Source of the DNA: Sporosarcina sp. NCCP-2716
Lineage (GTDB): Bacteria > Bacillota > Bacilli > Bacillales_A > Planococcaceae
Assembly (NCBI RefSeq): GCF_023707985.1
Contig: NZ_BRCF01000001.1
Location: forward strand, 307,967-371,966
Direction of reading: 5' to 3'
DNA: 64,000 nucleotides
The stretch's first letter is position 1. Every line of letters starts with the position of its first letter. Position numbers and translations under genes: made by a program. Below are positions 1 to 64,000 of this stretch, in pieces. The notes under the pieces were generated by a model, which saw only the letters and a list, made by a program, of their open reading frames with translations, did no database searches and was not told where the DNA came from.

Positions 1-623
1 GCATGAAAACCGTCCGGAAGACGACGTTGTTTGCCAGCAGGCTCGGCGTGGAAGTGCTGACACTCTATGCCTTCTCAACAGAAAACTGGAAGCGGCCAAA
101 ACGGGAGATCGACTTCCTCATGAAATTGCCAGGCGAGTTCCTGAGTACGTATCTGCCTGAACTGGTCGAAAATAATGTGAAAGTCGAAATGATCGGCAGT
201 GCCGATCTGCTGCCGGTCCATACGAAAGAGGCCATCGAACGGGCCATGCAGGAGACGTCTTCGAACGACGGAATGGTGCTCAACTTCGCGATGAACTACG
301 GCAGCCGCTTCGAAATTTCAGAAGCTGTCAAAAAGATCGCCGTCCAGCTGCAACAGGACGAACTGGCACTCAGTGAGATTACGGAAGAGACCGTCAGCAA
401 GGCGATGATGACCTGCCATTTGCCGGATCCAGATCTGCTGATCCGTACGAGCGGGGAAGTCCGTCTGTCGAATTTCATGCTCTGGCAGCTCGCTTACGCC
501 GAACTGGCCTTCACTGAAGTGCTGTGGCCGGATTTTGATGAGCATACGATGCTGACCATCATTGAAGATTATCAAAAACGCAGCAGACGATTTGGAAGTC
601 TCGAAGGGAATGAACTTACGTGA
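1..623 (+). CDS. uppS: Undecaprenyl diphosphate synthase (5'-truncated by window edge)
   Basis: Cis-prenyltransferase that condenses isopentenyl diphosphate onto farnesyl diphosphate to give the C55 lipid carrier for peptidoglycan and teichoic acid synthesis; cytoplasmic, membrane-associated. The signature RTSGEVRLSNF followed by WQLAYAELAF is clear near the C-terminus, as is LYAFSTENWKRP. The first in-frame ATG at position 3 is not the true start: it matches the internal Met of the family's HKEGM motif, and the two preceding bases fit the end of its Gly codon. The DGNGRWA region therefore lies off the window (about 45 residues missing). The stop overlaps the cdsA start by 4 nt, so the two are translationally coupled. 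Confidence 0.96.
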   Translation, partial: MKTVRKTTLFASRLGVEVLTLYAFSTENWKRPKREIDFLMKLPGEFLSTYLPELVENNVKVEMIGSADLLPVHTKEAIERAMQETSSNDGMVLNFAMNYGSRFEISEAVKKIAVQLQQDELALSEITEETVSKAMMTCHLPDPDLLIRTSGEVRLSNFMLWQLAYAELAFTEVLWPDFDEHTMLTIIEDYQKRSRRFGSLEGNELT

Positions 624-1414
624 AACAACGAATACTTACCGCAGTGATCGCAGCAGCGGTCTTCATTCCTTTTGTCATTACAGGGGGAGTGCCGTTTACA
701 CTGCTCGTCTATGCCATCGCGACCATCGGCCTGTATGAGCTGCTGAAGATGCAGTCGATCAGACTGGCATCCGCCGAAGGTGTGCTTGCGTGGCTCATGG
801 CTGCTGTCTTTCTGCTGCCGAAAAACACAGCGGACCGATGGCTCGGAGCGATCGGTTACACGAAATTGGATGCTGCATTCGTCATCATCCTGCTTTTATT
901 GATCTATACAGTTATCGTCAAGAACCGTTTTACATTTTCGGATGCCGCATTCTCCGTACTGGCCGCCTTTTACGTCGGGATGGGTTTCTACTTCCTCACC
1001 GCCACGAGGGAAGCTGGCCTCATCTTCATCATCTACGCACTGGTCGTTGTCTGGACGACGGACTCGGGTGCATATTTCGTCGGCCGCAAGCTCGGGAAGA
1101 CGAAACTGTGGCCCGACATTTCACCGAATAAGACGGTGGAAGGCTTTGTCGGCGGCATCATCAGTGCAGTCATCTTCGTCCTTATCTTCCAGCTCATCGA
1201 GCCGATCACCTCTTCATACCTTATACTGATCGGCATGACGATTCTCGCTTCGATTGTCGGCCAGCTGGGGGATTTGGTGGAATCTGCATTCAAAAGGACC
1301 TACAATGTAAAAGACTCCGGGAAACTTCTTCCCGGGCACGGCGGTATTCTGGACCGGTTCGACAGCCTGCTGTTTGTCCTGCCGCTGCTCCATCTGCTGC
1401 ACTTCGTTAGCTAA
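620..1414 (+). CDS. cdsA: Phosphatidate cytidylyltransferase
   Basis: Integral membrane enzyme that makes CDP-diacylglycerol from phosphatidate and CTP, the precursor for phosphatidylglycerol (see pgsA at 40675). The 264-aa protein is mostly hydrophobic helices. It ends with the CdsA signature: [14 protein letters not shown], then [13 protein letters not shown], which carries the metal-binding acidic residues. The GTG start overlaps the uppS stop (GTGA). It belongs to the uppS-cdsA-dxr-rseP run, the usual order in Firmicutes, linking isoprenoid carrier and phospholipid supply. Confidence 0.96.
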
Positions 1415-1428
1415 TCGAAAGGGATGTT

Positions 1429-2583
1429 TTGACCATGAAGAAAAAGATCAGCCTGCTGGGAGCGACCGGTTCGATCGGTCTCCAGACAGTGGACGTCATC
1501 GGCGCCCATCCTGAACAGTTCGAGCTCACTGCGCTCTCAGCCGGACGCAATATCGGGAAAGTACGGGAAATCGCGGCGGCCTTCAGACCGCCGCTCATTT
1601 CGGTCATGGAAAAGAGTGACGCGGACACACTGCGTGCGGAATTCCCTGATATTACATTCGTCCATGGCGCAGAAGGTCTGGAAGAGGTTGCGGCCGGTTC
1701 GGGTGCTGATATCCTGCTGAACTCGGTGATCGGCAGTGTCGGCCTCAAGCCGACGCTCTCAGCAATCCGCGAAGGCATCGCCATCGCCATCGCCAACAAG
1801 GAAACGCTCGTTGCCGCGGGTGACGTCGTCATGGCGGAGGCGAGGAAGCGCAATGTGCCGATCCTGCCGGTGGACAGTGAACACTCCGCGCTGTTCCAGG
1901 CATTGAACGGGGAACAGCCGAAGTCGATCGAGCGGCTCATCCTGACCGCATCGGGCGGCAGCTTCCGCGACCTGACACGGGACCAGCTGCAGGGTGTGAC
2001 GCTGGAACAGGCGCTCGCCCACCCGAACTGGTCGATGGGAAACAAATTGACGATCGACTCCGCGACGATGTTCAACAAAGGGCTTGAAGTCATTGAAGCC
2101 CACCATTTATTCGACATGCCGTATGACCGGATCGACTGCCTGCTGCACAAGGAGAGCATCATCCATTCCATGATCGAATTCGAGGATACGAGCGTCATGG
2201 CGCAGCTCGGCTCTCCCGATATGCGCGTGCCGATCCAGTATGCACTGTCCTACCCTGAACGCATCCCGATGGCCAATCCCCAGCGCCTGAAACTGGAAGA
2301 GATTGCAACACTGCACTTCCAGGCGATGGATTATGAGCGGTTCAAAGCACTTGCCCTCGCCTATGAAGCGGGCCGCACTGGAGGCACGATGCCCGCGGCC
2401 ATGAATGCCGCGAACGAAGTGGCCGTCAGCCAGTTCCTTGCCGGCCGTATCCCGTTCGTGCGGATCGACGAACTCGTGGAACAGGCGATGGAACAGCATC
2501 AGACCGTGAAGGAAGCAACACTCGAGGCCATCCTGGAGACGGATGCGCACACTCGTCAAATCGTCCATTCCATGATAAAATAA
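1429..2583 (+). CDS. dxr: 1-deoxy-D-xylulose 5-phosphate reductoisomerase
   Basis: Second step of the MEP isoprenoid pathway: NADPH-dependent rearrangement and reduction of DXP to MEP. The N-terminal LLGATGSIG is the NADPH-binding motif; DSEHSA and [21 protein letters not shown] are the family's metal and substrate-binding segments. Start choice is uncertain: TTG at 1429 lies 5 nt from the AAAGGG site at 1418-1423, while ATG at 1435 (MKKKISLLG) better matches homologue N-termini but lies 11 nt away. It sits 14 nt after cdsA, consistent with one operon. Confidence 0.95.
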
Positions 2584-2628
2584 GGTATTTAGTACAGCGG
2601 CCTGTAGGGGCTGAAAAGGTGGGTATGA

Positions 2629-3888
2629 ATGGAGACAATCATTGCGTTTATCATAATTTTCGGTTCCTTGGTCTTTTTCCACGAATTCGGGCACTTCCTG
2701 TTCGCGAAAAAGGCGGGTATCATGGTGCGCGAATTTGCAATCGGCATGGGACCGAAGATCCTCGGCATTCAAAAAGGGGAAACCCTGTACACCATCCGTC
2801 TGCTGCCGCTAGGCGGATATGTCCGTATGGCCGGGGAGGACTTCGATACGGTCGAGCTGCTTCCCGGCTACCGGGTCGGTCTGATCCTGAACAGCAAGGA
2901 TGAAGTCACGAAGATCCACTTGAACTCGAATGTGTCCAATCCGGACGTCCTGTTCATCGAGACGGAAATAGCTGACCTGTCGGATGAGCTGTATATCAAA
3001 GGGTATGACGAGGATGAAAACCTCGTCCGTTTCCCGATTTCGAGAACAGCTGTCATCTACGAAAAAGGGGATAAGACGCTGATTGCGCCGAAAGACCGGC
3101 AGTTCGATTCGAAGCCGCTGCTCGGACGGTTCCTCACCATCCTGGCGGGACCTGTATTCAACTTCATCCTGGCGTTCTTCGTGTTCCTCGCACTCGGCCT
3201 GCTGAACGGGGTTCCGACGAACGAGCCGATCATCACGGAAGTGCAGAAGGACAGTCCGGCAGCCGCTTCCGGCATGCAGGCTGGCGACTTCGTCAAAGAA
3301 GCAGACGGCAAGGCAGTGCACAGCTGGACGGATTTCACACAGGAGATCCAGGACAGCCCGGGCCGCCAGATCACTATCAAAGTGGAACGCGGCGGCGAGC
3401 TGAAAGAGCTGCAGGTCACTCCGGATACGATGGAAGATGCCGGACAGTCATTCGGCCAGATCGGTGTTCTCTATACGAGTCCTGTTGAAAAGAACCCATT
3501 GAAAGCAATCGCATACGGCGCCCAGCAGACGTGGTTCTGGATCGCCAAGATCTTTGAACTCCTCGGCATGCTGCTGACAGGCAAGTTCACGCTCGATGCG
3601 CTGTCCGGACCGGTCGGCATTTACAAAGCGACCGAACAAGTCGCACAGTATGGCGTCTTCAACCTGATGAATTGGGCAGCCGTTCTGAGCATCAACCTCG
3701 GGATCATGAACCTGCTGCCGCTCCCTGCACTTGACGGCGGACGCCTGCTGTTCTTCCTGTTCGAAGCGGTACGCGGCCGGCCGATCGACCGCCAGAAAGA
3801 AGGGATGGTGCATTTCGTCGGCATCATGCTTCTTATGCTGCTCATGCTTGTCGTCACATGGAATGACATCCAGAAATTCTTTTTCTAA
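2629..3888 (+). CDS. rseP: Site-2 intramembrane metalloprotease RseP/RasP
   Basis: Polytopic zinc metalloprotease that cleaves membrane-embedded anti-sigma factors, FtsL and signal peptides. HEFGH near residue 19 in the first membrane helix is the HExxH zinc site, and LPALDGGR near residue 365 supplies the third ligand. A PDZ domain (roughly 195-265, with the SPAAASGMQAGD loop) precedes the last helices. The 419-aa length is normal. ATG 2629 follows AAAGGTGGG. Placement between dxr and proS is the standard Bacillales arrangement. Confidence 0.95.
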   Translation: METIIAFIIIFGSLVFFHEFGHFLFAKKAGIMVREFAIGMGPKILGIQKGETLYTIRLLPLGGYVRMAGEDFDTVELLPGYRVGLILNSKDEVTKIHLNSNVSNPDVLFIETEIADLSDELYIKGYDEDENLVRFPISRTAVIYEKGDKTLIAPKDRQFDSKPLLGRFLTILAGPVFNFILAFFVFLALGLLNGVPTNEPIITEVQKDSPAAASGMQAGDFVKEADGKAVHSWTDFTQEIQDSPGRQITIKVERGGELKELQVTPDTMEDAGQSFGQIGVLYTSPVEKNPLKAIAYGAQQTWFWIAKIFELLGMLLTGKFTLDALSGPVGIYKATEQVAQYGVFNLMNWAAVLSINLGIMNLLPLPALDGGRLLFFLFEAVRGRPIDRQKEGMVHFVGIMLLMLLMLVVTWNDIQKFFF

Positions 3889-3930
3889 GAGATACATTCC
3901 CCTTCTAGGGGCAGATGGAGGCGACACACG

Positions 3931-5532
3931 ATGAAACAATCAGGTGTTTTCATACCTGCTGCAGAATCACCGAATCACTGTGTGGCGGACCGGATACTGG
4001 CACGGGCGGGTTATGTGCAGGAAACATCGGAAGGTATGTATGCTTACTTTCCGCTTGCCGGTAAAGTGCTGGACAATATCAAGCAGATCATCCGCAGTGA
4101 TATGGAAGCGGCAGGCGTGTTGGAGGTCGACCTTCCGTACGAACAATTTGCACACGCATCCGGAAAATCCGATGAAATGATCTTCCTGTCCTTCATCGAA
4201 AAAGAAGTGATCTCTTCCGAACAGCTGCCGATCTCCGTGTTCCACATCAAACAGCACGTGCGCAGCGGTGAAAGGCTCGCGCCGGAGAACGGATTGCTCA
4301 GTGCGAAGGAATTCGCGCTGATGAGCGGATATTCCTTCCATACCGATACGGCCGAAGCGATCGATCACAGCTCCCTTCTGCACGGTGTGTTCTCAAGCAT
4401 CTTCAGTAAAATCGGCGTGCCGTTCAGTGTACTGCAGAGTGAGCAGGAAATCGGCATGAAGGCATATGAGTTCGTTGCGTTCCCCGATTGCGGCGATGAA
4501 TGGATCGCGAGGAACGAGAGCGGCACATACGTGGCGAAAGCGGAGCTCACGGAGGCGCTGCGGGAGGGCCATGACGCAGCGGTCAAACAGAAACCGGCTG
4601 AGAAAGCGGCCGGCTCCGGGCGGACGGGGGATCAGCTCGCTGAAGTTTTACGTATAGGCGCAGACCGGGTGATCCACTCGTATCTGTACGAAATCGACGG
4701 GGATCCTGCTGTCGTCCTCATCCGCGGTGACCGGAAGCTGAACGAGCTGAAGCTGCAGAAAGCATGCGGCGCCGCCTCGCTTATCAAATTGCCGGACGCT
4801 AACGTGAAAGAGGTACTCGGGACGGAGGCAGACACTCTCGGTCCAGTCCAGCTGCCATTCGGTTTCCGTGTGCTTGCCGATTACAGTGTGGAGACGGTCG
4901 TCAATGGACTGTGCGGGGCGAACGAAGCGGACACATTCCTGCTGAACGTCAACCCGGACAGGGATTTCACGGCGGATGAATACATGGATATCCGGCTGGT
5001 GACGGAAGGGGAGCCCTCTCCGGACGGAAACGGCACACTCGCTTTCTCGAAAGGGACGGTGTTCGCCCGGATACTCGACCCGAAGCCTGTCTTCAGTAAA
5101 ATCGATATTGCCGGCAAAGGGACCCTCGAGATTTCAACCGGGTATTCCTATATGGATCTCACCCGGCTGTTCGCTGTAACAGCCGAATATTACAGTGACG
5201 GACTCGGGCTGAAATGGCCGCTCCGTCTGGCGCCGTATGATGTGCACCTGCTGATCGATGATTATGAGGACGACACGCAGCGGCAGCTGGCGGAAGAATT
5301 GAATTCTGTTATGAACGGATACCGGTACAGGATTCTGTACGATGAACGGAATGTCAGTCTGGAAGAGAAGAAACGCACGTCCGATATGCTCGGCATCCCG
5401 GTGAAGATCACCGTCGCCAGCGAAGCGGCGGACGGTATGATCGAGGTCACCTACCGGAGCACAGGGGAAACACACCACTGGCGCAAAGAAGAGGTGACCG
5501 AGAAACTGCAGGAATTTTTCAGAACAGAGTAA
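3931..5532 (+). CDS. proS: Prolyl-tRNA synthetase homologue, catalytically degenerate
   Basis: The position (rseP-proS-polC), the 533-aa length and the overall fold match bacterial-type ProRS: N-terminal class II half, inserted editing domain (about 215-375) and C-terminal anticodon-binding domain from LAPYDVHLL (433). The key motifs are not conserved. Roughly 25-30 residues around the usual YGPELMRLKDR...GPTHEE segment are missing after residue 80. The motif 2 FRDE...RPRFG is here HVRSGERLAPENG (109-121). The motif 3 GCYGIGVSR is here GYSYMDLTR (404-412). The GTKYS proline-pocket segment is DPKPVFS. The editing-domain Lys (IKSVLFK-like) and the GDHH histidines appear lost (IHSYLYE, EADTFLL). 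There is no frameshift or stop. It is a likely pseudo-synthetase, which would require another proS elsewhere; conventional annotation would simply call it proS. Confidence 0.8.
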   Translation: MKQSGVFIPAAESPNHCVADRILARAGYVQETSEGMYAYFPLAGKVLDNIKQIIRSDMEAAGVLEVDLPYEQFAHASGKSDEMIFLSFIEKEVISSEQLPISVFHIKQHVRSGERLAPENGLLSAKEFALMSGYSFHTDTAEAIDHSSLLHGVFSSIFSKIGVPFSVLQSEQEIGMKAYEFVAFPDCGDEWIARNESGTYVAKAELTEALREGHDAAVKQKPAEKAAGSGRTGDQLAEVLRIGADRVIHSYLYEIDGDPAVVLIRGDRKLNELKLQKACGAASLIKLPDANVKEVLGTEADTLGPVQLPFGFRVLADYSVETVVNGLCGANEADTFLLNVNPDRDFTADEYMDIRLVTEGEPSPDGNGTLAFSKGTVFARILDPKPVFSKIDIAGKGTLEISTGYSYMDLTRLFAVTAEYYSDGLGLKWPLRLAPYDVHLLIDDYEDDTQRQLAEELNSVMNGYRYRILYDERNVSLEEKKRTSDMLGIPVKITVASEAADGMIEVTYRSTGETHHWRKEEVTEKLQEFFRTE

Positions 5533-5539
5533 AGTCATG

Positions 5540-5575
5540 GGAAGGCCGGATTCCGGTCCTTCCTTTCTTTTTCGG
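5540..5575 (+). terminator. Terminator between proS homologue and polC
   Basis: GGAAGGCCGG and CCGGTCCTTCC pair as a 10-bp stem with one bulged T and a 3-nt loop, followed by a pyrimidine-rich tract (TTTCTTTTTC). It starts about 8 nt after the proS stop, so polC may be separately expressed or receive read-through. Confidence 0.75.
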
Positions 5576-5589
5576 GAAAGGGGACAATT

Positions 5590-8500
5590 ATGGACGCTAC
5601 AACGAAGATGTCAATGCTGCTGCAGCAGATCGGACTGACGGAAGATGCAGTCGCTGCTCATTTCCATCATGCGGAACTGGAACGTGTGGATATCTACAAG
5701 AAATCCAGGGTCTGGCAGTTTGCAGTGACGCTGGACGAACCGCTGCCGTTTGAAGTATACACCTTGTTCCGCAAGCGGGTGAGTGAAGCGTTTTCCGCCA
5801 TCGCTGCCGTCCGTCTGCACATTTCGTCACGGAACCGGCCGGCGGATGCAGGCAAAGTGACCGCCTACTGGCCGGCCGTGATGGACGAACTCGGGGATAT
5901 TTCACCTCCGCTGCGCGAAGCGCTGACGGCACGGGAGCCTGAGCTGACAGGCGACAAACTGTCCGTCTGCTGCGTGAACGAAGTCCAGCAGCGGACACTG
6001 AAGAACAAATACGGCCAGCTGATTTCGAACGCCTTCGAGTCATTCGGTTTTGCGGGCATTTATCCTGAGTTCCTGCTTTCCGAGGTTCCTGAGGAGAAAC
6101 AGCAGGCGGAAGCCGCGTTTTTCGAAGAACGGAAGGCGGAAGAGGAAGCCTATGCCCAAAAAGCATTGGAAGCGATGCAGCAGCGGGATACGGCGAAGAA
6201 AGAAGGCGGCACCGCCCCGAGCGGTCCGATCTCCCTCGGCACGGCGATCCGCCACGACGAACCGATGGTCAGCATCCGCGAGATCCAGGATGAAGAGCGG
6301 CGCATCACGATCGAAGGGTTCGTGTTCGATGCGGAAGTCCGCGAACTGCGAAGCGGCCGTTCCCTGCTGACACTGAAAGTCACCGACTATACGGACTCCA
6401 TCCTCGTGAAGATGTTCTCCCGGGATAACGAAGACGCAGAGCTGATGAAGGCACTGACGAAGGGCAAATGGGTCCGTGCACGCGGCAGCATCCAGAACGA
6501 CACATTCGTCCGCGACCTCATCATGATGGCGCAGGATATCATGGAGGTTGCTCCTGTCGTGCGGAAAGACAAGTCACCTGACGGCCGGAAGCGCGCCGAA
6601 TTACATACCCATACGAAATTGAGCCAGATGGATGGGGTGTCTTCTGCAGCAGCGCTCGTCGAGCAGGCTGGAAAATGGGGGCTGCCGGCAATCGCCATAA
6701 CGGACCATGCCAATGTCCAGGCGTTCCCGGAAGCGTACAATGCAGGAAGGAAGCACGGCGTCAAAGTGCTGTTCGGGCTGGAAGCGAATCTGGTGGACGA
6801 CGGCGTGCCGATCGTCTACGACGAACAGCACCGTCTGCTTGAGGACGATACGTATACTGTTTTCGACGTGGAGACGACCGGCCTTTCCGCTGTCTATGAC
6901 ACGGTCATCGAGCTGGCAGCAGTCCGTGTCCGCAATGGGGAGATCATCGACCGATTCGAGCGGTTCGCCAATCCCCATCATCCGCTGTCCTCCACGACGA
7001 CTGAACTGACAGGCATCACGGATGATATGGTGAAAGATGCACCGGAAGTGGCGGACGTCATGAAGGACTTCATCGAATTCATCGGTGACTCCATCCTCGT
7101 AGCCCATAACGCATCTTTCGACATGGGCTTTTTCTATGAATCATGCAAGAAAGCCGGAATCGAAACGGTGAACCACCCGGCCATCGATACGCTCGAACTC
7201 GCCCGCATGCTGTATCCGGAACTCCGGAACCACCGCCTCAACACACTTGCGAAAAAGTTCGGCATCGAACTGACCCAGCATCACCGCGCGATCTATGACA
7301 CGGAAGCGACAGCCCACTTGTTCCTCCGGCTCATGAAAGATGCCGAGGAGAAAGGGATCGCCTATCTGGACGACTTCAACAAGAATGTCGGTGAGGGCGA
7401 TGCCTACAAACGCTCCCGCCCGTCCCACTGCACTCTTCTTGCCACGACGGATGAAGGGCTGAAGAACCTCTTCAAGCTCGTCTCCTATTCCCACATGGAT
7501 TATTTCTACCGCGTGCCGCGGATTCCGCGATCGCTGCTCGTCAAGCACCGGAAAGGGCTGCTCGTCGGTTCCGGATGCGACAAAGGGGAAGTGTTCGAAG
7601 CGCTCATGCAGAAGTCACTGGAAGAAGCGGAAGAAGTCGCGTCATTCTATGATTACCTCGAACTCCATCCGAAACCGGTATACAGTCATCTGATCGAACT
7701 CGAACTGATACGCGATGAATGGAACCTGGAAGACATCATGCGGAAGATGGTCAAGCTCGGCAAGAAGACAGGGCTCCCTGTTGTCGCGACCGGCAACGTC
7801 CACTATGTCGATCCGACAGACGCTTCCTACCGGGAAGTGCTCGTCCGCTCCCAGGGCGGCGCGAACCCGATGAACCGCCACAGTCTGCCGGCTGTCCATT
7901 TCCGCACGACCGATGAGATGCTCGAAGAGTTTGCGTTCCTAGGGCCGGAAACGGCGGAGAAGATCGTCATCGACAACAGTCTGGCAATCGTCGACCGGGT
8001 CGGGGATGTCAAGCCGATCAAAGACGACTTGTATCCGCCGCATATCGAAGGGTCGGAAGAGGAAGTCCGGTCACTGACCTATACGATGGCCCACGAGATT
8101 TACGGGGAGAAACTGCCTGACATCGTCGAGGCGCGTATCGAGAAAGAGCTGAAGTCGATCATCGGCAACGGGTTTGCCGTCATCTACCTGATCTCGCATA
8201 AGCTCGTGAAGAAGTCGCTGGACGACGGTTATCTCGTCGGCTCGCGGGGATCGGTCGGCTCGTCACTCGTCGCCACCATGATGGAAATCACGGAAGTCAA
8301 CCCGATGCCGCCCCATTACATCTGTCCGTCGTGCAAACAGGCGGAATTCTTCTCAGACGGCTCGGTCGGTTCCGGCTTCGACCTGCCAGACAAGGAATGT
8401 CCCGCGTGCCATGTCCCTTATCGGAAAGACGGGCATGACATCCCGTTCGAGACATTCCTCGGCTTCAACGGGGACAAAGTGCCGGATATCGACTTGAACT

Positions 8501-9903
8501 TCAGCGGTGAATACCAGGCGCATGCCCACAACTATACGAAAGAGCTGTTCGGTGAGGACTATGTGTACCGTGCGGGGACGATCGGAACAGTTGCGGAAAA
8601 GACCGCCTACGGCTATGTCCGGGGGTACATGAACGACAACGGACTGAACTTGCGCGGCGCGGAGATCGACCGGCTCGTCCAGGGGTGTACCGGCGTCAAA
8701 CGGAATACCGGACAGCACCCGGGCGGCATCATCGTCGTCCCGGACCATATGGAGATCTTCGACTTCACGCCGATCCAGTATCCGGCGGATGACGTCGGAA
8801 GCAGCTGGAAGACGACCCACTTCGACTTCCACTCGATCGACAACAACTTGCTGAAACTCGATATACTCGGGCACGATGACCCGACGATGATCAAAATGCT
8901 CGAAGATCTGTCAGGGATCGATCCAAAGACGATCCCGCCGGACGATGCAGGCGTCATGTCGCTGTTCAGCGGCACGGAGTCGCTCGGTGTCACGGAAGAA
9001 CAGATCAACTGCAAGACCGGTACTCTTGGTGTTCCAGAGTTCGGGACCCGGTTCGTCCGGCAGATGCTCGAAGAGACGAAGCCGGCAACGTTCTCCGAGC
9101 TCATCCAGATATCAGGCCTGTCGCACGGCACGGATGTCTGGCTCGGCAATGCCCAGGAACTGATCCAGAACAAGACGTGCGTGCTGGCCGAAGTGATCGG
9201 CTGCCGGGACGATATCATGGTCTACCTCATCTATCAGGGGCTCGAACCGGCGATCGCCTTCAAGATCATGGAATCCGTCCGGAAAGGGAAAGGGCTGACA
9301 CCGGAATTCGAGGAAGAGATGAAGAAGAACAAAGTCCCGGCCTGGTACATCGCCTCCTGTAAAAAGATCAAGTACATGTTCCCGAAAGCGCACGCAGCCG
9401 CATACGTACTCATGGCACTGCGTATCGCATATTTCAAAGTGCACCATCCGATCATGTACTATGCGGCCTATTTCACGGTCCGGGCGACCGATTATGATTT
9501 GGCCACGATGATCAAAGGACCGGCATCCATCCGCGCGTCCATCAAGGAGATATACGACAAAGGGCTCGACGCGTCACCGAAGGAGAAGAGCTTGGTGACG
9601 GTGCTCGAGATCGCACTGGAAATGTGCGAACGCGGGTATTCGTTCGCAAAGCCGGACCTGTACAAGTCCTCCGCAGCGGAGTTCATCATCGAAGGGAACA
9701 CTCTCATCCCGCCGTTCAACGCCATCCCTTCCCTCGGGACGAACGTGGCGAAAACGATTGTAGAAGTGCGGGAAGACGGCGAATTCCTTTCGAAAGAGGA
9801 CTTGCAGCGGCGGGGCCGTGTCTCGAAGACGATTACGGAATACATGGACAGCCTCGGCTGCCTCGAAGGCCTCCCGGAGATGAACCAGCTCTCCCTGTTC
9901 TGA
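5590..9903 (+). CDS. polC: DNA polymerase III alpha subunit, PolC type
   Basis: Replicative polymerase of low-GC Gram-positives, with built-in 3'-5' proofreading. The 1437-aa length is the usual one. Order: N-terminal domain, OB fold (about 225-325), PHP segment beginning [13 protein letters not shown], inserted DnaQ-like exonuclease with FDVETTGL and [11 protein letters not shown], second PHP part, zinc-binding CPSC...CPAC pair (about 912-940), and the polymerase palm with [12 protein letters not shown] carrying the catalytic aspartates. All key motifs look intact, in contrast to the upstream proS homologue. Confidence 0.98.
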
Positions 9904-9949
9904 TTTCACGGAATGCAGAGGGGCAGGATCGGGCAGCGGCCTGTAACAT

Positions 9950-9978
9950 TTGCGGCAAGCGGCAGTCTGTGGTATAAT
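9950..9978 (+). promoter_or_regulatory. SigA promoter of the rimP-nusA-infB operon
   Basis: TTGCGG (9950-9955), a 17-bp spacer and a perfect TATAAT (9973-9978), about 100 bp before rimP. It gives a leader of roughly 100 nt that contains the hairpin at 10007-10034. Confidence 0.8.
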
Positions 9979-10006
9979 AGTTGTAACTTTTGCTATAGTT
10001 TCACGC

Positions 10007-10034
10007 GAAAAGAGTGGGAATCCCCGCTCTTTTC
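10007..10034 (+). terminator. Leader hairpin/attenuator before rimP
   Basis: GAAAAGAGTGGG pairs with CCCGCTCTTTTC (one T-G wobble) around the loop AATC, about 20-25 nt after the predicted transcription start. Only a weak U-tract (CTGTTGTTT) follows. It looks like an intrinsic terminator in the operon leader. B. subtilis NusA has been reported to regulate its own operon through a leader terminator, so an autoregulatory attenuator is plausible here. Confidence 0.6.
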
Positions 10035-10086
10035 TGTTGTTTACTGTGAGTTGCAGGCAAATTACAACTTGTGAGGGAGGGGTAAA

Positions 10087-10563
10087 ATGAGTAAAGTAAT
10101 TGAACAAGTCGAGGAATTAGCACTTCCCGTTGTTCAGGAACTCGGTCTGGAGCTTGTCGACATCGAATTCCTGAAAGAAGGCCGCGATTGGTTTTTGCGT
10201 GTTTACATCGACACACCGGAAGGTAATATCGATATCGACCAGTGTGCGCAGGTGAGCGAACGCCTCAGTGAAGAACTCGACCGGACGGATCCGATCCCGC
10301 AAAACTATTTCCTGGAAGTGTCTTCCCCGGGAGCCGAACGTCCGCTCAAGAAAGAAGAGGACTACGAAAAAGCGGTCGGCCGTTATATCTATGTGAAAAC
10401 ATACGAACCGGTGGACGGCATGAAGGAGTTCGAAGGACATCTGATCGCCAACGCGCCGGATGTTCTCGAAATGCAGATCCGCATTAAAACACGGACTTTG
10501 ACAGTCAGCATTGCAAAAGACAAAATTGCGGTCGCACGATACGCAATCGACTTTTCGGCATAA
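10087..10563 (+). CDS. rimP: Ribosome maturation factor RimP
   Basis: Assists maturation of the 30S subunit. The 158-aa protein has the family hallmarks GLELVDIEFLKEGRDWFLRVYID in the N-terminal half and EVSSPGAERPL (about 75-90) before the C-terminal SH3-like domain. ATG 10087 follows GAGGGAGGGG. It is the first gene of the operon and lies 24 nt from nusA, as in B. subtilis (ylxS-nusA). Confidence 0.96.
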   Translation: MSKVIEQVEELALPVVQELGLELVDIEFLKEGRDWFLRVYIDTPEGNIDIDQCAQVSERLSEELDRTDPIPQNYFLEVSSPGAERPLKKEEDYEKAVGRYIYVKTYEPVDGMKEFEGHLIANAPDVLEMQIRIKTRTLTVSIAKDKIAVARYAIDFSA

Positions 10564-10587
10564 TCGAACCAATCAGGAGTGATGAAG

Positions 10588-11781
10588 ATGAGCAGCGATC
10601 TGCTTGATGCGTTAACCGCTTTGGAAAAGCAAAAAGGAATTTCTAGGGATGTACTGGTGGAAGCGATCGAAGCTGCACTTGTAACAGCATACAAACGGAA
10701 CTTCAACCAGGCCCAGAATGTCCGCGTGGATCTCAATCTGGACCAGGGCACGATCAAGGTCTATTCACGCAAGGACGTTGTGGAAGAAGTGGAAGACGAC
10801 CTCCTGCAAATCGAGCTGGAGGATGCCCTGCTCCTCAACCCTGCGTATGAGATCGGCGATATCGTCGAACAGGAAGTGACGCCTCGCGACTTCGGCCGTA
10901 TCGCTGCACAGACAGCGAAACAGGTCGTCACGCAGCGTGTGCGGGAAGCGGAGCGCGGACTGATCTACGAAGAATACATCGACCGTGAAGATGACATCGT
11001 CAACGGAATCGTGGAACGGTTCGACGCACGCAACCTGTTCGTCGGTCTCGGTAAAGTGGAGGCTGTCCTCCCGTCTACTGAACAGATCGCTTCGGAAACC
11101 TACAAGCCGCACGACCGCATCAAAGTGTATATCACGAAAGTGGAACGGACGTCCCGCGGCCCTCAAGTGTTCGTATCACGCACACATCCCGGCCTGCTGC
11201 GCCGCCTGTTCGAAATGGAAGTGCCTGAGATCTTCGACGGCATCGTGGAGATCAAGTCCATCGCCCGGGAAGCCGGCGACCGCTCCAAGATTTCCGTCTT
11301 CACGCTGAATGAGGATGTCGATCCTGTCGGCTCCTGTGTCGGCGCTCGCGGTGCCCGTGTCCAGACGATTTCGAACGAGCTCCATGGCGAAAAGATCGAT
11401 ATCGTCGAATGGTCGGAAGATCCCGTCGTATTCGTTGCGAACGCACTGAGTCCGTCCAAAGTGCTCGACGTCCAAGTGAAGGATGAGGACCGCTCGACGA
11501 CAGTCGTCGTACCGGATTACCAGCTTTCACTGGCCATCGGGAAGCGCGGGCAGAATGCACGTCTTGCAGCCAAGCTGACAGGATGGAAAATCGACATCAA
11601 AAGCGAAACGGATGCTCGTGAGTTAGGGATCTATCCGCGTCCCGAAGAAGAAGAGGCGGAAGAAGACTATATCGAAAACGAAGAGTTCGATGTCTATGCA
11701 GACGAAGAGGGTCCTTTGGAACCGGCTGATGCTGCAGGGGCGGATGAACAGATCGATCTCTATTCAGAAGAGAGCGAATAA
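10588..11781 (+). CDS. nusA: Transcription termination/antitermination factor NusA
   Basis: RNA polymerase-bound factor that stimulates pausing and intrinsic termination. The 397-aa protein has an N-terminal RNAP-binding domain, an S1 domain (about 135-200) and two KH domains with GARG and GKRG loops (the latter in [19 protein letters not shown]), then an acidic tail. The upstream GTG 10579 and ATG 10582 lie within or too near AGGAG (10575-10579); ATG 10588 gives 8-nt spacing and the conserved start [18 protein letters not shown]. Confidence 0.97.
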
Positions 11782-11804
11782 GGAAGGCATGGAGGTGCAT
11801 CCGC

Positions 11805-12086
11805 ATGGCAGCAGGTAAACGGAAAGTGCCGTTGCGCAAATGTGCAGCTACCGGGGAAATGTTCCCGAAAAAAGAGTTGCTCCGGATCGTCCGGACGAAA
11901 GAAGGCGAAATCTCTGTCGACTTGACAGGGAAGAAATCCGGGCGGGGCACCTATGTTTCGAAATCCGAGGAGGCTGTCGAGAAAGCACAGGCGACACATG
12001 CCATCGAGAAACAGCTGGGTGCCGCCGTTCCGGAAGACGTGTATGCGGACCTGCTGCACGCCGTCCGGAGAGAGGCATTGAAATGA
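11805..12086 (+). CDS. ylxR: YlxR-family RNA-binding protein (RnpM)
   Basis: A 93-aa basic protein with the family signature KVPLRKCAATGE and SGRGTYVS. YlxR proteins have been described as nucleoid or RNase P-associated modulators (RnpM). It lies between nusA and ylxQ, and its stop overlaps the ylxQ start (ATGA), so the two are coupled. Confidence 0.93.
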   Translation: MAAGKRKVPLRKCAATGEMFPKKELLRIVRTKEGEISVDLTGKKSGRGTYVSKSEEAVEKAQATHAIEKQLGAAVPEDVYADLLHAVRREALK

Positions 12087-12397
12087 TTACGGCGGAGACG
12101 AAGATCTACCAGATGCTCGGACTCGCCGCCCGGGCCAGGAAACTGACGGCCGGGGAAGAACTCGCTGTGGCCGAGATCCGGGCACAGCGCGCAAAACTTG
12201 TTATACTATCTAATGACGCATCTGATAACACGATGAAAAAAGTGTCAGATAAATGTACTAGCTACAACGTTGAGAAGCATGTTTTCGGTGATCGCGGATC
12301 ACTCGGGCATGCAATCGGAAAAGAGTCGCGAGTCGTCCTCGCGGTAACAGACAGCGGTTTTGCCAAAAAGCTGTCTATGCTCCTCAACGAATTATAA
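12083..12397 (+). CDS. ylxQ: L7Ae-family RNA-binding protein YlxQ
   Basis: A 104-aa protein beginning [21 protein letters not shown], with the L7Ae/L30e/S12e fold pattern ([13 protein letters not shown], then a [14 protein letters not shown] end). Members bind kink-turn RNA. The start is ATG 12083, overlapping the ylxR stop; a longer frame reaching back to 11840 would run inside ylxR and has no ribosome binding site. Confidence 0.92.
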
Positions 12398-12410
12398 CGG
12401 GGGTGGGCTA

Positions 12411-14879
12411 ATGACGAAAATACGTGTACATGAATACGCGAAAAAAGTGAACAAATCGAGCAAGGAAGTCATTGAAGAACTAGGGAAGATGAACGTGAAT
12501 GTCACGAACCATATGTCGATGATCGACGCTGGGGCTGCAGACAAACTGGATAAGAAATTCAGTCCGTCCAAACCGGCACAATCCGGTCAAGACAATACGA
12601 ACCGCTCGAAGCAGCCGTCTTCACGTCCGCAAGGCCAGTCCGGCAATTCGCGGCCTCAGGGACAAGGGAATTCCAACCGTCCGCAAGGTCAATCAGGCAA
12701 TCGCCCGGCCGGCCAGACGGGCAGCCGTCCGCAAGGCCAGTCCGGCAACCGCCCGGCAGGCCAGTCCGGCAATCGCCCGGCAGGCCAGTCCGGCAATCGC
12801 CCGGCAGGCCAATCAGGCAATCGCCCGCAAGGCCAATCAGGCAATCGTCCGCAAGGCCAAACAGGCAATCGTCCGCAAGGCCAGACAGGCAGCCGCCCGG
12901 CAGGCCAGACGGGCAACCGTCCTGCAGGTCAGTCAGGCAGCCAGGGACCTCAGCAGCGTTCCGGCCAGGGATCCTCTCCGCAAAACCGTCAGGGAGGCGG
13001 AGGCGGCAACCGCCGCGGGGGCCGTCCGCCAGCACGGGGCATAAACCAAGGACGCAGAAGACACCGTCCGGCGAATCCGATGCCGAAAATCGAAAAGCCG
13101 CTGCCGGAAAAAATTACATTCTATGAATCTCTGTCCGTCGGGGAACTCGCAAACAAACTGGGCAAAGAGCCTTCTGAAATCATCAAGAAGCTCTTCCTGC
13201 TCGGTGTAATGGCGACCATCAACCAGGAACTCGACAAAGATGCAATTGAACTGATCTGCGCTGAGTATGATGTAGCAGTCGAAGAAGAGATCCGCATCGA
13301 CCGCACCGACTTGGAAATCTATTTCGAAGAGCCGGAAGAAGACGAAAAGGCAGCTGAAAAAGAAGCTGCGATGGAAGAAAGACCGCCAGTCGTAACAATC
13401 ATGGGGCACGTCGACCATGGTAAGACGACACTGCTGGACTCGATCCGTGACACGAAAGTGACACAGGGCGAGGCAGGCGGCATCACGCAGCATATCGGTG
13501 CCTACCAGATCACGTCGGGCGGCAAGAAGATCACCTTCCTGGATACACCGGGACACGAAGCGTTCACGACTATGCGTGCACGCGGAGCGAAAGTGACCGA
13601 CTTGACGATCCTCGTAGTCGCAGCTGATGACGGTGTCATGCCGCAGACAGTCGAAGCCATCAACCACGCGAAAGCGGCAGAGGTTCCGATCATCGTAGCA
13701 GTCAACAAGATGGATAAACCGACAGCGAACCCTGACCGTGTCATGCAGGAACTGACAGAGCACGCCCTCGTTCCGGAAGCATGGGGCGGAGATACGATCT
13801 TCGTTCCGATCTCGGCACTGAAAGGCGAAGGGATCGATCAGCTGATCGAAATGATCCTTCTCGTATCCGAAGTCGCTGAACTGAAAGCGGACCCTGCAGT
13901 CCGTGCGAAAGGAACAGTGATCGAGGCCCAGCTGGACCGCGGACGCGGAGCTGTCGCTTCACTCCTAGTCCAGGACGGAACATTGCGCGTCGGGGATCCG
14001 ATCGTTGTCGGCAACACGTTCGGCAGAGTCCGCGCGATGATCAACGACGTCGGCCGCCGTGTGAAAGAAGCAGGTCCGTCCGCTCCGGTCGAAATTACCG
14101 GACTGAGTGACGTTCCTCAGGCAGGAGACCGTTTCGTCGTCTTCGAAGACGAAAAGACGGCACGCCAGATCGGCGAAAGCCGTGCAGGCGACGCCATCCA
14201 GGAATCACGTACCGAAAAGGCGCGTATCACACTCGACAACCTCTTCGATCAGATGAAAGAAGGGGAAATGAAGGAACTGAACCTGATCGTCAAAGCGGAC
14301 GTTCAGGGGACGGTCGAAGCGATGGCCGCTTCCCTCATGAAAATCGAAGTGGAAGGCGTCAACGTCAAGATCATCCACACAGGTGCCGGAGCGATCAACG
14401 AGTCAGACGTGTCCCTTGCAGCCGCATCCAATGCGATTGTCATCGGCTTCAACGTCCGGCCGGATACGAACGCGAAACGGGCAGCTGAAGAAGAGGGCGT
14501 CGATATCCGTCTTCACCGTGTCATCTACAAAGTCGTCGAAGAGATCGAAGCGGCGATGAAGGGGATGCTCGATCCTGAATTCGAGGAGAAAGTGATCGGT
14601 CAGGTCGAAGTCCGCGAGACATTCAAAGTTTCGAAAGTCGGCACGATTGCAGGAAGCTATGTAACCGACGGCAAGATTTCGAGAGATGCCGGCGTCCGTA
14701 TCTACCGCGATGACATCATGATCTTCGAAGGTGAACTCGATACGCTGAAGCGTTTCAAAGACGATGCAAAAGAAGTTGCAAAAGGCTACGAATGCGGAAT
14801 CACCATCAAAAACTTCAATGACATCAAAGAAGGCGACATCATCGAAGCCTTCGTCATGCAGGAAGTCAAGCGGGTGTGA
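12411..14879 (+). CDS. infB: Translation initiation factor IF-2
   Basis: GTPase that places initiator tRNA on the 30S subunit. The start is ATG 12411 ([13 protein letters not shown]) after GGGGGTGGG, giving 822 aa. An IF2_N-type motif comes first, then a low-complexity Gly/Pro/Gln/Asn/Arg linker with tandem 8-residue repeats (72-177), a second N domain ([16 protein letters not shown]), the G domain with [16 protein letters not shown] and NKMD, and beta-barrel and C-terminal tRNA-binding domains. The C-terminal two thirds look fully conserved. It overlaps ylxP by 4 nt. Confidence 0.97.
12624..12941 (+). repeat. In-frame 24-bp tandem repeats within infB
   Basis: About 13 consecutive copies of an 8-residue unit RP(Q/A)GQ(S/T)G(N/S), two of them one residue longer, encoded by near-identical 24-bp DNA units (for example CGCCCGGCAGGCCAGTCCGG). 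They form the linker between the IF-2 N-terminal motif and its second domain. The low divergence between units suggests recent slippage expansion. Confidence 0.92.
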
Positions 14880-15157
14880 TCGTCTATGCAGAGTGTTCGT
14901 TCATCATACCAATGGCGGCTTCTCTGAAAGACAAACGCGCAGTGCTGAGACGCATGATCGATCGCGTCAAAAATGGGTATAATGTTTCTATATCCGAATT
15001 GGATCATCAGGATCTCTGGCAGCGGACAACACTCGGTGTTGCAGCTGTAGCTTCCTCCACGGAAGCGGCAGAGCGGGAAATCCGCCGCGTTCAGAAGTTC
15101 CTGGAGTCCAATCCGGAGTGGGAGCTGACAGAAATACAGATCGACTATGTACGATAG
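14876..15157 (+). CDS. ylxP: DUF503 family protein YlxP
   Basis: A 93-aa protein of the DUF503/YlxP family: [12 protein letters not shown] start and [17 protein letters not shown] helix, then alternating strands. Its function is not established; it is invariably found between infB and rbfA in Bacillales. The GTG start overlaps the infB stop by 4 nt (translational coupling). Confidence 0.92.
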
Positions 15158-15176
15158 CAAAGCGGGGTGAAACTCC

Positions 15177-15530
15177 ATGACAATGCGTGCAAACCGGGTC
15201 GCCGAACAGATGAAGAAAGAGCTGGGCGAGATTATCGGCCAGCGGCTCAAAGACCCGCGCGTCGGGTTCGTGACTGTGACAGACGTCGAGGTGACAGGCG
15301 ATCTCCAGCAGGCGATGATCTACATTTCGGTGCTCGGAAAGGAATCCGAAAAAGCGGCGACGCTCGATGGCCTGAAAAAAGCCAAAGGATTCATCCGTTC
15401 CGAGATCGGCAAACGGATCCGGCTGAGGAAAACACCTGAAATCGATTTCGCTTTCGATGAATCCGTTGCATACGGCAACCGGATCGAATCCCTTTTACGG
15501 GAAGTGAAAGAAGACGAGACGGACAGTTGA
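15177..15530 (+). CDS. rbfA: Ribosome-binding factor A
   Basis: Cold-shock and 30S maturation factor that binds near the 16S 5' end. The 117-aa protein has [36 protein letters not shown] and ending helices typical of RbfA. The start is ATG 15177 (MTMRANRV, matching homologues) after a GCGGGGTG site. Confidence 0.95.
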
Positions 15531-15534
15531 CGAG

Positions 15535-15573
15535 AAGGGATCGGCATCCACTAGGATTCCCGGTCCCTTTTTT
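15535..15573 (+). terminator. Terminator after rbfA
   Basis: AAGGGATCGG pairs with CCGGTCCCTT (one T-G wobble) across a 15-nt loop and runs into six T residues. It lies 5 nt after rbfA and 50 nt before truB, so expression of truB-ribF may be reduced or separately controlled. Confidence 0.75.
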
Positions 15574-15624
15574 CCGTCATACATACATTCCGGCGGGGAA
15601 GCCGGAGAAGGAGGCGATACGGGC

Positions 15625-16566
15625 ATGGATGGTATTCTGCCGCTCTGGAAAGAAAAAGGGATGACTTCCCATGATTGTGTCTTCAAGCTCCGTAAGATTT
15701 TGCGGACCAAAAAAGTCGGCCACACCGGGACGCTCGATCCGAACGTGGAAGGCGTCCTGCCGATCTGTATCGGACAGGCAACGAAAACAGCTTCCTACAT
15801 TACGGATTCAGGAAAAGAATACATCGCGGAAGTATCGATCGGCACCGCGACGGAAACGGAAGATGCCGATGGTGCTGCAGTCCAATGCGATCCGTCGGAA
15901 AAGGCGATCAGCCGCAGTCAGTTGCAGGCTGCCCTGGCATCACTGACAGGGCATATCACGCAGATTCCGCCGATGTACTCGGCTGTCAAAGTGAACGGGC
16001 GGAGACTGTACGAATACGCCCGCAAAGGGCTGGAAGTCGAACGTCCGGAACGGACAGTGGTCATCAGCCGCATCGACCTTCTGAGCGACGCTGAACAATT
16101 TTCGGGAACCGAGCCGAAGTTCACGATTCGGGTCGCTTGCGGAAAAGGGACCTACATCCGCACACTCGCTGTGCAGATCGGTGAACGTCTCGGCTACCCG
16201 GCCCACATGTCTAAGCTCGTCCGGACGGCGTCTGGCTCCTTCACCCAGGAAGACTGCCTGACGCTCGGGCAAGTGCAGGAACTCATGGATGAAGGGCGGC
16301 TTCAGCCGCACATCCGGCCGCTAGAGTCGGCGCTGTCCGGCCTGCCGTCTGCGGAAGCGGAAGGGGAGCTGCTCGTATTTGTACAGCATGGCCAGGTGCT
16401 GCCGCTGCATCCCCTGCTGGCATCCGGCGGCGAGCTAGTCATCACGTCAGGCGGAAAGGCGATGGCCGTCTATGCACCGCATCCCGGGAAAGAGGGCCTC
16501 ATGAAGCCCGCGAAGATGTTCCCGCTGAATTGGCAAAAGGAGGACGACTGCAGTGGAAGTGATTAA
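15625..16566 (+). CDS. truB: tRNA pseudouridine(55) synthase
   Basis: Forms pseudouridine 55 in the T-arm of tRNAs. The 313-aa protein has the catalytic Asp in HTGTLDPNVEGVLP (about 35-48), the PPMYSAVKVNGRRLYEYARKG segment and a C-terminal PUA-like domain. ATG 15625 follows AGAAGGAGG. It overlaps ribF by 14 nt, as in other Firmicutes. Confidence 0.96.
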   Translation: MDGILPLWKEKGMTSHDCVFKLRKILRTKKVGHTGTLDPNVEGVLPICIGQATKTASYITDSGKEYIAEVSIGTATETEDADGAAVQCDPSEKAISRSQLQAALASLTGHITQIPPMYSAVKVNGRRLYEYARKGLEVERPERTVVISRIDLLSDAEQFSGTEPKFTIRVACGKGTYIRTLAVQIGERLGYPAHMSKLVRTASGSFTQEDCLTLGQVQELMDEGRLQPHIRPLESALSGLPSAEAEGELLVFVQHGQVLPLHPLLASGGELVITSGGKAMAVYAPHPGKEGLMKPAKMFPLNWQKEDDCSGSD

Positions 16567-17500
16567 GCTCGATGCCGCACAAAGCATCACTCCGATAGAA
16601 AACAAGGAATTTTCACTGGCTGTCGGGTTTTTCGACGGTCTGCACAAAGGGCATCAGGCGGTGATCCGTGAGGCGGTAAGGGAAGCGGAGGAACGGCAGC
16701 TGCTTCCGGCGGTCATGACGTTCGATCCCCATCCCTCCCACCTGTTTTCGAAAGAGGACCGGAAAATTGGCTATATAACCCCGCTATCAGAGAAGGAGCG
16801 GCTCCTTTCGGATATGGGGATTGATACTCTCTTCATCGTCACATTCGACAAAGCACTTGCAGATCTGTCGCCGGCCCGCTTCGTCGAGGACGTCCTGAAG
16901 AAACTGAACGTCCGCCATGTGACCGCCGGTTTCGATTTTACATTCGGCTCGAAAGGCCGGGGTACGATGGAAGATATGCGGCAGCTCGGTGAGGGCGTTT
17001 TCACAGCGGCGACCGTCGGGAAAGTGGCAATGGACGACGAGAAGATCTCCTCGACGAGGATCCGCGGATTGCTTGCGGAAGGGAAGGTATCGGAGACGGC
17101 GGAACTCCTCGGAAGGCCGTTCCGCTCGGTCGGCACGGTGACGGATGGGGACAAACGCGGTCGGCTGCTCGGGTTCCCGACAGCGAACATCATCCCTGAA
17201 GACGACCTGATCGTGCCGAAGAACGGTGTCTATGCCGTCCGCTTCACAGTCGGCGGAACGGTCTATGACGGCGTCTGCAATATCGGCGTGAAACCGACGT
17301 TCGACAAACCGGAAGAAGCGAAAAAGACGATCGAAGTGAACGTCTTCGATTTTGACGGGGACCTATACGGCAAAGAGGCAGCCGTTGACTGGATCGCGTT
17401 CATCCGGCCTGAACAGAAATTCGGCTCCATCGATGACTTGAAATCGCAGATCGGCACGGATAAAGAAACCGCCAGAGCGATACTGAATGACTTGGACTGA
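16553..17500 (+). CDS. ribF: Bifunctional riboflavin kinase / FAD synthetase
   Basis: Makes FMN from riboflavin and ATP, then FAD. The N-terminal nucleotidyltransferase has GFFDGLHKGHQAV and STRIRGLLAEGKV; the C-terminal riboflavin kinase begins around VTDGDKRGRLLGFPTANI with GVYAV and FDKPEE...KKTIEVN. Length 315 aa. GTG 16553 follows AAAAGGAGG, inside the end of truB. Confidence 0.96.
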   Translation: MEVIKLDAAQSITPIENKEFSLAVGFFDGLHKGHQAVIREAVREAEERQLLPAVMTFDPHPSHLFSKEDRKIGYITPLSEKERLLSDMGIDTLFIVTFDKALADLSPARFVEDVLKKLNVRHVTAGFDFTFGSKGRGTMEDMRQLGEGVFTAATVGKVAMDDEKISSTRIRGLLAEGKVSETAELLGRPFRSVGTVTDGDKRGRLLGFPTANIIPEDDLIVPKNGVYAVRFTVGGTVYDGVCNIGVKPTFDKPEEAKKTIEVNVFDFDGDLYGKEAAVDWIAFIRPEQKFGSIDDLKSQIGTDKETARAILNDLD

Positions 17501-17503
17501 TGG

Positions 17504-17532
17504 TTGCACATCACGGGCGCAAGTGTTATGAT
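17504..17532 (+). promoter_or_regulatory. rpsO promoter
   Basis: TTGCAC (17504-17509), a 17-bp spacer and TATGAT (17527-17532), directly after ribF. It yields a leader of about 90 nt before rpsO. Confidence 0.75.
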
Positions 17533-17630
17533 TGGAAAGTGTAAAACATACACAAACCTTTTCCTTGGCATCACGAATCACCAACGGCTGCTCGGGACTT
17601 GGGGCTATTACAGAATAGGAGGTGAAAAGG
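17533..17630 (+). promoter_or_regulatory. rpsO leader, possible S15 autoregulatory site
   Basis: The leader alternates TTGG/CCAA elements (TTGG 17572, CCAA 17580, TTGG about 17599) that can pair in competing ways around GGCTGCTCGGGAC. The 10-mer GGCTATTACA occurs at 17603-17612 and again across the rpsO start at 17633-17642. S15 is known to repress its own mRNA through leader structure in several bacteria. The site here is inferred from position and pairing potential only. Confidence 0.4.
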
Positions 17631-17900
17631 ATGGCTATTACACAAGAGCGTAAACATGAGCTGATCAACGAATTCAAGACTCATGAGAACGACACAGGGT
17701 CTGCAGATGTTCAGATCGCTATCCTTACCGAAGAGATCAACAACTTGAACGAGCACTTGCGGGAACACAAGAAAGACAACCACTCGCGCCGCGGCCTTTA
17801 CAAAATGGTCGGAACGCGCCGTCGTCTTCTCCGTTACCTGCGTGAGAACGAAGTTCAGCGTTACCGTGATCTGATTGCTAAACTCGGCCTGCGCCGTTAA
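17631..17900 (+). CDS. rpsO: 30S ribosomal protein S15
   Basis: Primary 16S rRNA-binding protein. The 89-aa product [15 protein letters not shown]...TGSADVQIA...[26 protein letters not shown] is a textbook S15. ATG 17631 has AGGAGGTG upstream; the GTG at 17622 lies inside that site. A promoter precedes it and a strong terminator follows. Confidence 0.98.
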
Positions 17901-17912
17901 TATCGACAACCG

Positions 17913-17938
17913 AAAAAGCGGGCTCTGCCCGCTTTTTT
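17913..17938 (+). terminator. rpsO terminator
   Basis: AAAAAGCGGGC, loop TCT, GCCCGCTTTTTT: a strong intrinsic terminator with a six-T tail, 12 nt after the rpsO stop. Confidence 0.93.
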
Positions 17939-17943
17939 CTATG

Positions 17944-17990
17944 CCTCCGGACAGCACACGGCAGCACCTCAGCGGCGGCTGTCCTGGAGG
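17944..17990 (+). ncRNA. Stem-loop in the rpsO-pnp intercistronic region
   Basis: CCTCCGGACAGC (17944-17955) pairs with GCTGTCC-T-GGAGG (17978-17990): 12 bp with one bulged T and a 22-nt loop. It lies just past the rpsO terminator and about 97 nt before pnp. It has no U-tract, so it is not a terminator. Position and shape recall the RNase III-processed leader stem of enterobacterial pnp, but that function is inference here. Confidence 0.5.
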
Positions 17991-18086
17991 ATAATGAAAA
18001 CTTTCGCATATCATTGCTTAATTTGATACACTACTAAGTATTACATACTACGTATGGACAGGATGTAAACCGAGAGGAGATCAATC

Positions 18087-20204
18087 ATGACAGAACAGAA
18101 AAAATTCACGATGGATTGGGCCGGCAGACAACTGACGGTCGAAACAGGAAAGTTTGCCAAGCAGGCGAACGGTGCTGTCCTCGTACGCTACGGCGATACG
18201 ACGGTCCTATCCACTGCAACAGCTTCGAAAAAACCGAAGGCGCTCGACTTCTTCCCGCTCACCGTCAACTATGAAGAGCGGCTGTATGCAGTCGGGAAGA
18301 TCCCAGGAGGGTTCATCAAACGGGAAGGCCGTCCTTCCGAAAAAGCGGTTCTGACAAGCCGTCTGATCGACCGTCCGATCCGCCCGCTGTTCCCGGATGG
18401 GTTCCGCAACGATCTGCAGGTCATCTCCCTGGTCATGTCCGTCGATCAGGACTGCTCATCTGAAATGGCAGCCATGCTCGGATCATCCCTGGCCATCTCC
18501 ATTTCCGACATTCCGTTCGATGGACCGATCGCAGGAGTCCAGATCGGCCGTGTCGATGGGAAACTGATCGTCAACCCGACAACCGAACAGCTGGAAGCAA
18601 GTGAACTGGACCTCGTCGTCGCCGGAACGAAAGACGCTATCAACATGGTCGAAGCCGGAGCGAAGGAAGTATCCGAGGACGTCATGCTGGAAGCGATCAT
18701 CTTCGGTCACGAAGAGATCAAGAAATTGATCGAATTCCAGGAAAAAATCATTGCGGAAGTCGGCAAAGCGAAGATGGAGATCGAACTGTTCGAACTCGAT
18801 CAGGACCTGCTCGCAGCCATCAAAGAAAGCTGCCACGACAAGCTCGTATCAGCGATCCAGACGGAAGAGAAACACGCACGTGAAGAAGCGATCACGGAAG
18901 TGAAGAACGAAGTGACCGCCCGCTACGAAGAGAACGAAGCTGATGACGCGACGATGAAACAAGTGCGCAATGTTCTCGAACAGCTCGTCAAAGACGAAGT
19001 GCGCCGTCTGATCACGGACGAAAAGATCCGTCCCGACGGCCGCGGACTTGAAGAAATCCGCCCGCTGTCGTCCGAAGTCGGCGTACTGCCGCGTACTCAT
19101 GGGTCCGGCTTGTTCACGCGCGGACAGACACAGGCACTCAGTGTCTGTACCCTCGGTGCTTTAGGCGAGGTGCAGATCATCGACGGTCTCGGTCTTGAAG
19201 AGACGAAACGGTTCATGCACCACTATAACTTCCCGAATTTCAGCGTCGGGGAAACAGGACCGATCCGAGCACCGGGCCGCCGTGAAATCGGCCATGGAGC
19301 GCTCGGTGAACGTGCATTGTCCGCAATCATCCCGGATGAAAAAGAATTCCCGTATACGATCCGCCTCGTCGCGGAAGTGCTGGAATCGAACGGATCGTCT
19401 TCCCAGGCATCCATCTGTGCTTCCACGATGGCAATGATGAACGCAGGCGTGCCGATCAAAGCACCGGTTGCCGGTATTGCAATGGGACTCGTGAAAAAAG
19501 GTGAAAACTATTCCGTCCTCTCCGATATCCAAGGTATGGAAGACCACCTCGGCGACATGGACTTCAAAGTCGCTGGTACTGCTGAAGGCATCACTGCCCT
19601 GCAGATGGACATCAAGATCGAAGGGCTGTCCCGCCAGATCTTGGAGGAAGCGCTTGCGCAGGCGAAAATCGGCCGCATGAAGATTCTCGATCACATGCTC
19701 CATACGATCGCTGAGCCGGCTCAGGAACTTTCGAAATACGCTCCGAAGATCATCATGATCCACATCAATCCGGACAAGATCCGCGACGTGATCGGACCTG
19801 GCGGTAAAGTGATCAACAAGATCATCGAAGAGACCGGCGTCAAGATCGACACGGAACAAGACGGCACAATCTACATTTCGTCCCCGGATTCCGAGATGAA
19901 CGACAAAGCGAAAAAGATGATCGAAAACATCGTCCGCGAAGCGAAAGTCGGGGAGTACTACATGGGGAAAGTGAAGCGTATCGAGAAATTCGGTGCCTTC
20001 CTGGAACTGTTCCCGGGCAAAGACGGACTGCTCCACATTTCCGAAATCCAGGAAGAACGGACAAAGGCAGTGGAAGACGTCATGAAGCTCGGCGACGAGA
20101 TGTTCGTGAAAGTGATCGAGATCGACAACCAGGGCCGCGTGAATCTGTCCCGCAAAGTCGTCCTGAAAGAAGAAAAAGAAAAAGCCGAGAAAAAAGGCGA
20201 GTAA
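18087..20204 (+). CDS. pnp: Polyribonucleotide nucleotidyltransferase (PNPase)
   Basis: Phosphorolytic 3'-5' exoribonuclease of the RNA degradation machinery. The 705-aa protein has two RNase PH domains separated by a helical domain (the second begins around [18 protein letters not shown]), a KH domain ([15 protein letters not shown]) and an S1 domain ([27 protein letters not shown]). ATG 18087 follows GAGAGGAG. No convincing SigA promoter is seen immediately upstream; TTGCTT at 18014 has only a poor -10 partner. Confidence 0.98.
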
Positions 20205-20217
20205 GCGGATTGCAAGG

Positions 20218-20252
20218 AGCCCCCTCCCACACCATTGGGAGCGGGGCTTTTC
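20218..20252 (+). terminator. pnp terminator
   Basis: AGCCCCCTCCCA pairs with TGGGAGCGGGGCT with one bulged C; the tail is TTTTCCGCTTTT. It lies 13 nt after the pnp stop. Confidence 0.85.
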
Positions 20253-20281
20253 CGCTTTTAACTAGAGAAGGAGATGGGGAA

Positions 20282-21511
20282 ATGGTACAGATCGATACAT
20301 TGCAGAACGGAGTCCGGCTCGTCAGCGAGCCGATGGAGCATGCCCGTTCCGTATCACTCGGCATCTGGGTGAAGGCGGGATCCGCATCCGAACGGCAAGG
20401 CGAAGAAGGGATCGCGCATTTCATCGAGCATATGCTCTTCAAAGGCACGGAATCCCGATCCGCTAAACAAATTGCCCAGCAGTTCGACCTATACGGCGGG
20501 GACATCAACGCGTTCACGACGAAAGAGACGACGTGCTACTACGCGACCGTTCTGGCGGACAAAGCGGCAGAGGCTGCAGAAATACTCGCGGATATGCTGC
20601 TGAACTCGGTGCTGAGCGAAACGGAGATGGAGAAGGAAAAGACCGTCATCCTGGATGAACTCGCATCGGTCGAAGATTCGCCGGAAGACGATGCGGACGA
20701 GCAGTTATGGAAGCTAATGTATCCGGAGCATCCGATCGGAAGGCCGATCGGCGGGACAGCCGCAAGCATCCGTGCATTCACCAGGGACCGGCTGCTCGGC
20801 TTCATGGACCGGTATTACACGCCCGGCAGGATCATCGTCTCGGTAGCGGGCTGCTTCCAGCCGGCGCTCCTCGAAGAGCTGGGACGGCTGTTCGGCACGT
20901 TCCGAAAAGACGGGACGTCCATGGAGGAAGAGGAATACCGGCCTGCCCGGTTCAGGAGCGGCACCATCCGGAAAGAGAAGGACATTGAACAGACCCATCT
21001 GTTCCTCGGCTATCCGGGGCTTGCAACGGACGATCCCGAAATTTATACACTGGCACTGCTCGACAGCATCGCGGGCGGCACGATGTCGTCCAGGTTGTTC
21101 CAGCAAGTGCGCGAAGAAGAAGGGCTTGCCTACTCGGTCTATTCGTACTATGCGGCGCACGAAGCTGAAGGGGCCTTTGTCATCGGCAGTGCAGCGGCAC
21201 CCGAGAATGAGAGAGCGCTGACCAGTGCTGTGCTTGACGTCATCAGAGACATCGCGCAATCCGGCGTCACCGCAGAAGAGCTCCATTATGCGAAAGAACA
21301 GATGCGCGGAAGTTTCCTCATCGGGCTCGAGACCGCGGAGGCCCGCATGCACCGGAACGGGAACAACGAGCTGCTCCTGCAGCGCCACCGGACGGAAGCC
21401 GAGGTGCTGGCACTCGTCCGCGCCGTGACGGTGAATGACGTGACGCGGATGGCGGGGCGCCTTCTTTTGACGGAGCCGGCCATATCGATCGTATCGCCGA
21501 ACCACCCGTGA
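20282..21511 (+). CDS. mlpA: M16-family zinc peptidase (MlpA/YmxG)
   Basis: A 409-aa processing-peptidase-like protein. HFIEH near residue 50 is the inverted zinc motif HxxEH, and GDINAFTTKETTCYYATV and the downstream glutamate (VILDEL) fit family members. In B. subtilis the homologue has been linked to control of extracellular protease expression. The start is ATG 20282 after GAAGGAGATGG; an extended frame to 20210 would run through the pnp terminator. The ymxG-ymxH-spoVFA order is conserved with B. subtilis. Confidence 0.92.
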   Translation: MVQIDTLQNGVRLVSEPMEHARSVSLGIWVKAGSASERQGEEGIAHFIEHMLFKGTESRSAKQIAQQFDLYGGDINAFTTKETTCYYATVLADKAAEAAEILADMLLNSVLSETEMEKEKTVILDELASVEDSPEDDADEQLWKLMYPEHPIGRPIGGTAASIRAFTRDRLLGFMDRYYTPGRIIVSVAGCFQPALLEELGRLFGTFRKDGTSMEEEEYRPARFRSGTIRKEKDIEQTHLFLGYPGLATDDPEIYTLALLDSIAGGTMSSRLFQQVREEEGLAYSVYSYYAAHEAEGAFVIGSAAAPENERALTSAVLDVIRDIAQSGVTAEELHYAKEQMRGSFLIGLETAEARMHRNGNNELLLQRHRTEAEVLALVRAVTVNDVTRMAGRLLLTEPAISIVSPNHP

Positions 21512-21580
21512 CCAAACCGGCTGTCAGCTTTTCCGCCGCCTTATCATAGACTGTATAGATAAAGCGGAGGAGGCATGTGT

Positions 21581-21853
21581 ATGTTATTGTCGGAACTCGC
21601 TCAAAAAGAGCTCATCCAGGTTGCTGAAGGGGTCCGCTATGGGTTCCTTGCGGATACGGATCTGCTGTTCGACAGACGGAGCGGCAGGATCATCGGTTTC
21701 GAAATCAGGGACCGTGCGGGCAGGATCCCCTTCCTGCAGAAGAAGGAGCCTTCCAGGGAATACATCCCGTGGAGTGAGATCGTACTGATCGGTGAGCACC
21801 GGATCCTTTTCGGGAAGACACACGACCTGGACGGAGTGGAAGCCGATGTCTGA
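21581..21853 (+). CDS. ymxH: YlmC/YmxH family PRC-barrel sporulation protein
   Basis: A 90-aa PRC-barrel-like protein (MLLSELAQKELIQV...LADTDLLFDRRSGRIIGFEI...IPWSEIVLIG). ATG 21581 gives proper spacing from GGAGGAGG (21566-21573), whereas ATG 21575 is only 1-2 nt away. It overlaps spoVFA by 8 nt. CATAGACT at 21545-21552 resembles the -10 of mother-cell sigma factors, but no clear AC -35 element is found. The homologue is co-located with the dipicolinate genes in Bacillales; its function is unknown. Confidence 0.85.
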   Translation: MLLSELAQKELIQVAEGVRYGFLADTDLLFDRRSGRIIGFEIRDRAGRIPFLQKKEPSREYIPWSEIVLIGEHRILFGKTHDLDGVEADV

Positions 21854-22625
21854 AAAGCGGTGGCTCGTCATCGGCAGTGACGAACGGATGACGTCTTGTG
21901 CAAGGATGGTGGAGCAGAGCTATCCCGACTGCTTGCGATATGAACACGACCAGGTGACGGACGGCCTGCTCAATTTGATCAGGCAGGGAAAACCATCACA
22001 TATCATCCTGCCTGTCCAGGGGATTACAGGGGAATTCCCTCCGGGCGCGTTCCGGAAAGGCGCCTGCCTTTATACGGGCCTCCTGAAAGAGGGGCAGCGG
22101 GAGGCGCTCGAACAGGACGGACTGGACGTCCAGAACTACTTGGCGGACGAACGGTTCGTCTGGAACAATGCCCGGCTGACAGCGGAAGCATTCGCCGCGG
22201 AGTTCATGAGCATGACGAAGGAACCTGTCGGGCAGACGGAGATCAGCATTGCCGGCTTCGGCAGGGTCGGCCGCATCACAGCAGAGGTCCTTGGCGGATT
22301 AGGGGCTGAGGTGAGCATCTATGCCCGCTCCGACGCGCAGCTCGGGGAAGCGGAAGCGCTCGGATTCGCAGCACACCCGCTCGACCCCGAACGGCTGCCC
22401 CGGTCCGGCTACCTCGTCAATACGATCCCCGCAGCCTGGCTGACGAGGGATCACGGCAGCAGGCTGCACGTGTTCGAACTGGCCTCCATGCCCGGCTGCC
22501 TAAGGGCCGATGACACCTCTGCATACTATACACTACATCTCGGTTTGCCCGGCAGGCACTTCCCGAAACAGGCCGGAGAGTATTTGGCGCAGACCGTTTT
22601 GAGAATGTGCAGAGGAAAGGAGTAA
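21846..22625 (+). CDS. spoVFA: Dipicolinate synthase subunit A
   Basis: With SpoVFB makes dipicolinic acid from dihydrodipicolinate in the mother cell, the calcium-chelating compound of the spore core. The Rossmann domain is clear (SIAGFGRVGRITAEVLGGLGA, about 139-159), followed by VNTIPAAWL and the ending ELASMPGC and GLPGRHFPKQAG. At 259 aa it is shorter than the 297-aa B. subtilis protein; the shortening lies mainly in the N-terminal domain. The start is inside the ymxH end, and the gap to spoVFB is 6 nt. Confidence 0.9.
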   Translation: MSEKRWLVIGSDERMTSCARMVEQSYPDCLRYEHDQVTDGLLNLIRQGKPSHIILPVQGITGEFPPGAFRKGACLYTGLLKEGQREALEQDGLDVQNYLADERFVWNNARLTAEAFAAEFMSMTKEPVGQTEISIAGFGRVGRITAEVLGGLGAEVSIYARSDAQLGEAEALGFAAHPLDPERLPRSGYLVNTIPAAWLTRDHGSRLHVFELASMPGCLRADDTSAYYTLHLGLPGRHFPKQAGEYLAQTVLRMCRGKE

Positions 22626-22631
22626 ACAAGA

Positions 22632-23225
22632 GTGCTTCACAACAAGCGGATCGGCCTCGGCATCACGGCCTCCCATTGTACGTATGAGGAACTGCTGCCG
22701 ATGATCGAACGGCTGCAGCAGGCAGGAGCAGCCGTTGTACCGGTCATCACACACTCGGTGCTGACAGCCGCCACGCGGTTCGGCACCGGAGAAGAGTGGA
22801 TCGAGAAAATAGAGGGTGCAACAGGTGAGAAAGTGATCTCATCCATCGCGGGGGCGGAGCCGTTCGGGCCTTCCTCGCCCGTCGACTGCATGATCATCGC
22901 ACCGATGACCGGCAATTCGATGAGCAGGCTCGCGAATGCAGCTACGGATTCACCGGTCCTGATGGCTGCAAAAGCGACCATGCGGAATCACGCCCCTGTC
23001 CTTCTCGGCATCTCGACAAACGACGCGCTCGGGCTGAATGCCTATAATCTTGTCAAATTGCTCAACATGAAAAACGTCTATTTCATCCCGTTCGGTCAGG
23101 ATGATCCATACAGAAAACCGAACTCCCTCATCAGCGATTTTTCACTGATCGCAGAGGCGGCCGCTGCTGCGATCGAAAAGACACAGCTGCAGCCGCTGCT
23201 GATCGCACACCAGCCGGAAAAATGA
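22632..23225 (+). CDS. spoVFB: Dipicolinate synthase subunit B (flavoprotein)
   Basis: A 197-aa flavoprotein-type partner of SpoVFA. It has GLGITASHCTYEELLPMIERLQ at the start, CMIIAPMTGNSMSRLANAATDSPVLMAAKATMRN and GLNAYNLVKLLNMKNVYFIPFGQDDP, all typical of dipicolinate synthase B. GTG 22632 follows AAAGGAG. The gene pair marks the organism as an endospore former. Confidence 0.95.
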   Translation: MLHNKRIGLGITASHCTYEELLPMIERLQQAGAAVVPVITHSVLTAATRFGTGEEWIEKIEGATGEKVISSIAGAEPFGPSSPVDCMIIAPMTGNSMSRLANAATDSPVLMAAKATMRNHAPVLLGISTNDALGLNAYNLVKLLNMKNVYFIPFGQDDPYRKPNSLISDFSLIAEAAAAAIEKTQLQPLLIAHQPEK

Positions 23226-23236
23226 ACGACAGAGAA

Positions 23237-23262
23237 TTCACGTTTATGGTATAATTCGTGAA
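23237..23262 (+). promoter_or_regulatory. asd promoter with flanking inverted repeat
   Basis: Extended -10 TGGTATAAT (TATAAT 23250-23255) with no good -35. The -10 lies inside a perfect inverted repeat TTCACG (23237-23242), 14 nt, CGTGAA (23257-23262), which could be an operator. Confidence 0.55.
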
Positions 23263-23318
23263 ACATGATTATCCGGTGCCCGCATCGCGGGGCATCGTGT
23301 CAGAGAAGGAGAATCGGC

Positions 23319-24362
23319 ATGCAGACGTACAATGTAGCAATTGTAGGGGCAACAGGTGCAGTGGGCGCTAAAATCTTGGATAAACTGCTGGAGCGGTCAT
23401 TCCCATACCGTTCGATCAGACTGCTGGCTTCTTCCCGCTCGAGCGGGACGGTCATACAGGCGGGCGGAAGGCTCTTCACGATCGAGGAGGCGAAGCCTGA
23501 GTCATTCAAGGATATCGACATTGCATTTTTCAGCGCAGGCGGATCGATTTCGGAAAAACTCGCCCCGGAAGCCGTGAAGCGGGGGGCTGTCGTCATCGAC
23601 AATACGAGCGCTTTCAGGATGGACGCGGATGTGCCGCTCGTCGTGCCGGAAGTGAACGCAGATGCACTGGAAAACCATAAGGGCCTCATCGCCAATCCGA
23701 ATTGCTCGACGATCCAGATGGCTGCGGCGCTCCACCCTGTCAACAAGGCTTATGGACTCGACAGGATCCTCGTATCCACGTACCAGGCGGTGTCCGGTGC
23801 AGGTTCGGATGCGATCCTCGAGCTGAAGTCCCAAAGCGGCCAATTCGACTCGCGGGCACGCAATTCGGCATCACAGCTTCCGAGTGCCGGTGCGAAACGT
23901 CACTATCCGATCGCCTTCAATGCAATCCCCCAGATCGACGTCTTCGACGAGAAAGGCTATACGAAAGAGGAATGGAAGATGATCAACGAAACAAAGAAGA
24001 TCTTCGGCGACAATTCCATCTCCGTATCGGCTACATGTGTCCGGCTCCCGGTCGTGACCGGCCACTCGGAATCCGTCTATATCGAAATCCAGGAGGAAGG
24101 GGTCACGGCGGAAGAGCTGCGGCGCACGATCGCCGGAGGACAGGGGATCACTGTCCAGGATGATCCCGAGAAACAGCATTACCCGATGCCGCTGTTTGCG
24201 GAAAACGAAGATAATGTATTCGTCGGACGCATCCGGAAAGACCCCGATCATCCGCGTGGGTTCCACTTATGGATCGTGGCTGACAACTTGCTGAAAGGCG
24301 CGGCGCTGAACTCGGTGCAGATTGCGGAAAAGCTGATCGGCCGGCCGCCGCGTCTTTCGTAA
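23319..24362 (+). CDS. asd: Aspartate-semialdehyde dehydrogenase
   Basis: NADPH-dependent reduction of aspartyl phosphate, the branch point to lysine/DAP, threonine and methionine. The 347-aa protein has the Rossmann motif VAIVGATGAVGAKIL and the catalytic Cys in NPNCSTIQM. The start is ATG 23319 after AGAAGGAG; the longer frame from 23265 runs into the promoter. It feeds dapA directly downstream; the aspartokinase dapG that lies between them in B. subtilis is absent. Confidence 0.96.
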   Translation: MQTYNVAIVGATGAVGAKILDKLLERSFPYRSIRLLASSRSSGTVIQAGGRLFTIEEAKPESFKDIDIAFFSAGGSISEKLAPEAVKRGAVVIDNTSAFRMDADVPLVVPEVNADALENHKGLIANPNCSTIQMAAALHPVNKAYGLDRILVSTYQAVSGAGSDAILELKSQSGQFDSRARNSASQLPSAGAKRHYPIAFNAIPQIDVFDEKGYTKEEWKMINETKKIFGDNSISVSATCVRLPVVTGHSESVYIEIQEEGVTAEELRRTIAGGQGITVQDDPEKQHYPMPLFAENEDNVFVGRIRKDPDHPRGFHLWIVADNLLKGAALNSVQIAEKLIGRPPRLS

Positions 24363-24387
24363 GACTACTGAAAAAAGGATGAAGCGA

Positions 24388-25281
24388 ATGGAATTAGGTC
24401 AGATCGGTACGGCGATGGTCACTCCGTTCGACAGGCAGGGTGCCGTCGATCTCGGTGCCGCATCACTGCTTGTCGATCATTTACTGTCGACGGGAACCGA
24501 TTCACTCATCGTCAATGGAACGACAGGAGAATCCCCGACCCTTTCCGAAGAAGAGAAAGAACAGCTTCTTACACACATCATCCGTACTGCTGATAAAAAA
24601 GCGCCTGTCATCGCGGGCGTCGGAACAAACGATACCCGCTCCTCGATCCGTGCCGCCGTCAGGGCTCAGGAACTCGGGGCGGACGGCGTCATGCTGGTCG
24701 TCCCGTACTACAATAAGCCGGACCAGCAGGGGATGTATGAGCACTTCAAAGCGATCGCTGAGCAGATAACGATCCCTGTGCTGCTGTACAACATACCAGG
24801 CAGGTCAGGCGTCAACATGACTGCGGAGACGGTGATCCGGCTGTCGCAGATCAGCAATATCCGGGCTGTCAAGGAAGCGAGCGGGGACCTTACCCAGATG
24901 ACCCGCATCATCGCCGGCACACATAGCGGATTCTCCGTTTACAGCGGTGATGACGCGCTGACACTTCCGCTGCTCGCGGTAGGGGGCAGCGGAGTCATAT
25001 CCGTCACGTCACATATCGCAGGCAGTGAGATGAGACGGATGGTCGATGCGTACTTGAGCGGCCGTCACCGGACAGCTGAAAAGATGCACCAGACACTGCT
25101 CCCGCTGTTCGAGGCGGTTTTCTCGAAACCGAACCCGGTGCCAGTGAAATATTATTTGAATCAGGCAGGGATTCCTGTCGGTGATGTCCGGCTCCCGCTC
25201 ACCGGAATGCCCGGACACGACCCGAATCTTGACGACACCCTGCAGCGGGTAAAGGCTGCTGCAGAGAGATTGTTCGGATAG
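24388..25281 (+). CDS. dapA: 4-hydroxy-tetrahydrodipicolinate synthase
   Basis: Condenses pyruvate with aspartate semialdehyde, the first committed step to DAP, lysine and, with SpoVFAB, dipicolinate. The 297-aa TIM barrel has the Schiff-base Lys162 (RAVKEASGD), Tyr134 (LLYNIPGRSG) and GTTGESPTL. ATG 24388 is chosen over ATG 24379 because of ribosome binding site spacing and homologue N-termini (MELGQIGTAMVTPF). Confidence 0.96.
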   Translation: MELGQIGTAMVTPFDRQGAVDLGAASLLVDHLLSTGTDSLIVNGTTGESPTLSEEEKEQLLTHIIRTADKKAPVIAGVGTNDTRSSIRAAVRAQELGADGVMLVVPYYNKPDQQGMYEHFKAIAEQITIPVLLYNIPGRSGVNMTAETVIRLSQISNIRAVKEASGDLTQMTRIIAGTHSGFSVYSGDDALTLPLLAVGGSGVISVTSHIAGSEMRRMVDAYLSGRHRTAEKMHQTLLPLFEAVFSKPNPVPVKYYLNQAGIPVGDVRLPLTGMPGHDPNLDDTLQRVKAAAERLFG

Positions 25282-25305
25282 CCGGCGGACTCGCCGGCTA
25301 TTTTT
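25278..25305 (+). terminator. dapA terminator
   Basis: ATAGCCGGC, loop GGACTC, GCCGGCTAT, then TTTTG. The stem begins inside the dapA stop codon. Confidence 0.9.
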
Positions 25306-25307
25306 GT

Positions 25308-25336
25308 TTGTGCAGAACTGCTCGGTCAAGTATAAT
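25308..25336 (+). promoter_or_regulatory. rnjB promoter
   Basis: TTGTGC (25308-25313), a 17-bp spacer and a perfect TATAAT (25331-25336), immediately after the dapA terminator. Confidence 0.65.
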
Positions 25337-25382
25337 GGGAACTAGTCGTTTAGTGCGGGAATCTCATATAGGAGGAAACAAT

Positions 25383-27050
25383 GTGACAAATGTTAAAAAT
25401 GAAGTAATCAGAGTCATCCCGCTTGGCGGGGTGGGAGAGATGGGGAAATCCATGTACGTCGTGGAAATCGATGAGGAACTGTTCGTTGTCGATGCAGGCC
25501 TCATGTTCCCTGAAGAAGAAATGCTCGGGATCGATTTCGTCGTTCCGGACATGACATACCTCGAAGAAAACAAAGACCGGGTCAAAGGGATTTTCCTGAC
25601 ACACGGACACGAAGATGCAATCGGTGCGATCGCTTACCTGCTGCAGAAAGTCCAGGCTCCTGTCTACGGTTCGAAGCTGACATTGGCGCTTGCGAAAGAG
25701 CACCTGAAAACAATGCCGGCTCCGGCGAGCGTCAAGTTCTTCGAAGTGTCGGCGAAAAGCCGGATGAACTTCAAACGGACGTATGTGACGTTCTTCAGCA
25801 CGACCCACAGCATTCCGGATTCACTCGGGATCGTTTTCCATACGAGTGAAGGTGCTGTCGTCCACACAGGGGAATTCAAGTTCGACCAGGCTGCAAAAGG
25901 CGCGTACAAGCCCGATCTCGGCAAAATGGCTGAACTCGGTGAGGAAGGCGTCTTCATCCTCATGTCGGATTCTACGGAAGCGGAACGTCCAGGCTACACG
26001 ACTTCCGAAACGGTTGTCGAAGCACAGCTGTCCAAAACGTTCTACGGTGCTGAAGGAAGGATCCTGGTCGCCGTCTACGCATCCAACTTCCTGCGGATCC
26101 AGCAAGTGCTGGACAAGGCTGCTGAGACAGGCCGTAAAGTGGCAGTCGTCGGGAAAAGCCTCGAAAGCTATTTTGAAGTCGGCGTGAAACTCGGCTACTT
26201 GACAGTTGCTGAAGGAACTGTCATCACGGTCAAGGAACTCGGGAACTACGATGACAGCGAAGTGGTCATCATCATGACCGGCAACCAGGGCGAACCGCTT
26301 GAAGCACTTGAGAAAATCGTCCGCAAACACCACCGCGATGTGCGCATCAAAGACACGGATACTGTGCTGATCACAGTCACTCCGTCACCGGGTTCCGAAG
26401 TCTCCGTATTCTCGATGATGAACGAACTTGCAAAACTTGGTGCGAAAGTGCTGACATCTGCCCGGAACGTCCACGTCTCCGGCCACGGCAGCCAGGAAGA
26501 CCTGAAGATGATGCTCAATCTCATGCAGCCGAAGAACTTCATCCCGATAACAGGTGAATACCGGATGCTGATCGCCCACTCCAAACTGGCTCAGGAGATC
26601 GGTATGCGTAAGAACCAGATCTTCATCGCGGACAAAGGCGATATCGTCGAGTTCAAGAACGGCAAGATCCGAATGAGCGGCCGAGTGACCGCAGGCAACG
26701 TCCTGATCGACGGCATCGGTGTCGGCGACGTCGGCAACATCGTCCTGCGTGACCGCAAACTGCTGTCGCAAGATGGGATATTCACGATCGTCATCACGCT
26801 CAGCCGAAAGCAGAAAAAAATTGCTGCAGGACCGGAAATCGTCTCCCGCGGATTCGTATATGTACGGGAATCCGAGGAACTGATGGAAGAGGCTTCGAAC
26901 CTGATCCGAAAGATCGTCGAGAAGTATGTGAATAAAGAAACGTTCGAATGGACAAACATTAAACAAGAGATCCGGGATACATTGAGCTCTTATCTGTACC
27001 AACAGACGAAAAGACGCCCGATGATCATTCCGATTATCATGGAATACTGA
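25383..27050 (+). CDS. rnjB: Ribonuclease J2
   Basis: Metallo-beta-lactamase/beta-CASP RNase, partner of RNase J1 in mRNA decay and rRNA maturation. Length 555 aa from GTG 25383, which follows GGAGG by 7 nt; the longer frame from 25308 covers the promoter. The zinc motif reads THGHEDAIGAI, with Ala where active J1 enzymes have His (HGHEDH). J2 proteins are known to be weak or inactive, so this supports J2 rather than J1. The C-terminal SGHGSQEDLKMM and MIIPIIMEY are typical. Confidence 0.93.
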   Translation: MTNVKNEVIRVIPLGGVGEMGKSMYVVEIDEELFVVDAGLMFPEEEMLGIDFVVPDMTYLEENKDRVKGIFLTHGHEDAIGAIAYLLQKVQAPVYGSKLTLALAKEHLKTMPAPASVKFFEVSAKSRMNFKRTYVTFFSTTHSIPDSLGIVFHTSEGAVVHTGEFKFDQAAKGAYKPDLGKMAELGEEGVFILMSDSTEAERPGYTTSETVVEAQLSKTFYGAEGRILVAVYASNFLRIQQVLDKAAETGRKVAVVGKSLESYFEVGVKLGYLTVAEGTVITVKELGNYDDSEVVIIMTGNQGEPLEALEKIVRKHHRDVRIKDTDTVLITVTPSPGSEVSVFSMMNELAKLGAKVLTSARNVHVSGHGSQEDLKMMLNLMQPKNFIPITGEYRMLIAHSKLAQEIGMRKNQIFIADKGDIVEFKNGKIRMSGRVTAGNVLIDGIGVGDVGNIVLRDRKLLSQDGIFTIVITLSRKQKKIAAGPEIVSRGFVYVRESEELMEEASNLIRKIVEKYVNKETFEWTNIKQEIRDTLSSYLYQQTKRRPMIIPIIMEY

Positions 27051-27066
27051 TCATACAATTCCCCTT

Positions 27067-27102
27067 AAGGATTTCCTTGCCGGCCGGCGGGAAATCCTTT
27101 TT
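27067..27102 (+). terminator. rnjB terminator
   Basis: AAGGATTTCC pairs with GGAAATCCTT across a 13-nt loop containing GCCGGCCGGC; TTTTT follows. Confidence 0.9.
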
Positions 27103-27122
27103 GTGCAAAAAGGAGGCAGAGC

Positions 27123-29486
27123 ATGTCTAGGAAAGTCTCGAAAAAGAAAAAGAAACGGCCGCCGAACAAGAAGAAAGGCAAAACCCCCCTGAATCCGCTG
27201 CTGTTCGAAGTGATCGGACTTGCAATGCTTGCGCTTGCGGTCATCATCCTGTTCGAATTCGGCCCTGTCGGAAGGGGGCTCGGCTCCGTCGGCCGCTTCC
27301 TGTTCGGCAACTGGCATGGCGCGCTGCCGCTCATGCTGATCCTCCAAGCCCTCGTCTTCATGGTGAAGCGGGGCGAACTCGGTTGGAAGAACCGGATTGT
27401 CGGCGGGAGCCTCTGCATCCTCGGCAGCCTGCTGCTGTTCAGCCATATCCTGCTGTTCAAGGAACTGTACGCAAGCCGTGTCCTGCTTTCGGACTCATCT
27501 TTGAGAGAAACGTGGAACGTCCTTATCACGAACGGAGGGATCAGTACACGAAGCGGCACGCTCGGCGGCGGGATGATCGGTGCCGTCCTTTTTGCCATGT
27601 TCTTTTCCCTCTTCGATTCAGCGGGCGCCGCAGTCGCGGGTGTCCTGCTGCTGCTGACAGGCCTCATTCTGATCACAGGCAAAGCATTGGCGCCTTACTT
27701 GGCGGAATGGTTCCCCTCGGTGTTCAACTCGCTGAAGGAGAAAGTGAAAGGGATCGACTTCAAGCCGCAGCCGAAAGAGAAGCCGGTGAAAACGCCAAAA
27801 CAGTCACCTGCCACCCGGGCGGGCAAGCATAAGAAGGACCAGCCGAAGCCGGCAGAACCGGTCGCATCGGTTCCGGAGGACGTGCCTGCGGAAACCGGGG
27901 AACCGTTCGTCCAGCCGATCATTTCCGCATTCAACGAACGGGCGGAGACGGAAGGGGAACAACGGACAGCCGCTGCTCCGGCCGCCGTTAAAGACGAGAA
28001 ACCGGAGCCGGCGGCTGCTGATGAAGCCGATCCGTACAAGGGCGTGTCCGGAGAGGAAGAGAACGAGTCCTATCAGCTGCCATCATTCAATCTGCTGAAA
28101 CAGCCGCCTGAGCACGACCAGTCAGGTGAATACAACGCCATCCAGGCGAACGCCCAGAAACTCGAGCGGACGTTCCTCAGTTTCGGCGTCAAGGCGAAAG
28201 TCACGCAGGTCCACCTCGGTCCGGCTGTGACTAAATACGAAGTGCTGCCGGATACCGGCGTCAAAGTGAGCCGTATCGTCAGCCTCTCGGATGATATCGC
28301 CTTGGCGCTCGCTGCGAGCGGAATCAGGATCGAAGCGCCGATTCCGGGGAAATCGGCAGTCGGTATCGAAGTGCCGAACAAAGCGGTCGCTGTCGTCTCC
28401 TTGCGTGAAGTGCTCGAAGCGAAACAGAACAACCGGCCGGACTCCAAGCTGCTCATCTCACTCGGCCGGGACGTCAGCGGGGAAGCGATGCTCGCGGAAC
28501 TCAACAAAATGCCGCACGTCCTGATCGCCGGCGCGACAGGAAGCGGGAAGAGTGTCTGTGTGAACGGAATCATCGTCAGTATCATCATGCGGGCGAAACC
28601 TCATGAAGTGAAGATGATGATGATCGATCCGAAAATGGTCGAGCTGAATGTCTATAACGGAATCCCCCATCTGCTCGCGCCCGTCGTGACCGATCCGAGG
28701 AAAGCCGCCCAGGCACTGAAAAAAGTTGTCTCCGAGATGGAGCGCAGGTATGAACTGTTCTCACATACGGGCACCCGGAATATCGAAGGCTATAACGACC
28801 ACATCGACCAATGGAACGAAGAAAACGACGAGAAACATCCGAAGATGCCTTACATCGTCGTCATTGTCGACGAGCTCGCCGACCTGATGATGGTCGCTTC
28901 GAACGAAGTGGAAGATGCGATCACCCGTCTGGCACAGATGGCACGGGCGGCGGGGATCCATCTGATCATCGCTACCCAGCGGCCGAGTGTCGACGTCATC
29001 ACCGGGATCATAAAAGCGAACATCCCGTCACGGATCGCGTTCGCCGTCTCGTCCGCCGTCGACTCACGCACGATACTCGACAGCGGTGGGGCGGAGAAAC
29101 TTCTCGGAAGGGGGGACATGCTGTTCCTCCCGGCAGGCGCTTCCAAGCCGACCCGCGTGCAGGGCGCGTTCGTTTCGGACCGGGAAGTCGAAACGGTCGT
29201 CGATTTCGTCATCCAGCAGCAGAAAGCGCAATATCAGGAAGATATGATCCCATCCGAGACGGAGGAGATCCAGGAGTTCGAAGAAACGGATGAACTGTAC
29301 GACGAGGCTGTCCAGCTGGTTATCGAAATGCAGACGGCCTCCGTTTCGCTCCTTCAGAGACGGTTCCGTGTCGGCTATTCACGTGCCGCCCGCATCGTCG
29401 ACCAGATGGAGATGCGTGGTGTCGTGGGACCTCCGGAAGGCAGCAAACCGCGTCAAGTGCTGGCCGGCAGGGACGCTGCAGAGTAA
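27123..29486 (+). CDS. spoIIIE: DNA translocase FtsK/SpoIIIE
   Basis: Septal DNA pump that moves chromosome into the forespore. The 787-aa protein has a basic N-terminus ([12 protein letters not shown]), four to five membrane helices (about 25-190), a charged Pro/Ala/Glu linker (about 200-310), the RecA-like motor with [12 protein letters not shown] (about 473-484) and [13 protein letters not shown], and a gamma winged-helix domain ([20 protein letters not shown]). ATG 27123 follows AAGGAGG. The conserved ymfC neighbour supports SpoIIIE rather than a second FtsK paralogue (SftA). Confidence 0.93.
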
Positions 29487-29553
29487 TAGCGAGAAATATT
29501 GACAGAATTTGAACAGAAAGACTCTGGCGGCCAAGTTTTTTTCATCTGCCATG

Positions 29554-29582
29554 TTTATTTTCTCCTCCGGTAATGTTATAGT
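29554..29582 (+). promoter_or_regulatory. ymfC promoter
   Basis: TTTATT (29554-29559), a 17-bp spacer and TATAGT (29577-29582). The -35 is weak; the -10 is good. Confidence 0.5.
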
Positions 29583-29611
29583 ATGGTTGAATAAGACGAC
29601 GTCCAACATCA

Positions 29612-29624
29612 GAGGTCTGACCTC
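29612..29624 (+). promoter_or_regulatory. Palindrome, candidate operator of the GntR regulator
   Basis: A perfect palindrome GAGGTC-T-GACCTC between the predicted promoter and the start of the GntR-family gene. GntR/HutC regulators commonly bind short palindromes close to their own start, so autoregulation is plausible. Confidence 0.45.
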
Positions 29625-29641
29625 GTCCGGAGGGAGATGGG

Positions 29642-30370
29642 TTGGTGATCAAGGCAGACCAGAGGCACTTATATGTCCAAGTCATCGAACACATTAAACA
29701 GGACATCGAAGCCGGCAGATTCAAGGAAAACGAAAAATTCCCCTCTGAATTCGAATTGGCGAGGACACTCGGCGTCAGCAGGGCGACCTTGCGCGAAGCA
29801 TTGCGTGTTCTCGAAGAAGAGAAAGTCATCGTACGGAAACATGGAGTCGGCACATTTCTGAAGCCCCGGCCATTATTTTCATCAGGGATCGAGGAACTGT
29901 CGAGTGTCTCCACGATGATCCGGAACGCCGGCATGAAGCCCGGTACGATCTTCATGGAAGTCTCGGAAGCGCCGGCAGGGGATGAATGCAGTGAAAAGTT
30001 CGGTTGCAAAACAGATGATTCCATTGTTACAATTAAACGGGTGCGCACAGCAGACGGAGAACCGGTCGTCTACTGCATCGATCAGGTGCGTGCGGGAAAT
30101 CTCCGCGCAGACTCGACAGAACTCATGAAAACCTCACTATTCGACGCACTGGAGCAAGACGGGAAGATCCATATCTCCCAGGCCATTGCGCATATCGAAC
30201 CAGTAGGATATGATCAGGAAGCATCATCCATCCTGAGATGCGGGGTCGATGTACCTCTTCTTGTCCTGCTTCAGAAACACTACACGGAAACCGGGGAAAT
30301 GGTCTTGCTTTCGAAGAACTATTTCCGCGCGGACAAGTTCAGCTTCCATGTAGTCCGGAAACGGGTATAA
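29642..30370 (+). CDS. ymfC: GntR-family (HutC/UTRA) transcriptional regulator YmfC
   Basis: A 242-aa regulator with an N-terminal winged helix (KFPSEFELARTLGVSRATLREALRVLEEEKVIVRKHGVGTF is represented by PSEFELARTLGVSRATLREA and GVGTFL) and a C-terminal UTRA ligand domain (about 85-235, ending LLSKNYFRADKFSFHVVRKR). TTG 29642 and GTG 29645 are adjacent start candidates after GGAGGGAG. It lies directly upstream of the nucleoside-type ABC transporter operon, which it may control; the ligand is unknown. Confidence 0.9.
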   Translation: MVIKADQRHLYVQVIEHIKQDIEAGRFKENEKFPSEFELARTLGVSRATLREALRVLEEEKVIVRKHGVGTFLKPRPLFSSGIEELSSVSTMIRNAGMKPGTIFMEVSEAPAGDECSEKFGCKTDDSIVTIKRVRTADGEPVVYCIDQVRAGNLRADSTELMKTSLFDALEQDGKIHISQAIAHIEPVGYDQEASSILRCGVDVPLLVLLQKHYTETGEMVLLSKNYFRADKFSFHVVRKRV

Positions 30371-30388
30371 GGCGGTTTTCCGCCTTCA
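30369..30388 (+). terminator. Short hairpin after ymfC
   Basis: AAGGCGG, loop TTTT, CCGCCTT directly after the ymfC stop. The stem is short and has no long T tract, so termination is probably partial. Confidence 0.5.
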
Positions 30389-30420
30389 TCATACCAACAT
30401 ATAAATAGGGAGGTCACAAA

Positions 30421-31497
30421 ATGAGTAAACGCAGATTTGGTCTTGCCCTGTCCCTCGTTCTTGCTGCAGGCACAGTATTGGGAGCTTGTGGTTCAGACAA
30501 AGACAACAGCAAGGACAGCGGCAAAGGTTCAACTTCTGACGGCGGCAAAGCCTCTGAATTTTCTGTAGCAATGGTAACGGATGTCGGCGGTATTGACGAC
30601 AAATCGTTCAACCAGTCCGCTTGGAAAGGGATTCAGGAGTTTGGTGAAGAAAACAGCTTGAAAAAAGGCAACGGCGGGTTTGACTATCTCCAGTCACAAA
30701 GTGACGCGGACTATACAACGAACTTGAATGCGCTTGCACGCCGTGACTTCAATCTTGTATTCGGTGTCGGCTTCCTCATGGAAGACGCAATCGACTCCAT
30801 CGCAAGTCAGCAAAAAGATACTGAGTTTGCAATAATCGATGGAGAAGTGGATCAGCCAAACGTGGCAAGCATCCTCTTCAAAGAACAAGAAGGGGCATAC
30901 CTTGCTGGTGTTGCCGCAGCTCTGATGACAAAATCGGATAAGATCGGTTTTGTCGGCGGAATGGAAATTCCTGTTATCGAACGTTTTGAAGTTGGTTTCC
31001 TTGAAGGCGTAAAAGCTGTCAAGCCTGATCTTAAAGTGGATGTCCAGTACACTGGCGCATTCGACAAAGCAGAACTTGGTAAAGCAGCTGCCAACCGCAT
31101 GTACTCTGAAGGTGTGGACATCATCTTCCACGCTGCGGGCGGTACAGGTAATGGTGTATTCAGTGAAGCGAAAGAGCGTAAATCAGCAGACAAAGACGCG
31201 TATGTATGGGTAATCGGAGTCGACTCCGACCAGTATGACGAAGGTCAGGTCGGCGACGATAACGTCACATTGACTTCCATGCTGAAGCGTGTAGACAACG
31301 CTGTAAACGACGTTGCGAAATTGGCTAAAGAAGGTAAGTTCCCAGGCGGCGAAACTAAAGTATACGGTTTGCATGACGACGGTGTAGCTCTTGCGGATTC
31401 CCGCGGTGCGATCCCTGAAGACGTACTTTCTGAAATCGACAAGTATGCAAAAGACATTGCCGATGGTAAAGTCGAAGTCCCTGGTGAAAAGAAATAA
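30421..31497 (+). CDS. BMP-family nucleoside-binding lipoprotein of ABC transporter
   Basis: Extracellular substrate-binding lipoprotein of the Med/PnrA-like (basic membrane protein) family, which bind purine nucleosides. The signal peptide ([23 protein letters not shown]) ends in the lipobox LGAC with Cys23, followed by a Ser/Asp/Lys/Gly-rich tether. [17 protein letters not shown] is the family hallmark. Length 358 aa. ATG 30421 follows AGGGAGG. The ATPase and two permeases follow; the terminator in between should give extra binding protein relative to the pump. Orthologous to NupN/TcsA-type proteins. Confidence 0.92.
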
Positions 31498-31515
31498 CCG
31501 CATGATCAGCTGAAC

Positions 31516-31551
31516 AATGAGGGCCGGGTAATTCCGGCCTTCGTTATTTTT
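31516..31551 (+). terminator. Terminator/attenuator between binding protein and ATPase genes
   Basis: AATGAGGGCCGG pairs with CCGGCCTTCGTT (two G-T wobbles, 6-nt loop) and is followed by ATTTTTG. It would give partial termination within the transporter operon. Confidence 0.85.
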
Positions 31552-31668
31552 GTATACATAGTCAAGCCCTGCACAGACCTAAGTTGCCAGACTAAAAGGT
31601 TTTGATACAAAATCTTTTATTGTGACAATTTAAGTGAATCAGAAACTATATGCAAGGAAGTGAGCTCA

Positions 31669-33237
31669 GTGGAATACGTCATCGAGATGCTGAATATAGA
31701 CAAGAAATTCGGTACTTTCTATGCGAACAAAAACATTACCCTGCAGTTGGGGAAGGGCGAAATTCACGCGTTGCTCGGCGAGAACGGCGCAGGGAAGTCG
31801 ACACTGATGAACGTACTGTTCGGCTTATACCAGCCCGACGGCGGCCAGATCAAAGTCAAAGGCAAAGCTGTCAATATCACTGACCCGAATGTTGCCAATG
31901 ATCTTGGCATCGGGATGGTCCACCAGCACTTCATGCTCGTTGAAAACCTCACCGTCACCGAAAACATCATCCTTGGCAGTGAACCGACCAAACTGGGCAT
32001 GATCAACATTAAAGACTCCGCCAAAAAAGTTGCGGAAATCTCGAAACTGTACGGCCTTGATGTCGATCCGTTTGCGAAGATCGAGGACATTTCTGTCGGG
32101 ATGCAGCAGCGTGTGGAAATTCTGAAAACGCTTTACCGCGGTGCGGAGATCCTCATATTCGATGAGCCGACCGCTTCGCTGACGCCTCAGGAGATCGATG
32201 AACTAATCCGCATCATGCGCAAACTGATCGAAGAAGGAAAGTCCATCATCATCATCACGCATAAGCTGCAGGAAATCATGGATGTGTCCGACCGGGTCAC
32301 GGTGATCCGTAAAGGGGAAGGCATCGGTACGGTCATCACGGCGGAGACGAACCCGGAAGAACTGGCGACGCTCATGGTCGGCCGTCAAGTGACGTTCAAG
32401 ACTGAAAAAGGGCCCGCTCATCCGACGGAAGAGATACTGAGGATTGAAAACTTGACAGTAGCCGATTACCGCAACATCAACAAAGTGAAAAACCTGAACC
32501 TTACCGTCCGCAGAGGGGAGATTGTCGGTCTCGCCGGTATCGACGGCAACGGGCAGTCTGAACTGATCGAAGCGATCACCGGTCTGCGGAAGGTCAAATC
32601 CGGAAAGATCATCATCGGTGACAAGGACGTCACTAACAAAAGGCCGCGTACGATAACGGAGACGGGTGTCGGCCATATCCCGCAGGACCGCCATAAGCAC
32701 GGGCTCGTCCTCGATTTCAGTGTCGGCTATAACGCTGCGCTGCAATCGTATTACCAAAAACCGTACTCATCGAACGGGCTTATGAATTACAAAGCGGTTG
32801 CTGATCATGCGAACAAGATCATCGCGGATTATGATGTCCGCACGCAAGGTGAGCACGAACTGGCACGCGCCCTTTCCGGCGGGAACCAGCAGAAGCTGAT
32901 CATCGGCCGGGAAGTCGAGCGGAATCCGGATCTGCTGATCGCGGCACTGCCGACACGGGGTCTCGACGTCGGGGCGATTGAATTCATCCACAGAAGGCTC
33001 ATCGAACAGCGCGACCAGGGGAAAGCTGTCCTGCTCATCTCCTTCGAGCTGGATGAGGTCATGAATGTGTCCGACAAAATTGCAGTCATCTACGACGGAG
33101 CGATCGTCGATACAGTCATCCCGGCGGAAACGACGGAACAGGAACTCGGTCTGTTCATGGCCGGGCACAATAAAAATGAAATTGTAAAAACTGAAGAAGG
33201 ACCTGTTGTGAAAGAAGGTGACGACAACCATGTCTAA
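31669..33237 (+). CDS. nupO: Nucleoside ABC transporter ATP-binding protein (NupO-like)
   Basis: A tandem-domain ABC ATPase of 522 aa, as in sugar and nucleoside importers. The first domain has LLGENGAGKSTLM, SVGMQQRVEI and LIFDEPTASL; the second has a modified P-loop GLAGIDGNGQSEL and LSGGNQQKL, with AALPTRGLD in place of a normal Walker B/D-loop. GTG 31669 (MEYVIEML) is chosen over GTG 31660 because AAGGA lies at 31654. It overlaps the permease gene by 8 nt. Confidence 0.9.
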   Translation: MEYVIEMLNIDKKFGTFYANKNITLQLGKGEIHALLGENGAGKSTLMNVLFGLYQPDGGQIKVKGKAVNITDPNVANDLGIGMVHQHFMLVENLTVTENIILGSEPTKLGMINIKDSAKKVAEISKLYGLDVDPFAKIEDISVGMQQRVEILKTLYRGAEILIFDEPTASLTPQEIDELIRIMRKLIEEGKSIIIITHKLQEIMDVSDRVTVIRKGEGIGTVITAETNPEELATLMVGRQVTFKTEKGPAHPTEEILRIENLTVADYRNINKVKNLNLTVRRGEIVGLAGIDGNGQSELIEAITGLRKVKSGKIIIGDKDVTNKRPRTITETGVGHIPQDRHKHGLVLDFSVGYNAALQSYYQKPYSSNGLMNYKAVADHANKIIADYDVRTQGEHELARALSGGNQQKLIIGREVERNPDLLIAALPTRGLDVGAIEFIHRRLIEQRDQGKAVLLISFELDEVMNVSDKIAVIYDGAIVDTVIPAETTEQELGLFMAGHNKNEIVKTEEGPVVKEGDDNHV

Positions 33238-34276
33238 TCGAATTATCAATGTGCTTGTACCGGTCATTTCCATCATCCTCGGTCTGCTGGTCGGCGCTGT
33301 CGTCATGCTCGTGAGCGGTTATGATCCGATCGCCGGTTATGCGGCATTATGGAACGGTATCTTCGGCGATACGTATGCCATCGGCGAGACGATCCGTCAG
33401 ATCAGCCCGTACATCCTCGCCGGTCTGGCAGTCGCGTTCGCTTTCCGAACCGGCCTCTTCAATATCGGGGTCGAGGGACAGCTGATCGTCGGGTGGTTCG
33501 CAGCTGCGTACGTCGGTATGGCGTTTGAACTTCCGAAGTTCATCCACCTGCCGCTGGCGCTTCTCGCTGCAGCCGCTGCCGGCGCCATCTGGGGTCTCAT
33601 CCCAGGTCTGCTGAAAGCGACTTTGAAAGTGCACGAAGTCATCGTCACGATCATGATGAACTACATTGCGCTCCATATCGTCAATGCGCTCATCAAGTCG
33701 ATCTCGCACGGCGGATTCAAATTGGACAAGATCCAGGAAACGGCTTCGCTCCGTTCCGATTTCCTGTCGGAGCTGACGGACTTCTCGACGCTGCATTACG
33801 GAATTTTTGTGGCGCTCTTCATGGTATTCATCATGTGGTTCCTGCTCGACCGCATGAAGCTCGGCTATGAGCTGAAATCAGTCGGGTTCAACGAGAATGC
33901 GGCAGAATATGCCGGCATGAACGTCAAAAAGAACATCGTCATGGCGATGGTCATCTCAGGCGCGTTCGCAGGTCTCGGCGGGGCGATGGAAGCCCTCGGT
34001 ACGTTCGGCAACATCTCCGCCCGCGCCGGCTTCACCGGTATCGGGTTCGACGGGATTGCCGTCGCCCTTCTCGGTGCGAACACGCCGCTCGGTGTCATCT
34101 TCGGTGCGAGTCTGTTCGGTTCCCTGAAATACGGAGCGAACAACATGCCGAATGCCGCTGATATTCCGATCGAAATTGTTTCGATCGTCATTGCGTTAAT
34201 CATATTCTTTGTAGCATCGGGCTATATCATCCGTGTTGGCTTGCTGCGACTTAGCAAGAAAAAGGAGGCGAAGTGA
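33230..34276 (+). CDS. nupP: Nucleoside ABC transporter permease 1 (NupP-like)
   Basis: A 348-aa polytopic membrane protein of the BPD_transp_2 family (branched-chain/ribose-type permeases). It has about eight hydrophobic helices and the EAA-like loop GFNENAAEYAGMNVKKNIVMAM. ATG 33230 (MSNRIINVLVP) lies within the end of the ATPase gene. Confidence 0.9.
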   Translation: MSNRIINVLVPVISIILGLLVGAVVMLVSGYDPIAGYAALWNGIFGDTYAIGETIRQISPYILAGLAVAFAFRTGLFNIGVEGQLIVGWFAAAYVGMAFELPKFIHLPLALLAAAAAGAIWGLIPGLLKATLKVHEVIVTIMMNYIALHIVNALIKSISHGGFKLDKIQETASLRSDFLSELTDFSTLHYGIFVALFMVFIMWFLLDRMKLGYELKSVGFNENAAEYAGMNVKKNIVMAMVISGAFAGLGGAMEALGTFGNISARAGFTGIGFDGIAVALLGANTPLGVIFGASLFGSLKYGANNMPNAADIPIEIVSIVIALIIFFVASGYIIRVGLLRLSKKKEAK

Positions 34277-34277
34277 G

Positions 34278-35240
34278 ATGAGTACGTTTCTGAATGTCCT
34301 GTATATCATCGTCCCTTTGTCGATTGCATATGCAGCGCCTCTCATCTTCACCGCGATCGGCGGTGTGTTCTCTGAGCGTTCCGGGGTCATCAATATCGGA
34401 CTCGAAGGGCTCATGGTCATGGGCGCTTTCGTCGGTATCGTATTCAACTTGTTCTTTGTCGATACGTTCGGCGCCTGGACGCCTTGGGTGTCAATCCTGG
34501 CTGCCATGCTTGTATCATCGATCTTTTCACTCATGCATGCGGTCGCTTCCATTTCGTTCAGGGCCGACCAGGTCGTATCAGGTGTGGCCATCAACCTGCT
34601 CGGGATCGCCATCGCACTGTTTTCGGTGAAGATGATCTTCGGAAAAGGGCAGACGGATTTCATCCAGGAAAAGATTCCGCGTTTCAACATCCCGTTCCTG
34701 CAGGACATCCCCGTACTCGGGCCGATGTTCTTCAAGTCGGTGTACGGATCCTCCATTCTTGCGATTTCCGTTGCAATCCTGGCGTGGTTCATCATCTATA
34801 AGACACCGTTCGGTCTGCGTCTCCGTTCTGTCGGAGAGCACCCGATGGCAGCTGACACAATGGGGATCAAAGTGAATCGCATCCGCTATATTGCTGTGCT
34901 TGTATCGGGCGGCCTTGCAGGTATGGGGGGCGCTGTCTATGCACAGACGATGACGAACGACTTCGGTCACGCGACTATCAACGGGCAGGGCTTCATGGCG
35001 CTTGCTGCGATGATCTTCGGCAAATGGCATCCGATCGGTGCTATGGGCGCGGCCATCTTCTTCGGTTTCGCTCAAGCGTTGGCCATCAATTCCTCGTCGA
35101 TTCCGTTCATGGAGAATGTACCGTCGTTCATCCTATATATTCTGCCTTACGTCTTAACGATCGTCGCACTGGCCGGTTTCATCGGAAAAGCGAACGGTCC
35201 GAAAGCTCTCGGAGATCCGTACGTCAAAGGATCCCGCTGA
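34278..35240 (+). CDS. nupQ: Nucleoside ABC transporter permease 2 (NupQ-like)
   Basis: A 320-aa second permease of the same family. GVFSERSGVINIGLEGLMVMGAF near the N-terminus and SVGEHPMAADTMGIKVNRIR are typical. ATG 34278 follows AAAGGAGG by 9 nt; it starts 1 nt after the previous stop. It ends the operon with a strong terminator. Confidence 0.9.
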   Translation: MSTFLNVLYIIVPLSIAYAAPLIFTAIGGVFSERSGVINIGLEGLMVMGAFVGIVFNLFFVDTFGAWTPWVSILAAMLVSSIFSLMHAVASISFRADQVVSGVAINLLGIAIALFSVKMIFGKGQTDFIQEKIPRFNIPFLQDIPVLGPMFFKSVYGSSILAISVAILAWFIIYKTPFGLRLRSVGEHPMAADTMGIKVNRIRYIAVLVSGGLAGMGGAVYAQTMTNDFGHATINGQGFMALAAMIFGKWHPIGAMGAAIFFGFAQALAINSSSIPFMENVPSFILYILPYVLTIVALAGFIGKANGPKALGDPYVKGSR

Positions 35241-35242
35241 TC

Positions 35243-35286
35243 AAAAAAGTCCCGCCCGTCCGTTACCGGATAGGCGGGACTTTTTT
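35243..35286 (+). terminator. Terminator of the transporter operon
   Basis: AAAAAAGTCCCGCC pairs perfectly with GGCGGGACTTTTTT across a 16-nt loop that can itself pair (TCCG/CGGA). Strong intrinsic terminator. Confidence 0.95.
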
Positions 35287-35301
35287 GCCGGGTCCCATCG
35301 C

Positions 35302-35330
35302 TTGTATGCAGTCCGATGGAAATGTATAGT
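35302..35330 (+). promoter_or_regulatory. ymfF promoter
   Basis: TTGTAT (35302-35307), a 17-bp spacer and TATAGT (35325-35330), about 88 bp before ymfF. Confidence 0.7.
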
Positions 35331-35417
35331 GAAGTTGGAAAGCAGCATACTAAAAAGAGTGTACCCTGCGTGCAGCTGCACACTGAAATCCATCTTAACC
35401 AATCGAGGTGTTAGGGA

Positions 35418-36707
35418 ATGTTTGACAAAACCGAAATCCGATCGGGCGTTACGGTCTACACACGCCCGACCGATCAGTTTAAAACAATCAGCCTGGCCAT
35501 CAAGTTCACGGCTCCGCTGACGGAAGAATCCGCCGCTGTCCGGACAGTCCTGGCCAATGTGCTGGAAGACTCGACGGCACAGCATCCGAGCCGCACCGAG
35601 CTGCGTCAGGCTCTCGAGGAGCTGTATGGGGCTGTATTCTACACAGACACCGGCAAACGGGGGGATGAGCACATCGTCACCGTCTACGCAGAGAGCGTCA
35701 ACGACGAATTCCTGCGCAATTCCGAAGGCCCTGTCTTCGAGCGGCTGCTGGCCCTCGTGAAAGAGAGCCTGTTTGAGCCGAATTTCGTTGACGGGCAGTT
35801 CAGCGAAACAATTGTGGAACGCGAGAAGCAGTCCGTTGCCGACCGGATCCGCTCCGTCTATAACGATAAGACCCGCTATGCGAATAAGCGGATGCTCGAA
35901 CTGATCCGCCCCGGTGAACCCGCCTCACAGTCGGCGAACGGCACCGAGCAGGCAGTGCTGGCGGTGACAGGCGAGTCGCTGAAGGCGGCTTTCGAGGACA
36001 TGCTCGCGAACGACAGAATCGATATCTACCTGCTCGGCGATACCGATACGGAAGAGCTTGCTGAACGCACTGCCGGCTTGTTCCCGTTCCAGGACCGCAG
36101 CAAGGAACGGACGGAACCTGGAACGACGGCGGCACAGACGGAACGCAGTCAGCCGCTCCATATCCGGGAACAGCAGGATATGAAACAGGGGAAATTGAAT
36201 ATCGCATACAGCACGCCGGTCACCTTCCAGCATCCTGATTATCCGAAGATGCAGATGATGAACGGAGTGCTCGGCGGGTTCGCCCACAGTAAACTGTTCG
36301 TCAATGTCCGTGAAAAAGAGAGCCTCGCGTACTATTGCTCGAGTTCCTATGCTTCCCAGTACGGGCTGCTCTATGTCATGTCGGGAATCGATGCGGAACA
36401 GGAAGAGAAGACGGCCGGCCTGATCGATGAACAGATCGAAGCGATGCGTCGCGGTGACATATCGGACCTGGAGATGCGGCAGACACTTGCTTTGCTGTCC
36501 AACAGCATCCGGAGCGCATTCGATTCGGCAAAGGGCCAGATCGAAATCTTTGATCAGTATAAAGAACTCGATGAAAACTTCCGGGCAGACCACCTGATCG
36601 GCAAATGGGAACAAGTGACGAAAGAAGACGTGCAGCAGATGGCATCAGGGCTTACGAAAGAGATTACGTATCTTCTGTCCGGACGGGAGGCGATGGATGA
36701 TGAATAA
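35418..36707 (+). CDS. ymfF: M16 peptidase-like protein YmfF (zinc site lost)
   Basis: A 429-aa M16-fold protein. The HxxEH motif is missing: the corresponding helix reads AAVRTVLANVLED, so it is the non-catalytic half of an M16 heterodimer with YmfH. NCBI family naming links YfmF/YfmH proteins to the 5-aminopentanol modification of elongation factor P. ATG 35418 after a GAGGTG site. It overlaps ymfH by 11 nt. Confidence 0.9.
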   Translation: MFDKTEIRSGVTVYTRPTDQFKTISLAIKFTAPLTEESAAVRTVLANVLEDSTAQHPSRTELRQALEELYGAVFYTDTGKRGDEHIVTVYAESVNDEFLRNSEGPVFERLLALVKESLFEPNFVDGQFSETIVEREKQSVADRIRSVYNDKTRYANKRMLELIRPGEPASQSANGTEQAVLAVTGESLKAAFEDMLANDRIDIYLLGDTDTEELAERTAGLFPFQDRSKERTEPGTTAAQTERSQPLHIREQQDMKQGKLNIAYSTPVTFQHPDYPKMQMMNGVLGGFAHSKLFVNVREKESLAYYCSSSYASQYGLLYVMSGIDAEQEEKTAGLIDEQIEAMRRGDISDLEMRQTLALLSNSIRSAFDSAKGQIEIFDQYKELDENFRADHLIGKWEQVTKEDVQQMASGLTKEITYLLSGREAMDDE

Positions 36708-37998
36708 GATCCACTTTGAACAGCTGCAGGAGACGCTGTACCATGAAACACTTGAAAATGGCCTGAATGTCTATGTGCTTCCGAAAAACGGCTTTTCGAA
36801 GACGTATGTGACGTTCACGACAAAATACGGCTCCGTCGACCGGACTTTCATACCGCGCGGCGGCAGCGACTTCGTGACGGTGCCTGACGGGATCGCCCAT
36901 TTCCTGGAGCATAAGATGTTCGAAAAAGAGGAAGGTGATGTCTTCCAGGAGTTCAGCGAGAATGCGGCTGCGGCGAACGCGTTCACTTCGTTCACCCGGA
37001 CGTCCTACCTATTCTCTTCAACGGCCAACTTGTACAAGAACACGAAAACCCTGCTCGATTTCGTCCAGCAGCCGTATTTCACCGAAAAGACGGTGGAGAA
37101 GGAGAAAGGGATCATCGCGCAGGAAATCACGATGTATGACGATCAGGCCGACTGGCGCCAGTATTTCGGCACAATCGCCAACCTGTTCAAGAACCACCCG
37201 GTGAGGATCGACATCGCCGGTACAGTCGAAACGATCCAGGATATCACGGCGGAACATCTGTATGAATGTTATGGGACATTCTATCATCCCTCCAACATGG
37301 TGTTCTTCGCAGTCGGCAATGTCGACCCTGACGAGATGCTGGAGTTTGTCAAAAAGGATCAGCAGGCGAAGACGTTCGAAGCCCCGGAACCGGTCGAACG
37401 GAGTTTCCCTGAGGAACCGGACCAGGCGGCTGAGCCGCGCAGTGAACTGTTCATGGATGTCACGAAGCCGAAGCTGATGATCGGAACGAAATGCCGGAAT
37501 ACGGATATGAGCGGCAAAGAGATGCTCATCCGGGAACTGGCTTCAGACGTAACACTCGATATCCTGTTCGGCCGTTCGTCGGAGTTCTACACGGAAGCTT
37601 ACAACAGAGGGCTTATCGACGAATCATTCTCGTATGAGTTCAATCTGGAGAACGGCTTCGGGTTTGCAGCAATCGGTTCGGATACCGACCATCCGGAAGA
37701 GCTTGAAAAGCTGATCTTGAGTGTCTTCGATGAAGCACGGGACCGCTGGTCGATCACGGGTGATCAGCTCGAACGGATCCGCAAGAAGCGGATCGGCCTC
37801 TTCATGAGGGCGCTCAACTCGCCGGAATATATTGCGAACCAGTTCACACACTACAATTTCAACGACATGAACCTGTTTGACGTCGTCCCTGTATTGGAAC
37901 AGCTGACAACCGCCCAGCTGCAGGAAGCGTTCCGGGACTTCTACTATGAAGGCGGGCAGACGGTCATGACGATCCGCCCGACAGAACAGGGCAAGTGA
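36697..37998 (+). CDS. ymfH: M16 zinc peptidase YmfH
   Basis: A 433-aa active-type M16 peptidase: HFLEH (about 69-73) with NAFTSFTRTSYLF and the distal glutamate in EKGIIAQEI. It probably pairs with YmfF. Consecutive ATGs at 36697 and 36700 lie behind GGGAGG (36685-36690). It overlaps ymfI by 4 nt, so ymfF-ymfH-ymfI are translated as a coupled unit. Confidence 0.92.
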   Translation: MMNKIHFEQLQETLYHETLENGLNVYVLPKNGFSKTYVTFTTKYGSVDRTFIPRGGSDFVTVPDGIAHFLEHKMFEKEEGDVFQEFSENAAAANAFTSFTRTSYLFSSTANLYKNTKTLLDFVQQPYFTEKTVEKEKGIIAQEITMYDDQADWRQYFGTIANLFKNHPVRIDIAGTVETIQDITAEHLYECYGTFYHPSNMVFFAVGNVDPDEMLEFVKKDQQAKTFEAPEPVERSFPEEPDQAAEPRSELFMDVTKPKLMIGTKCRNTDMSGKEMLIRELASDVTLDILFGRSSEFYTEAYNRGLIDESFSYEFNLENGFGFAAIGSDTDHPEELEKLILSVFDEARDRWSITGDQLERIRKKRIGLFMRALNSPEYIANQFTHYNFNDMNLFDVVPVLEQLTTAQLQEAFRDFYYEGGQTVMTIRPTEQGK

Positions 37999-38729
37999 GC
38001 AGCAGGCGTCATGCACTCGTGCTCGGCGCCTCAGGCGGGATCGGCAGCGCGGTCTGCCGCCGCCTCGCCCGGGACGGCTGGTCGCTGTATATGCAGTACC
38101 ACTCGAATGCCGAAGCAGCGGAAGCACTCCGTACTGAACTGGCAGCTGAGCATTCGGACGGCGGGTATCATTGCCTGCCGGCGGATTTCTCAGCAGTAGG
38201 TGCAGCAGAGACGCTGGCCGCACAAGTCGGAGACGTTGCGTGCATTGTTGCAGCGGGCGGTCAGTCCATGCTGAAACTCCTGACAGAGACGTCGGAGCAA
38301 GACATGGAGGCGCTGTGGCGGGTGCACGTCCAGAACCCGGCGCGGCTCATCAGCCTGCTGTCGGCAAAGCTGCGTGAGGCCGCACCGTCGTACGTCGTCT
38401 TCATCGGTTCGATCTGGGGCAGTACGGGAGCTGCCGGTGAAGTGATGTACTCCGCAGTGAAGGGGGCTCAGCACGCATTCGTCAAAGCGTACGCAAAAGA
38501 GGCTGCTTTCGGCGGGATCCGGGTCAACGGCATCGCCCCCGGATGGATCGAAACCCGCATGAACGAAGAGATCCCGGAAGACGAACGGGCACTCGTCATG
38601 CAGGAAATCCCGCTCATGATGCCGGGGAGACCCGAAGAAGTGGCGGATCTCGTCGGTTTTCTGACGGGCGGACAAGCGGATTACATGACAGGGGAAATCC
38701 TGAAACTGAACGGCGGCTGGTATATCTAG
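37995..38729 (+). CDS. ymfI: SDR-family oxidoreductase YmfI (EF-P 5-aminopentanone reductase)
   Basis: A 244-aa short-chain dehydrogenase: LGASGGIGSAVCRRLA cofactor motif, catalytic Ser in VFIGSIWG, YSAVKGA (YxxxK) and a C-terminal GEILKLNGGWYI. In B. subtilis YmfI reduces the 5-aminopentanone on Lys32 of elongation factor P to 5-aminopentanol. GTG start overlapping the ymfH stop. The small gene ymfJ that follows in B. subtilis is not found in 38730-38865. Confidence 0.92.
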   Translation: MSSRRHALVLGASGGIGSAVCRRLARDGWSLYMQYHSNAEAAEALRTELAAEHSDGGYHCLPADFSAVGAAETLAAQVGDVACIVAAGGQSMLKLLTETSEQDMEALWRVHVQNPARLISLLSAKLREAAPSYVVFIGSIWGSTGAAGEVMYSAVKGAQHAFVKAYAKEAAFGGIRVNGIAPGWIETRMNEEIPEDERALVMQEIPLMMPGRPEEVADLVGFLTGGQADYMTGEILKLNGGWYI

Positions 38730-38769
38730 TCCGCCGTTTCGATCCGGATCCCCTTGTTTTAGTTTTTTC

Positions 38770-38798
38770 TTTCACTCACGTCCTAATTCAGCTATGAT
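38770..38798 (+). promoter_or_regulatory. ymfK promoter
   Basis: TTTCAC (38770-38775), a 17-bp spacer and TATGAT (38793-38798), about 70 bp before ymfK. Confidence 0.55.
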
Positions 38799-38865
38799 AG
38801 GAACTAAGGTGTGCGCTGCTGCGTCCTATCCGAGTGAGTGGTAATCAGGCGAAGGAGGGGTTCCA

Positions 38866-39663
38866 TTGGGTGAATGGTATCTGGAATACGAGCTGCAGGT
38901 GAACCGTCCGGGACTTCTCGGGGACATTGCTTCCTTACTCGGGATGCTCCGCGTCAATATCGTCACGATCAACGGAGTCGACGGGGACACACGGGGAATG
39001 CTCGTGCGGACGGATGACGACGACCAGATCAAACGGTTCGAACTGATCGCGTCCACGATGGACACGATTGAGATACGCAAGATCCGGCAGCCGAAACTGC
39101 GGGACGTCCTCGCTGTGCGTCACGGCCGCTATATTCAGCGGACTGCGGATGATCGCAATACGTTCCGGTTCCTGCGCAGTGAACTCGGGGTGCTCGTCGA
39201 CTTCATGGCTGAAATCTTCAAGCAGGATGGCCATAAGCTGGTCGGTATCCGCGGAATGCCGAGGGTCGGGAAAACCGAGTCTGTCGTTGCCGCGAGTGTC
39301 TGTGCGAACAAGAAGTGGATCTTTCTGTCATCGACGATGATCAAGCAGACCGTCCGCAACAGTCTGATGGGCGATGAATTCTCGAAAGATAATATTTTCA
39401 TCCTCGACGGCATCGTCACCAGGAAATCCGGCGACGAGCGGCACATGCAGCTCGTACGGGAAATGATGCGCCTCCCTTCAACGAAAGTTGTCGAACATCC
39501 GGATATGTTCGTCCAGCACTCTGAATACTCCATAGAGGATTTCGACTACATCATCGAACTGCGTACAGATCCCGACCAGGAGATTACATATGAAGTCATC
39601 GACAATAACGTGATGAATTCAGGACGCGGCGGCGCAGACGGATTTGGTATGTTCAATTTTTAA
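38866..39663 (+). CDS. ymfK: DUF3388 protein YmfK with ACT-like and P-loop segments
   Basis: A 265-aa protein of unknown function, conserved in Bacillales at this position. The N-terminus (LEYELQVNRPGLLGDIASLLGMLRVNI is represented by VNRPGLLGDIASLLGMLRVN) resembles an ACT ligand-binding domain. GMPRVGKTES (about 127-136) is a Walker A-like P-loop, followed by NIFILDGIV as a possible Walker B strand. The TTG start at 38866 is 6 nt after AAGGAGGGG. A ligand-sensing NTPase is a guess. Confidence 0.85.
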   Translation: MGEWYLEYELQVNRPGLLGDIASLLGMLRVNIVTINGVDGDTRGMLVRTDDDDQIKRFELIASTMDTIEIRKIRQPKLRDVLAVRHGRYIQRTADDRNTFRFLRSELGVLVDFMAEIFKQDGHKLVGIRGMPRVGKTESVVAASVCANKKWIFLSSTMIKQTVRNSLMGDEFSKDNIFILDGIVTRKSGDERHMQLVREMMRLPSTKVVEHPDMFVQHSEYSIEDFDYIIELRTDPDQEITYEVIDNNVMNSGRGGADGFGMFNF

Positions 39664-39681
39664 AACAGGCAGGTGATCAAG

Positions 39682-40578
39682 TTGTCCGGTTTAGGCAATC
39701 GTCTTCAAGAGGCGAGAAAAGCAAAAGGTTACACCTTGGATGACTTACAGGCAATAACGAAAATACAGAAACGGTACTTGGCCGGGATCGAGAACGAGGA
39801 TTACAGCATGATGCCCGGCTCTTTCTATGTCCGCGCATTCATCAAGCAATATGCGGAAGCGGTCGGTCTCGATTCGCAGGAAATGCTCGCGCTCTACCGG
39901 GATAACGAGTCTTCCGTCCAGATGCGGGAAGAGGAAGTCCAGCGGAGCGCCCCCCAGATGCAGCAGAAACCAGGCTATCTGAAGTCAGGGCGCATGAACG
40001 AAGTCCTTCCGAAGATAATCGCGGCACTGTTCATCGTCGTCATACTTGGAGTGGTCGTCTTCCTGTACCAGCATCAGGCCAGCGCGCCGAAGCCGGAGGA
40101 AGCGACGACGGACGAAATGACTGTGGATAAGCCGAAAGACGATCCGGTGGTCGATGATAAGGGTCAAGGGGACAAAGCAGACGGGGAACCGGCAGACGGG
40201 GAAGATGCTGACAAAGCAGAACCTGAAGCTGAGCCGGAAGCACCTGCTCCCGAGCAGACACTGACACAGTCTTCCATTTCCGGAGCGACTTCCACGTTCA
40301 CACTGGAAAACGCTGAAACCTTCTCCGTTACCGTGAAAGTGAAGCAGGACGGCGAGTCATGGATCGGCATTACGAACCCGAACGGGGAAGAGCTCCTTCC
40401 TCAAGGCGCTCGCGTGATGACAGGCGGCCAGGAAGAGACCGTCGATCTGAACGGACAGCAATCAGCCAGGATACGTGTGGGACGTACGCAATTCACGGAA
40501 GTCCTTGTCAACGGTGAACCGCTGGCATATCCGAACGACACGGTCACCCAAAACATCATCATCGAATATAAAAAATGA
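39682..40578 (+). CDS. rodZ: RodZ-family helix-turn-helix membrane protein YmfM
   Basis: A 298-aa bitopic protein for cell shape (links to MreB in other bacteria). It has a Cro/C1-type HTH at the N-terminus (LQEARKAKGYTLDDLQAITKIQ), one membrane helix (IIAALFIVVILGVVVFLYQ, about 112-130), an acidic Asp/Glu/Pro linker and a C-terminal DUF4115 beta domain. TTG 39682 with AGGTGA upstream matches homologue starts; GTG 39673 overlaps that site. It precedes pgsA as in B. subtilis. Confidence 0.9.
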   Translation: MSGLGNRLQEARKAKGYTLDDLQAITKIQKRYLAGIENEDYSMMPGSFYVRAFIKQYAEAVGLDSQEMLALYRDNESSVQMREEEVQRSAPQMQQKPGYLKSGRMNEVLPKIIAALFIVVILGVVVFLYQHQASAPKPEEATTDEMTVDKPKDDPVVDDKGQGDKADGEPADGEDADKAEPEAEPEAPAPEQTLTQSSISGATSTFTLENAETFSVTVKVKQDGESWIGITNPNGEELLPQGARVMTGGQEETVDLNGQQSARIRVGRTQFTEVLVNGEPLAYPNDTVTQNIIIEYKK

Positions 40579-40582
40579 AAAT

Positions 40583-40607
40583 AGTCATCTGAGAAGATGA
40601 CTTTTTT
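40583..40607 (+). terminator. rodZ terminator
   Basis: AGTCATCT, loop GAGA, AGATGACT followed by TTTTT. A second small hairpin, CCTGCT-CGC-AGCAGG at 40621-40635, lies between it and pgsA. Confidence 0.9.
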
Positions 40608-40674
40608 CATTCTTACACTGCCTGCTCGCAGCAGGTTCCAAAAGATCGCATAATCGAATAAGGAGCGTTGCCCT

Positions 40675-41253
40675 ATGAACTTGCCAAACAAAATCACGGT
40701 TTCCCGTGTCCTGCTCATCCCGATATTCATCGTTTTCATGCTGGCCGATTTCGGGATGGGCACCCTGTCGATCGGAGGAACGACACTCCCTGTCGAACAA
40801 TTCATCGGCGGGCTGATCTTCATTTTCGCATCAGCGACTGACTGGCTCGACGGCTACATCGCCCGGAGGAACAATCTGGTGACCAACATGGGGAAATTCC
40901 TCGACCCGCTCGCGGATAAACTTCTAGTTTCCGCGGCATTCATCATCCTCGTCGAGTTCGGCGCGGCGCCGTCGTGGGTTGTCATCATCATCATCAGCCG
41001 TGAGTTCGCCGTCACGGGCCTCCGTCTGCTGCTCGCAGGAGAAGGGGAAGTCGTCGCTGCCAACCAGCTCGGCAAGATCAAGACTGTCACCCAGATCCTG
41101 GCTATCGCATCGCTTCTGCTGCACAATATCTTCTTTGAAGCGGTGAACTTCCCGTTCGGAACTGTCATGCTGTACGTCTGCCTGATCTTCACGATCTGGT
41201 CAGGTCTCGATTATTTCATGAAAAACAAACACGTATTGACGCAATCCATGTAA
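40675..41253 (+). CDS. pgsA: Phosphatidylglycerophosphate synthase
   Basis: Membrane enzyme that transfers phosphatidyl from CDP-diacylglycerol to glycerol 3-phosphate. The CDP-alcohol phosphotransferase motif DG(x2)AR(x8)G(x3)D(x3)D is complete, spanning residues 61-83 (DGYIAR...GKFLDPLAD). Length 192 aa. ATG 40675 follows AAGGAGCG. Confidence 0.97.
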   Translation: MNLPNKITVSRVLLIPIFIVFMLADFGMGTLSIGGTTLPVEQFIGGLIFIFASATDWLDGYIARRNNLVTNMGKFLDPLADKLLVSAAFIILVEFGAAPSWVVIIIISREFAVTGLRLLLAGEGEVVAANQLGKIKTVTQILAIASLLLHNIFFEAVNFPFGTVMLYVCLIFTIWSGLDYFMKNKHVLTQSM

Positions 41254-41269
41254 CGAGGGGGAATCTTCG

Positions 41270-42505
41270 ATGAAAGCTGAAATCATCGCAGTCGGTTCGG
41301 AACTGCTGCTTGGTCAGATCACGAATACCAATGCGAAATTCATCTCGGCACAGCTCGCGGAAATCGGCATCGACGTCTTCTATCAGACGGTCGTCGGCGA
41401 TAACCCATCCCGGCTGGAAGAGACCATCCGGATTGCGGAAAGCCGGGCTGATCTGATCATCTTCTCCGGCGGGCTCGGTCCGACGAAAGATGACCTGACG
41501 AAAGAGACGATCGCGAAACATATCGGCTGTGATCTCGAAATGGATGAGGAGGCGCTCACTTCCATCGAAGCGTATTTCGAACGGACGGGCCGTACGATGA
41601 CCGACAACAACCGGAAGCAGGCGCTCGTGCTTGAGGGAGCAACTGTCCTCGTCAACCGGAACGGCATGGCACCCGGCATGGCTGCAATTGCAGGCGGCCG
41701 CACCTATATACTGCTGCCCGGACCCCCTCACGAGATGGAGCCGATGTTCCGGCAGGAGGCGGTCCCTTATTTACAGCAGCTGCTCGGTCATCAGGAAGCG
41801 ATCATCTCGACAGTCGTGAAATTCTTCGGCATCGGGGAGGCGGAGCTTGCAGCCAGGCTGCAGGATCTGCTCGACCGGCAGACGAACCCGACCATCGCTC
41901 CGCTCGCGACGCGTGACGCCGTGACACTCCGGCTGACGGCGAAAGCGCCATCGGAAAGTGAAGCGCGCGGACTAATCGCTCCGGTGATCGACGAGCTCCG
42001 CGATCAGGTCGGCGCCTATATCGTCGGATTCGATGAGGATACGCTTCCTTCGAAAGCCGCAGATCTGCTGCTGGCCAAAGGCCTGACCATCTCGGCTGCC
42101 GAAAGCCTGACTGCCGGACTGTTCACATCTCTGCTTGCGGAACAGCCGGGTATCAGCCGGTCGCTTGCAGGCGGGATGACGGTCTATACGCGGGAAGCGA
42201 AAATCCGGCAGCTCGGTGTCGATCCCTCTCTGCTCGACCGTTTTGGTATCGTCAGCGCGGAGTGCGCGAAAACGCTTGCTGAGAAAGTCCGCAGCCGTTT
42301 CGGAACGGATATCGGCGTAGGACTGACAGGCGCGGCCGGCCCCGACCCGCATGACGGCGAACCGGCAGGCACCGTCTGGATCGGAATCGCTGCAGAAGAC
42401 CGGACGGAAGCCTATCAGCTGCGGCTGTCCGGCTTGCGGAACACGAACCGCGAGAGGGCTGCGAATTACGCACTCTACTATCTTATCAGGCTGCTGGAGC
42501 ACTAA
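41270..42505 (+). CDS. cinA: Competence/damage-inducible protein CinA
   Basis: A 411-aa protein. The N-terminal MoCF domain (FSGGLGPTKDDLTKE; LLPGPPHEME) resembles molybdopterin-binding and NMN-related enzymes; the C-terminal CinA domain (SAAESLTAGLFTSLLAEQPG; GLTGAAGPDPHDGEPAGTVWIGI) has nicotinamide mononucleotide deamidase activity in other bacteria. ATG 41270 follows GAGGGGGA. The cinA-recA pair is typical of Firmicutes. Confidence 0.95.
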   Translation: MKAEIIAVGSELLLGQITNTNAKFISAQLAEIGIDVFYQTVVGDNPSRLEETIRIAESRADLIIFSGGLGPTKDDLTKETIAKHIGCDLEMDEEALTSIEAYFERTGRTMTDNNRKQALVLEGATVLVNRNGMAPGMAAIAGGRTYILLPGPPHEMEPMFRQEAVPYLQQLLGHQEAIISTVVKFFGIGEAELAARLQDLLDRQTNPTIAPLATRDAVTLRLTAKAPSESEARGLIAPVIDELRDQVGAYIVGFDEDTLPSKAADLLLAKGLTISAAESLTAGLFTSLLAEQPGISRSLAGGMTVYTREAKIRQLGVDPSLLDRFGIVSAECAKTLAEKVRSRFGTDIGVGLTGAAGPDPHDGEPAGTVWIGIAAEDRTEAYQLRLSGLRNTNRERAANYALYYLIRLLEH

Positions 42506-42527
42506 TCGGGCAAAATTGAAGTTTCGC

Positions 42528-42584
42528 TCCGATTCTCAATTAAAATCCGGATATAGTCCGTTTTCTCAATTAAATCTCGAATTT
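42528..42584 (+). repeat. Two imperfect 30-bp direct repeats upstream of recA
   Basis: TCCGATTCTCAATTAAAATC at 42528 is repeated as TCCGTTTTCTCAATTAAATC at 42557. The CTCAAT elements lie exactly 30 bp apart (42535, 42565). The region is AT-rich and non-coding. Confidence 0.75.
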
Positions 42585-42621
42585 CAAGCAAAAAGTCGAA
42601 TACTCGTTCGCTTTTTGCTTG
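42585..42621 (+). promoter_or_regulatory. 37-bp palindrome carrying the recA LexA box
   Basis: CAAGCAAAAAG (42585-42595) and CTTTTTGCTTG (42611-42621) are perfect inverted repeats enclosing CGAATACTCGTTCG (42597-42610), a near-match to the Bacillus LexA box CGAAC-N4-GTTCG. The T-rich distal arm may also terminate cinA transcripts. Confidence 0.8.
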
Positions 42622-42647
42622 TTTATTTTTCTCAAAAGGAGTATAGT
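42619..42647 (+). promoter_or_regulatory. recA promoter
   Basis: TTGTTT (42619-42624), a 17-bp spacer and TATAGT (42642-42647). The LexA box ends 8 bp upstream of the -35, consistent with SOS control. Confidence 0.7.
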
Positions 42648-42684
42648 AGAGACAGTTAGAAAACACCTTGAAGGAGGAATTTTT

Positions 42685-43746
42685 TTGAGCGATCGTAAAG
42701 CGGCGCTGGATCAGGCGCTGAAACAAATAGAAAAGCAATTCGGCAAAGGGTCTGTCATGAAACTCGGGGAAAAGACGGACCGTGAAATCTCCACATCATC
42801 CACCGGCTCACTTGCGCTGGATGCAGCACTCGGGGTGGGCGGCTATCCGCGGGGCCGGGTCATCGAGATCTATGGACCTGAAAGTTCAGGTAAGACGACC
42901 GTTGCGCTGCATGCAATCGCAGAAGTGCAGGCGTCAGGCGGACAGGCAGCCTTCATCGATGCGGAGCACGCACTCGATCCGGTCTATGCCCAGAAGCTCG
43001 GTGTCAACATCGATGAGCTCCTGCTGTCACAGCCGGACACGGGTGAACAGGCACTCGAAATCGCGGAAGCCCTCGTCCGGAGCGGTGCCGTCGACATCAT
43101 CGTCATCGACTCCGTTGCGGCATTGGTGCCGAAAGCGGAAATCGAAGGCGAGATGGGTGATTCCCACGTCGGTCTGCAGGCGCGGCTCATGTCACAGGCT
43201 CTCCGTAAGCTGTCGGGCGCCATCAACAAGTCGAAGACCATTGCTGTATTCATCAACCAGATCCGTGAAAAAGTCGGCGTCATGTTCGGGAACCCTGAAG
43301 TGACTCCGGGCGGCCGCGCGCTGAAGTTCTATTCGTCCGTGCGCCTTGAAGTGCGCCGCGGTGAAGCGATCAAGCACGGTACCGATATCATGGGGAACAA
43401 GACCCGTATCCGTGTCGTGAAAAACAAAGTCGCGCCTCCGTTCCGTACAGCTGAAGTGGATGTCATGTACGGTGAAGGGATCTCGAAAGAAGGGGAGATC
43501 GTCGACCTCGGTGTCGAAGCTGAAGTTGTCCAGAAGAGCGGCGCCTGGTACTCCTATGAAGGGGACCGGATGGGTCAGGGACGGGAGAATGCGAAGCAGT
43601 TCCTGAAAGAGAACCCCTCGATCCGCGCGGAAATCTCCGATAAGATCCGCAGCAGCTACGGGCTCACTTCCGATAACTATGTCATCGCAGCACATAACCA
43701 GGACGAAGATGAAGAAGAATTGGCACTTTTCGAAGACGAAGAATGA
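42685..43746 (+). CDS. recA: Recombinase RecA
   Basis: DNA strand-exchange ATPase and SOS co-protease. The 353-aa protein has Walker [10 protein letters not shown], the [20 protein letters not shown] region, loop 2 around [15 protein letters not shown] and an acidic C-terminal tail. The start is TTG 42685, 6-7 nt after AAGGAGGA; the longer frame from 42619 would begin within the promoter. A LexA box lies upstream. Confidence 0.97.
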
Positions 43747-43755
43747 TAACAGCCG

Positions 43756-43788
43756 AGCCGGCAGCCCTTCAGTGGGGCGCCGGCTTTC
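43756..43788 (+). terminator. recA terminator
   Basis: AGCCGGC and GCCGGCT pair across a 16-nt loop, 8 nt after the stop. The T tract is weak (TTTCTGT). Confidence 0.7.
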
Positions 43789-43822
43789 TGTATTGAAAAA
43801 AGCGGCGGCTTGCGTCTCTATC

Positions 43823-43851
43823 TTGACATGCCAGAATGACACCGATACAAT
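43823..43851 (+). promoter_or_regulatory. rny promoter
   Basis: Perfect TTGACA (43823-43828), a 17-bp spacer and TACAAT (43846-43851). A second -10 (TATAAT 43860-43865) with a poor -35 lies just downstream. Confidence 0.85.
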
Positions 43852-43973
43852 TAGAATTGTATAATTCCCACCATTTGAAACGATGTTTGGTTGAAACGAA
43901 TTCAGGCGGTATATTGAAAGCTGATGTACAAGCCGACTACACATGAAAAAATAGGCAAGAGGAGGTGACCTGA

Positions 43974-45530
43974 ATGGGTACGATCATCATCTCCGCTTTG
44001 CTCGGTCTCATCGTCGGTGCAGTTGTTATGTTTGTGTATAACAAAAACGTGAACGAGTCAAAAGTGACTGGTGCCAAGCACTCCGCTGAAACAATCGTGG
44101 AAGAGGCGAAGCGCGAAGCGGAGGCATTGAAAAAAGAAGCACTGCTTGAAGCGAAAGATGAAAATCACAAATTGCGAGTGGAAGCGGAAACGGATATACG
44201 GGAAAGACGGACCGAATTGCAGAAGCAGGAAAACCGGCTGCTGCAGCGGGAAGAGAACCTCGACCGTAAAGATGATTCCCTCAACAAACGCGAAGCCAGT
44301 CTGGAGCGCAAAGACGACGCGCTTTCCGGAAGACAACAGCATATTGAAGAGATGGAACGCAAGGCGGAACAATTAGTTGCCGTGCAGCAGACGGAACTGG
44401 AAAAGATTTCAGCACTGACCCGTGATGAGGCGAAACATCTCATCCTGGACGATGTGGAACGCGAACTGTCCACGGATATCGCTGTCATGACGAAAGAGTC
44501 CGAACAGCGTGCCAAGGAAGAGTCCGAGAAACGGGCACGGGAGATCCTCTCCCTCGCCGTTCAGCGATTCGCAGCGGATCACGTGGCGGAAACGACCGTT
44601 TCCGTCGTCAATCTGCCGAATGATGAAATGAAAGGCCGGATCATCGGCCGGGAAGGCCGTAACATCCGCACACTGGAGACATTGACAGGGATCGATCTCA
44701 TCATTGACGATACCCCTGAAGCGGTCATCCTGTCCGGCTTCGATCCGGTACGCCGTGAAATTGCCCGTCTGGCGCTTGAGAAGCTCGTCGCCGACGGACG
44801 CATCCATCCGGCACGGATTGAAGAAATGGTGGATAAGTCCCGCCGCGAAGTCGACGAACTGATCCGGGAAACCGGGGAACAGACGACATTCGATATCGGC
44901 GTGCACAATCTGCATCCGGATCTCATCAAGATTCTGGGCCGGTTGAAATTCCGTACAAGCTACGGCCAGAACGTCTTGAAGCACTCGACGGAAGTCGCCT
45001 ACTTGGCAGGTCTGCTCGCTGCAGAACTGGGCGAAGACGTGACACTCGCGAGACGCGCAGGACTTCTCCATGACATCGGAAAGGCCATCGACCACGAAGT
45101 GGAAGGCAGTCACGTACAGATCGGCAAAGAATTGGCCATCAAGTACAAAGAGCATCCAGTGGTCATCAATAGCATCGCTTCCCATCATGGGGACGAGGAA
45201 GCGACCTCTGTCATCGCGGTGCTCGTCGCTGCAGCAGACGCCCTGTCGGCTGCACGTCCGGGAGCCCGCAGCGAAACACTTGAAAACTACATCCGCCGTC
45301 TTCAGAAGCTGGAGGAAATCTCCGAGTCCTATGAAGGCGTCGAGAAATCATTCGCCATCCAGGCGGGCCGCGAAGTGAGGATCATCGTGCGCCCGGATGT
45401 GATCGACGACATTACGGCCCATCGTCTCGCCCGCGATATCCGGAAACGGATCGAGGAAGAACTGGACTACCCCGGTCACATCAAAATCACGGTACTTCGG
45501 GAAACCCGTGCCGTGGAGTACGCAAAATAA
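43974..45530 (+). CDS. rny: Ribonuclease Y
   Basis: Membrane-anchored endoribonuclease that starts mRNA decay. The 518-aa protein has an N-terminal membrane helix ([19 protein letters not shown]), a long coiled coil rich in Glu/Lys/Arg (about 30-195), a KH domain ([15 protein letters not shown]) and an HD domain with GLLHDIGKA and [11 protein letters not shown] 43974 follows AGAGGAGGTGA. Its partner RicA is encoded 1.5 kb downstream. Confidence 0.97.
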
Positions 45531-45531
45531 C

Positions 45532-45570
45532 GAGAGGGGCTTCCGGCAGTTTGCGGAAGCCTCTTTCTTT
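45532..45570 (+). terminator. rny terminator
   Basis: GAGAGGGGCTTCCG pairs with CGGAAGCCTCTTTC (some G-T wobble) and ends in a T-rich run. It lies immediately after the rny stop. Confidence 0.8.
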
Positions 45571-45586
45571 TGGAAAGAGGTCGACT

Positions 45587-46384
45587 ATGAAAGTATTATT
45601 TATCGGCGATATCGTCGGATCACCCGGACGGGATATGGTCTTTGACTACCTGCCCCGTCTCAAGAAGAAATACAAGCCCGACGTCGTCATCGCGAACGGA
45701 GAAAACGCGGCTGCCGGACGGGGCATCACGAAAGCGATCTTCGACGACCTGCTTCGGGCCGGCGTCGACGTGGTCACGATGGGCAACCATACGTGGGACC
45801 ATAAGGACATCTATGATTTCATCGATGAAACGGAGTATCTGATCCGGCCCGCGAACTTCTCGGAAGAAGCCCCCGGTCTCGGAATGACATATATCGAACG
45901 CGGCGGCGTCACGCTTGCCGTCCTCAACCTGCACGGCCGGACATTCCTGCCGCCGCACGATGATCCGTTCAAAAAAGCGGATGAGCTAATCCGGGAAGCG
46001 AACGAACGGACACCGCTCGTCTTCGTCGATTTCCATGCGGAAGCGACGAGTGAAAAGATCGCGATGGGCTTCCATCTGGACGGCCGGGCATCGGTTGTCG
46101 TCGGAACACACACCCACGTGCAGACCGCAGACAGCCGCGTGCTGCCTGAAGGGACCGCCTACATCACGGATGTCGGGATGACCGGACCGTATGATGCAAT
46201 TCTCGGCATGAAGAAAGAGGATGTCATCTACCGGTTCCAGACGAATATGCCGGTGCGGTTCCAAGTGCCGAAAGACGGACGTGCCCAGCTGAACGGCATA
46301 GTGGCGGACATCGATCCTTCAAACGGCCGCGCCCGCTCCATCGAACGGGTTCTCATCAATGACGATAACCCGTTCCAAGTGTAA
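45587..46384 (+). CDS. ymdB: YmdB metallophosphoesterase
   Basis: A 265-aa metallophosphoesterase with 2',3'-cyclic-nucleotide phosphodiesterase activity in B. subtilis, where it affects biofilm and motility decisions. FIGDIVGSPGR, NGENAAAGRG, GNHTWDHKDI and GTHTHVQTAD are the metal-binding motifs. The start is ATG 45587 after AAAGAGG; an upstream in-frame start at 45551 lies in the rny terminator. Its position after rny is conserved. Confidence 0.95.
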   Translation: MKVLFIGDIVGSPGRDMVFDYLPRLKKKYKPDVVIANGENAAAGRGITKAIFDDLLRAGVDVVTMGNHTWDHKDIYDFIDETEYLIRPANFSEEAPGLGMTYIERGGVTLAVLNLHGRTFLPPHDDPFKKADELIREANERTPLVFVDFHAEATSEKIAMGFHLDGRASVVVGTHTHVQTADSRVLPEGTAYITDVGMTGPYDAILGMKKEDVIYRFQTNMPVRFQVPKDGRAQLNGIVADIDPSNGRARSIERVLINDDNPFQV

Positions 46385-46473
46385 GGGACAGTGTCTAAAA
46401 GGTTCTTTCCTTTCATAGGATGGTGCATGGAGAACTGCATTCCATATACCACTATCCATAAGGAGGAAACACG

Positions 46474-46752
46474 TTGAACCCATTGAAAGTATCTTCCCGC
46501 TCAAATCCGAATTCCGTCGCAGGAGCACTCGTGGCAGTCATCCGGGACCAAGGTTTTGCTGAAATGCAGGCAGTCGGCGCAGGTGCGCTCAACCAGGCCA
46601 TCAAGGCGGTGGCGATCGCCCGGGGGTTCGTGGCGCCGAGCGGGAGCGATCTGATCTGCTCCCCGGCGTTCGCTGATATCGAGATCAACGGAGAGGGCCG
46701 CACCGCACTGAAGCTCTTTGTCGAAAAGCGGACCCGCCAGCAAGCGCTATAA
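46474..46752 (+). CDS. spoVS: Stage V sporulation protein S
   Basis: A small (92-aa) Alba-fold protein (LKVSSRSNPNSVAGALVAVI...VGAGALNQAIKAVAIARGFVAPSG), almost identical in pattern to B. subtilis SpoVS; required for progression of sporulation. The TTG start at 46474 is 6 nt after AAGGAGGAA. No convincing SigH promoter is recognised in the 89-bp gap before it. Confidence 0.96.
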   Translation: MNPLKVSSRSNPNSVAGALVAVIRDQGFAEMQAVGAGALNQAIKAVAIARGFVAPSGSDLICSPAFADIEINGEGRTALKLFVEKRTRQQAL

Positions 46753-46756
46753 TCCG

Positions 46757-46794
46757 GACACTGCGGCAGAACTTCCCACCGCAGTGTCTTTTTC
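46757..46794 (+). terminator. spoVS terminator
   Basis: GACACTGCGG pairs with CCGCAGTGTC across an 18-nt span (12-nt open loop) and is followed by TTTTTC. Confidence 0.9.
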
Positions 46795-46849
46795 TGTGAC
46801 AAATGGGGGACAATCCCGTAAGCTCATATACAGATGTGAAACGCTTCAG

Positions 46850-46855
46850 TATAAT
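46850..46855 (+). promoter_or_regulatory. Candidate -10 for ricA
   Basis: A perfect TATAAT in the 210-bp gap between the spoVS terminator and ricA; no good -35 at 16-18 bp. The rest of the gap holds a GGGGC/GCCCC inverted repeat (about 46907-46930) and no convincing gene. Confidence 0.4.
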
Positions 46856-47005
46856 GGGGATACGTGCTGTCTGGGTTCTCTATGCACAGCGGCATGCGGG
46901 AAGAAGGGGCTTCCGCACTTCCGAATGCCCCGTTTACAGAAGCGAAAAAGGGTCGCCCGATGGGGAATCCATCGGAGTGAACAATGAGGAAAAGGTGATG
47001 GCATA

Positions 47006-47440
47006 ATGGAACAGCGGTATACAAAAGAACAGATCATCGAAAAAGCACGGGAAATCGCACATATGATCGCCAATACGGAGCAGGTCGAACTGTTCAAACA
47101 GACAGAAGCACACATAAACGAAAACAAAAAAGTGCGGGAGAAGATCGCGAGCCTGAAGTCTCTCCAGAAACAGGCGGTCAACTTCCAGGAATACGACAAA
47201 GAGCGTGCCCTCGGCATCATCGAAAAGAAGATCGAAGAGATCGAAAACGAAATCGATGCCGTTCCGCTCGTCCAGGAATTCAAGCAGTCGCAGGCGGACG
47301 TGAACGAACTGCTGCAGCTCGTCTCCCACACAATCTCGAACCGGGTGACGGACCAAATCATCGAGTCCACCGGCGGGGATGTACTGAAAGGGCAGACGGG
47401 ATCGTATGTCCAGAACACACAGCATAAGCCGCTATCCTGA
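47006..47440 (+). CDS. ricA: RicA (YmcA), RNA maturation/biofilm regulator
   Basis: A 144-aa helical protein of the YlbF/YmcA family (TKEQIIEKAREIAHMIANTEQVELFKQTEAHINENKKV). With YlbF and YaaT it forms a complex that acts with RNase Y on operon mRNAs and influences sporulation, competence and biofilm. ATG 47006 after AAAAGGTG. In B. subtilis miaB (ymcB) lies immediately upstream; here that gene is absent. Confidence 0.92.
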   Translation: MEQRYTKEQIIEKAREIAHMIANTEQVELFKQTEAHINENKKVREKIASLKSLQKQAVNFQEYDKERALGIIEKKIEEIENEIDAVPLVQEFKQSQADVNELLQLVSHTISNRVTDQIIESTGGDVLKGQTGSYVQNTQHKPLS

Positions 47441-47445
47441 TCATC

Positions 47446-47479
47446 GATCGGAAGAGATGAATTCTCTTCCGATTTTTTT
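47446..47479 (+). terminator. ricA terminator
   Basis: GATCGGAAGAG and CTCTTCCGAT pair across a 7-nt loop, followed by seven T residues. Confidence 0.93.
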
Positions 47480-47480
47480 C

Positions 47481-47508
47481 ACTTTCTGGGCTTCTGCTGC
47501 ATAGGATG
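47481..47508 (+). promoter_or_regulatory. Candidate SigK (mother-cell) promoter of cotE
   Basis: AC (47481-47482), a 17-nt spacer and CATAGGAT (47500-47507) agree with the SigK pattern AC-N16/17-CATANNNTA except for the last base. B. subtilis cotE is known to be transcribed by SigE and SigK. Confidence 0.5.
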
Positions 47509-47536
47509 TAAAGAAGTCTACGAAGGAGGAAGGAAA

Positions 47537-48082
47537 CTGAAGAATCTACGTCAAGTCGTAACGAAAGCGATCATCGCAAAGGGGAAGCAGCGCACAGAGA
47601 AGGAAGTCACGCTCACGCCGCCGAACCGTCCGTCTAGCATCCTCGGCTGCTGGGTCATCAACCACACCCACAGCGCGAAGAAGTCAGGGTCCTCTATCGA
47701 AGTGACAGGGAAGTTCGACGTCAACGTATGGTACTCCCACCACGATCATTCCAAGACATCGGTGTTCACGGAGACGGTTGCATACAAAGACACGATCAAA
47801 CTCCGTTATCGCGATGAGCCATCGTCTTCCAAAGAGGAAATCCGCGTCGAAGTGCTCCAGCAGCCGAACTGTACGGAAGCCATCATCTCGGAATGCCAGC
47901 AGAACTTCCAGATCAAAGTGGAACGCGAGCTGCTCGCAGAGGTGATCGGGGAGACGAAAGTGCTGATCACGGTCCACTCGAATGAGCTGGAGGAAGACTG
48001 GTCGTTCGACGACGAATCGACGAATGAGCAGCATGCAAGCCAAGGAAGCAGCCGACAGGGTAACGATCATTCGCCATTTTAA
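47537..48082 (+). CDS. cotE: Outer spore coat morphogenetic protein CotE (CTG start)
   Basis: Organises outer coat assembly around the forespore. Translating upstream of the first in-frame GTG (47702) gives a conserved N-terminus: KNLRQVVTKAIIAKGK and RPSSILGCWVINH align with B. subtilis CotE. The only sensible start is CTG 47537, 7 nt after AAGGAGG (47523-47529); no ATG, GTG or TTG lies in frame between the ricA terminator and 47537. From CTG the protein is 181 aa, the B. subtilis length. NVWYSHHDHSKTSVFTETV, IKLRYRD and VLQQPNC are family hallmarks; the tail is acidic then Ser/Gln/Gly-rich. Confidence 0.9.
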   Translation: MKNLRQVVTKAIIAKGKQRTEKEVTLTPPNRPSSILGCWVINHTHSAKKSGSSIEVTGKFDVNVWYSHHDHSKTSVFTETVAYKDTIKLRYRDEPSSSKEEIRVEVLQQPNCTEAIISECQQNFQIKVERELLAEVIGETKVLITVHSNELEEDWSFDDESTNEQHASQGSSRQGNDHSPF

Positions 48083-48110
48083 AGCCGAAGCTTGTTTTCG
48101 GCTTTTTCTT
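48081..48110 (+). terminator. cotE terminator
   Basis: AAAGCCGAA and TTCGGCTTT pair across a 7-nt loop, continuing into TTTCTTTTTG. Confidence 0.9.
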
Positions 48111-48160
48111 TTTGTCCGCTGCCGGAGCTGCACATCGGTCTACGGGAGGGAACAGATTCT

Positions 48161-48168
48161 GTTATACT
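48161..48168 (+). promoter_or_regulatory. Candidate extended -10 of mutS
   Basis: TGTTATACT (TG at 48160-48161, TATACT 48163-48168) 34 bp before mutS is an extended -10; no clear -35 is seen. Confidence 0.4.
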
Positions 48169-48201
48169 AAAGGAATACTATTATGCTGTGAGGGAATCAG
48201 A

Positions 48202-50763
48202 ATGACAACCTATACTCCAATGATGCAACAATATATGCAAGTGAAATCCCAGCACGAAGACGCATTCCTGTTCTTCCGGCTCGGAGATTTCTATGAAATG
48301 TTCTTTTCGGATGCAACTGAAGCGTCCCATCTGCTCGAAATCACGCTGACAAGCCGGGAAGGCGGCGAATCGGGACGCATCCCGATGTGCGGAGTGCCTT
48401 ACCATTCGGCACAAGGGTATATCGAGACGCTCGTCAGTAAAGGACACAAGGTCGCCATCTGCGAGCAGACCGAAGATCCGCGGCAAGTGAAAGGCCTCGT
48501 CAAACGGGAGGTCGTCCGCGTCATCACCCCCGGGACGATCACGGAAGGCAAGAGCATCGATGCCCGTTCCAACAACTATATCGGCTCCGTGAACAGGATC
48601 AGCGGCACGGCGTACGCCATCTCCTATCTTGACCTCGCTACAGGCGAAGGGACTGTCGAGTACATCGAGGGGGATGAAAACACGATCGTCCAGGCGATCG
48701 ATTCGCTCGGCATGAAAGAAACAGTGGTCGACGAACAGCTGCAGATTATGCTCAGCGACGCAGCCGGCAGCAAAGGGATCGTCCTGTCGATCTGCGACGG
48801 GGACAGCTGCAGCCCGCACGGACGCGACCTGTTCCAAGACTTGCCGTCAGCCGCCGTCGCTGCAGGGAAGCGGCTCGTCGCCTACTTGCAGCAGACACAG
48901 AAATCGTCGCTTGATCATCTGCAGCCGTTCCGCTTCCTTGCACGTGAAGCGAAGCTGTCGATCGACGCCAACTCGATGCGGAACCTGGAACTGATCCAGT
49001 CGATCCGCTCCGGAGGCAAGGAAGGCACGCTCTTCTGGCTGCTCGACGAAACGAGCACTGCGATGGGTGCACGCAAACTGAAGACGTGGATCCGGCAGCC
49101 GCTCGCCGACCGGCCTGAAATCGAACGCCGGCTGGATACGGTCGGTGAACTGATCGATGCCTTCTTCCTGCGGGATGAACTGAAAACGTCATTGCGGGAC
49201 GTGTATGACCTCGAGCGGCTTGCGGGCAGATTATCGATGGGAAGTGCTAGTGCAAGGGACCTCGCGCAGCTGCGCAACTCCCTCCGCGTCATCCCGTCCC
49301 TGAAAGCGCTGCTGGCAGAATCGGACAAGGAGCACTTGCGGGCGTTCTCGGAACGGATCAGCCCATGCGACGAACAATGCCAGATTCTCGAACAGGCGAT
49401 CGCGGAATCACCTCCGCTTTCGGCGAAAGAAGGCGGCATCATCAAGGACGGTTTCCACGGACAGCTGGATACATACCGGGACGCCTCGAAGAACGGCAAG
49501 CTGTGGCTCGCGGAGCTTGAGAAGAAAGAGCGGGAACTGACGGGCATCAAAGGGCTGAAAATCGGCTACAACCGCATCTTCGGCTACTTCATTGAAATCA
49601 CGAAGTCGAACCTCCACTTGGCGGACCTCTCCCGCTACGAGCGGAAACAGACACTCGCCAACTGCGAACGGTATATCACGCCAGAACTGAAAGAGAAAGA
49701 AGAGCTGATCCTCAGTGCGGAATCGCAGAGCCTGGACCTTGAGTATTCCCTCTTCACACAAGTGAGGGAAGAGCTGAAAGAAGGCATCGGGGACATCCAG
49801 CAGCTTGCGTCGGTCATCAGTGAGCTAGATGTGCTTACCGCCTTCGCCGAAGTGTCCGAATCACGGCAATACGTGAAACCGCAGTTCACCGAAGGGAAAA
49901 CGCTCGAAATCCGGAACGGCCGTCATCCGGTCGTCGAGAAGATGATGGACCATTCGCTTTACGTCCCGAACAGCTGCACACTGACGGAAGAGGCGAACAT
50001 GCTGCTCATCACGGGGCCGAACATGTCCGGGAAGAGCACGTTCATGCGCCAGGTCGCCCTGACAGCTATCATGGCGCAGATCGGCTGTTACGTCCCTTGC
50101 GAGTCCGCACGCCTGCCGATCACCGATCAGATCTTCACGAGGATCGGTGCAGCCGATGACGTCGCTTCCGGCCAGAGTACGTTCATGATGGAAATGCTCG
50201 AATCCCAGCAGGCGATCGCCCATGCGACCGACCGCAGCCTGCTGCTGTTCGACGAGATCGGCCGCGGGACATCGACATATGACGGGATGGCGCTCGCACA
50301 GGCGATGATGGAATACATCCACGATGAAATCGGCGCGAATACGCTCTTCTCCACCCATTATCATGAATTGACAGCGCTCGATCAGGAACTGGACAGACTG
50401 GTGAACGTCCATGTCGCTGCGATGGAGCAGGAAGGCAAAGTCGTCTTCCTGCACAAAGTGATGGCGGGGCCGGCTGACCGCAGCTACGGTATCCACGTAG
50501 CTGAACTTGCAGGACTGCCGACCGCTTTGCTGACGCGCGCCCGCATACTTTTGGAAGGTTTCGAGAGCCAGCGGACCGACGAGCAGAGCAGTGCACCGGC
50601 AAGTGAGCAGATCAGCTTCTTCGACTTCGCGCCGGAAGAACCGGAGGAAGTCCCGGCCGGACAAGCGGAAGTGCTGCAGCAGATCAGCGGATTGGACGCA
50701 GCAAACACGACCCCGCTCCAGGCGCTGCAGCTGCTGTTCGAACTGAAAGCCAAGCTGAAGTGA
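48202..50763 (+). CDS. mutS: DNA mismatch repair protein MutS
   Basis: Mismatch recognition ATPase of 853 aa. The mismatch-binding Phe-x-Glu sits in GDFYEMFF (about residues 33-40); the ATPase has GPNMSGKSTFMRQ, DEIGRGTSTYDGMAL and STHYHELTAL. The C-terminus is Glu/Gln-rich before a LQLLFELKAKL end that resembles tetramerisation/clamp contacts. ATG 48202 is preferred; the frame extends to 48112 but that would cover the promoter. MutL follows 16 nt downstream. Confidence 0.97.
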   Translation: MTTYTPMMQQYMQVKSQHEDAFLFFRLGDFYEMFFSDATEASHLLEITLTSREGGESGRIPMCGVPYHSAQGYIETLVSKGHKVAICEQTEDPRQVKGLVKREVVRVITPGTITEGKSIDARSNNYIGSVNRISGTAYAISYLDLATGEGTVEYIEGDENTIVQAIDSLGMKETVVDEQLQIMLSDAAGSKGIVLSICDGDSCSPHGRDLFQDLPSAAVAAGKRLVAYLQQTQKSSLDHLQPFRFLAREAKLSIDANSMRNLELIQSIRSGGKEGTLFWLLDETSTAMGARKLKTWIRQPLADRPEIERRLDTVGELIDAFFLRDELKTSLRDVYDLERLAGRLSMGSASARDLAQLRNSLRVIPSLKALLAESDKEHLRAFSERISPCDEQCQILEQAIAESPPLSAKEGGIIKDGFHGQLDTYRDASKNGKLWLAELEKKERELTGIKGLKIGYNRIFGYFIEITKSNLHLADLSRYERKQTLANCERYITPELKEKEELILSAESQSLDLEYSLFTQVREELKEGIGDIQQLASVISELDVLTAFAEVSESRQYVKPQFTEGKTLEIRNGRHPVVEKMMDHSLYVPNSCTLTEEANMLLITGPNMSGKSTFMRQVALTAIMAQIGCYVPCESARLPITDQIFTRIGAADDVASGQSTFMMEMLESQQAIAHATDRSLLLFDEIGRGTSTYDGMALAQAMMEYIHDEIGANTLFSTHYHELTALDQELDRLVNVHVAAMEQEGKVVFLHKVMAGPADRSYGIHVAELAGLPTALLTRARILLEGFESQRTDEQSSAPASEQISFFDFAPEEPEEVPAGQAEVLQQISGLDAANTTPLQALQLLFELKAKLK

Positions 50764-50779
50764 GAAAGGAAGTGGCACT

Positions 50780-52669
50780 ATGGACATCATTAAAGTGATG
50801 GATGCTCCGCTTGCCAACAAGATCGCGGCCGGTGAAGTCGTGGAACGTCCGGCTTCAATCGTCAAGGAGCTTGTGGAGAACTCGATCGATGCCGGCAGTT
50901 CATCCATCGAGATCACGCTTGAGGAAGCTGGTCTGACGAGCATCCGTGTCACCGATAACGGCAAAGGGATGAGCCCGGCGGACGCGTTGCGGTCGTTTGA
51001 ACGTCACGCGACGAGCAAGCTGGACAACGAACACGATCTGTTCCGCATCCGGACACTCGGATTCCGAGGCGAGGCACTCGCGAGTATTACGGCCGTCTCG
51101 AAAGTGCACCTATGGACGTCGGACGGCGCGGAAGGATGCGAAGTGCTGATCGAAGGCGGCCGCGTGACCGACAGCCGGTCCGCAGCGCTGCGGAAAGGGA
51201 CGGATATTACTGTTTCACAGGTCTTCTTCAATACGCCCGCACGACTGAAATATATGAAGACCATCCAGACGGAACTCGGCCATACGATCGATCTCGTCAA
51301 CAGGCTCGCAATCAGCCATCCGAAGATCTCCTTCCGTCTCACCCATGCCCAGCATCTGCTGCTGAAAACGACCGGTTCCGGTGATCTGCTGCGCGTCCTG
51401 TCCGATGTGTACGGAATGGCCGTTGCTAAAAAAATGATTCCGTTTGAGGCGGAAAACGCCGATTACAAGGTAAAAGGATATGTGACGCTGCCTGAGATGA
51501 CACGGGCGTCGAAAAACTACATGACCGTCCTGATCAACGGCCGGTGGGTCAAAAGCTATACGGTGAACAAGGCGGTGCTCGATGCACTCCATACGTATTT
51601 GCCGATCGGCCGCTTTCCAATCGCTGTCGTGGAAGTGGAGGCAGATCCGTACTTGACGGATGTCAATGTCCATCCGTCCAAGCAGTTCATCAAAGTGAGC
51701 AAAGAAGGGGAACTGCTCAATGCAGTCCGGGAAGGGGTTCACCAGGCGGTCAGACGGGCGATGATCATCCCGGACGCAGCCCCGACAGCACCGAAACCGA
51801 AAAGAGTGAACAGTGTGCAGGAATCCTTCTGGAAACGTCCGGAAGCCCCCGTCCATGCAAGTGAACCTTCCGCGGCGCCGGAGGAGTATGCGGAAGTGAC
51901 CCCGCGGTCATGGTCGGTGGAGGAAACAGAATCCCGTATAACGGAACAATCCGGACAGGTGACAGTTCCGCACGAGGACCGTTCTGAAGAGTCAGGTATG
52001 CCGGAATCTGTGCGTTCAGCCGAGGGAGACATGCGGCAGGATGGATCGGCTGCCGCTGCCGATCCTGCAGAAAAGAGCCGTCCCGATTTCCCGGCTCTAC
52101 TGCCGGTCGGACAGGTCCACGGTACGTATATCGTGGCGCAGAATGAAGACGGTTTCTACCTGATCGACCAGCACGCCGCACAGGAACGCATCAAGTATGA
52201 GTATTTCCGCGACAAAATTGCAGAAGTCGATCATCAGGAACGGCAGATGCTGCTGATGCCGCTCATCTTCCATTACTCGGCAGATGAACAGCTGAAGATC
52301 GAAGAACGGCTTGAGGCCTTGCAGGAAGTGGGTATCTATCTGGAAAGTTTCGGTCCTTCCTCCTACACGGTGAAGGAATATCCGTCCTGGTTTCCGCCAG
52401 CTGAAGCCTCTTCCATCATCGAAGAAATGATCGAGCAGGTGCTGCATACGAAACAGGTCGATATCGCCAAGCTGCGGGAGGAGACCGCAATCATGATGAG
52501 CTGCAAACGGTCCATCAAAGCGAATCATTACTTGACAGCCGGAGATATGCAGCGGCTCCTGAAAGACTTGGGCGACGCGGACAATCCGTATACGTGCCCG
52601 CACGGAAGACCGGTGCTCATCCATTTCACGACGCACGAACTGGAAAAGATGTTCAAGCGTGTGATGTAA
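50780..52669 (+). CDS. mutL: DNA mismatch repair endonuclease MutL
   Basis: GHKL ATPase of 629 aa: NKIAAGEVVERPASIVKELV, NSIDAG, DNGKGM and GFRGEALAS at the N-terminus. The C-terminal domain keeps the endonuclease metal motif DQHAAQERIKYE and CPHGRP, so nicking activity is expected (no MutH in Gram-positives). The middle (about 335-440) is a variable acidic linker. ATG 50780 follows GAAAGGAAG. Confidence 0.97.
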   Translation: MDIIKVMDAPLANKIAAGEVVERPASIVKELVENSIDAGSSSIEITLEEAGLTSIRVTDNGKGMSPADALRSFERHATSKLDNEHDLFRIRTLGFRGEALASITAVSKVHLWTSDGAEGCEVLIEGGRVTDSRSAALRKGTDITVSQVFFNTPARLKYMKTIQTELGHTIDLVNRLAISHPKISFRLTHAQHLLLKTTGSGDLLRVLSDVYGMAVAKKMIPFEAENADYKVKGYVTLPEMTRASKNYMTVLINGRWVKSYTVNKAVLDALHTYLPIGRFPIAVVEVEADPYLTDVNVHPSKQFIKVSKEGELLNAVREGVHQAVRRAMIIPDAAPTAPKPKRVNSVQESFWKRPEAPVHASEPSAAPEEYAEVTPRSWSVEETESRITEQSGQVTVPHEDRSEESGMPESVRSAEGDMRQDGSAAAADPAEKSRPDFPALLPVGQVHGTYIVAQNEDGFYLIDQHAAQERIKYEYFRDKIAEVDHQERQMLLMPLIFHYSADEQLKIEERLEALQEVGIYLESFGPSSYTVKEYPSWFPPAEASSIIEEMIEQVLHTKQVDIAKLREETAIMMSCKRSIKANHYLTAGDMQRLLKDLGDADNPYTCPHGRPVLIHFTTHELEKMFKRVM

Positions 52670-52686
52670 GAGAGGGAGGAACTGAA

Positions 52687-53604
52687 ATGATCACAGAAGT
52701 GGTAATGATGTCGGACGGCACGCCGATCGAAGTCCTTTCCGTCATGCCGGAAGGGACGCCGAAGGCCCATATCCATCTCGTCCACGGGATGGCCGAGCAC
52801 ATCGGGCGCTATGAGCGGACAGCCGAACTGCTTGCGGCGCAAGGATATGCCGTGACAGGACACAACCAGCGCGGCCACGGGGGGCTTGCTGAGAAAGCCG
52901 GGCAGCTCGGTGATTTCGAAGACGGCGTCACGTTCGACCGGCTCGTTGAGGACGTGCGTGAAGTGCTGAATGTGTTCAAGCTGCGCCGTGGCGGACTGAA
53001 AACCATCCTGTTCGGCCACAGCATGGGTTCCTTCGTCGTCCGCAGGTTCGCCCAGCTGTACGGCCGGGAGATCGAAGGACTGATCTGCTCAGGAACCGCA
53101 GGGAAACCGGGAGCGACAGCAGCAGGCGGCATCGCCCTGTCCTCGGTGCTTTCCGCGAAAGACGGCAGGCATGCACCGAGTCATGTACTGAATACCCTCG
53201 GCTTCGGCAGCTACAACCGGACGATCGACAACCCGGAAACGCCGTTCGACTGGCTGTCCACTGATAAGGAAACCGTTCAGGCATACATCGATGATCCGCT
53301 GTCGGGAGCAGTTTCGACGAATGCATTTTTCAGGGTGCTGTTCGAGGGGCTGAATACGATCAGTTCGGCCGGCAGCAACAGCACCGTGCCGAGCGGGCTG
53401 CCGGTACTCTTTTTCTCCGGCAGCAGCGATCCGGTCGGCAATATGGGCAGCGGAGTCTTCGAAGCTGCCGGACTGTTCAGCTCTGCAGGTGTCCGGGACG
53501 TCACGGTCTTTCTGGCGGAAGGTGAACGGCACGAGACTTTGTCGGGACCGCCTTCCGATCTCGTGCTTCCGATGATGACCGACTGGATATCGAAGCGATG
53601 GTGA
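52687..53604 (+). CDS. Alpha/beta hydrolase, monoacylglycerol lipase-like
   Basis: A 305-aa serine hydrolase of the lysophospholipase/monoglyceride lipase group. HLVHGMAEHIGRY forms the oxyanion region, GHSMGSFV (about 117-124) carries the nucleophile Ser, and HETLSGPP near the C-terminus carries the His. No signal peptide. ATG 52687 follows GAGGGAGGA. It is inserted between mutL and miaA and overlaps miaA by 7 nt. Substrate unknown. Confidence 0.88.
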   Translation: MITEVVMMSDGTPIEVLSVMPEGTPKAHIHLVHGMAEHIGRYERTAELLAAQGYAVTGHNQRGHGGLAEKAGQLGDFEDGVTFDRLVEDVREVLNVFKLRRGGLKTILFGHSMGSFVVRRFAQLYGREIEGLICSGTAGKPGATAAGGIALSSVLSAKDGRHAPSHVLNTLGFGSYNRTIDNPETPFDWLSTDKETVQAYIDDPLSGAVSTNAFFRVLFEGLNTISSAGSNSTVPSGLPVLFFSGSSDPVGNMGSGVFEAAGLFSSAGVRDVTVFLAEGERHETLSGPPSDLVLPMMTDWISKRW

Positions 53605-54569
53605 TTCCATTCGATGCAGTCGTCATCGTCGGTCCGACCGCTTCCGGCAAGACGGACACAGCCGTCCGCCTCGCCGGCTGTCTCGGCGGGGAGGTCATCA
53701 ACGGGGATGCGATGCAGGTATATCGCGGCCTGGACATCGGCACTGCCAAGATCACTGCTGATGAGATGAAAGGAATCCCGCACCATCTGTTCGACATCAA
53801 GGCTCCGGATGAACCGTTTTCCGCTGCCGAGTATCAGCGGACCGTCCGGCTGAAGATCGAGGAGATCCGACGGCGGGGGAAACTGCCGATCGTCGTCGGG
53901 GGGACCGGCCTCTACATCCAGTCGGTCCTCTATGATTACCGGTTCACGGAAGCTGCAGGGGACGAGCAGGTGCGTGCCCGGCTCGAACAGGAGCTCGCGG
54001 ACTTCGGCGCGGACGTCCTGCACAGCAGGCTCAAGGAAATCGATCCGGTCAGCGCAGGGAAAATCCACCCGAATAACCACCGCCGTCTCGTCCGGGCTCT
54101 CGAAATAATCGAAGTGACCGGGTCGACGAAAGCGGAACAGGAAGCAGGAGCAGGAGCCGCCCCTATCTATCAGGCACTCATAGTCGGACTCGATATGCCC
54201 CGCGACGTTCTCTACGCGCGGATCGACCGGCGGGTGGACATGATGATGGACGCCGGTCTGCTGGCGGAAGTGGAAGGTTTGCGGGATTCAGGATTACGGG
54301 ACGTCCAGTCGGTGCAGGCGATCGGCTACAAAGAGCTGTATGATGCGCTCGACGGCAGGCAGACTGCAGAGGTAGCTGTGGAACTCATTAAGAGGAATAC
54401 ACGCCGCTATGCGAAACGGCAGATGACCTATTTCAGGAATAAGCTGCCGGTCATCTGGATGGATGCCACGCTCGGCAGCACTGCAGTCGTCCAAGAGATT
54501 TGCAAGTATATGAAGGACTTTGCGGAAGAGACGCCGAATAAAGAAACAAGCTCTGAAGAAAAACAATAA
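53598..54569 (+). CDS. miaA: tRNA dimethylallyltransferase
   Basis: Adds the isopentenyl group to A37 of tRNAs reading UNN codons. P-loop GPTASGKTDTA, NGDAMQVYRGLDIGTAK, HHLFDI, GGTGLYIQ and RRLVRALEI are all present; length 323 aa. ATG 53598 lies inside the preceding hydrolase gene. Its pathway partner miaB is missing from its usual place upstream of ricA. Confidence 0.96.
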   Translation: MVIPFDAVVIVGPTASGKTDTAVRLAGCLGGEVINGDAMQVYRGLDIGTAKITADEMKGIPHHLFDIKAPDEPFSAAEYQRTVRLKIEEIRRRGKLPIVVGGTGLYIQSVLYDYRFTEAAGDEQVRARLEQELADFGADVLHSRLKEIDPVSAGKIHPNNHRRLVRALEIIEVTGSTKAEQEAGAGAAPIYQALIVGLDMPRDVLYARIDRRVDMMMDAGLLAEVEGLRDSGLRDVQSVQAIGYKELYDALDGRQTAEVAVELIKRNTRRYAKRQMTYFRNKLPVIWMDATLGSTAVVQEICKYMKDFAEETPNKETSSEEKQ

Positions 54570-54584
54570 TAGGGGGATTCCGCA

Positions 54585-54809
54585 GTGTCAAACGCCAATA
54601 TGCAAGATGTCTTTTTGAACTCACTCAGAAAGAACAGCACGTTCGTCACCATTTTCCTGACGAACGGCTTCCAGCTGAAAGGGCTGATCAAGTCCTATGA
54701 TAATTACACTGTCCTGCTGGAATCCGACGGCAAGCAGCAGCTCATCTACAAGCATGCCATCTCGACCTATGTACCGGCGAAACCGGTCATCCTGAAAGAA
54801 GAACAGTAA
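54585..54809 (+). CDS. hfq: RNA chaperone Hfq
   Basis: A 74-aa Sm-like protein: [39 protein letters not shown] and the Sm2 motif [12 protein letters not shown] 54585 with AGGGGG upstream. It follows miaA as in most bacteria. Confidence 0.97.
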
Positions 54810-54834
54810 AAAAAGGCCATGACGGCCTTTTTTT
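54808..54834. terminator. Bidirectional terminator between hfq and the TRIC gene
   Basis: AAAAAAAGGCC, loop ATGAC, GGCCTTTTTTT. The A- and T-tracts on both sides let it serve hfq (+) and the convergent membrane protein gene (-). Confidence 0.93.
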
Positions 54835-55438
54835 ATTTGGACAGCAATGACCGCTGCGGCAGCTGCCAGTGGAACTTGATCGACAGCATCCGCAGGGCGG
54901 CCGTCACGACGAGCAGGACATAGAGCGCAGCGTCATGGACGTACGTATCAAAACCGACAATCAGACCGGCAAGCGCGGCCCACACTGCATATATATCACT
55001 TTTGAATACAAGCGGCTGGCGGCCTGCGAGCAAATCGCGGATCACTCCGCCGCCTGCTCCGGTCAAGACGGCTGCAGCGACGACCGCGAACAGAGACATG
55101 TCAAGTTCGACAGCCATCAGTGCTCCCTGGATTGCAAACGCTGCAAGTCCGACGGCATCGAAGTAAGATCCCCAGCGGTTCCATGTCTTCAGCAAATAGC
55201 CCGAAAAGAAAAAGATCACACCAATAAGCACAGATGCCACGAGGAAAAACATCTCCTGCCCCCACAGCACGGAGACCGGCACACCGATGAACACGTTGCG
55301 CACCGCGCCGCCGCCGAACGCCGTCACCATTCCGAGAATATACACACCAAACATATCAAAGTCCTCTTCCATCGCTACAATCGCCCCTGAAATCGCAAAA
55401 GCGGCTGTGCCGATCAGACTGAAAACATCCCACGTCAC
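54833..55438 (-). CDS. TRIC-family (UPF0126) membrane protein
   Basis: A 201-aa protein with about six to seven membrane helices in two repeated halves. Each half has a Gly-rich turn (AFGGGAVRNV and GAGGGVIRDLLAGRQP), the mark of prokaryotic TRIC-type cation channels (YvgT/YicG relatives). GTG start at 55438, with GGAGG about 9 nt upstream. It is the only minus-strand gene in the first 57 kb. Physiological role not known. Confidence 0.88.
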   Translation of the reverse strand: MTWDVFSLIGTAAFAISGAIVAMEEDFDMFGVYILGMVTAFGGGAVRNVFIGVPVSVLWGQEMFFLVASVLIGVIFFFSGYLLKTWNRWGSYFDAVGLAAFAIQGALMAVELDMSLFAVVAAAVLTGAGGGVIRDLLAGRQPLVFKSDIYAVWAALAGLIVGFDTYVHDAALYVLLVVTAALRMLSIKFHWQLPQRSLLSK

Positions 55439-55491
55439 TGAATCGTGCCTCCGTTCTTATCCCCAAACAATTGAACATACAGGCTCTATCA

Positions 55492-55520
55492 TTTACCAGT
55501 GCGTCCCGAACTGCTAAAAT
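55492..55520 (+). promoter_or_regulatory. ynbB promoter
   Basis: TTTACC (55492-55497), a 17-bp spacer and TAAAAT (55515-55520). The -10 lies inside CTGCT-AAAATG-AGCAG (55511-55526), a short inverted repeat. Confidence 0.55.
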
Positions 55521-55557
55521 GAGCAGTGAACTTACGGTAAAGAATGGAGCATCCTGA

Positions 55558-56820
55558 ATGAGTATACAGCAATTGAACGACGAAATCCTGCAGCGTTCGG
55601 AAAAAATCGAAACGGACATCCGCCCGTATACACGCGAAACAGAGCGGATTGCGCTTTTCAACCAGCAGAAAGTGCTGTCCGCCTTCCGCAATAACCGCGT
55701 CAGCGACTTCCATCTGAACGGGTCCACAGGCTACGGCTACGATGATACCGGCCGCGATGTACTTGAGCGTGTCTACGCCGATACGTTCGGTGCGGAAGCC
55801 TGCCTCGTGCGCGGCCAGATCATCTCCGGCACGCACGCCATCGCCATCGCGCTGTTCGGCATCCTGCGCCCCGGCGACGAACTGCTCTATGTAACCGGGA
55901 AACCGTACGACACACTGGAATCGATCGTATCGGGGGGCGAAAAGGACACCGGCTCCCTGCGAGACCTGTCGATCGGCTACCATCATGTCGACCTGCGCGC
56001 GGACGGCAGTGTGGATTTCGATGAAGTGGAGCGTAATATCAGCCCGGCAACGAAAGTGATCGCCATCCAGCGTTCCCGCGGCTATGCGGACCGGCCTTCC
56101 TTCACCATCGAAGACATCCGTGACATGGCAGAGCGCATCAAATCGAAACATCCAGATATCATCCTATTCACAGACAACTGCTACGGTGAATTCACCGAAG
56201 AACGCGAACCGACAGAAGTTGGCGTCGATATCATGGCCGGCTCCCTCATCAAAAACCCGGGCGGCGGCCTCGCACGCACGGGCGGCTACATCGCCGGCCG
56301 GGCGGATCTCATCGAGAAGTGCAGCTACCGCATGACATCTCCGGGTCTCGGCTCCGAAGCCGGTGCCTCCCTCGATACCTTAAGGGAGATGTACCAGGGC
56401 TTTTTCCTGGCGCCGCACGTCGTCAGCCAGGCAGTCAAAGGCGCCCAATTCACCGCCGGGATGCTCGCGTCCTACGGCTTGAAGACGTCGCCGCACTATT
56501 CGGCAAAACGCACCGATCTGATTCAGTCGGTCTCGTTCGACAGCGCCGAGCAGATGATCGCTTTCTGCCAGACGATCCAGGCCAATTCGCCGATCGACTC
56601 CCACGTCAGCCCGGTCCCTTCCTATATGCCGGGCTACGCGGATGATGTCATAATGGCGGCCGGCACGTTCATCCAGGGATCCAGCATCGAACTGACCGCG
56701 GACGGCCCGCTGCGCCCGCCGTACACGGCCTACGTACAGGGCGGCCTGACGTACGAACATGTCAAAGCCGCCATCCTCTCCTCCGTCGGACGGCTCGAGG
56801 AACTCGGCCTCATCCAGTGA
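55558..56820 (+). CDS. ynbB: PLP-dependent methionine gamma-lyase-like protein YnbB
   Basis: A 420-aa cystathionine/methionine gamma-lyase-related enzyme, also called aluminium resistance protein family. PLP lysine is Lys232 in GSLIKNPGGGLA; TDNCYGEF and TGYGYDDTGRD are characteristic. In B. subtilis it precedes glnR-glnA; here no glnRA follows and lexA is next. The reaction is not established for this subfamily. Confidence 0.9.
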   Translation: MSIQQLNDEILQRSEKIETDIRPYTRETERIALFNQQKVLSAFRNNRVSDFHLNGSTGYGYDDTGRDVLERVYADTFGAEACLVRGQIISGTHAIAIALFGILRPGDELLYVTGKPYDTLESIVSGGEKDTGSLRDLSIGYHHVDLRADGSVDFDEVERNISPATKVIAIQRSRGYADRPSFTIEDIRDMAERIKSKHPDIILFTDNCYGEFTEEREPTEVGVDIMAGSLIKNPGGGLARTGGYIAGRADLIEKCSYRMTSPGLGSEAGASLDTLREMYQGFFLAPHVVSQAVKGAQFTAGMLASYGLKTSPHYSAKRTDLIQSVSFDSAEQMIAFCQTIQANSPIDSHVSPVPSYMPGYADDVIMAAGTFIQGSSIELTADGPLRPPYTAYVQGGLTYEHVKAAILSSVGRLEELGLIQ

Positions 56821-56838
56821 CCGGCCGGCGCTGCGGGG

Positions 56839-57058
56839 GCTCATGCATCCGGGTAAGCGCTCATAAATCTGGGGGAACGCTCATGAATCATGAAACCCGC
56901 TCATAAATCCGGGGAAACGCTCATAAATCGCAGAAAGCGCTCATAAGTCGCCAGAAGCGCTCATAAATCTGAGAAAGCGCTCATAAATCGCCAGAAACGC
57001 TCAAAAATCTCAGAAAGCGCTCATAAATCCCAAAAAACGCTCATAAACACCGGCACCC
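56839..57058 (+). repeat. Array of eleven 20-bp tandem repeats
   Basis: Within the 309-bp gene-free stretch between ynbB and lexA, GCTCATAAATC recurs at exactly 20-bp intervals (56839, 56859 and so on to 57039): eleven units, each with an 11-bp core and 9 variable bases (often CCAGAAA or GAGAAAG-like). Units 1, 3, 6, 9 and 11 carry substitutions in the core. The period is not a multiple of three and there is no reading frame. It is not CRISPR: the unit is too short and has no distinct spacers. Confidence 0.95.
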
Positions 57059-57075
57059 CATCACGCCGGCCATAC

Positions 57076-57124
57076 AAAAAACTGCACGGTGCGCCTCCGA
57101 ACAAGGCGCACCGTGCAGTTTTTT
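57076..57124. terminator. Bidirectional terminator between ynbB/repeat array and lexA
   Basis: A perfect 20-bp stem (AAAAAACTGCACGGTGCGCC / GGCGCACCGTGCAGTTTTTT) with a 9-nt loop and six A or T at each end. It terminates lexA on the minus strand and any transcript through the repeats on the plus strand. Confidence 0.95.
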
Positions 57125-57129
57125 CTAGT

Positions 57130-57750
57130 TTAATGGATCGCCCGGTAGACACCGACGACTTTTCCGAGAATCGACACGTTCTCCACGATGATCGGTTCCA
57201 TCGATGAATTCTCAGGCTGCAGGCGGAAGAAGTCCTTCTCTTTGAAGAAACGCTTCACCGTCGCTTCGTCCTCTTCCGTCATCGCGACCACGATCTCCCC
57301 GTTGCTCGCTGTATGCTGCTGCTTCACGACGACACGGTCCCCGTTCAGAATACCGGCCTCAATCATACTTTCACCGAGAATCTCGAGCATGAACAGATTA
57401 TCTTCCGACGTACCAAACGAATCAGGAATCGGGAAATACTCTTCAATATTCTCGATTGCAGTGATCGGCAGTCCGGCAGTGACTTTCCCGACGAGCGGAA
57501 TGTGGAGTACGCCGGTCTTCAGCTCATCCGAGCCATCCTGATCGAGCACTTCGATCGCGCGCGGTTTTGTCGGGTCCCGCCGGATCAGCCCTTTGCTCTC
57601 GAGCCGGGCAAGATGCCCATGCACTGTCGAACTCGAAGCCAGTCCCACAGCCTCTCCGATTTCACGGACGGACGGCGGATATCCCTTTTTCTGGACTTCA
57701 TCTTTGATAAACGTCAGGATGTCTTCCTGCCTTTTTGAAATCTTCTTCAA
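57130..57750 (-). CDS. lexA: SOS repressor LexA
   Basis: A 206-aa repressor with an N-terminal winged helix ([23 protein letters not shown]) and self-cleaving peptidase domain: cleavage site Ala92-Gly93 (KVTAGLP), Ser128 (GESMIEAG) and Lys166 (EATVKRFF). The TTG start at 57750 lies behind AGAGGTGAA. It is divergent from yneA; LexA boxes lie between. Confidence 0.97.
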
Positions 57751-57814
57751 AAGTATTCACCTCTTCACTAGATTCGCAGGCGCTTGCCGCTCTGCACCGT
57801 GTTTCTATAAAAAT

Positions 57815-57843
57815 AGTATAACAGGTGTTCGTACATATAGCAA
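57815..57843 (-). promoter_or_regulatory. lexA promoter with LexA box
   Basis: On the minus strand, TTGCTA (57838-57843), a 17-bp spacer and TATACT (57815-57820). The box ATAAC-AGGT-GTTCG (57818-57831) overlaps the spacer and -10, fitting autoregulation. Confidence 0.7.
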
Positions 57844-57854
57844 ACAGAGGTTCG
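57841..57854. promoter_or_regulatory. LexA box between lexA and yneA
   Basis: CAAAC-AGAG-GTTCG differs by one base from CGAAC-N4-GTTCG. It sits between the two divergent promoters and could serve both. Confidence 0.65.
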
Positions 57855-57864
57855 AATTTTGCGG

Positions 57865-57894
57865 TTGACAGCCAAACCTTTGTTCGCTTATAAT
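57865..57894 (+). promoter_or_regulatory. yneA promoter with LexA box
   Basis: Perfect TTGACA (57865-57870), an 18-bp spacer and TATAAT (57889-57894). LexA box CAAAC-CTTT-GTTCG (57873-57886) fills the spacer. A third, weaker box CGAAC-GTAC-ATTCT lies downstream at 57909-57922. Confidence 0.85.
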
Positions 57895-57938
57895 AAATAT
57901 CACATAAGCGAACGTACATTCTGAAAGGGGTCATCATC

Positions 57939-58915
<977 letters not shown>

Positions 58916-58979
58916 ATGGTTGCACTTCGGCTCGTTTTTGTTTACGTTAAATTGACGAACGAGTACAGGAGGGAACCGA

Positions 58980-59213
58980 ATGCTGGAGGAAAAGAAAATC
59001 AAGCGCATCAATGAGCTCGCCAAGAAATCCAAAACGGACGGATTATCGATCGAAGAGGCGAAAGAGCAGTCCCAGCTGCGGAGCGAGTATTTGAAGACGT
59101 TCCGTTCGACCATGCGCGATACGATCGAGAACGTGAAAGTCATCGATCCGGACGGCAATGATGTCACGCCTGATAAAGTGAAAGAAGCGAGAGACAAAAA
59201 GTTCCTGAATTGA
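58980..59213 (+). CDS. ynzC: DUF896 protein YnzC
   Basis: A 77-aa helical-hairpin protein (KIKRINELAKKSKTDGLSIEEAKEQ...LRSEYLKTFR) of the DUF896 family, third gene of the SOS operon; function unknown. ATG 58980 follows AGGAGGG. CGAACGAGT at 58956-58964 matches one half of a LexA box, but the second half is absent. Confidence 0.93.
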   Translation: MLEEKKIKRINELAKKSKTDGLSIEEAKEQSQLRSEYLKTFRSTMRDTIENVKVIDPDGNDVTPDKVKEARDKKFLN

Positions 59214-59232
59214 CCGGAACGCCCTATACCTG

Positions 59233-59263
59233 AAACCGCAGTTTGTATTCCTGCGGTTTTTTC
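59233..59263 (+). terminator. Terminator of the yneA-yneB-ynzC operon
   Basis: AAACCGCAG and CTGCGGTTT pair across a 9-nt loop; six T residues follow. Confidence 0.93.
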
Positions 59264-59321
59264 ATTACAATGGATGAGGAATCTGAATCAATGAAGATAA
59301 TTTGAAAGGGTGTTCTTACCG

Positions 59322-61328
59322 ATGACCACTACTGTTGATCAATTGGCGATAAACACGATCCGAACGCTGTCAATCGACGCAATCGAAAAAGCGAATTCCG
59401 GCCACCCGGGCCTGCCGATGGGAGCGGCGCCGATGGCTTACGTCCTCTGGACACAGCATATGCACCATAACCCATCGAATCCTTCCTGGTTCAACCGCGA
59501 CCGCTTCGTCCTGTCTGCCGGACACGGATCTATGCTGCTGTACAGCATGCTGCACTTGAGCGGATACGACCTTCCTCTGGACGAACTGAAGAATTTCCGT
59601 CAGTGGGGATCGAAGACGCCGGGACATCCTGAGTATGGCCACACAGCAGGTGTCGAAGCGACAACCGGACCGCTCGGACAGGGGATCGGCATGGCAGTCG
59701 GAATGGCGATGGCGGAAAAACACTTGGCTGCCACTTACAACAAGCCCGGCTTCAACATCGTCGATCATTACACGTACGCGCTGTGTGGAGACGGCGATCT
59801 GATGGAAGGTGTTGCGGCGGAAGCGATCTCGCTCGCCGGCCACCTGGAACTCGATAAGCTCATCGTTCTCTATGACAGCAACGATATTTCGCTCGACGGC
59901 GAACTGGACATGTCCTTCACGGAGAAGATCCAGAAACGTTTCGAGTCGTATGGCTGGAACTACCTTCGCGTCGAAGACGGCAATGATACCGTCCGCCTGA
60001 ACGAAGCGATCGGCCAGGCCAAGAAGAACACGGGCGGCCCGACACTGATCGAAGTGAAATCGGTGATCGGCTACGGTTCCCCGAACAAATCCGGGAAGTC
60101 CGATGTGCACGGCGCCCCGCTTGGCGAAGACGAGATGAAACTGACGAAAGAATATTACAAGTGGACATTCGACAAGGACTTCCATGTGCCTGACGAAGTC
60201 TATGAAACTTTCAAATCTTCCATCCAGCAGCTCGGCGTGGACACCGAGTCGGAGTGGAACAAGCTGTTCGGTGCGTACGAGCAGGAGCATGGCGATCTTG
60301 CCAAGCAGCTGAAAGCGGCAATCGACGGCACCGATACGGAATCGATCCAGTCGCAGCTTCCTGAATATGCTGCAGGCAAATCCGTCGCGACCCGTTCCGC
60401 TTCCGGCGAGTCCATCAACGCAATCGCCGGCGCACTGCCTTCGTTCTTCGGCGGCAGCGCGGACCTTGCCGGATCCAATAAGACGGCCATCAAAGCAGCA
60501 GGCGATTTCCTGCCGGGCAGCTACGAAGGACGCAATATCTGGTTCGGTGTCCGTGAATTTGCAATGGGGGCTGCACTCAACGGTATGGCTCTGCACGGCG
60601 GCCTCCGCGTGTTCGGCGGCACATTCTTCGTATTCAGTGATTACGTGCGTCCGGCTGTCCGCCTTTCTGCGCTGATGGGTCTTCCTGTCACATACGTCTT
60701 CACACACGACAGTATTGCGGTCGGCGAAGACGGGCCGACGCACGAACCGATCGAGCATATCGCGTCACTCCGTGCGATGCCGGGTCTGTCCGTCATCCGT
60801 CCGGCCGATGCCAACGAAACGTCGGCGGCATGGAACTTAGCGGTGACGTCTGTCAATAAGCCGACGGTCCTCGTGCTGTCCCGTCAGAATCTGCCGGTGC
60901 TCGAAAAATCGGCACAATTGGCACACGACGGTGTCCGGAAAGGGGCATATGTCGTATCACCGGCCAAAGCAGATCTGCCTGAAGCGATTCTGCTCGCAAC
61001 AGGATCCGAAGTGAGCCTTGCGGTCGAAGCCCAGAAGACACTCGGCGAAAAGGGGATCGACGTCTCTGTCGTTTCCATGCCGTCTTGGGACCGTTTCGAA
61101 GAGCAGGATGCTTCCTATAAGGAGCAAGTGCTGCCGAAAGCGGTAACTGCCCGCCTCTCGCTCGAAATGGGCTCGTCCCTCGGCTGGCATAAATATGTCG
61201 GCACAGAAGGGGATGTCCTTGCGATCGACACGTTCGGCGCAAGCGCCCCTGGCGAAATCGTCATGAAAGAATACGGTTTCCATGCGGCTAACGTTGTCGC
61301 GAAAGTCGAAAAGCTCGTCGGCAAGTAA
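59322..61328 (+). CDS. tkt: Transketolase
   Basis: Thiamine-diphosphate enzyme of the pentose phosphate pathway, 668 aa. The ThDP motif starts at [14 protein letters not shown] and ends near [27 protein letters not shown] and [17 protein letters not shown] are characteristic. ATG 59322 is preferred over GTG 59310, which overlaps the AAAGGG site. Placed after ynzC as in B. subtilis. Confidence 0.97.
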
Positions 61329-61361
61329 TCTGCCGGCATCGATAATAAAGGTTTGATCATG

Positions 61362-61410
61362 AACTGCCTGCCTGAACATCCTCTCCGGATGATCGGCAGG
61401 CAGTTTTTTT
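61362..61410 (+). terminator. tkt terminator
   Basis: AACTGCCTGCC pairs with GGCAGGCAGTT; an inner CATCC/GGATG stem caps it. Seven T residues follow. Confidence 0.95.
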
Positions 61411-61432
61411 ATCCGATAGGCAGCCGTTAATA

Positions 61433-61439
61433 TTCGACA
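61433..61439 (+). promoter_or_regulatory. Spo0A box upstream of sirA
   Basis: TTCGACA is the exact reverse complement of the 0A box TGTCGAA. It lies about 80 bp before sirA; a -10-like TACGAT is at 61493-61498 with no good -35. sirA is directly activated by phosphorylated Spo0A in B. subtilis. Confidence 0.55.
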
Positions 61440-61519
61440 GAACTAGTCGTAGTCCGTTCCGCGAATAGACAGTCTTTTTAAAACCGTTCCGGTACGATGG
61501 AAGAAAGGAGTGGTCATTC

Positions 61520-61966
61520 ATGCGAACTTATGGAATCTATAAAATCAAAGAAACCTATCAGGATTTTGTGCTGGGCAGGGAGCGCTTGCTGTATGATCTG
61601 CTGAAAGCGGACGAAACCGACACCCACTTACAGGAAGTCCGATATTTGTGCGACCGGCTGGAGATCAGTTCGATCGAAAAGGCGATCATGAACGAACTTG
61701 GAAAGAACTTTCACACGATCGACGCGGGGGATATGAACTATACATTGACGCATCCGCTGAAAGGGACCATCGATGTCGGTTTTTCAAGCCATGCCCTTCA
61801 TGCGACCTGTCACGGATCCCGTATGCTAGACCTCGATCTATTCGTTGCGCTGTCGAGTGCGGAGGACCGTTACTTTGCGATCATGGACGAATCCCGAGAA
61901 TGGGGCTGGCTGAAACCGATTCGCACGCCGGATTCTGCAATGTCCCGCGGCTGCCTGCTCGCCTGA
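61520..61966 (+). CDS. sirA: Sporulation inhibitor of replication SirA
   Basis: A 148-aa protein weakly but collinearly similar to B. subtilis SirA/YneE (YGIYKIKETYQDFVLGRERLLYDLL at the start is represented by IKETYQDFVLGRERLLYDL; FAIMDESREWGWLKP near the end). SirA binds DnaA domain I and blocks re-initiation when sporulation begins. ATG 61520 follows AGAAAGGAG. The tkt-sirA-yneF order and the upstream 0A box support the call. Confidence 0.82.
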   Translation: MRTYGIYKIKETYQDFVLGRERLLYDLLKADETDTHLQEVRYLCDRLEISSIEKAIMNELGKNFHTIDAGDMNYTLTHPLKGTIDVGFSSHALHATCHGSRMLDLDLFVALSSAEDRYFAIMDESREWGWLKPIRTPDSAMSRGCLLA

Positions 61967-62035
61967 GCGGGAGTTTGAATAATCGGTATTATGCGACGCC
62001 GGCAGTCTATAATTGCGATAGCCGTCATTGAGACG

Positions 62036-62065
62036 TTGCGCACATAGCCTTCGATGCTGTATAAT
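62036..62065 (+). promoter_or_regulatory. yneF promoter
   Basis: TTGCGC (62036-62041), an 18-bp spacer and TATAAT (62060-62065). Confidence 0.65.
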
Positions 62066-62114
62066 CCTTCTTGGTGGAAACACTTGGACTATTGCAGCAG
62101 GGGAGGTAGTACGT

Positions 62115-62351
62115 ATGACTGTTTGGTGGATTGTAGGAATCATCGTCGCACTTGCAGCTGGAGTAGCGCTTGGTTTCTTCTTGGCTCGTCAATATATGAT
62201 GAAGTATCTGAAAGAAAACCCGCCGATTAATGAAGATATGCTCCGCATGATGATGATGCAGATGGGGCAGAAACCTTCTCAGAAAAAGATTAATCAAATG
62301 ATGGCGCAAATGAACAAAATGTCCGACAAAGAAGCGAAAAAGAAGAAATGA
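62115..62351 (+). CDS. yneF: UPF0154 membrane protein YneF
   Basis: A 78-aa protein with one N-terminal membrane helix ([21 protein letters not shown]) and a Met/Lys-rich cytoplasmic tail ([22 protein letters not shown]). Essential-looking conserved family of unknown function. ATG 62115 follows GGGGAGG by 8 nt; a longer frame from 62028 overlaps the promoter. Confidence 0.93.
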
Positions 62352-62399
62352 CCCGTTATTATACTCGATGCCTTTTTTCGGTATCGATCACATAACTGA

Positions 62400-62448
62400 G
62401 GGGCGGCTGCGGAGTATCAGTTACTGATACCCGGCAGACGCCCCTTTT
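62400..62448. terminator. Terminator between yneF and the convergent hydrolase gene
   Basis: A long stem (GGGGCG/CGCCCC, CTGC/GCAG, GTATCAG/CTGATAC) with a TT loop, followed by TTTTGTTTTT. A smaller hairpin TCGATGCC/GGTATCGA precedes it at about 62365-62387. Confidence 0.88.
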
Positions 62449-62468
62449 GTTTTTCCGCAATCCGGTAT

Positions 62469-63395
62469 TCAGTTGAGAAGGCCGTACTTCCTCAGGAAAC
62501 GCCGGACCGCCGTTTCGTATTCCTCCGGGTTTTCATTGAACGAGCGGGCGTGCGCGCCTCGGGGGAATAGTTTGATAGCTTTCGGGCCTTCTTTCAATCG
62601 ATACAGTTCCTCGGTCATCGCTGGCAGGATGAAATCGTCTTCCAGGCTGTGGATGAAGAGCATCGGCCGTGTGATACGGCCAACAGCCTGCTTCGGGGAG
62701 ACGAGCGACGTCGTGTACCCGTCGCGGATCTTCAAGAACAGATTGGCGATCCGGATGACTTTCGGTGTGCGCAATGGGGTCGTCGTCTTCAGTATATGGA
62801 ACACCTGGTCCGTGAAGTCGGAGAACGGGCAGTCCGCGATGTAGAAGTCCGCTTCCTCGTCGTACGTGCCCGCCGTCAAGATCATTGTCGCAGCCCCCAT
62901 CGATTCGCCGTGGATGCCGAGCATCGCCCGTTTGCCGATCCGGTCTCGGACAGCGGTCACAATCGCCTGCAGATCCATCTTCTCGTAGAACCCGAAGCTT
63001 GTCGTCCGGCCGCCGGATTCCCCGTGGCGCCGGTGATCGTAGACGACCGAGTTGAATCCGAGCCGTTCGAACATACGTGCATACTTCATGGAATTCACTT
63101 TGTTTTCGGTGACCCCGTGGCAGATGATGACGGTCCGCGTCGTATCGAGCGGCTGCAGGAAGACGGCATGGAGGAGGTAGCCGTTCGGGGACGGGATGCG
63201 CATGACGGTTTTCCGCACCGTTTCGTACCAATGCGCATCGAACCGCCTCGCGATCGTTTCCCGCTTCAGAACGACTTCCGCATCTTTCGTCTTCAGGAAC
63301 ATGAGCCGGTTCGTCGCAAGGATGCCGAAAACCGACACAGCCCCCGCTGCAAGCGCCGTCACGCCGCCTGTAATTGCTAGAAAGCGCTTCCTCAC
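62469..63395 (-). CDS. Alpha/beta hydrolase with N-terminal membrane anchor
   Basis: A 308-aa hydrolase. One N-terminal hydrophobic segment (FLAITGGVTALAAGAVSVFGIL) suggests a membrane anchor or signal. VIICHGVTENKVNSMKYA is the oxyanion segment, GIHGESMGAATM carries the nucleophile Ser, HSLEDDFILP the Asp and GAHARSF the His. It resembles the Bacillus YqkD/BAAT-type hydrolases. GTG start, 18 nt downstream of the lyase gene stop; the two are probably cotranscribed. Substrate unknown. Confidence 0.87.
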   Translation of the reverse strand: MRKRFLAITGGVTALAAGAVSVFGILATNRLMFLKTKDAEVVLKRETIARRFDAHWYETVRKTVMRIPSPNGYLLHAVFLQPLDTTRTVIICHGVTENKVNSMKYARMFERLGFNSVVYDHRRHGESGGRTTSFGFYEKMDLQAIVTAVRDRIGKRAMLGIHGESMGAATMILTAGTYDEEADFYIADCPFSDFTDQVFHILKTTTPLRTPKVIRIANLFLKIRDGYTTSLVSPKQAVGRITRPMLFIHSLEDDFILPAMTEELYRLKEGPKAIKLFPRGAHARSFNENPEEYETAVRRFLRKYGLLN

Positions 63396-63413
63396 GCCGC
63401 CACATCCTCTCTT

Positions 63414-64000
63414 TTAGATCCTGCCGTTTTCGAACAGCCGGTACATCCCTGTTTCGATCGGGCGGGAGACGTGCGGCGCGATCACTTCGACGGCTCTGCA
63501 CACATCCTTCACACGGATCCCCGTCCCGATGCCGAGTGCGTCGAGCATGTTGACGACATCTTCCGTCGCGACGTTGCCGGTCGCCCCGTCAGCGAACGGA
63601 CATCCTCCAAGGCCTCCTGCCGCACTGTCGAACCGTGTGATGCCCGCTTGCAGGGCAGCAAAAATATTGGCGAGCGCCATCTTGCGTGTATCGTGGAAGT
63701 GCGCGGCCAGCAGAACTGACGGAAAAGCCTGCTGCAGCCGGGAGAATAACTCATAACTCCCCACAGGATTCGCCATGCCGACAGTATCGGCCACACTCAG
63801 TTCATCCACACCGAGCGCTACAAATTTGCGGCACAGCTCCATGACGTCCTCCACTTCGATCTTCCCTTCGTAGGGACAATAGAATGCGGTCGATATGCAC
63901 GCACGGACGAATTTACCCTGCGCTTTCAATTCCCCGATAACGGGGGCGAGCGCCTCGACACTTTCCTCTGTCGACCGGTTGATGTTCTTTTGATTGAATG
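63414..64000 (-). CDS. mvaB: Hydroxymethylglutaryl-CoA lyase (5'-truncated by window edge)
   Basis: Cleaves HMG-CoA to acetyl-CoA and acetoacetate in leucine degradation. GLGGCPFADGATGNVATEDVV holds the catalytic Cys loop (shown to 20: GLGGCPFADGATGNVATEDV) and AAHFHDTRKMALAN the metal-binding His. The frame continues through the window edge: beyond the first internal Met, residues FNQKNINRSTEESVEALAP are coding and match the family, so the true start lies past 64000. Orthologue of B. subtilis YngG. Confidence 0.93.
   Translation of the reverse strand, partial: FNQKNINRSTEESVEALAPVIGELKAQGKFVRACISTAFYCPYEGKIEVEDVMELCRKFVALGVDELSVADTVGMANPVGSYELFSRLQQAFPSVLLAAHFHDTRKMALANIFAALQAGITRFDSAAGGLGGCPFADGATGNVATEDVVNMLDALGIGTGIRVKDVCRAVEVIAPHVSRPIETGMYRLFENGRI

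Follow-up and report, generated by a model that had tools for sequence, protein, structure and literature searches.

A degenerate prolyl-tRNA synthetase homologue in the native proS place of Sporosarcina sp. NCCP-2716, and its probable retirement beside an archaeal-type enzyme

The gene between rseP and polC in Sporosarcina sp. NCCP-2716 raises the question of why a prolyl-tRNA synthetase (ProRS) homologue should be kept in the native proS place when it is apparently without recognisable ATP, proline or editing sites, and of what such a protein might do. Most known cases of synthetase-like proteins that have taken up another role are old duplicates, and the path that led to them is hard to follow.

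A ProRS homologue without recognisable active sites

The window, by which we mean the whole stretch of 64,000 nucleotides analysed here, carries the proS-derived gene at 3931..5532 on the + strand. It has 533 codons plus stop, runs from an ATG at 3931 to a TAA at 5530-5532 with the frame open throughout, and has orthologues in nine further genomes. A Shine-Dalgarno-like GGAGGC at 3917..3922 (+) is found in all 10 orthologues. The gene lies in the native proS place, between rseP upstream (2629..3888, +) and polC downstream (5590..9903, +); these two neighbours were used as synteny markers and both flank the native-type gene at 86 of the 87 loci with long flanks.

Scores against family models are low. 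The protein reaches 255.8 bits with TIGR00409 (bacterial-type ProRS), below the curated cut-off of 306.7, 302.1 bits with NF006625 (like TIGR00409 an NCBIfam ProRS model; cut-off 558) and 24.2 bits with Pfam tRNA-synt_2b (cut-off 29.3). Two Pfam domains are above cut-off, tRNA_edit (PF04073, 52.1 bits) in the INS editing domain (4621..4959, +) and HGTP_anticodon (PF03129, 31.6 bits) in the anticodon-binding domain (ABD; 5233..5529, +). The open frame and retained domain layout of the preliminary description are both upheld. The closest solved structure by sequence is the ProRS 2j3l (287 bits). An AlphaFold model of the window protein, made with nine sequences, has a mean pLDDT of only 50.5 and is confident in the ABD only; its poor confidence probably stems from lack of alignment depth. 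For annotation it is worth bearing in mind that a match to a ProRS model in these genomes need not mean tRNA charging.

The sequence motifs tell where the protein has changed. The motif 1 region (residues 45-73; 4063..4149, +), which we take to be the dimer-interface motif, is well conserved among the ten proteins of the window clade. The loss of some 25-30 residues near THEE, as first reported, is seen in alignments as a 28-column gap before the TxE proline site, placing a junction at 4147..4153 (+) where 28 residues of normal ProRS are absent. The site itself (residues 80-83; 4168..4179, +) now reads SDEM, and all ten orthologues have S-x-E (SDE), with Thr changed to Ser and Glu kept. The divergence of motifs 2 and 3 is equally real. 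The motif 2 remnant with its loop (residues 109-121; 4255..4293, +) reads HVRSGERLAPENG; in the clade the loop is variable and two residues longer, and the motif 2 Glu is lost in 9/10. The motif 3 remnant (residues 404-412; 5140..5166, +) reads GYSYMDLTR, with two Gly replaced by Tyr and Asp in 10/10, while the first Gly and the Tyr of the motif are kept by most, if not all, members of the clade. The window protein has neither the FRxE of motif 2 nor the GCYGIGxSR of motif 3 that mark an active bacterial-type ProRS, and GHIF is also changed in the clade. Pro69 (motif 1), Arg111 (motif 2) and Arg412 (motif 3) are retained in all ten orthologues, as are E, P, D and G of an EG..SPDG segment (5005..5028, +).

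Since the motif 2 and motif 3 Arg remain in every member, some nucleotide binding by the window-clade protein could persist. These same two residues, with the motif 1 Pro and the S-x-E at the proline loop, might even be taken to mean that it adenylates another amino acid or acceptor (a carrier protein or another tRNA, as in ProRSx), but the variable, lengthened motif 2 loop, the near-complete loss of its Glu, the Tyr and Asp in place of motif 3 Gly and the altered GHIF make this highly improbable. The idea is more open for a group of 564-aa relatives, in which some adenylation is conceivable because motif 2 FRxE is kept in 13/15.

The editing site was also said to have been replaced, and here the claim stands, but for the GDHH His not as a feature of the clade. 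In the window protein His249 (4675-4677, +, within the INS domain) takes the place of the editing Lys in IK(T/S)L, a position that, from alignment, we take to be that of the published editing Lys; it is Lys in only 1/10 of the clade. The GDHH His is kept in 7/10 orthologues, so its loss in the window protein is not a clade feature, whereas the change of the editing His to Phe336 (4936-4938, +, also in INS) is, being found in 10/10. Elsewhere in the domain the first Gly of GxxxP is kept in 0/10 and its Pro in 10/10, and G, A and N of GANE persist in all ten. In the ERxGVKF signature of the anticodon domain, E, R, G and F are changed in 10/10 and the Lys is kept.

Across 249 reference sites, the window clade keeps 85 and has swapped 54 to one new residue in all ten proteins; the remaining sites are either variable (91) or inside the deletion (19). 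Within the clade itself 267 of the 533 alignment columns are invariant, and the best-conserved stretches include the first 80 residues, in which motif 1 lies, the surroundings of motif 3 and the C-terminus.

Selection on the 533-residue form

The nine further genomes with the 533-aa form belong to the same genus; their proteins show 61-70% identity, with an open frame and the same two flanking genes in each case. An order-level search of 261 genomes with a profile of the window clade found no further window-type form, the ten members scoring >1000 bits and the next match 458. Sequencing or assembly error was rejected as an unlikely explanation, given that the form recurs in nine other assemblies.

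Purifying selection acts on the gene, though less strongly than on its neighbours. By the Nei-Gojobori method, with pairs limited to 0.15-0.60 synonymous differences per site, the median dN/dS in the window clade is 0.091 (20 of 45 pairs usable); the same pairs give 0.039 for rseP and 0.026 for polC, so that the value for the window gene is 2.3 to 3.5 times as high. Medians elsewhere are 0.047 in the 564-aa clade (27/105 pairs), 0.055 in intact forms (36/435) and 0.133 in the genus coded g18 (6/210); two small groups with one usable pair each give 0.190 and 0.139, and another group has no usable pair. Pairs such as L020/L024 (dN 0.033, dS 0.286) have a dN/dS near 0.1, and the near-identical L018/L019 gives 0.64 on almost no changes. 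By domain, the ABD is slowest in the window clade (0.062) and INS fastest (0.145); in intact proteins the ABD gives 0.065 and INS, at 0.069, is again the fastest domain, so the rapid change of INS in the window clade is weak evidence. Together with motif losses common to ten genomes, the median supports the original proposal of a pseudo-synthetase maintained by selection, and a pseudogene is rejected on dN/dS.

The archaeal-type enzyme and the fate of the native gene

A second ProRS had been predicted elsewhere in the genome, and the contrary case, that there is none, is refuted. On another contig (G000:C9:17151-18581) lies an archaeal-type ProRS, apparently intact, that scores 589.9 bits with TIGR00408 against a cut-off of 437. 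A tRNA_edit search of the source genome gave no match at this locus, that is, no INS domain. At TxE, motif 2 and motif 3 the enzyme reads the same in all nine window-clade genomes examined, and the tenth (G170) has an archaeal-type match at E 6.2e-174. With its motifs intact, this is the likely replacing enzyme, and the suggestion that the ancestral gene between rseP and polC was displaced in function holds at the level of sequence.

The archaeal-type gene is preceded by a T-box core, GGTGGTACCGCG, in 9/9 window-clade genomes. The Rfam T-box model exceeds its gathering score at six of the seven archaeal-type loci scanned; the source genome's own T-box-like leader scores 82.9 bits, under the gathering score of 93 (E 2.1e-18). 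CCU stands near the presumed specifier position in the leaders viewed. No Rfam T-box was found at the native loci L017 and L020, nor anywhere in the 64-kb window.

The association of the two genes was then assessed across the family. Of its 261 genomes, 179 match the archaeal-type model at E 1e-100, and in 178 the match also exceeds the cut-off. Native-type proteins numbering 127 were aligned: 65 of 68 genomes of genus g1 (G210, G214 and G224, without a listed place, being left out), 22 of 25 of g18 (omitting G244 and G248, without a native-type gene, and G249, where two contigs each hold a part of it) and 40 chosen among the listed rows for other genera, in which degenerate forms may accordingly be missed. 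Where the archaeal-type enzyme is present, 57 of 102 native-type proteins are degenerate. Where it is absent none of 25 is, although these score zero by construction because the 249 reference sites were defined on them; left out one at a time, each loses 0 to 8 of about 250 sites. Intact proteins differ at 0-15 of the 249 sites and degenerate ones at 29 or more, with no protein in between. Genus g1 has 35 degenerate and 25 intact proteins with the archaeal-type enzyme, and none degenerate and five intact without it. The presence of the archaeal-type enzyme does not by itself bring about retirement, as 45 of the 102 native-type proteins that coexist with it are intact.

A quick tree from RseP and PolC flanking pieces, covering g1 and g18 only (L125 was dropped, its flank lacking), places degenerate forms on seven branches when read with loss as irreversible; unordered parsimony requires at least five changes. 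That the ancestor was intact is judged from the 40 proteins sampled in other genera, which are intact.

Some genomes seem to have dispensed with the native gene. By elimination, there is no match to the window protein in the 19 genomes of g14, the four of g4 and two of g18, a second search agreeing on the last two; in G010 (90% complete) neither ProRS type was seen. In the four near-complete g4 genomes (G012-G015) the archaeal-type ProRS is accompanied by neither a native-type match nor any tRNA_edit (PF04073) match, so there are relatives that do not need trans-editing. With PF04073 absent, g4 genomes may live without INS-type proofreading. Counts of tRNA_edit matches did not sort genomes within the genus, being 2-3 in the ten of the window clade and 1-3 in most others. 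The source genome has two freestanding INS-type proteins, one on G000:C4 (L077) just above the YbaK cut-off and one on G000:C3 (L078) that falls below it and could be given to no specific deacylase.

Outside the family, 80 of 138 class genomes with an archaeal-type ProRS were examined, with a native-type match at E 1e-35 in 43 and none in 37. Among the 43 are a degenerate full-length gene (G538), two genes interrupted by stops, three of them internal in G557 and one in G364, and a C-terminal fragment (G425). The native-type gene therefore appears to decay in some genomes, a state that the window gene does not resemble. That the latter is nonetheless a decaying relic without function, redundant beside the archaeal-type enzyme as the broken genes of G557, G364 and G425 and the 37 genomes without a match might suggest, seems barely credible given ten open frames of equal length, dN/dS near 0.1, a conserved ribosome-binding site and half the alignment columns invariant. 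The three broken genes, L236 (G557), L237 (G364) and L238 (G425), all occur with the archaeal-type enzyme present. The full-length gene of G538 (L235, family code f34), likewise beside an archaeal-type ProRS, shows a different order of loss, with INS eroded (GANE and GxxxP lost) and motif 2 reading YRDE.

A possible path from trans-editing to a non-catalytic role

The 47 degenerate proteins outside the window clade have mostly kept the editing residues, with the Lys present in 44/47 and the His in 40/47. Most sister lineages show far heavier loss of reference sites in the catalytic domain than in INS plus ABD. In L027, for instance, catalytic sites are lost at 55 of 176 positions against 5 of 73 for editing and anticodon sites (Fisher p 1.7e-5, sites taken as independent), and L112 is similar (59/176 against 5/73 for INS and ABD). 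The bias towards loss in the catalytic domain is absent in two of the 12 degenerate rows tested, L111 and L138; L111 is a borderline case that has both THEE and FRDE and could be an active enzyme even now. Because editing residues and the anticodon domain are mostly kept, the pattern suggests that most other degenerate lineages are trans-editing factors for mischarged tRNA-Pro. An editing-like role, one of the functions originally proposed, thus appears favoured for these lineages and disfavoured for the window clade, where the editing Lys and His are gone.

Published work on INS reports that its editing activity requires recognition of the anticodon by the ABD (PMC3973320), that K279A E. coli ProRS is editing-defective (PMC3973320), that the equivalent Lys is nearly universally conserved in the superfamily (PMC10164551) and that it contacts A76 (PMC10164551, PMC3973320). 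It is perhaps arguable that trans-editing of mischarged tRNA-Pro, which the relatives seem to perform, persists in the window protein with a changed chemistry: INS and ABD both remain, Pfam still recognises the former, GANE keeps its G, A and N and GxxxP its Pro, the archaeal-type ProRS is without INS and most degenerate relatives retain both editing residues. However, with the Lys found in one of ten proteins, the editing His and the first Gly of GxxxP in none, the anticodon signature mostly changed and two freestanding tRNA_edit proteins already in the source genome, we consider this unlikely, and pure trans-editing is disfavoured by the loss of the editing residues.

Binding of tRNA-Pro, charged or not, as a sensor or chaperone that does not edit, draws on the slow evolution of the ABD, about as in intact proteins, on the confidence of the AlphaFold model there and on the precedent of SLIMP, which binds tRNA without aminoacylating it (PMC9437257). 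Set against the change of E, R, G and F of the anticodon signature in every member, this too is doubtful.

The explanation that we prefer, and think reasonably probable, is that the protein is a former ProRS, displaced by the archaeal-type enzyme, that passed via trans-editing to become a non-catalytic, partner-binding protein. The window gene would be the cell's former proline-tRNA synthetase, the archaeal-type enzyme having taken over charging of tRNA-Pro. At first the old enzyme would have been retained to edit mischarged tRNA-Pro in trans, and most of the other degenerate lineages look as if they are at that stage; the window clade would then have lost editing too and would now work without catalysis. 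Since the clade has also lost both editing residues and a large part of the anticodon signature, the product is probably a non-catalytic dimer of class II fold whose partner would be a tRNA, a second protein or a metabolite, comparable to HisZ or SLIMP. As in non-catalytic synthetase-like proteins, the adenylation motifs are lost, as far as sequence tells, and the gene is kept by selection in ten genomes.

More tentatively, this may be a repeatable route within the family, in which an archaeal-type ProRS lets the native enzyme retire, some seven times over, first to a full-length trans-editing factor and, in the window clade, to a non-catalytic protein with its own conserved surface and partner. 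A single genus shows the steps as a series: the intact enzyme, forms in which the editing residues and ABD are retained, and a form with no recognisable active site. As this series survives beside the likely replacing enzyme, the retirement and reuse of an essential enzyme become directly testable.

Known systems offer partial parallels. The bacterial protein HisZ also derives from a synthetase and, having no adenylation activity, serves as a regulatory subunit (PMC9437257); it is a HisRS paralogue serving ATP phosphoribosyltransferase, its partner being known, whereas here the native-place gene itself has been retired and editing and anticodon domains are kept. SLIMP is likewise synthetase-like, without aminoacylation and with another role (PMC9437257), but is an insect mitochondrial SerRS paralogue. 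In archaeal ThrRS-ed and apo-T1 ThrRS of Anabaena, one protein charges and another edits in trans (PMC7373986, PMC4787780). They are a model for the sister lineages; the window clade differs in that editing residues are lost too and that two ProRS types of different origin coexist. ProXp-ala and YbaK have a homologous INS domain and the same context of tRNA-Pro proofreading (PMC3973320) but are freestanding single domains, while the window protein has retained the full domain layout of a ProRS. The Streptomyces protein ProRSx, a ProRS paralogue (PMC9437257), differs in being catalytically active, since it ligates Pro to a tRNA. Finally, Pol gamma-beta, the accessory subunit of the mitochondrial polymerase, resembles class IIa synthetases put to other use (PMC9653094); a comparable role with PolC was rejected, since adjacency alone ties the window protein to it, as in intact relatives. 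In the open-licence literature we found no paper pairing Sporosarcina with prolyl-tRNA synthetase and, among the matches listed, none on a retired ProRS in its native place.

Elsewhere in the window, the IF2 (infB-like) open reading frame at 12360-14879 has an N-terminal run of near-identical repeats.
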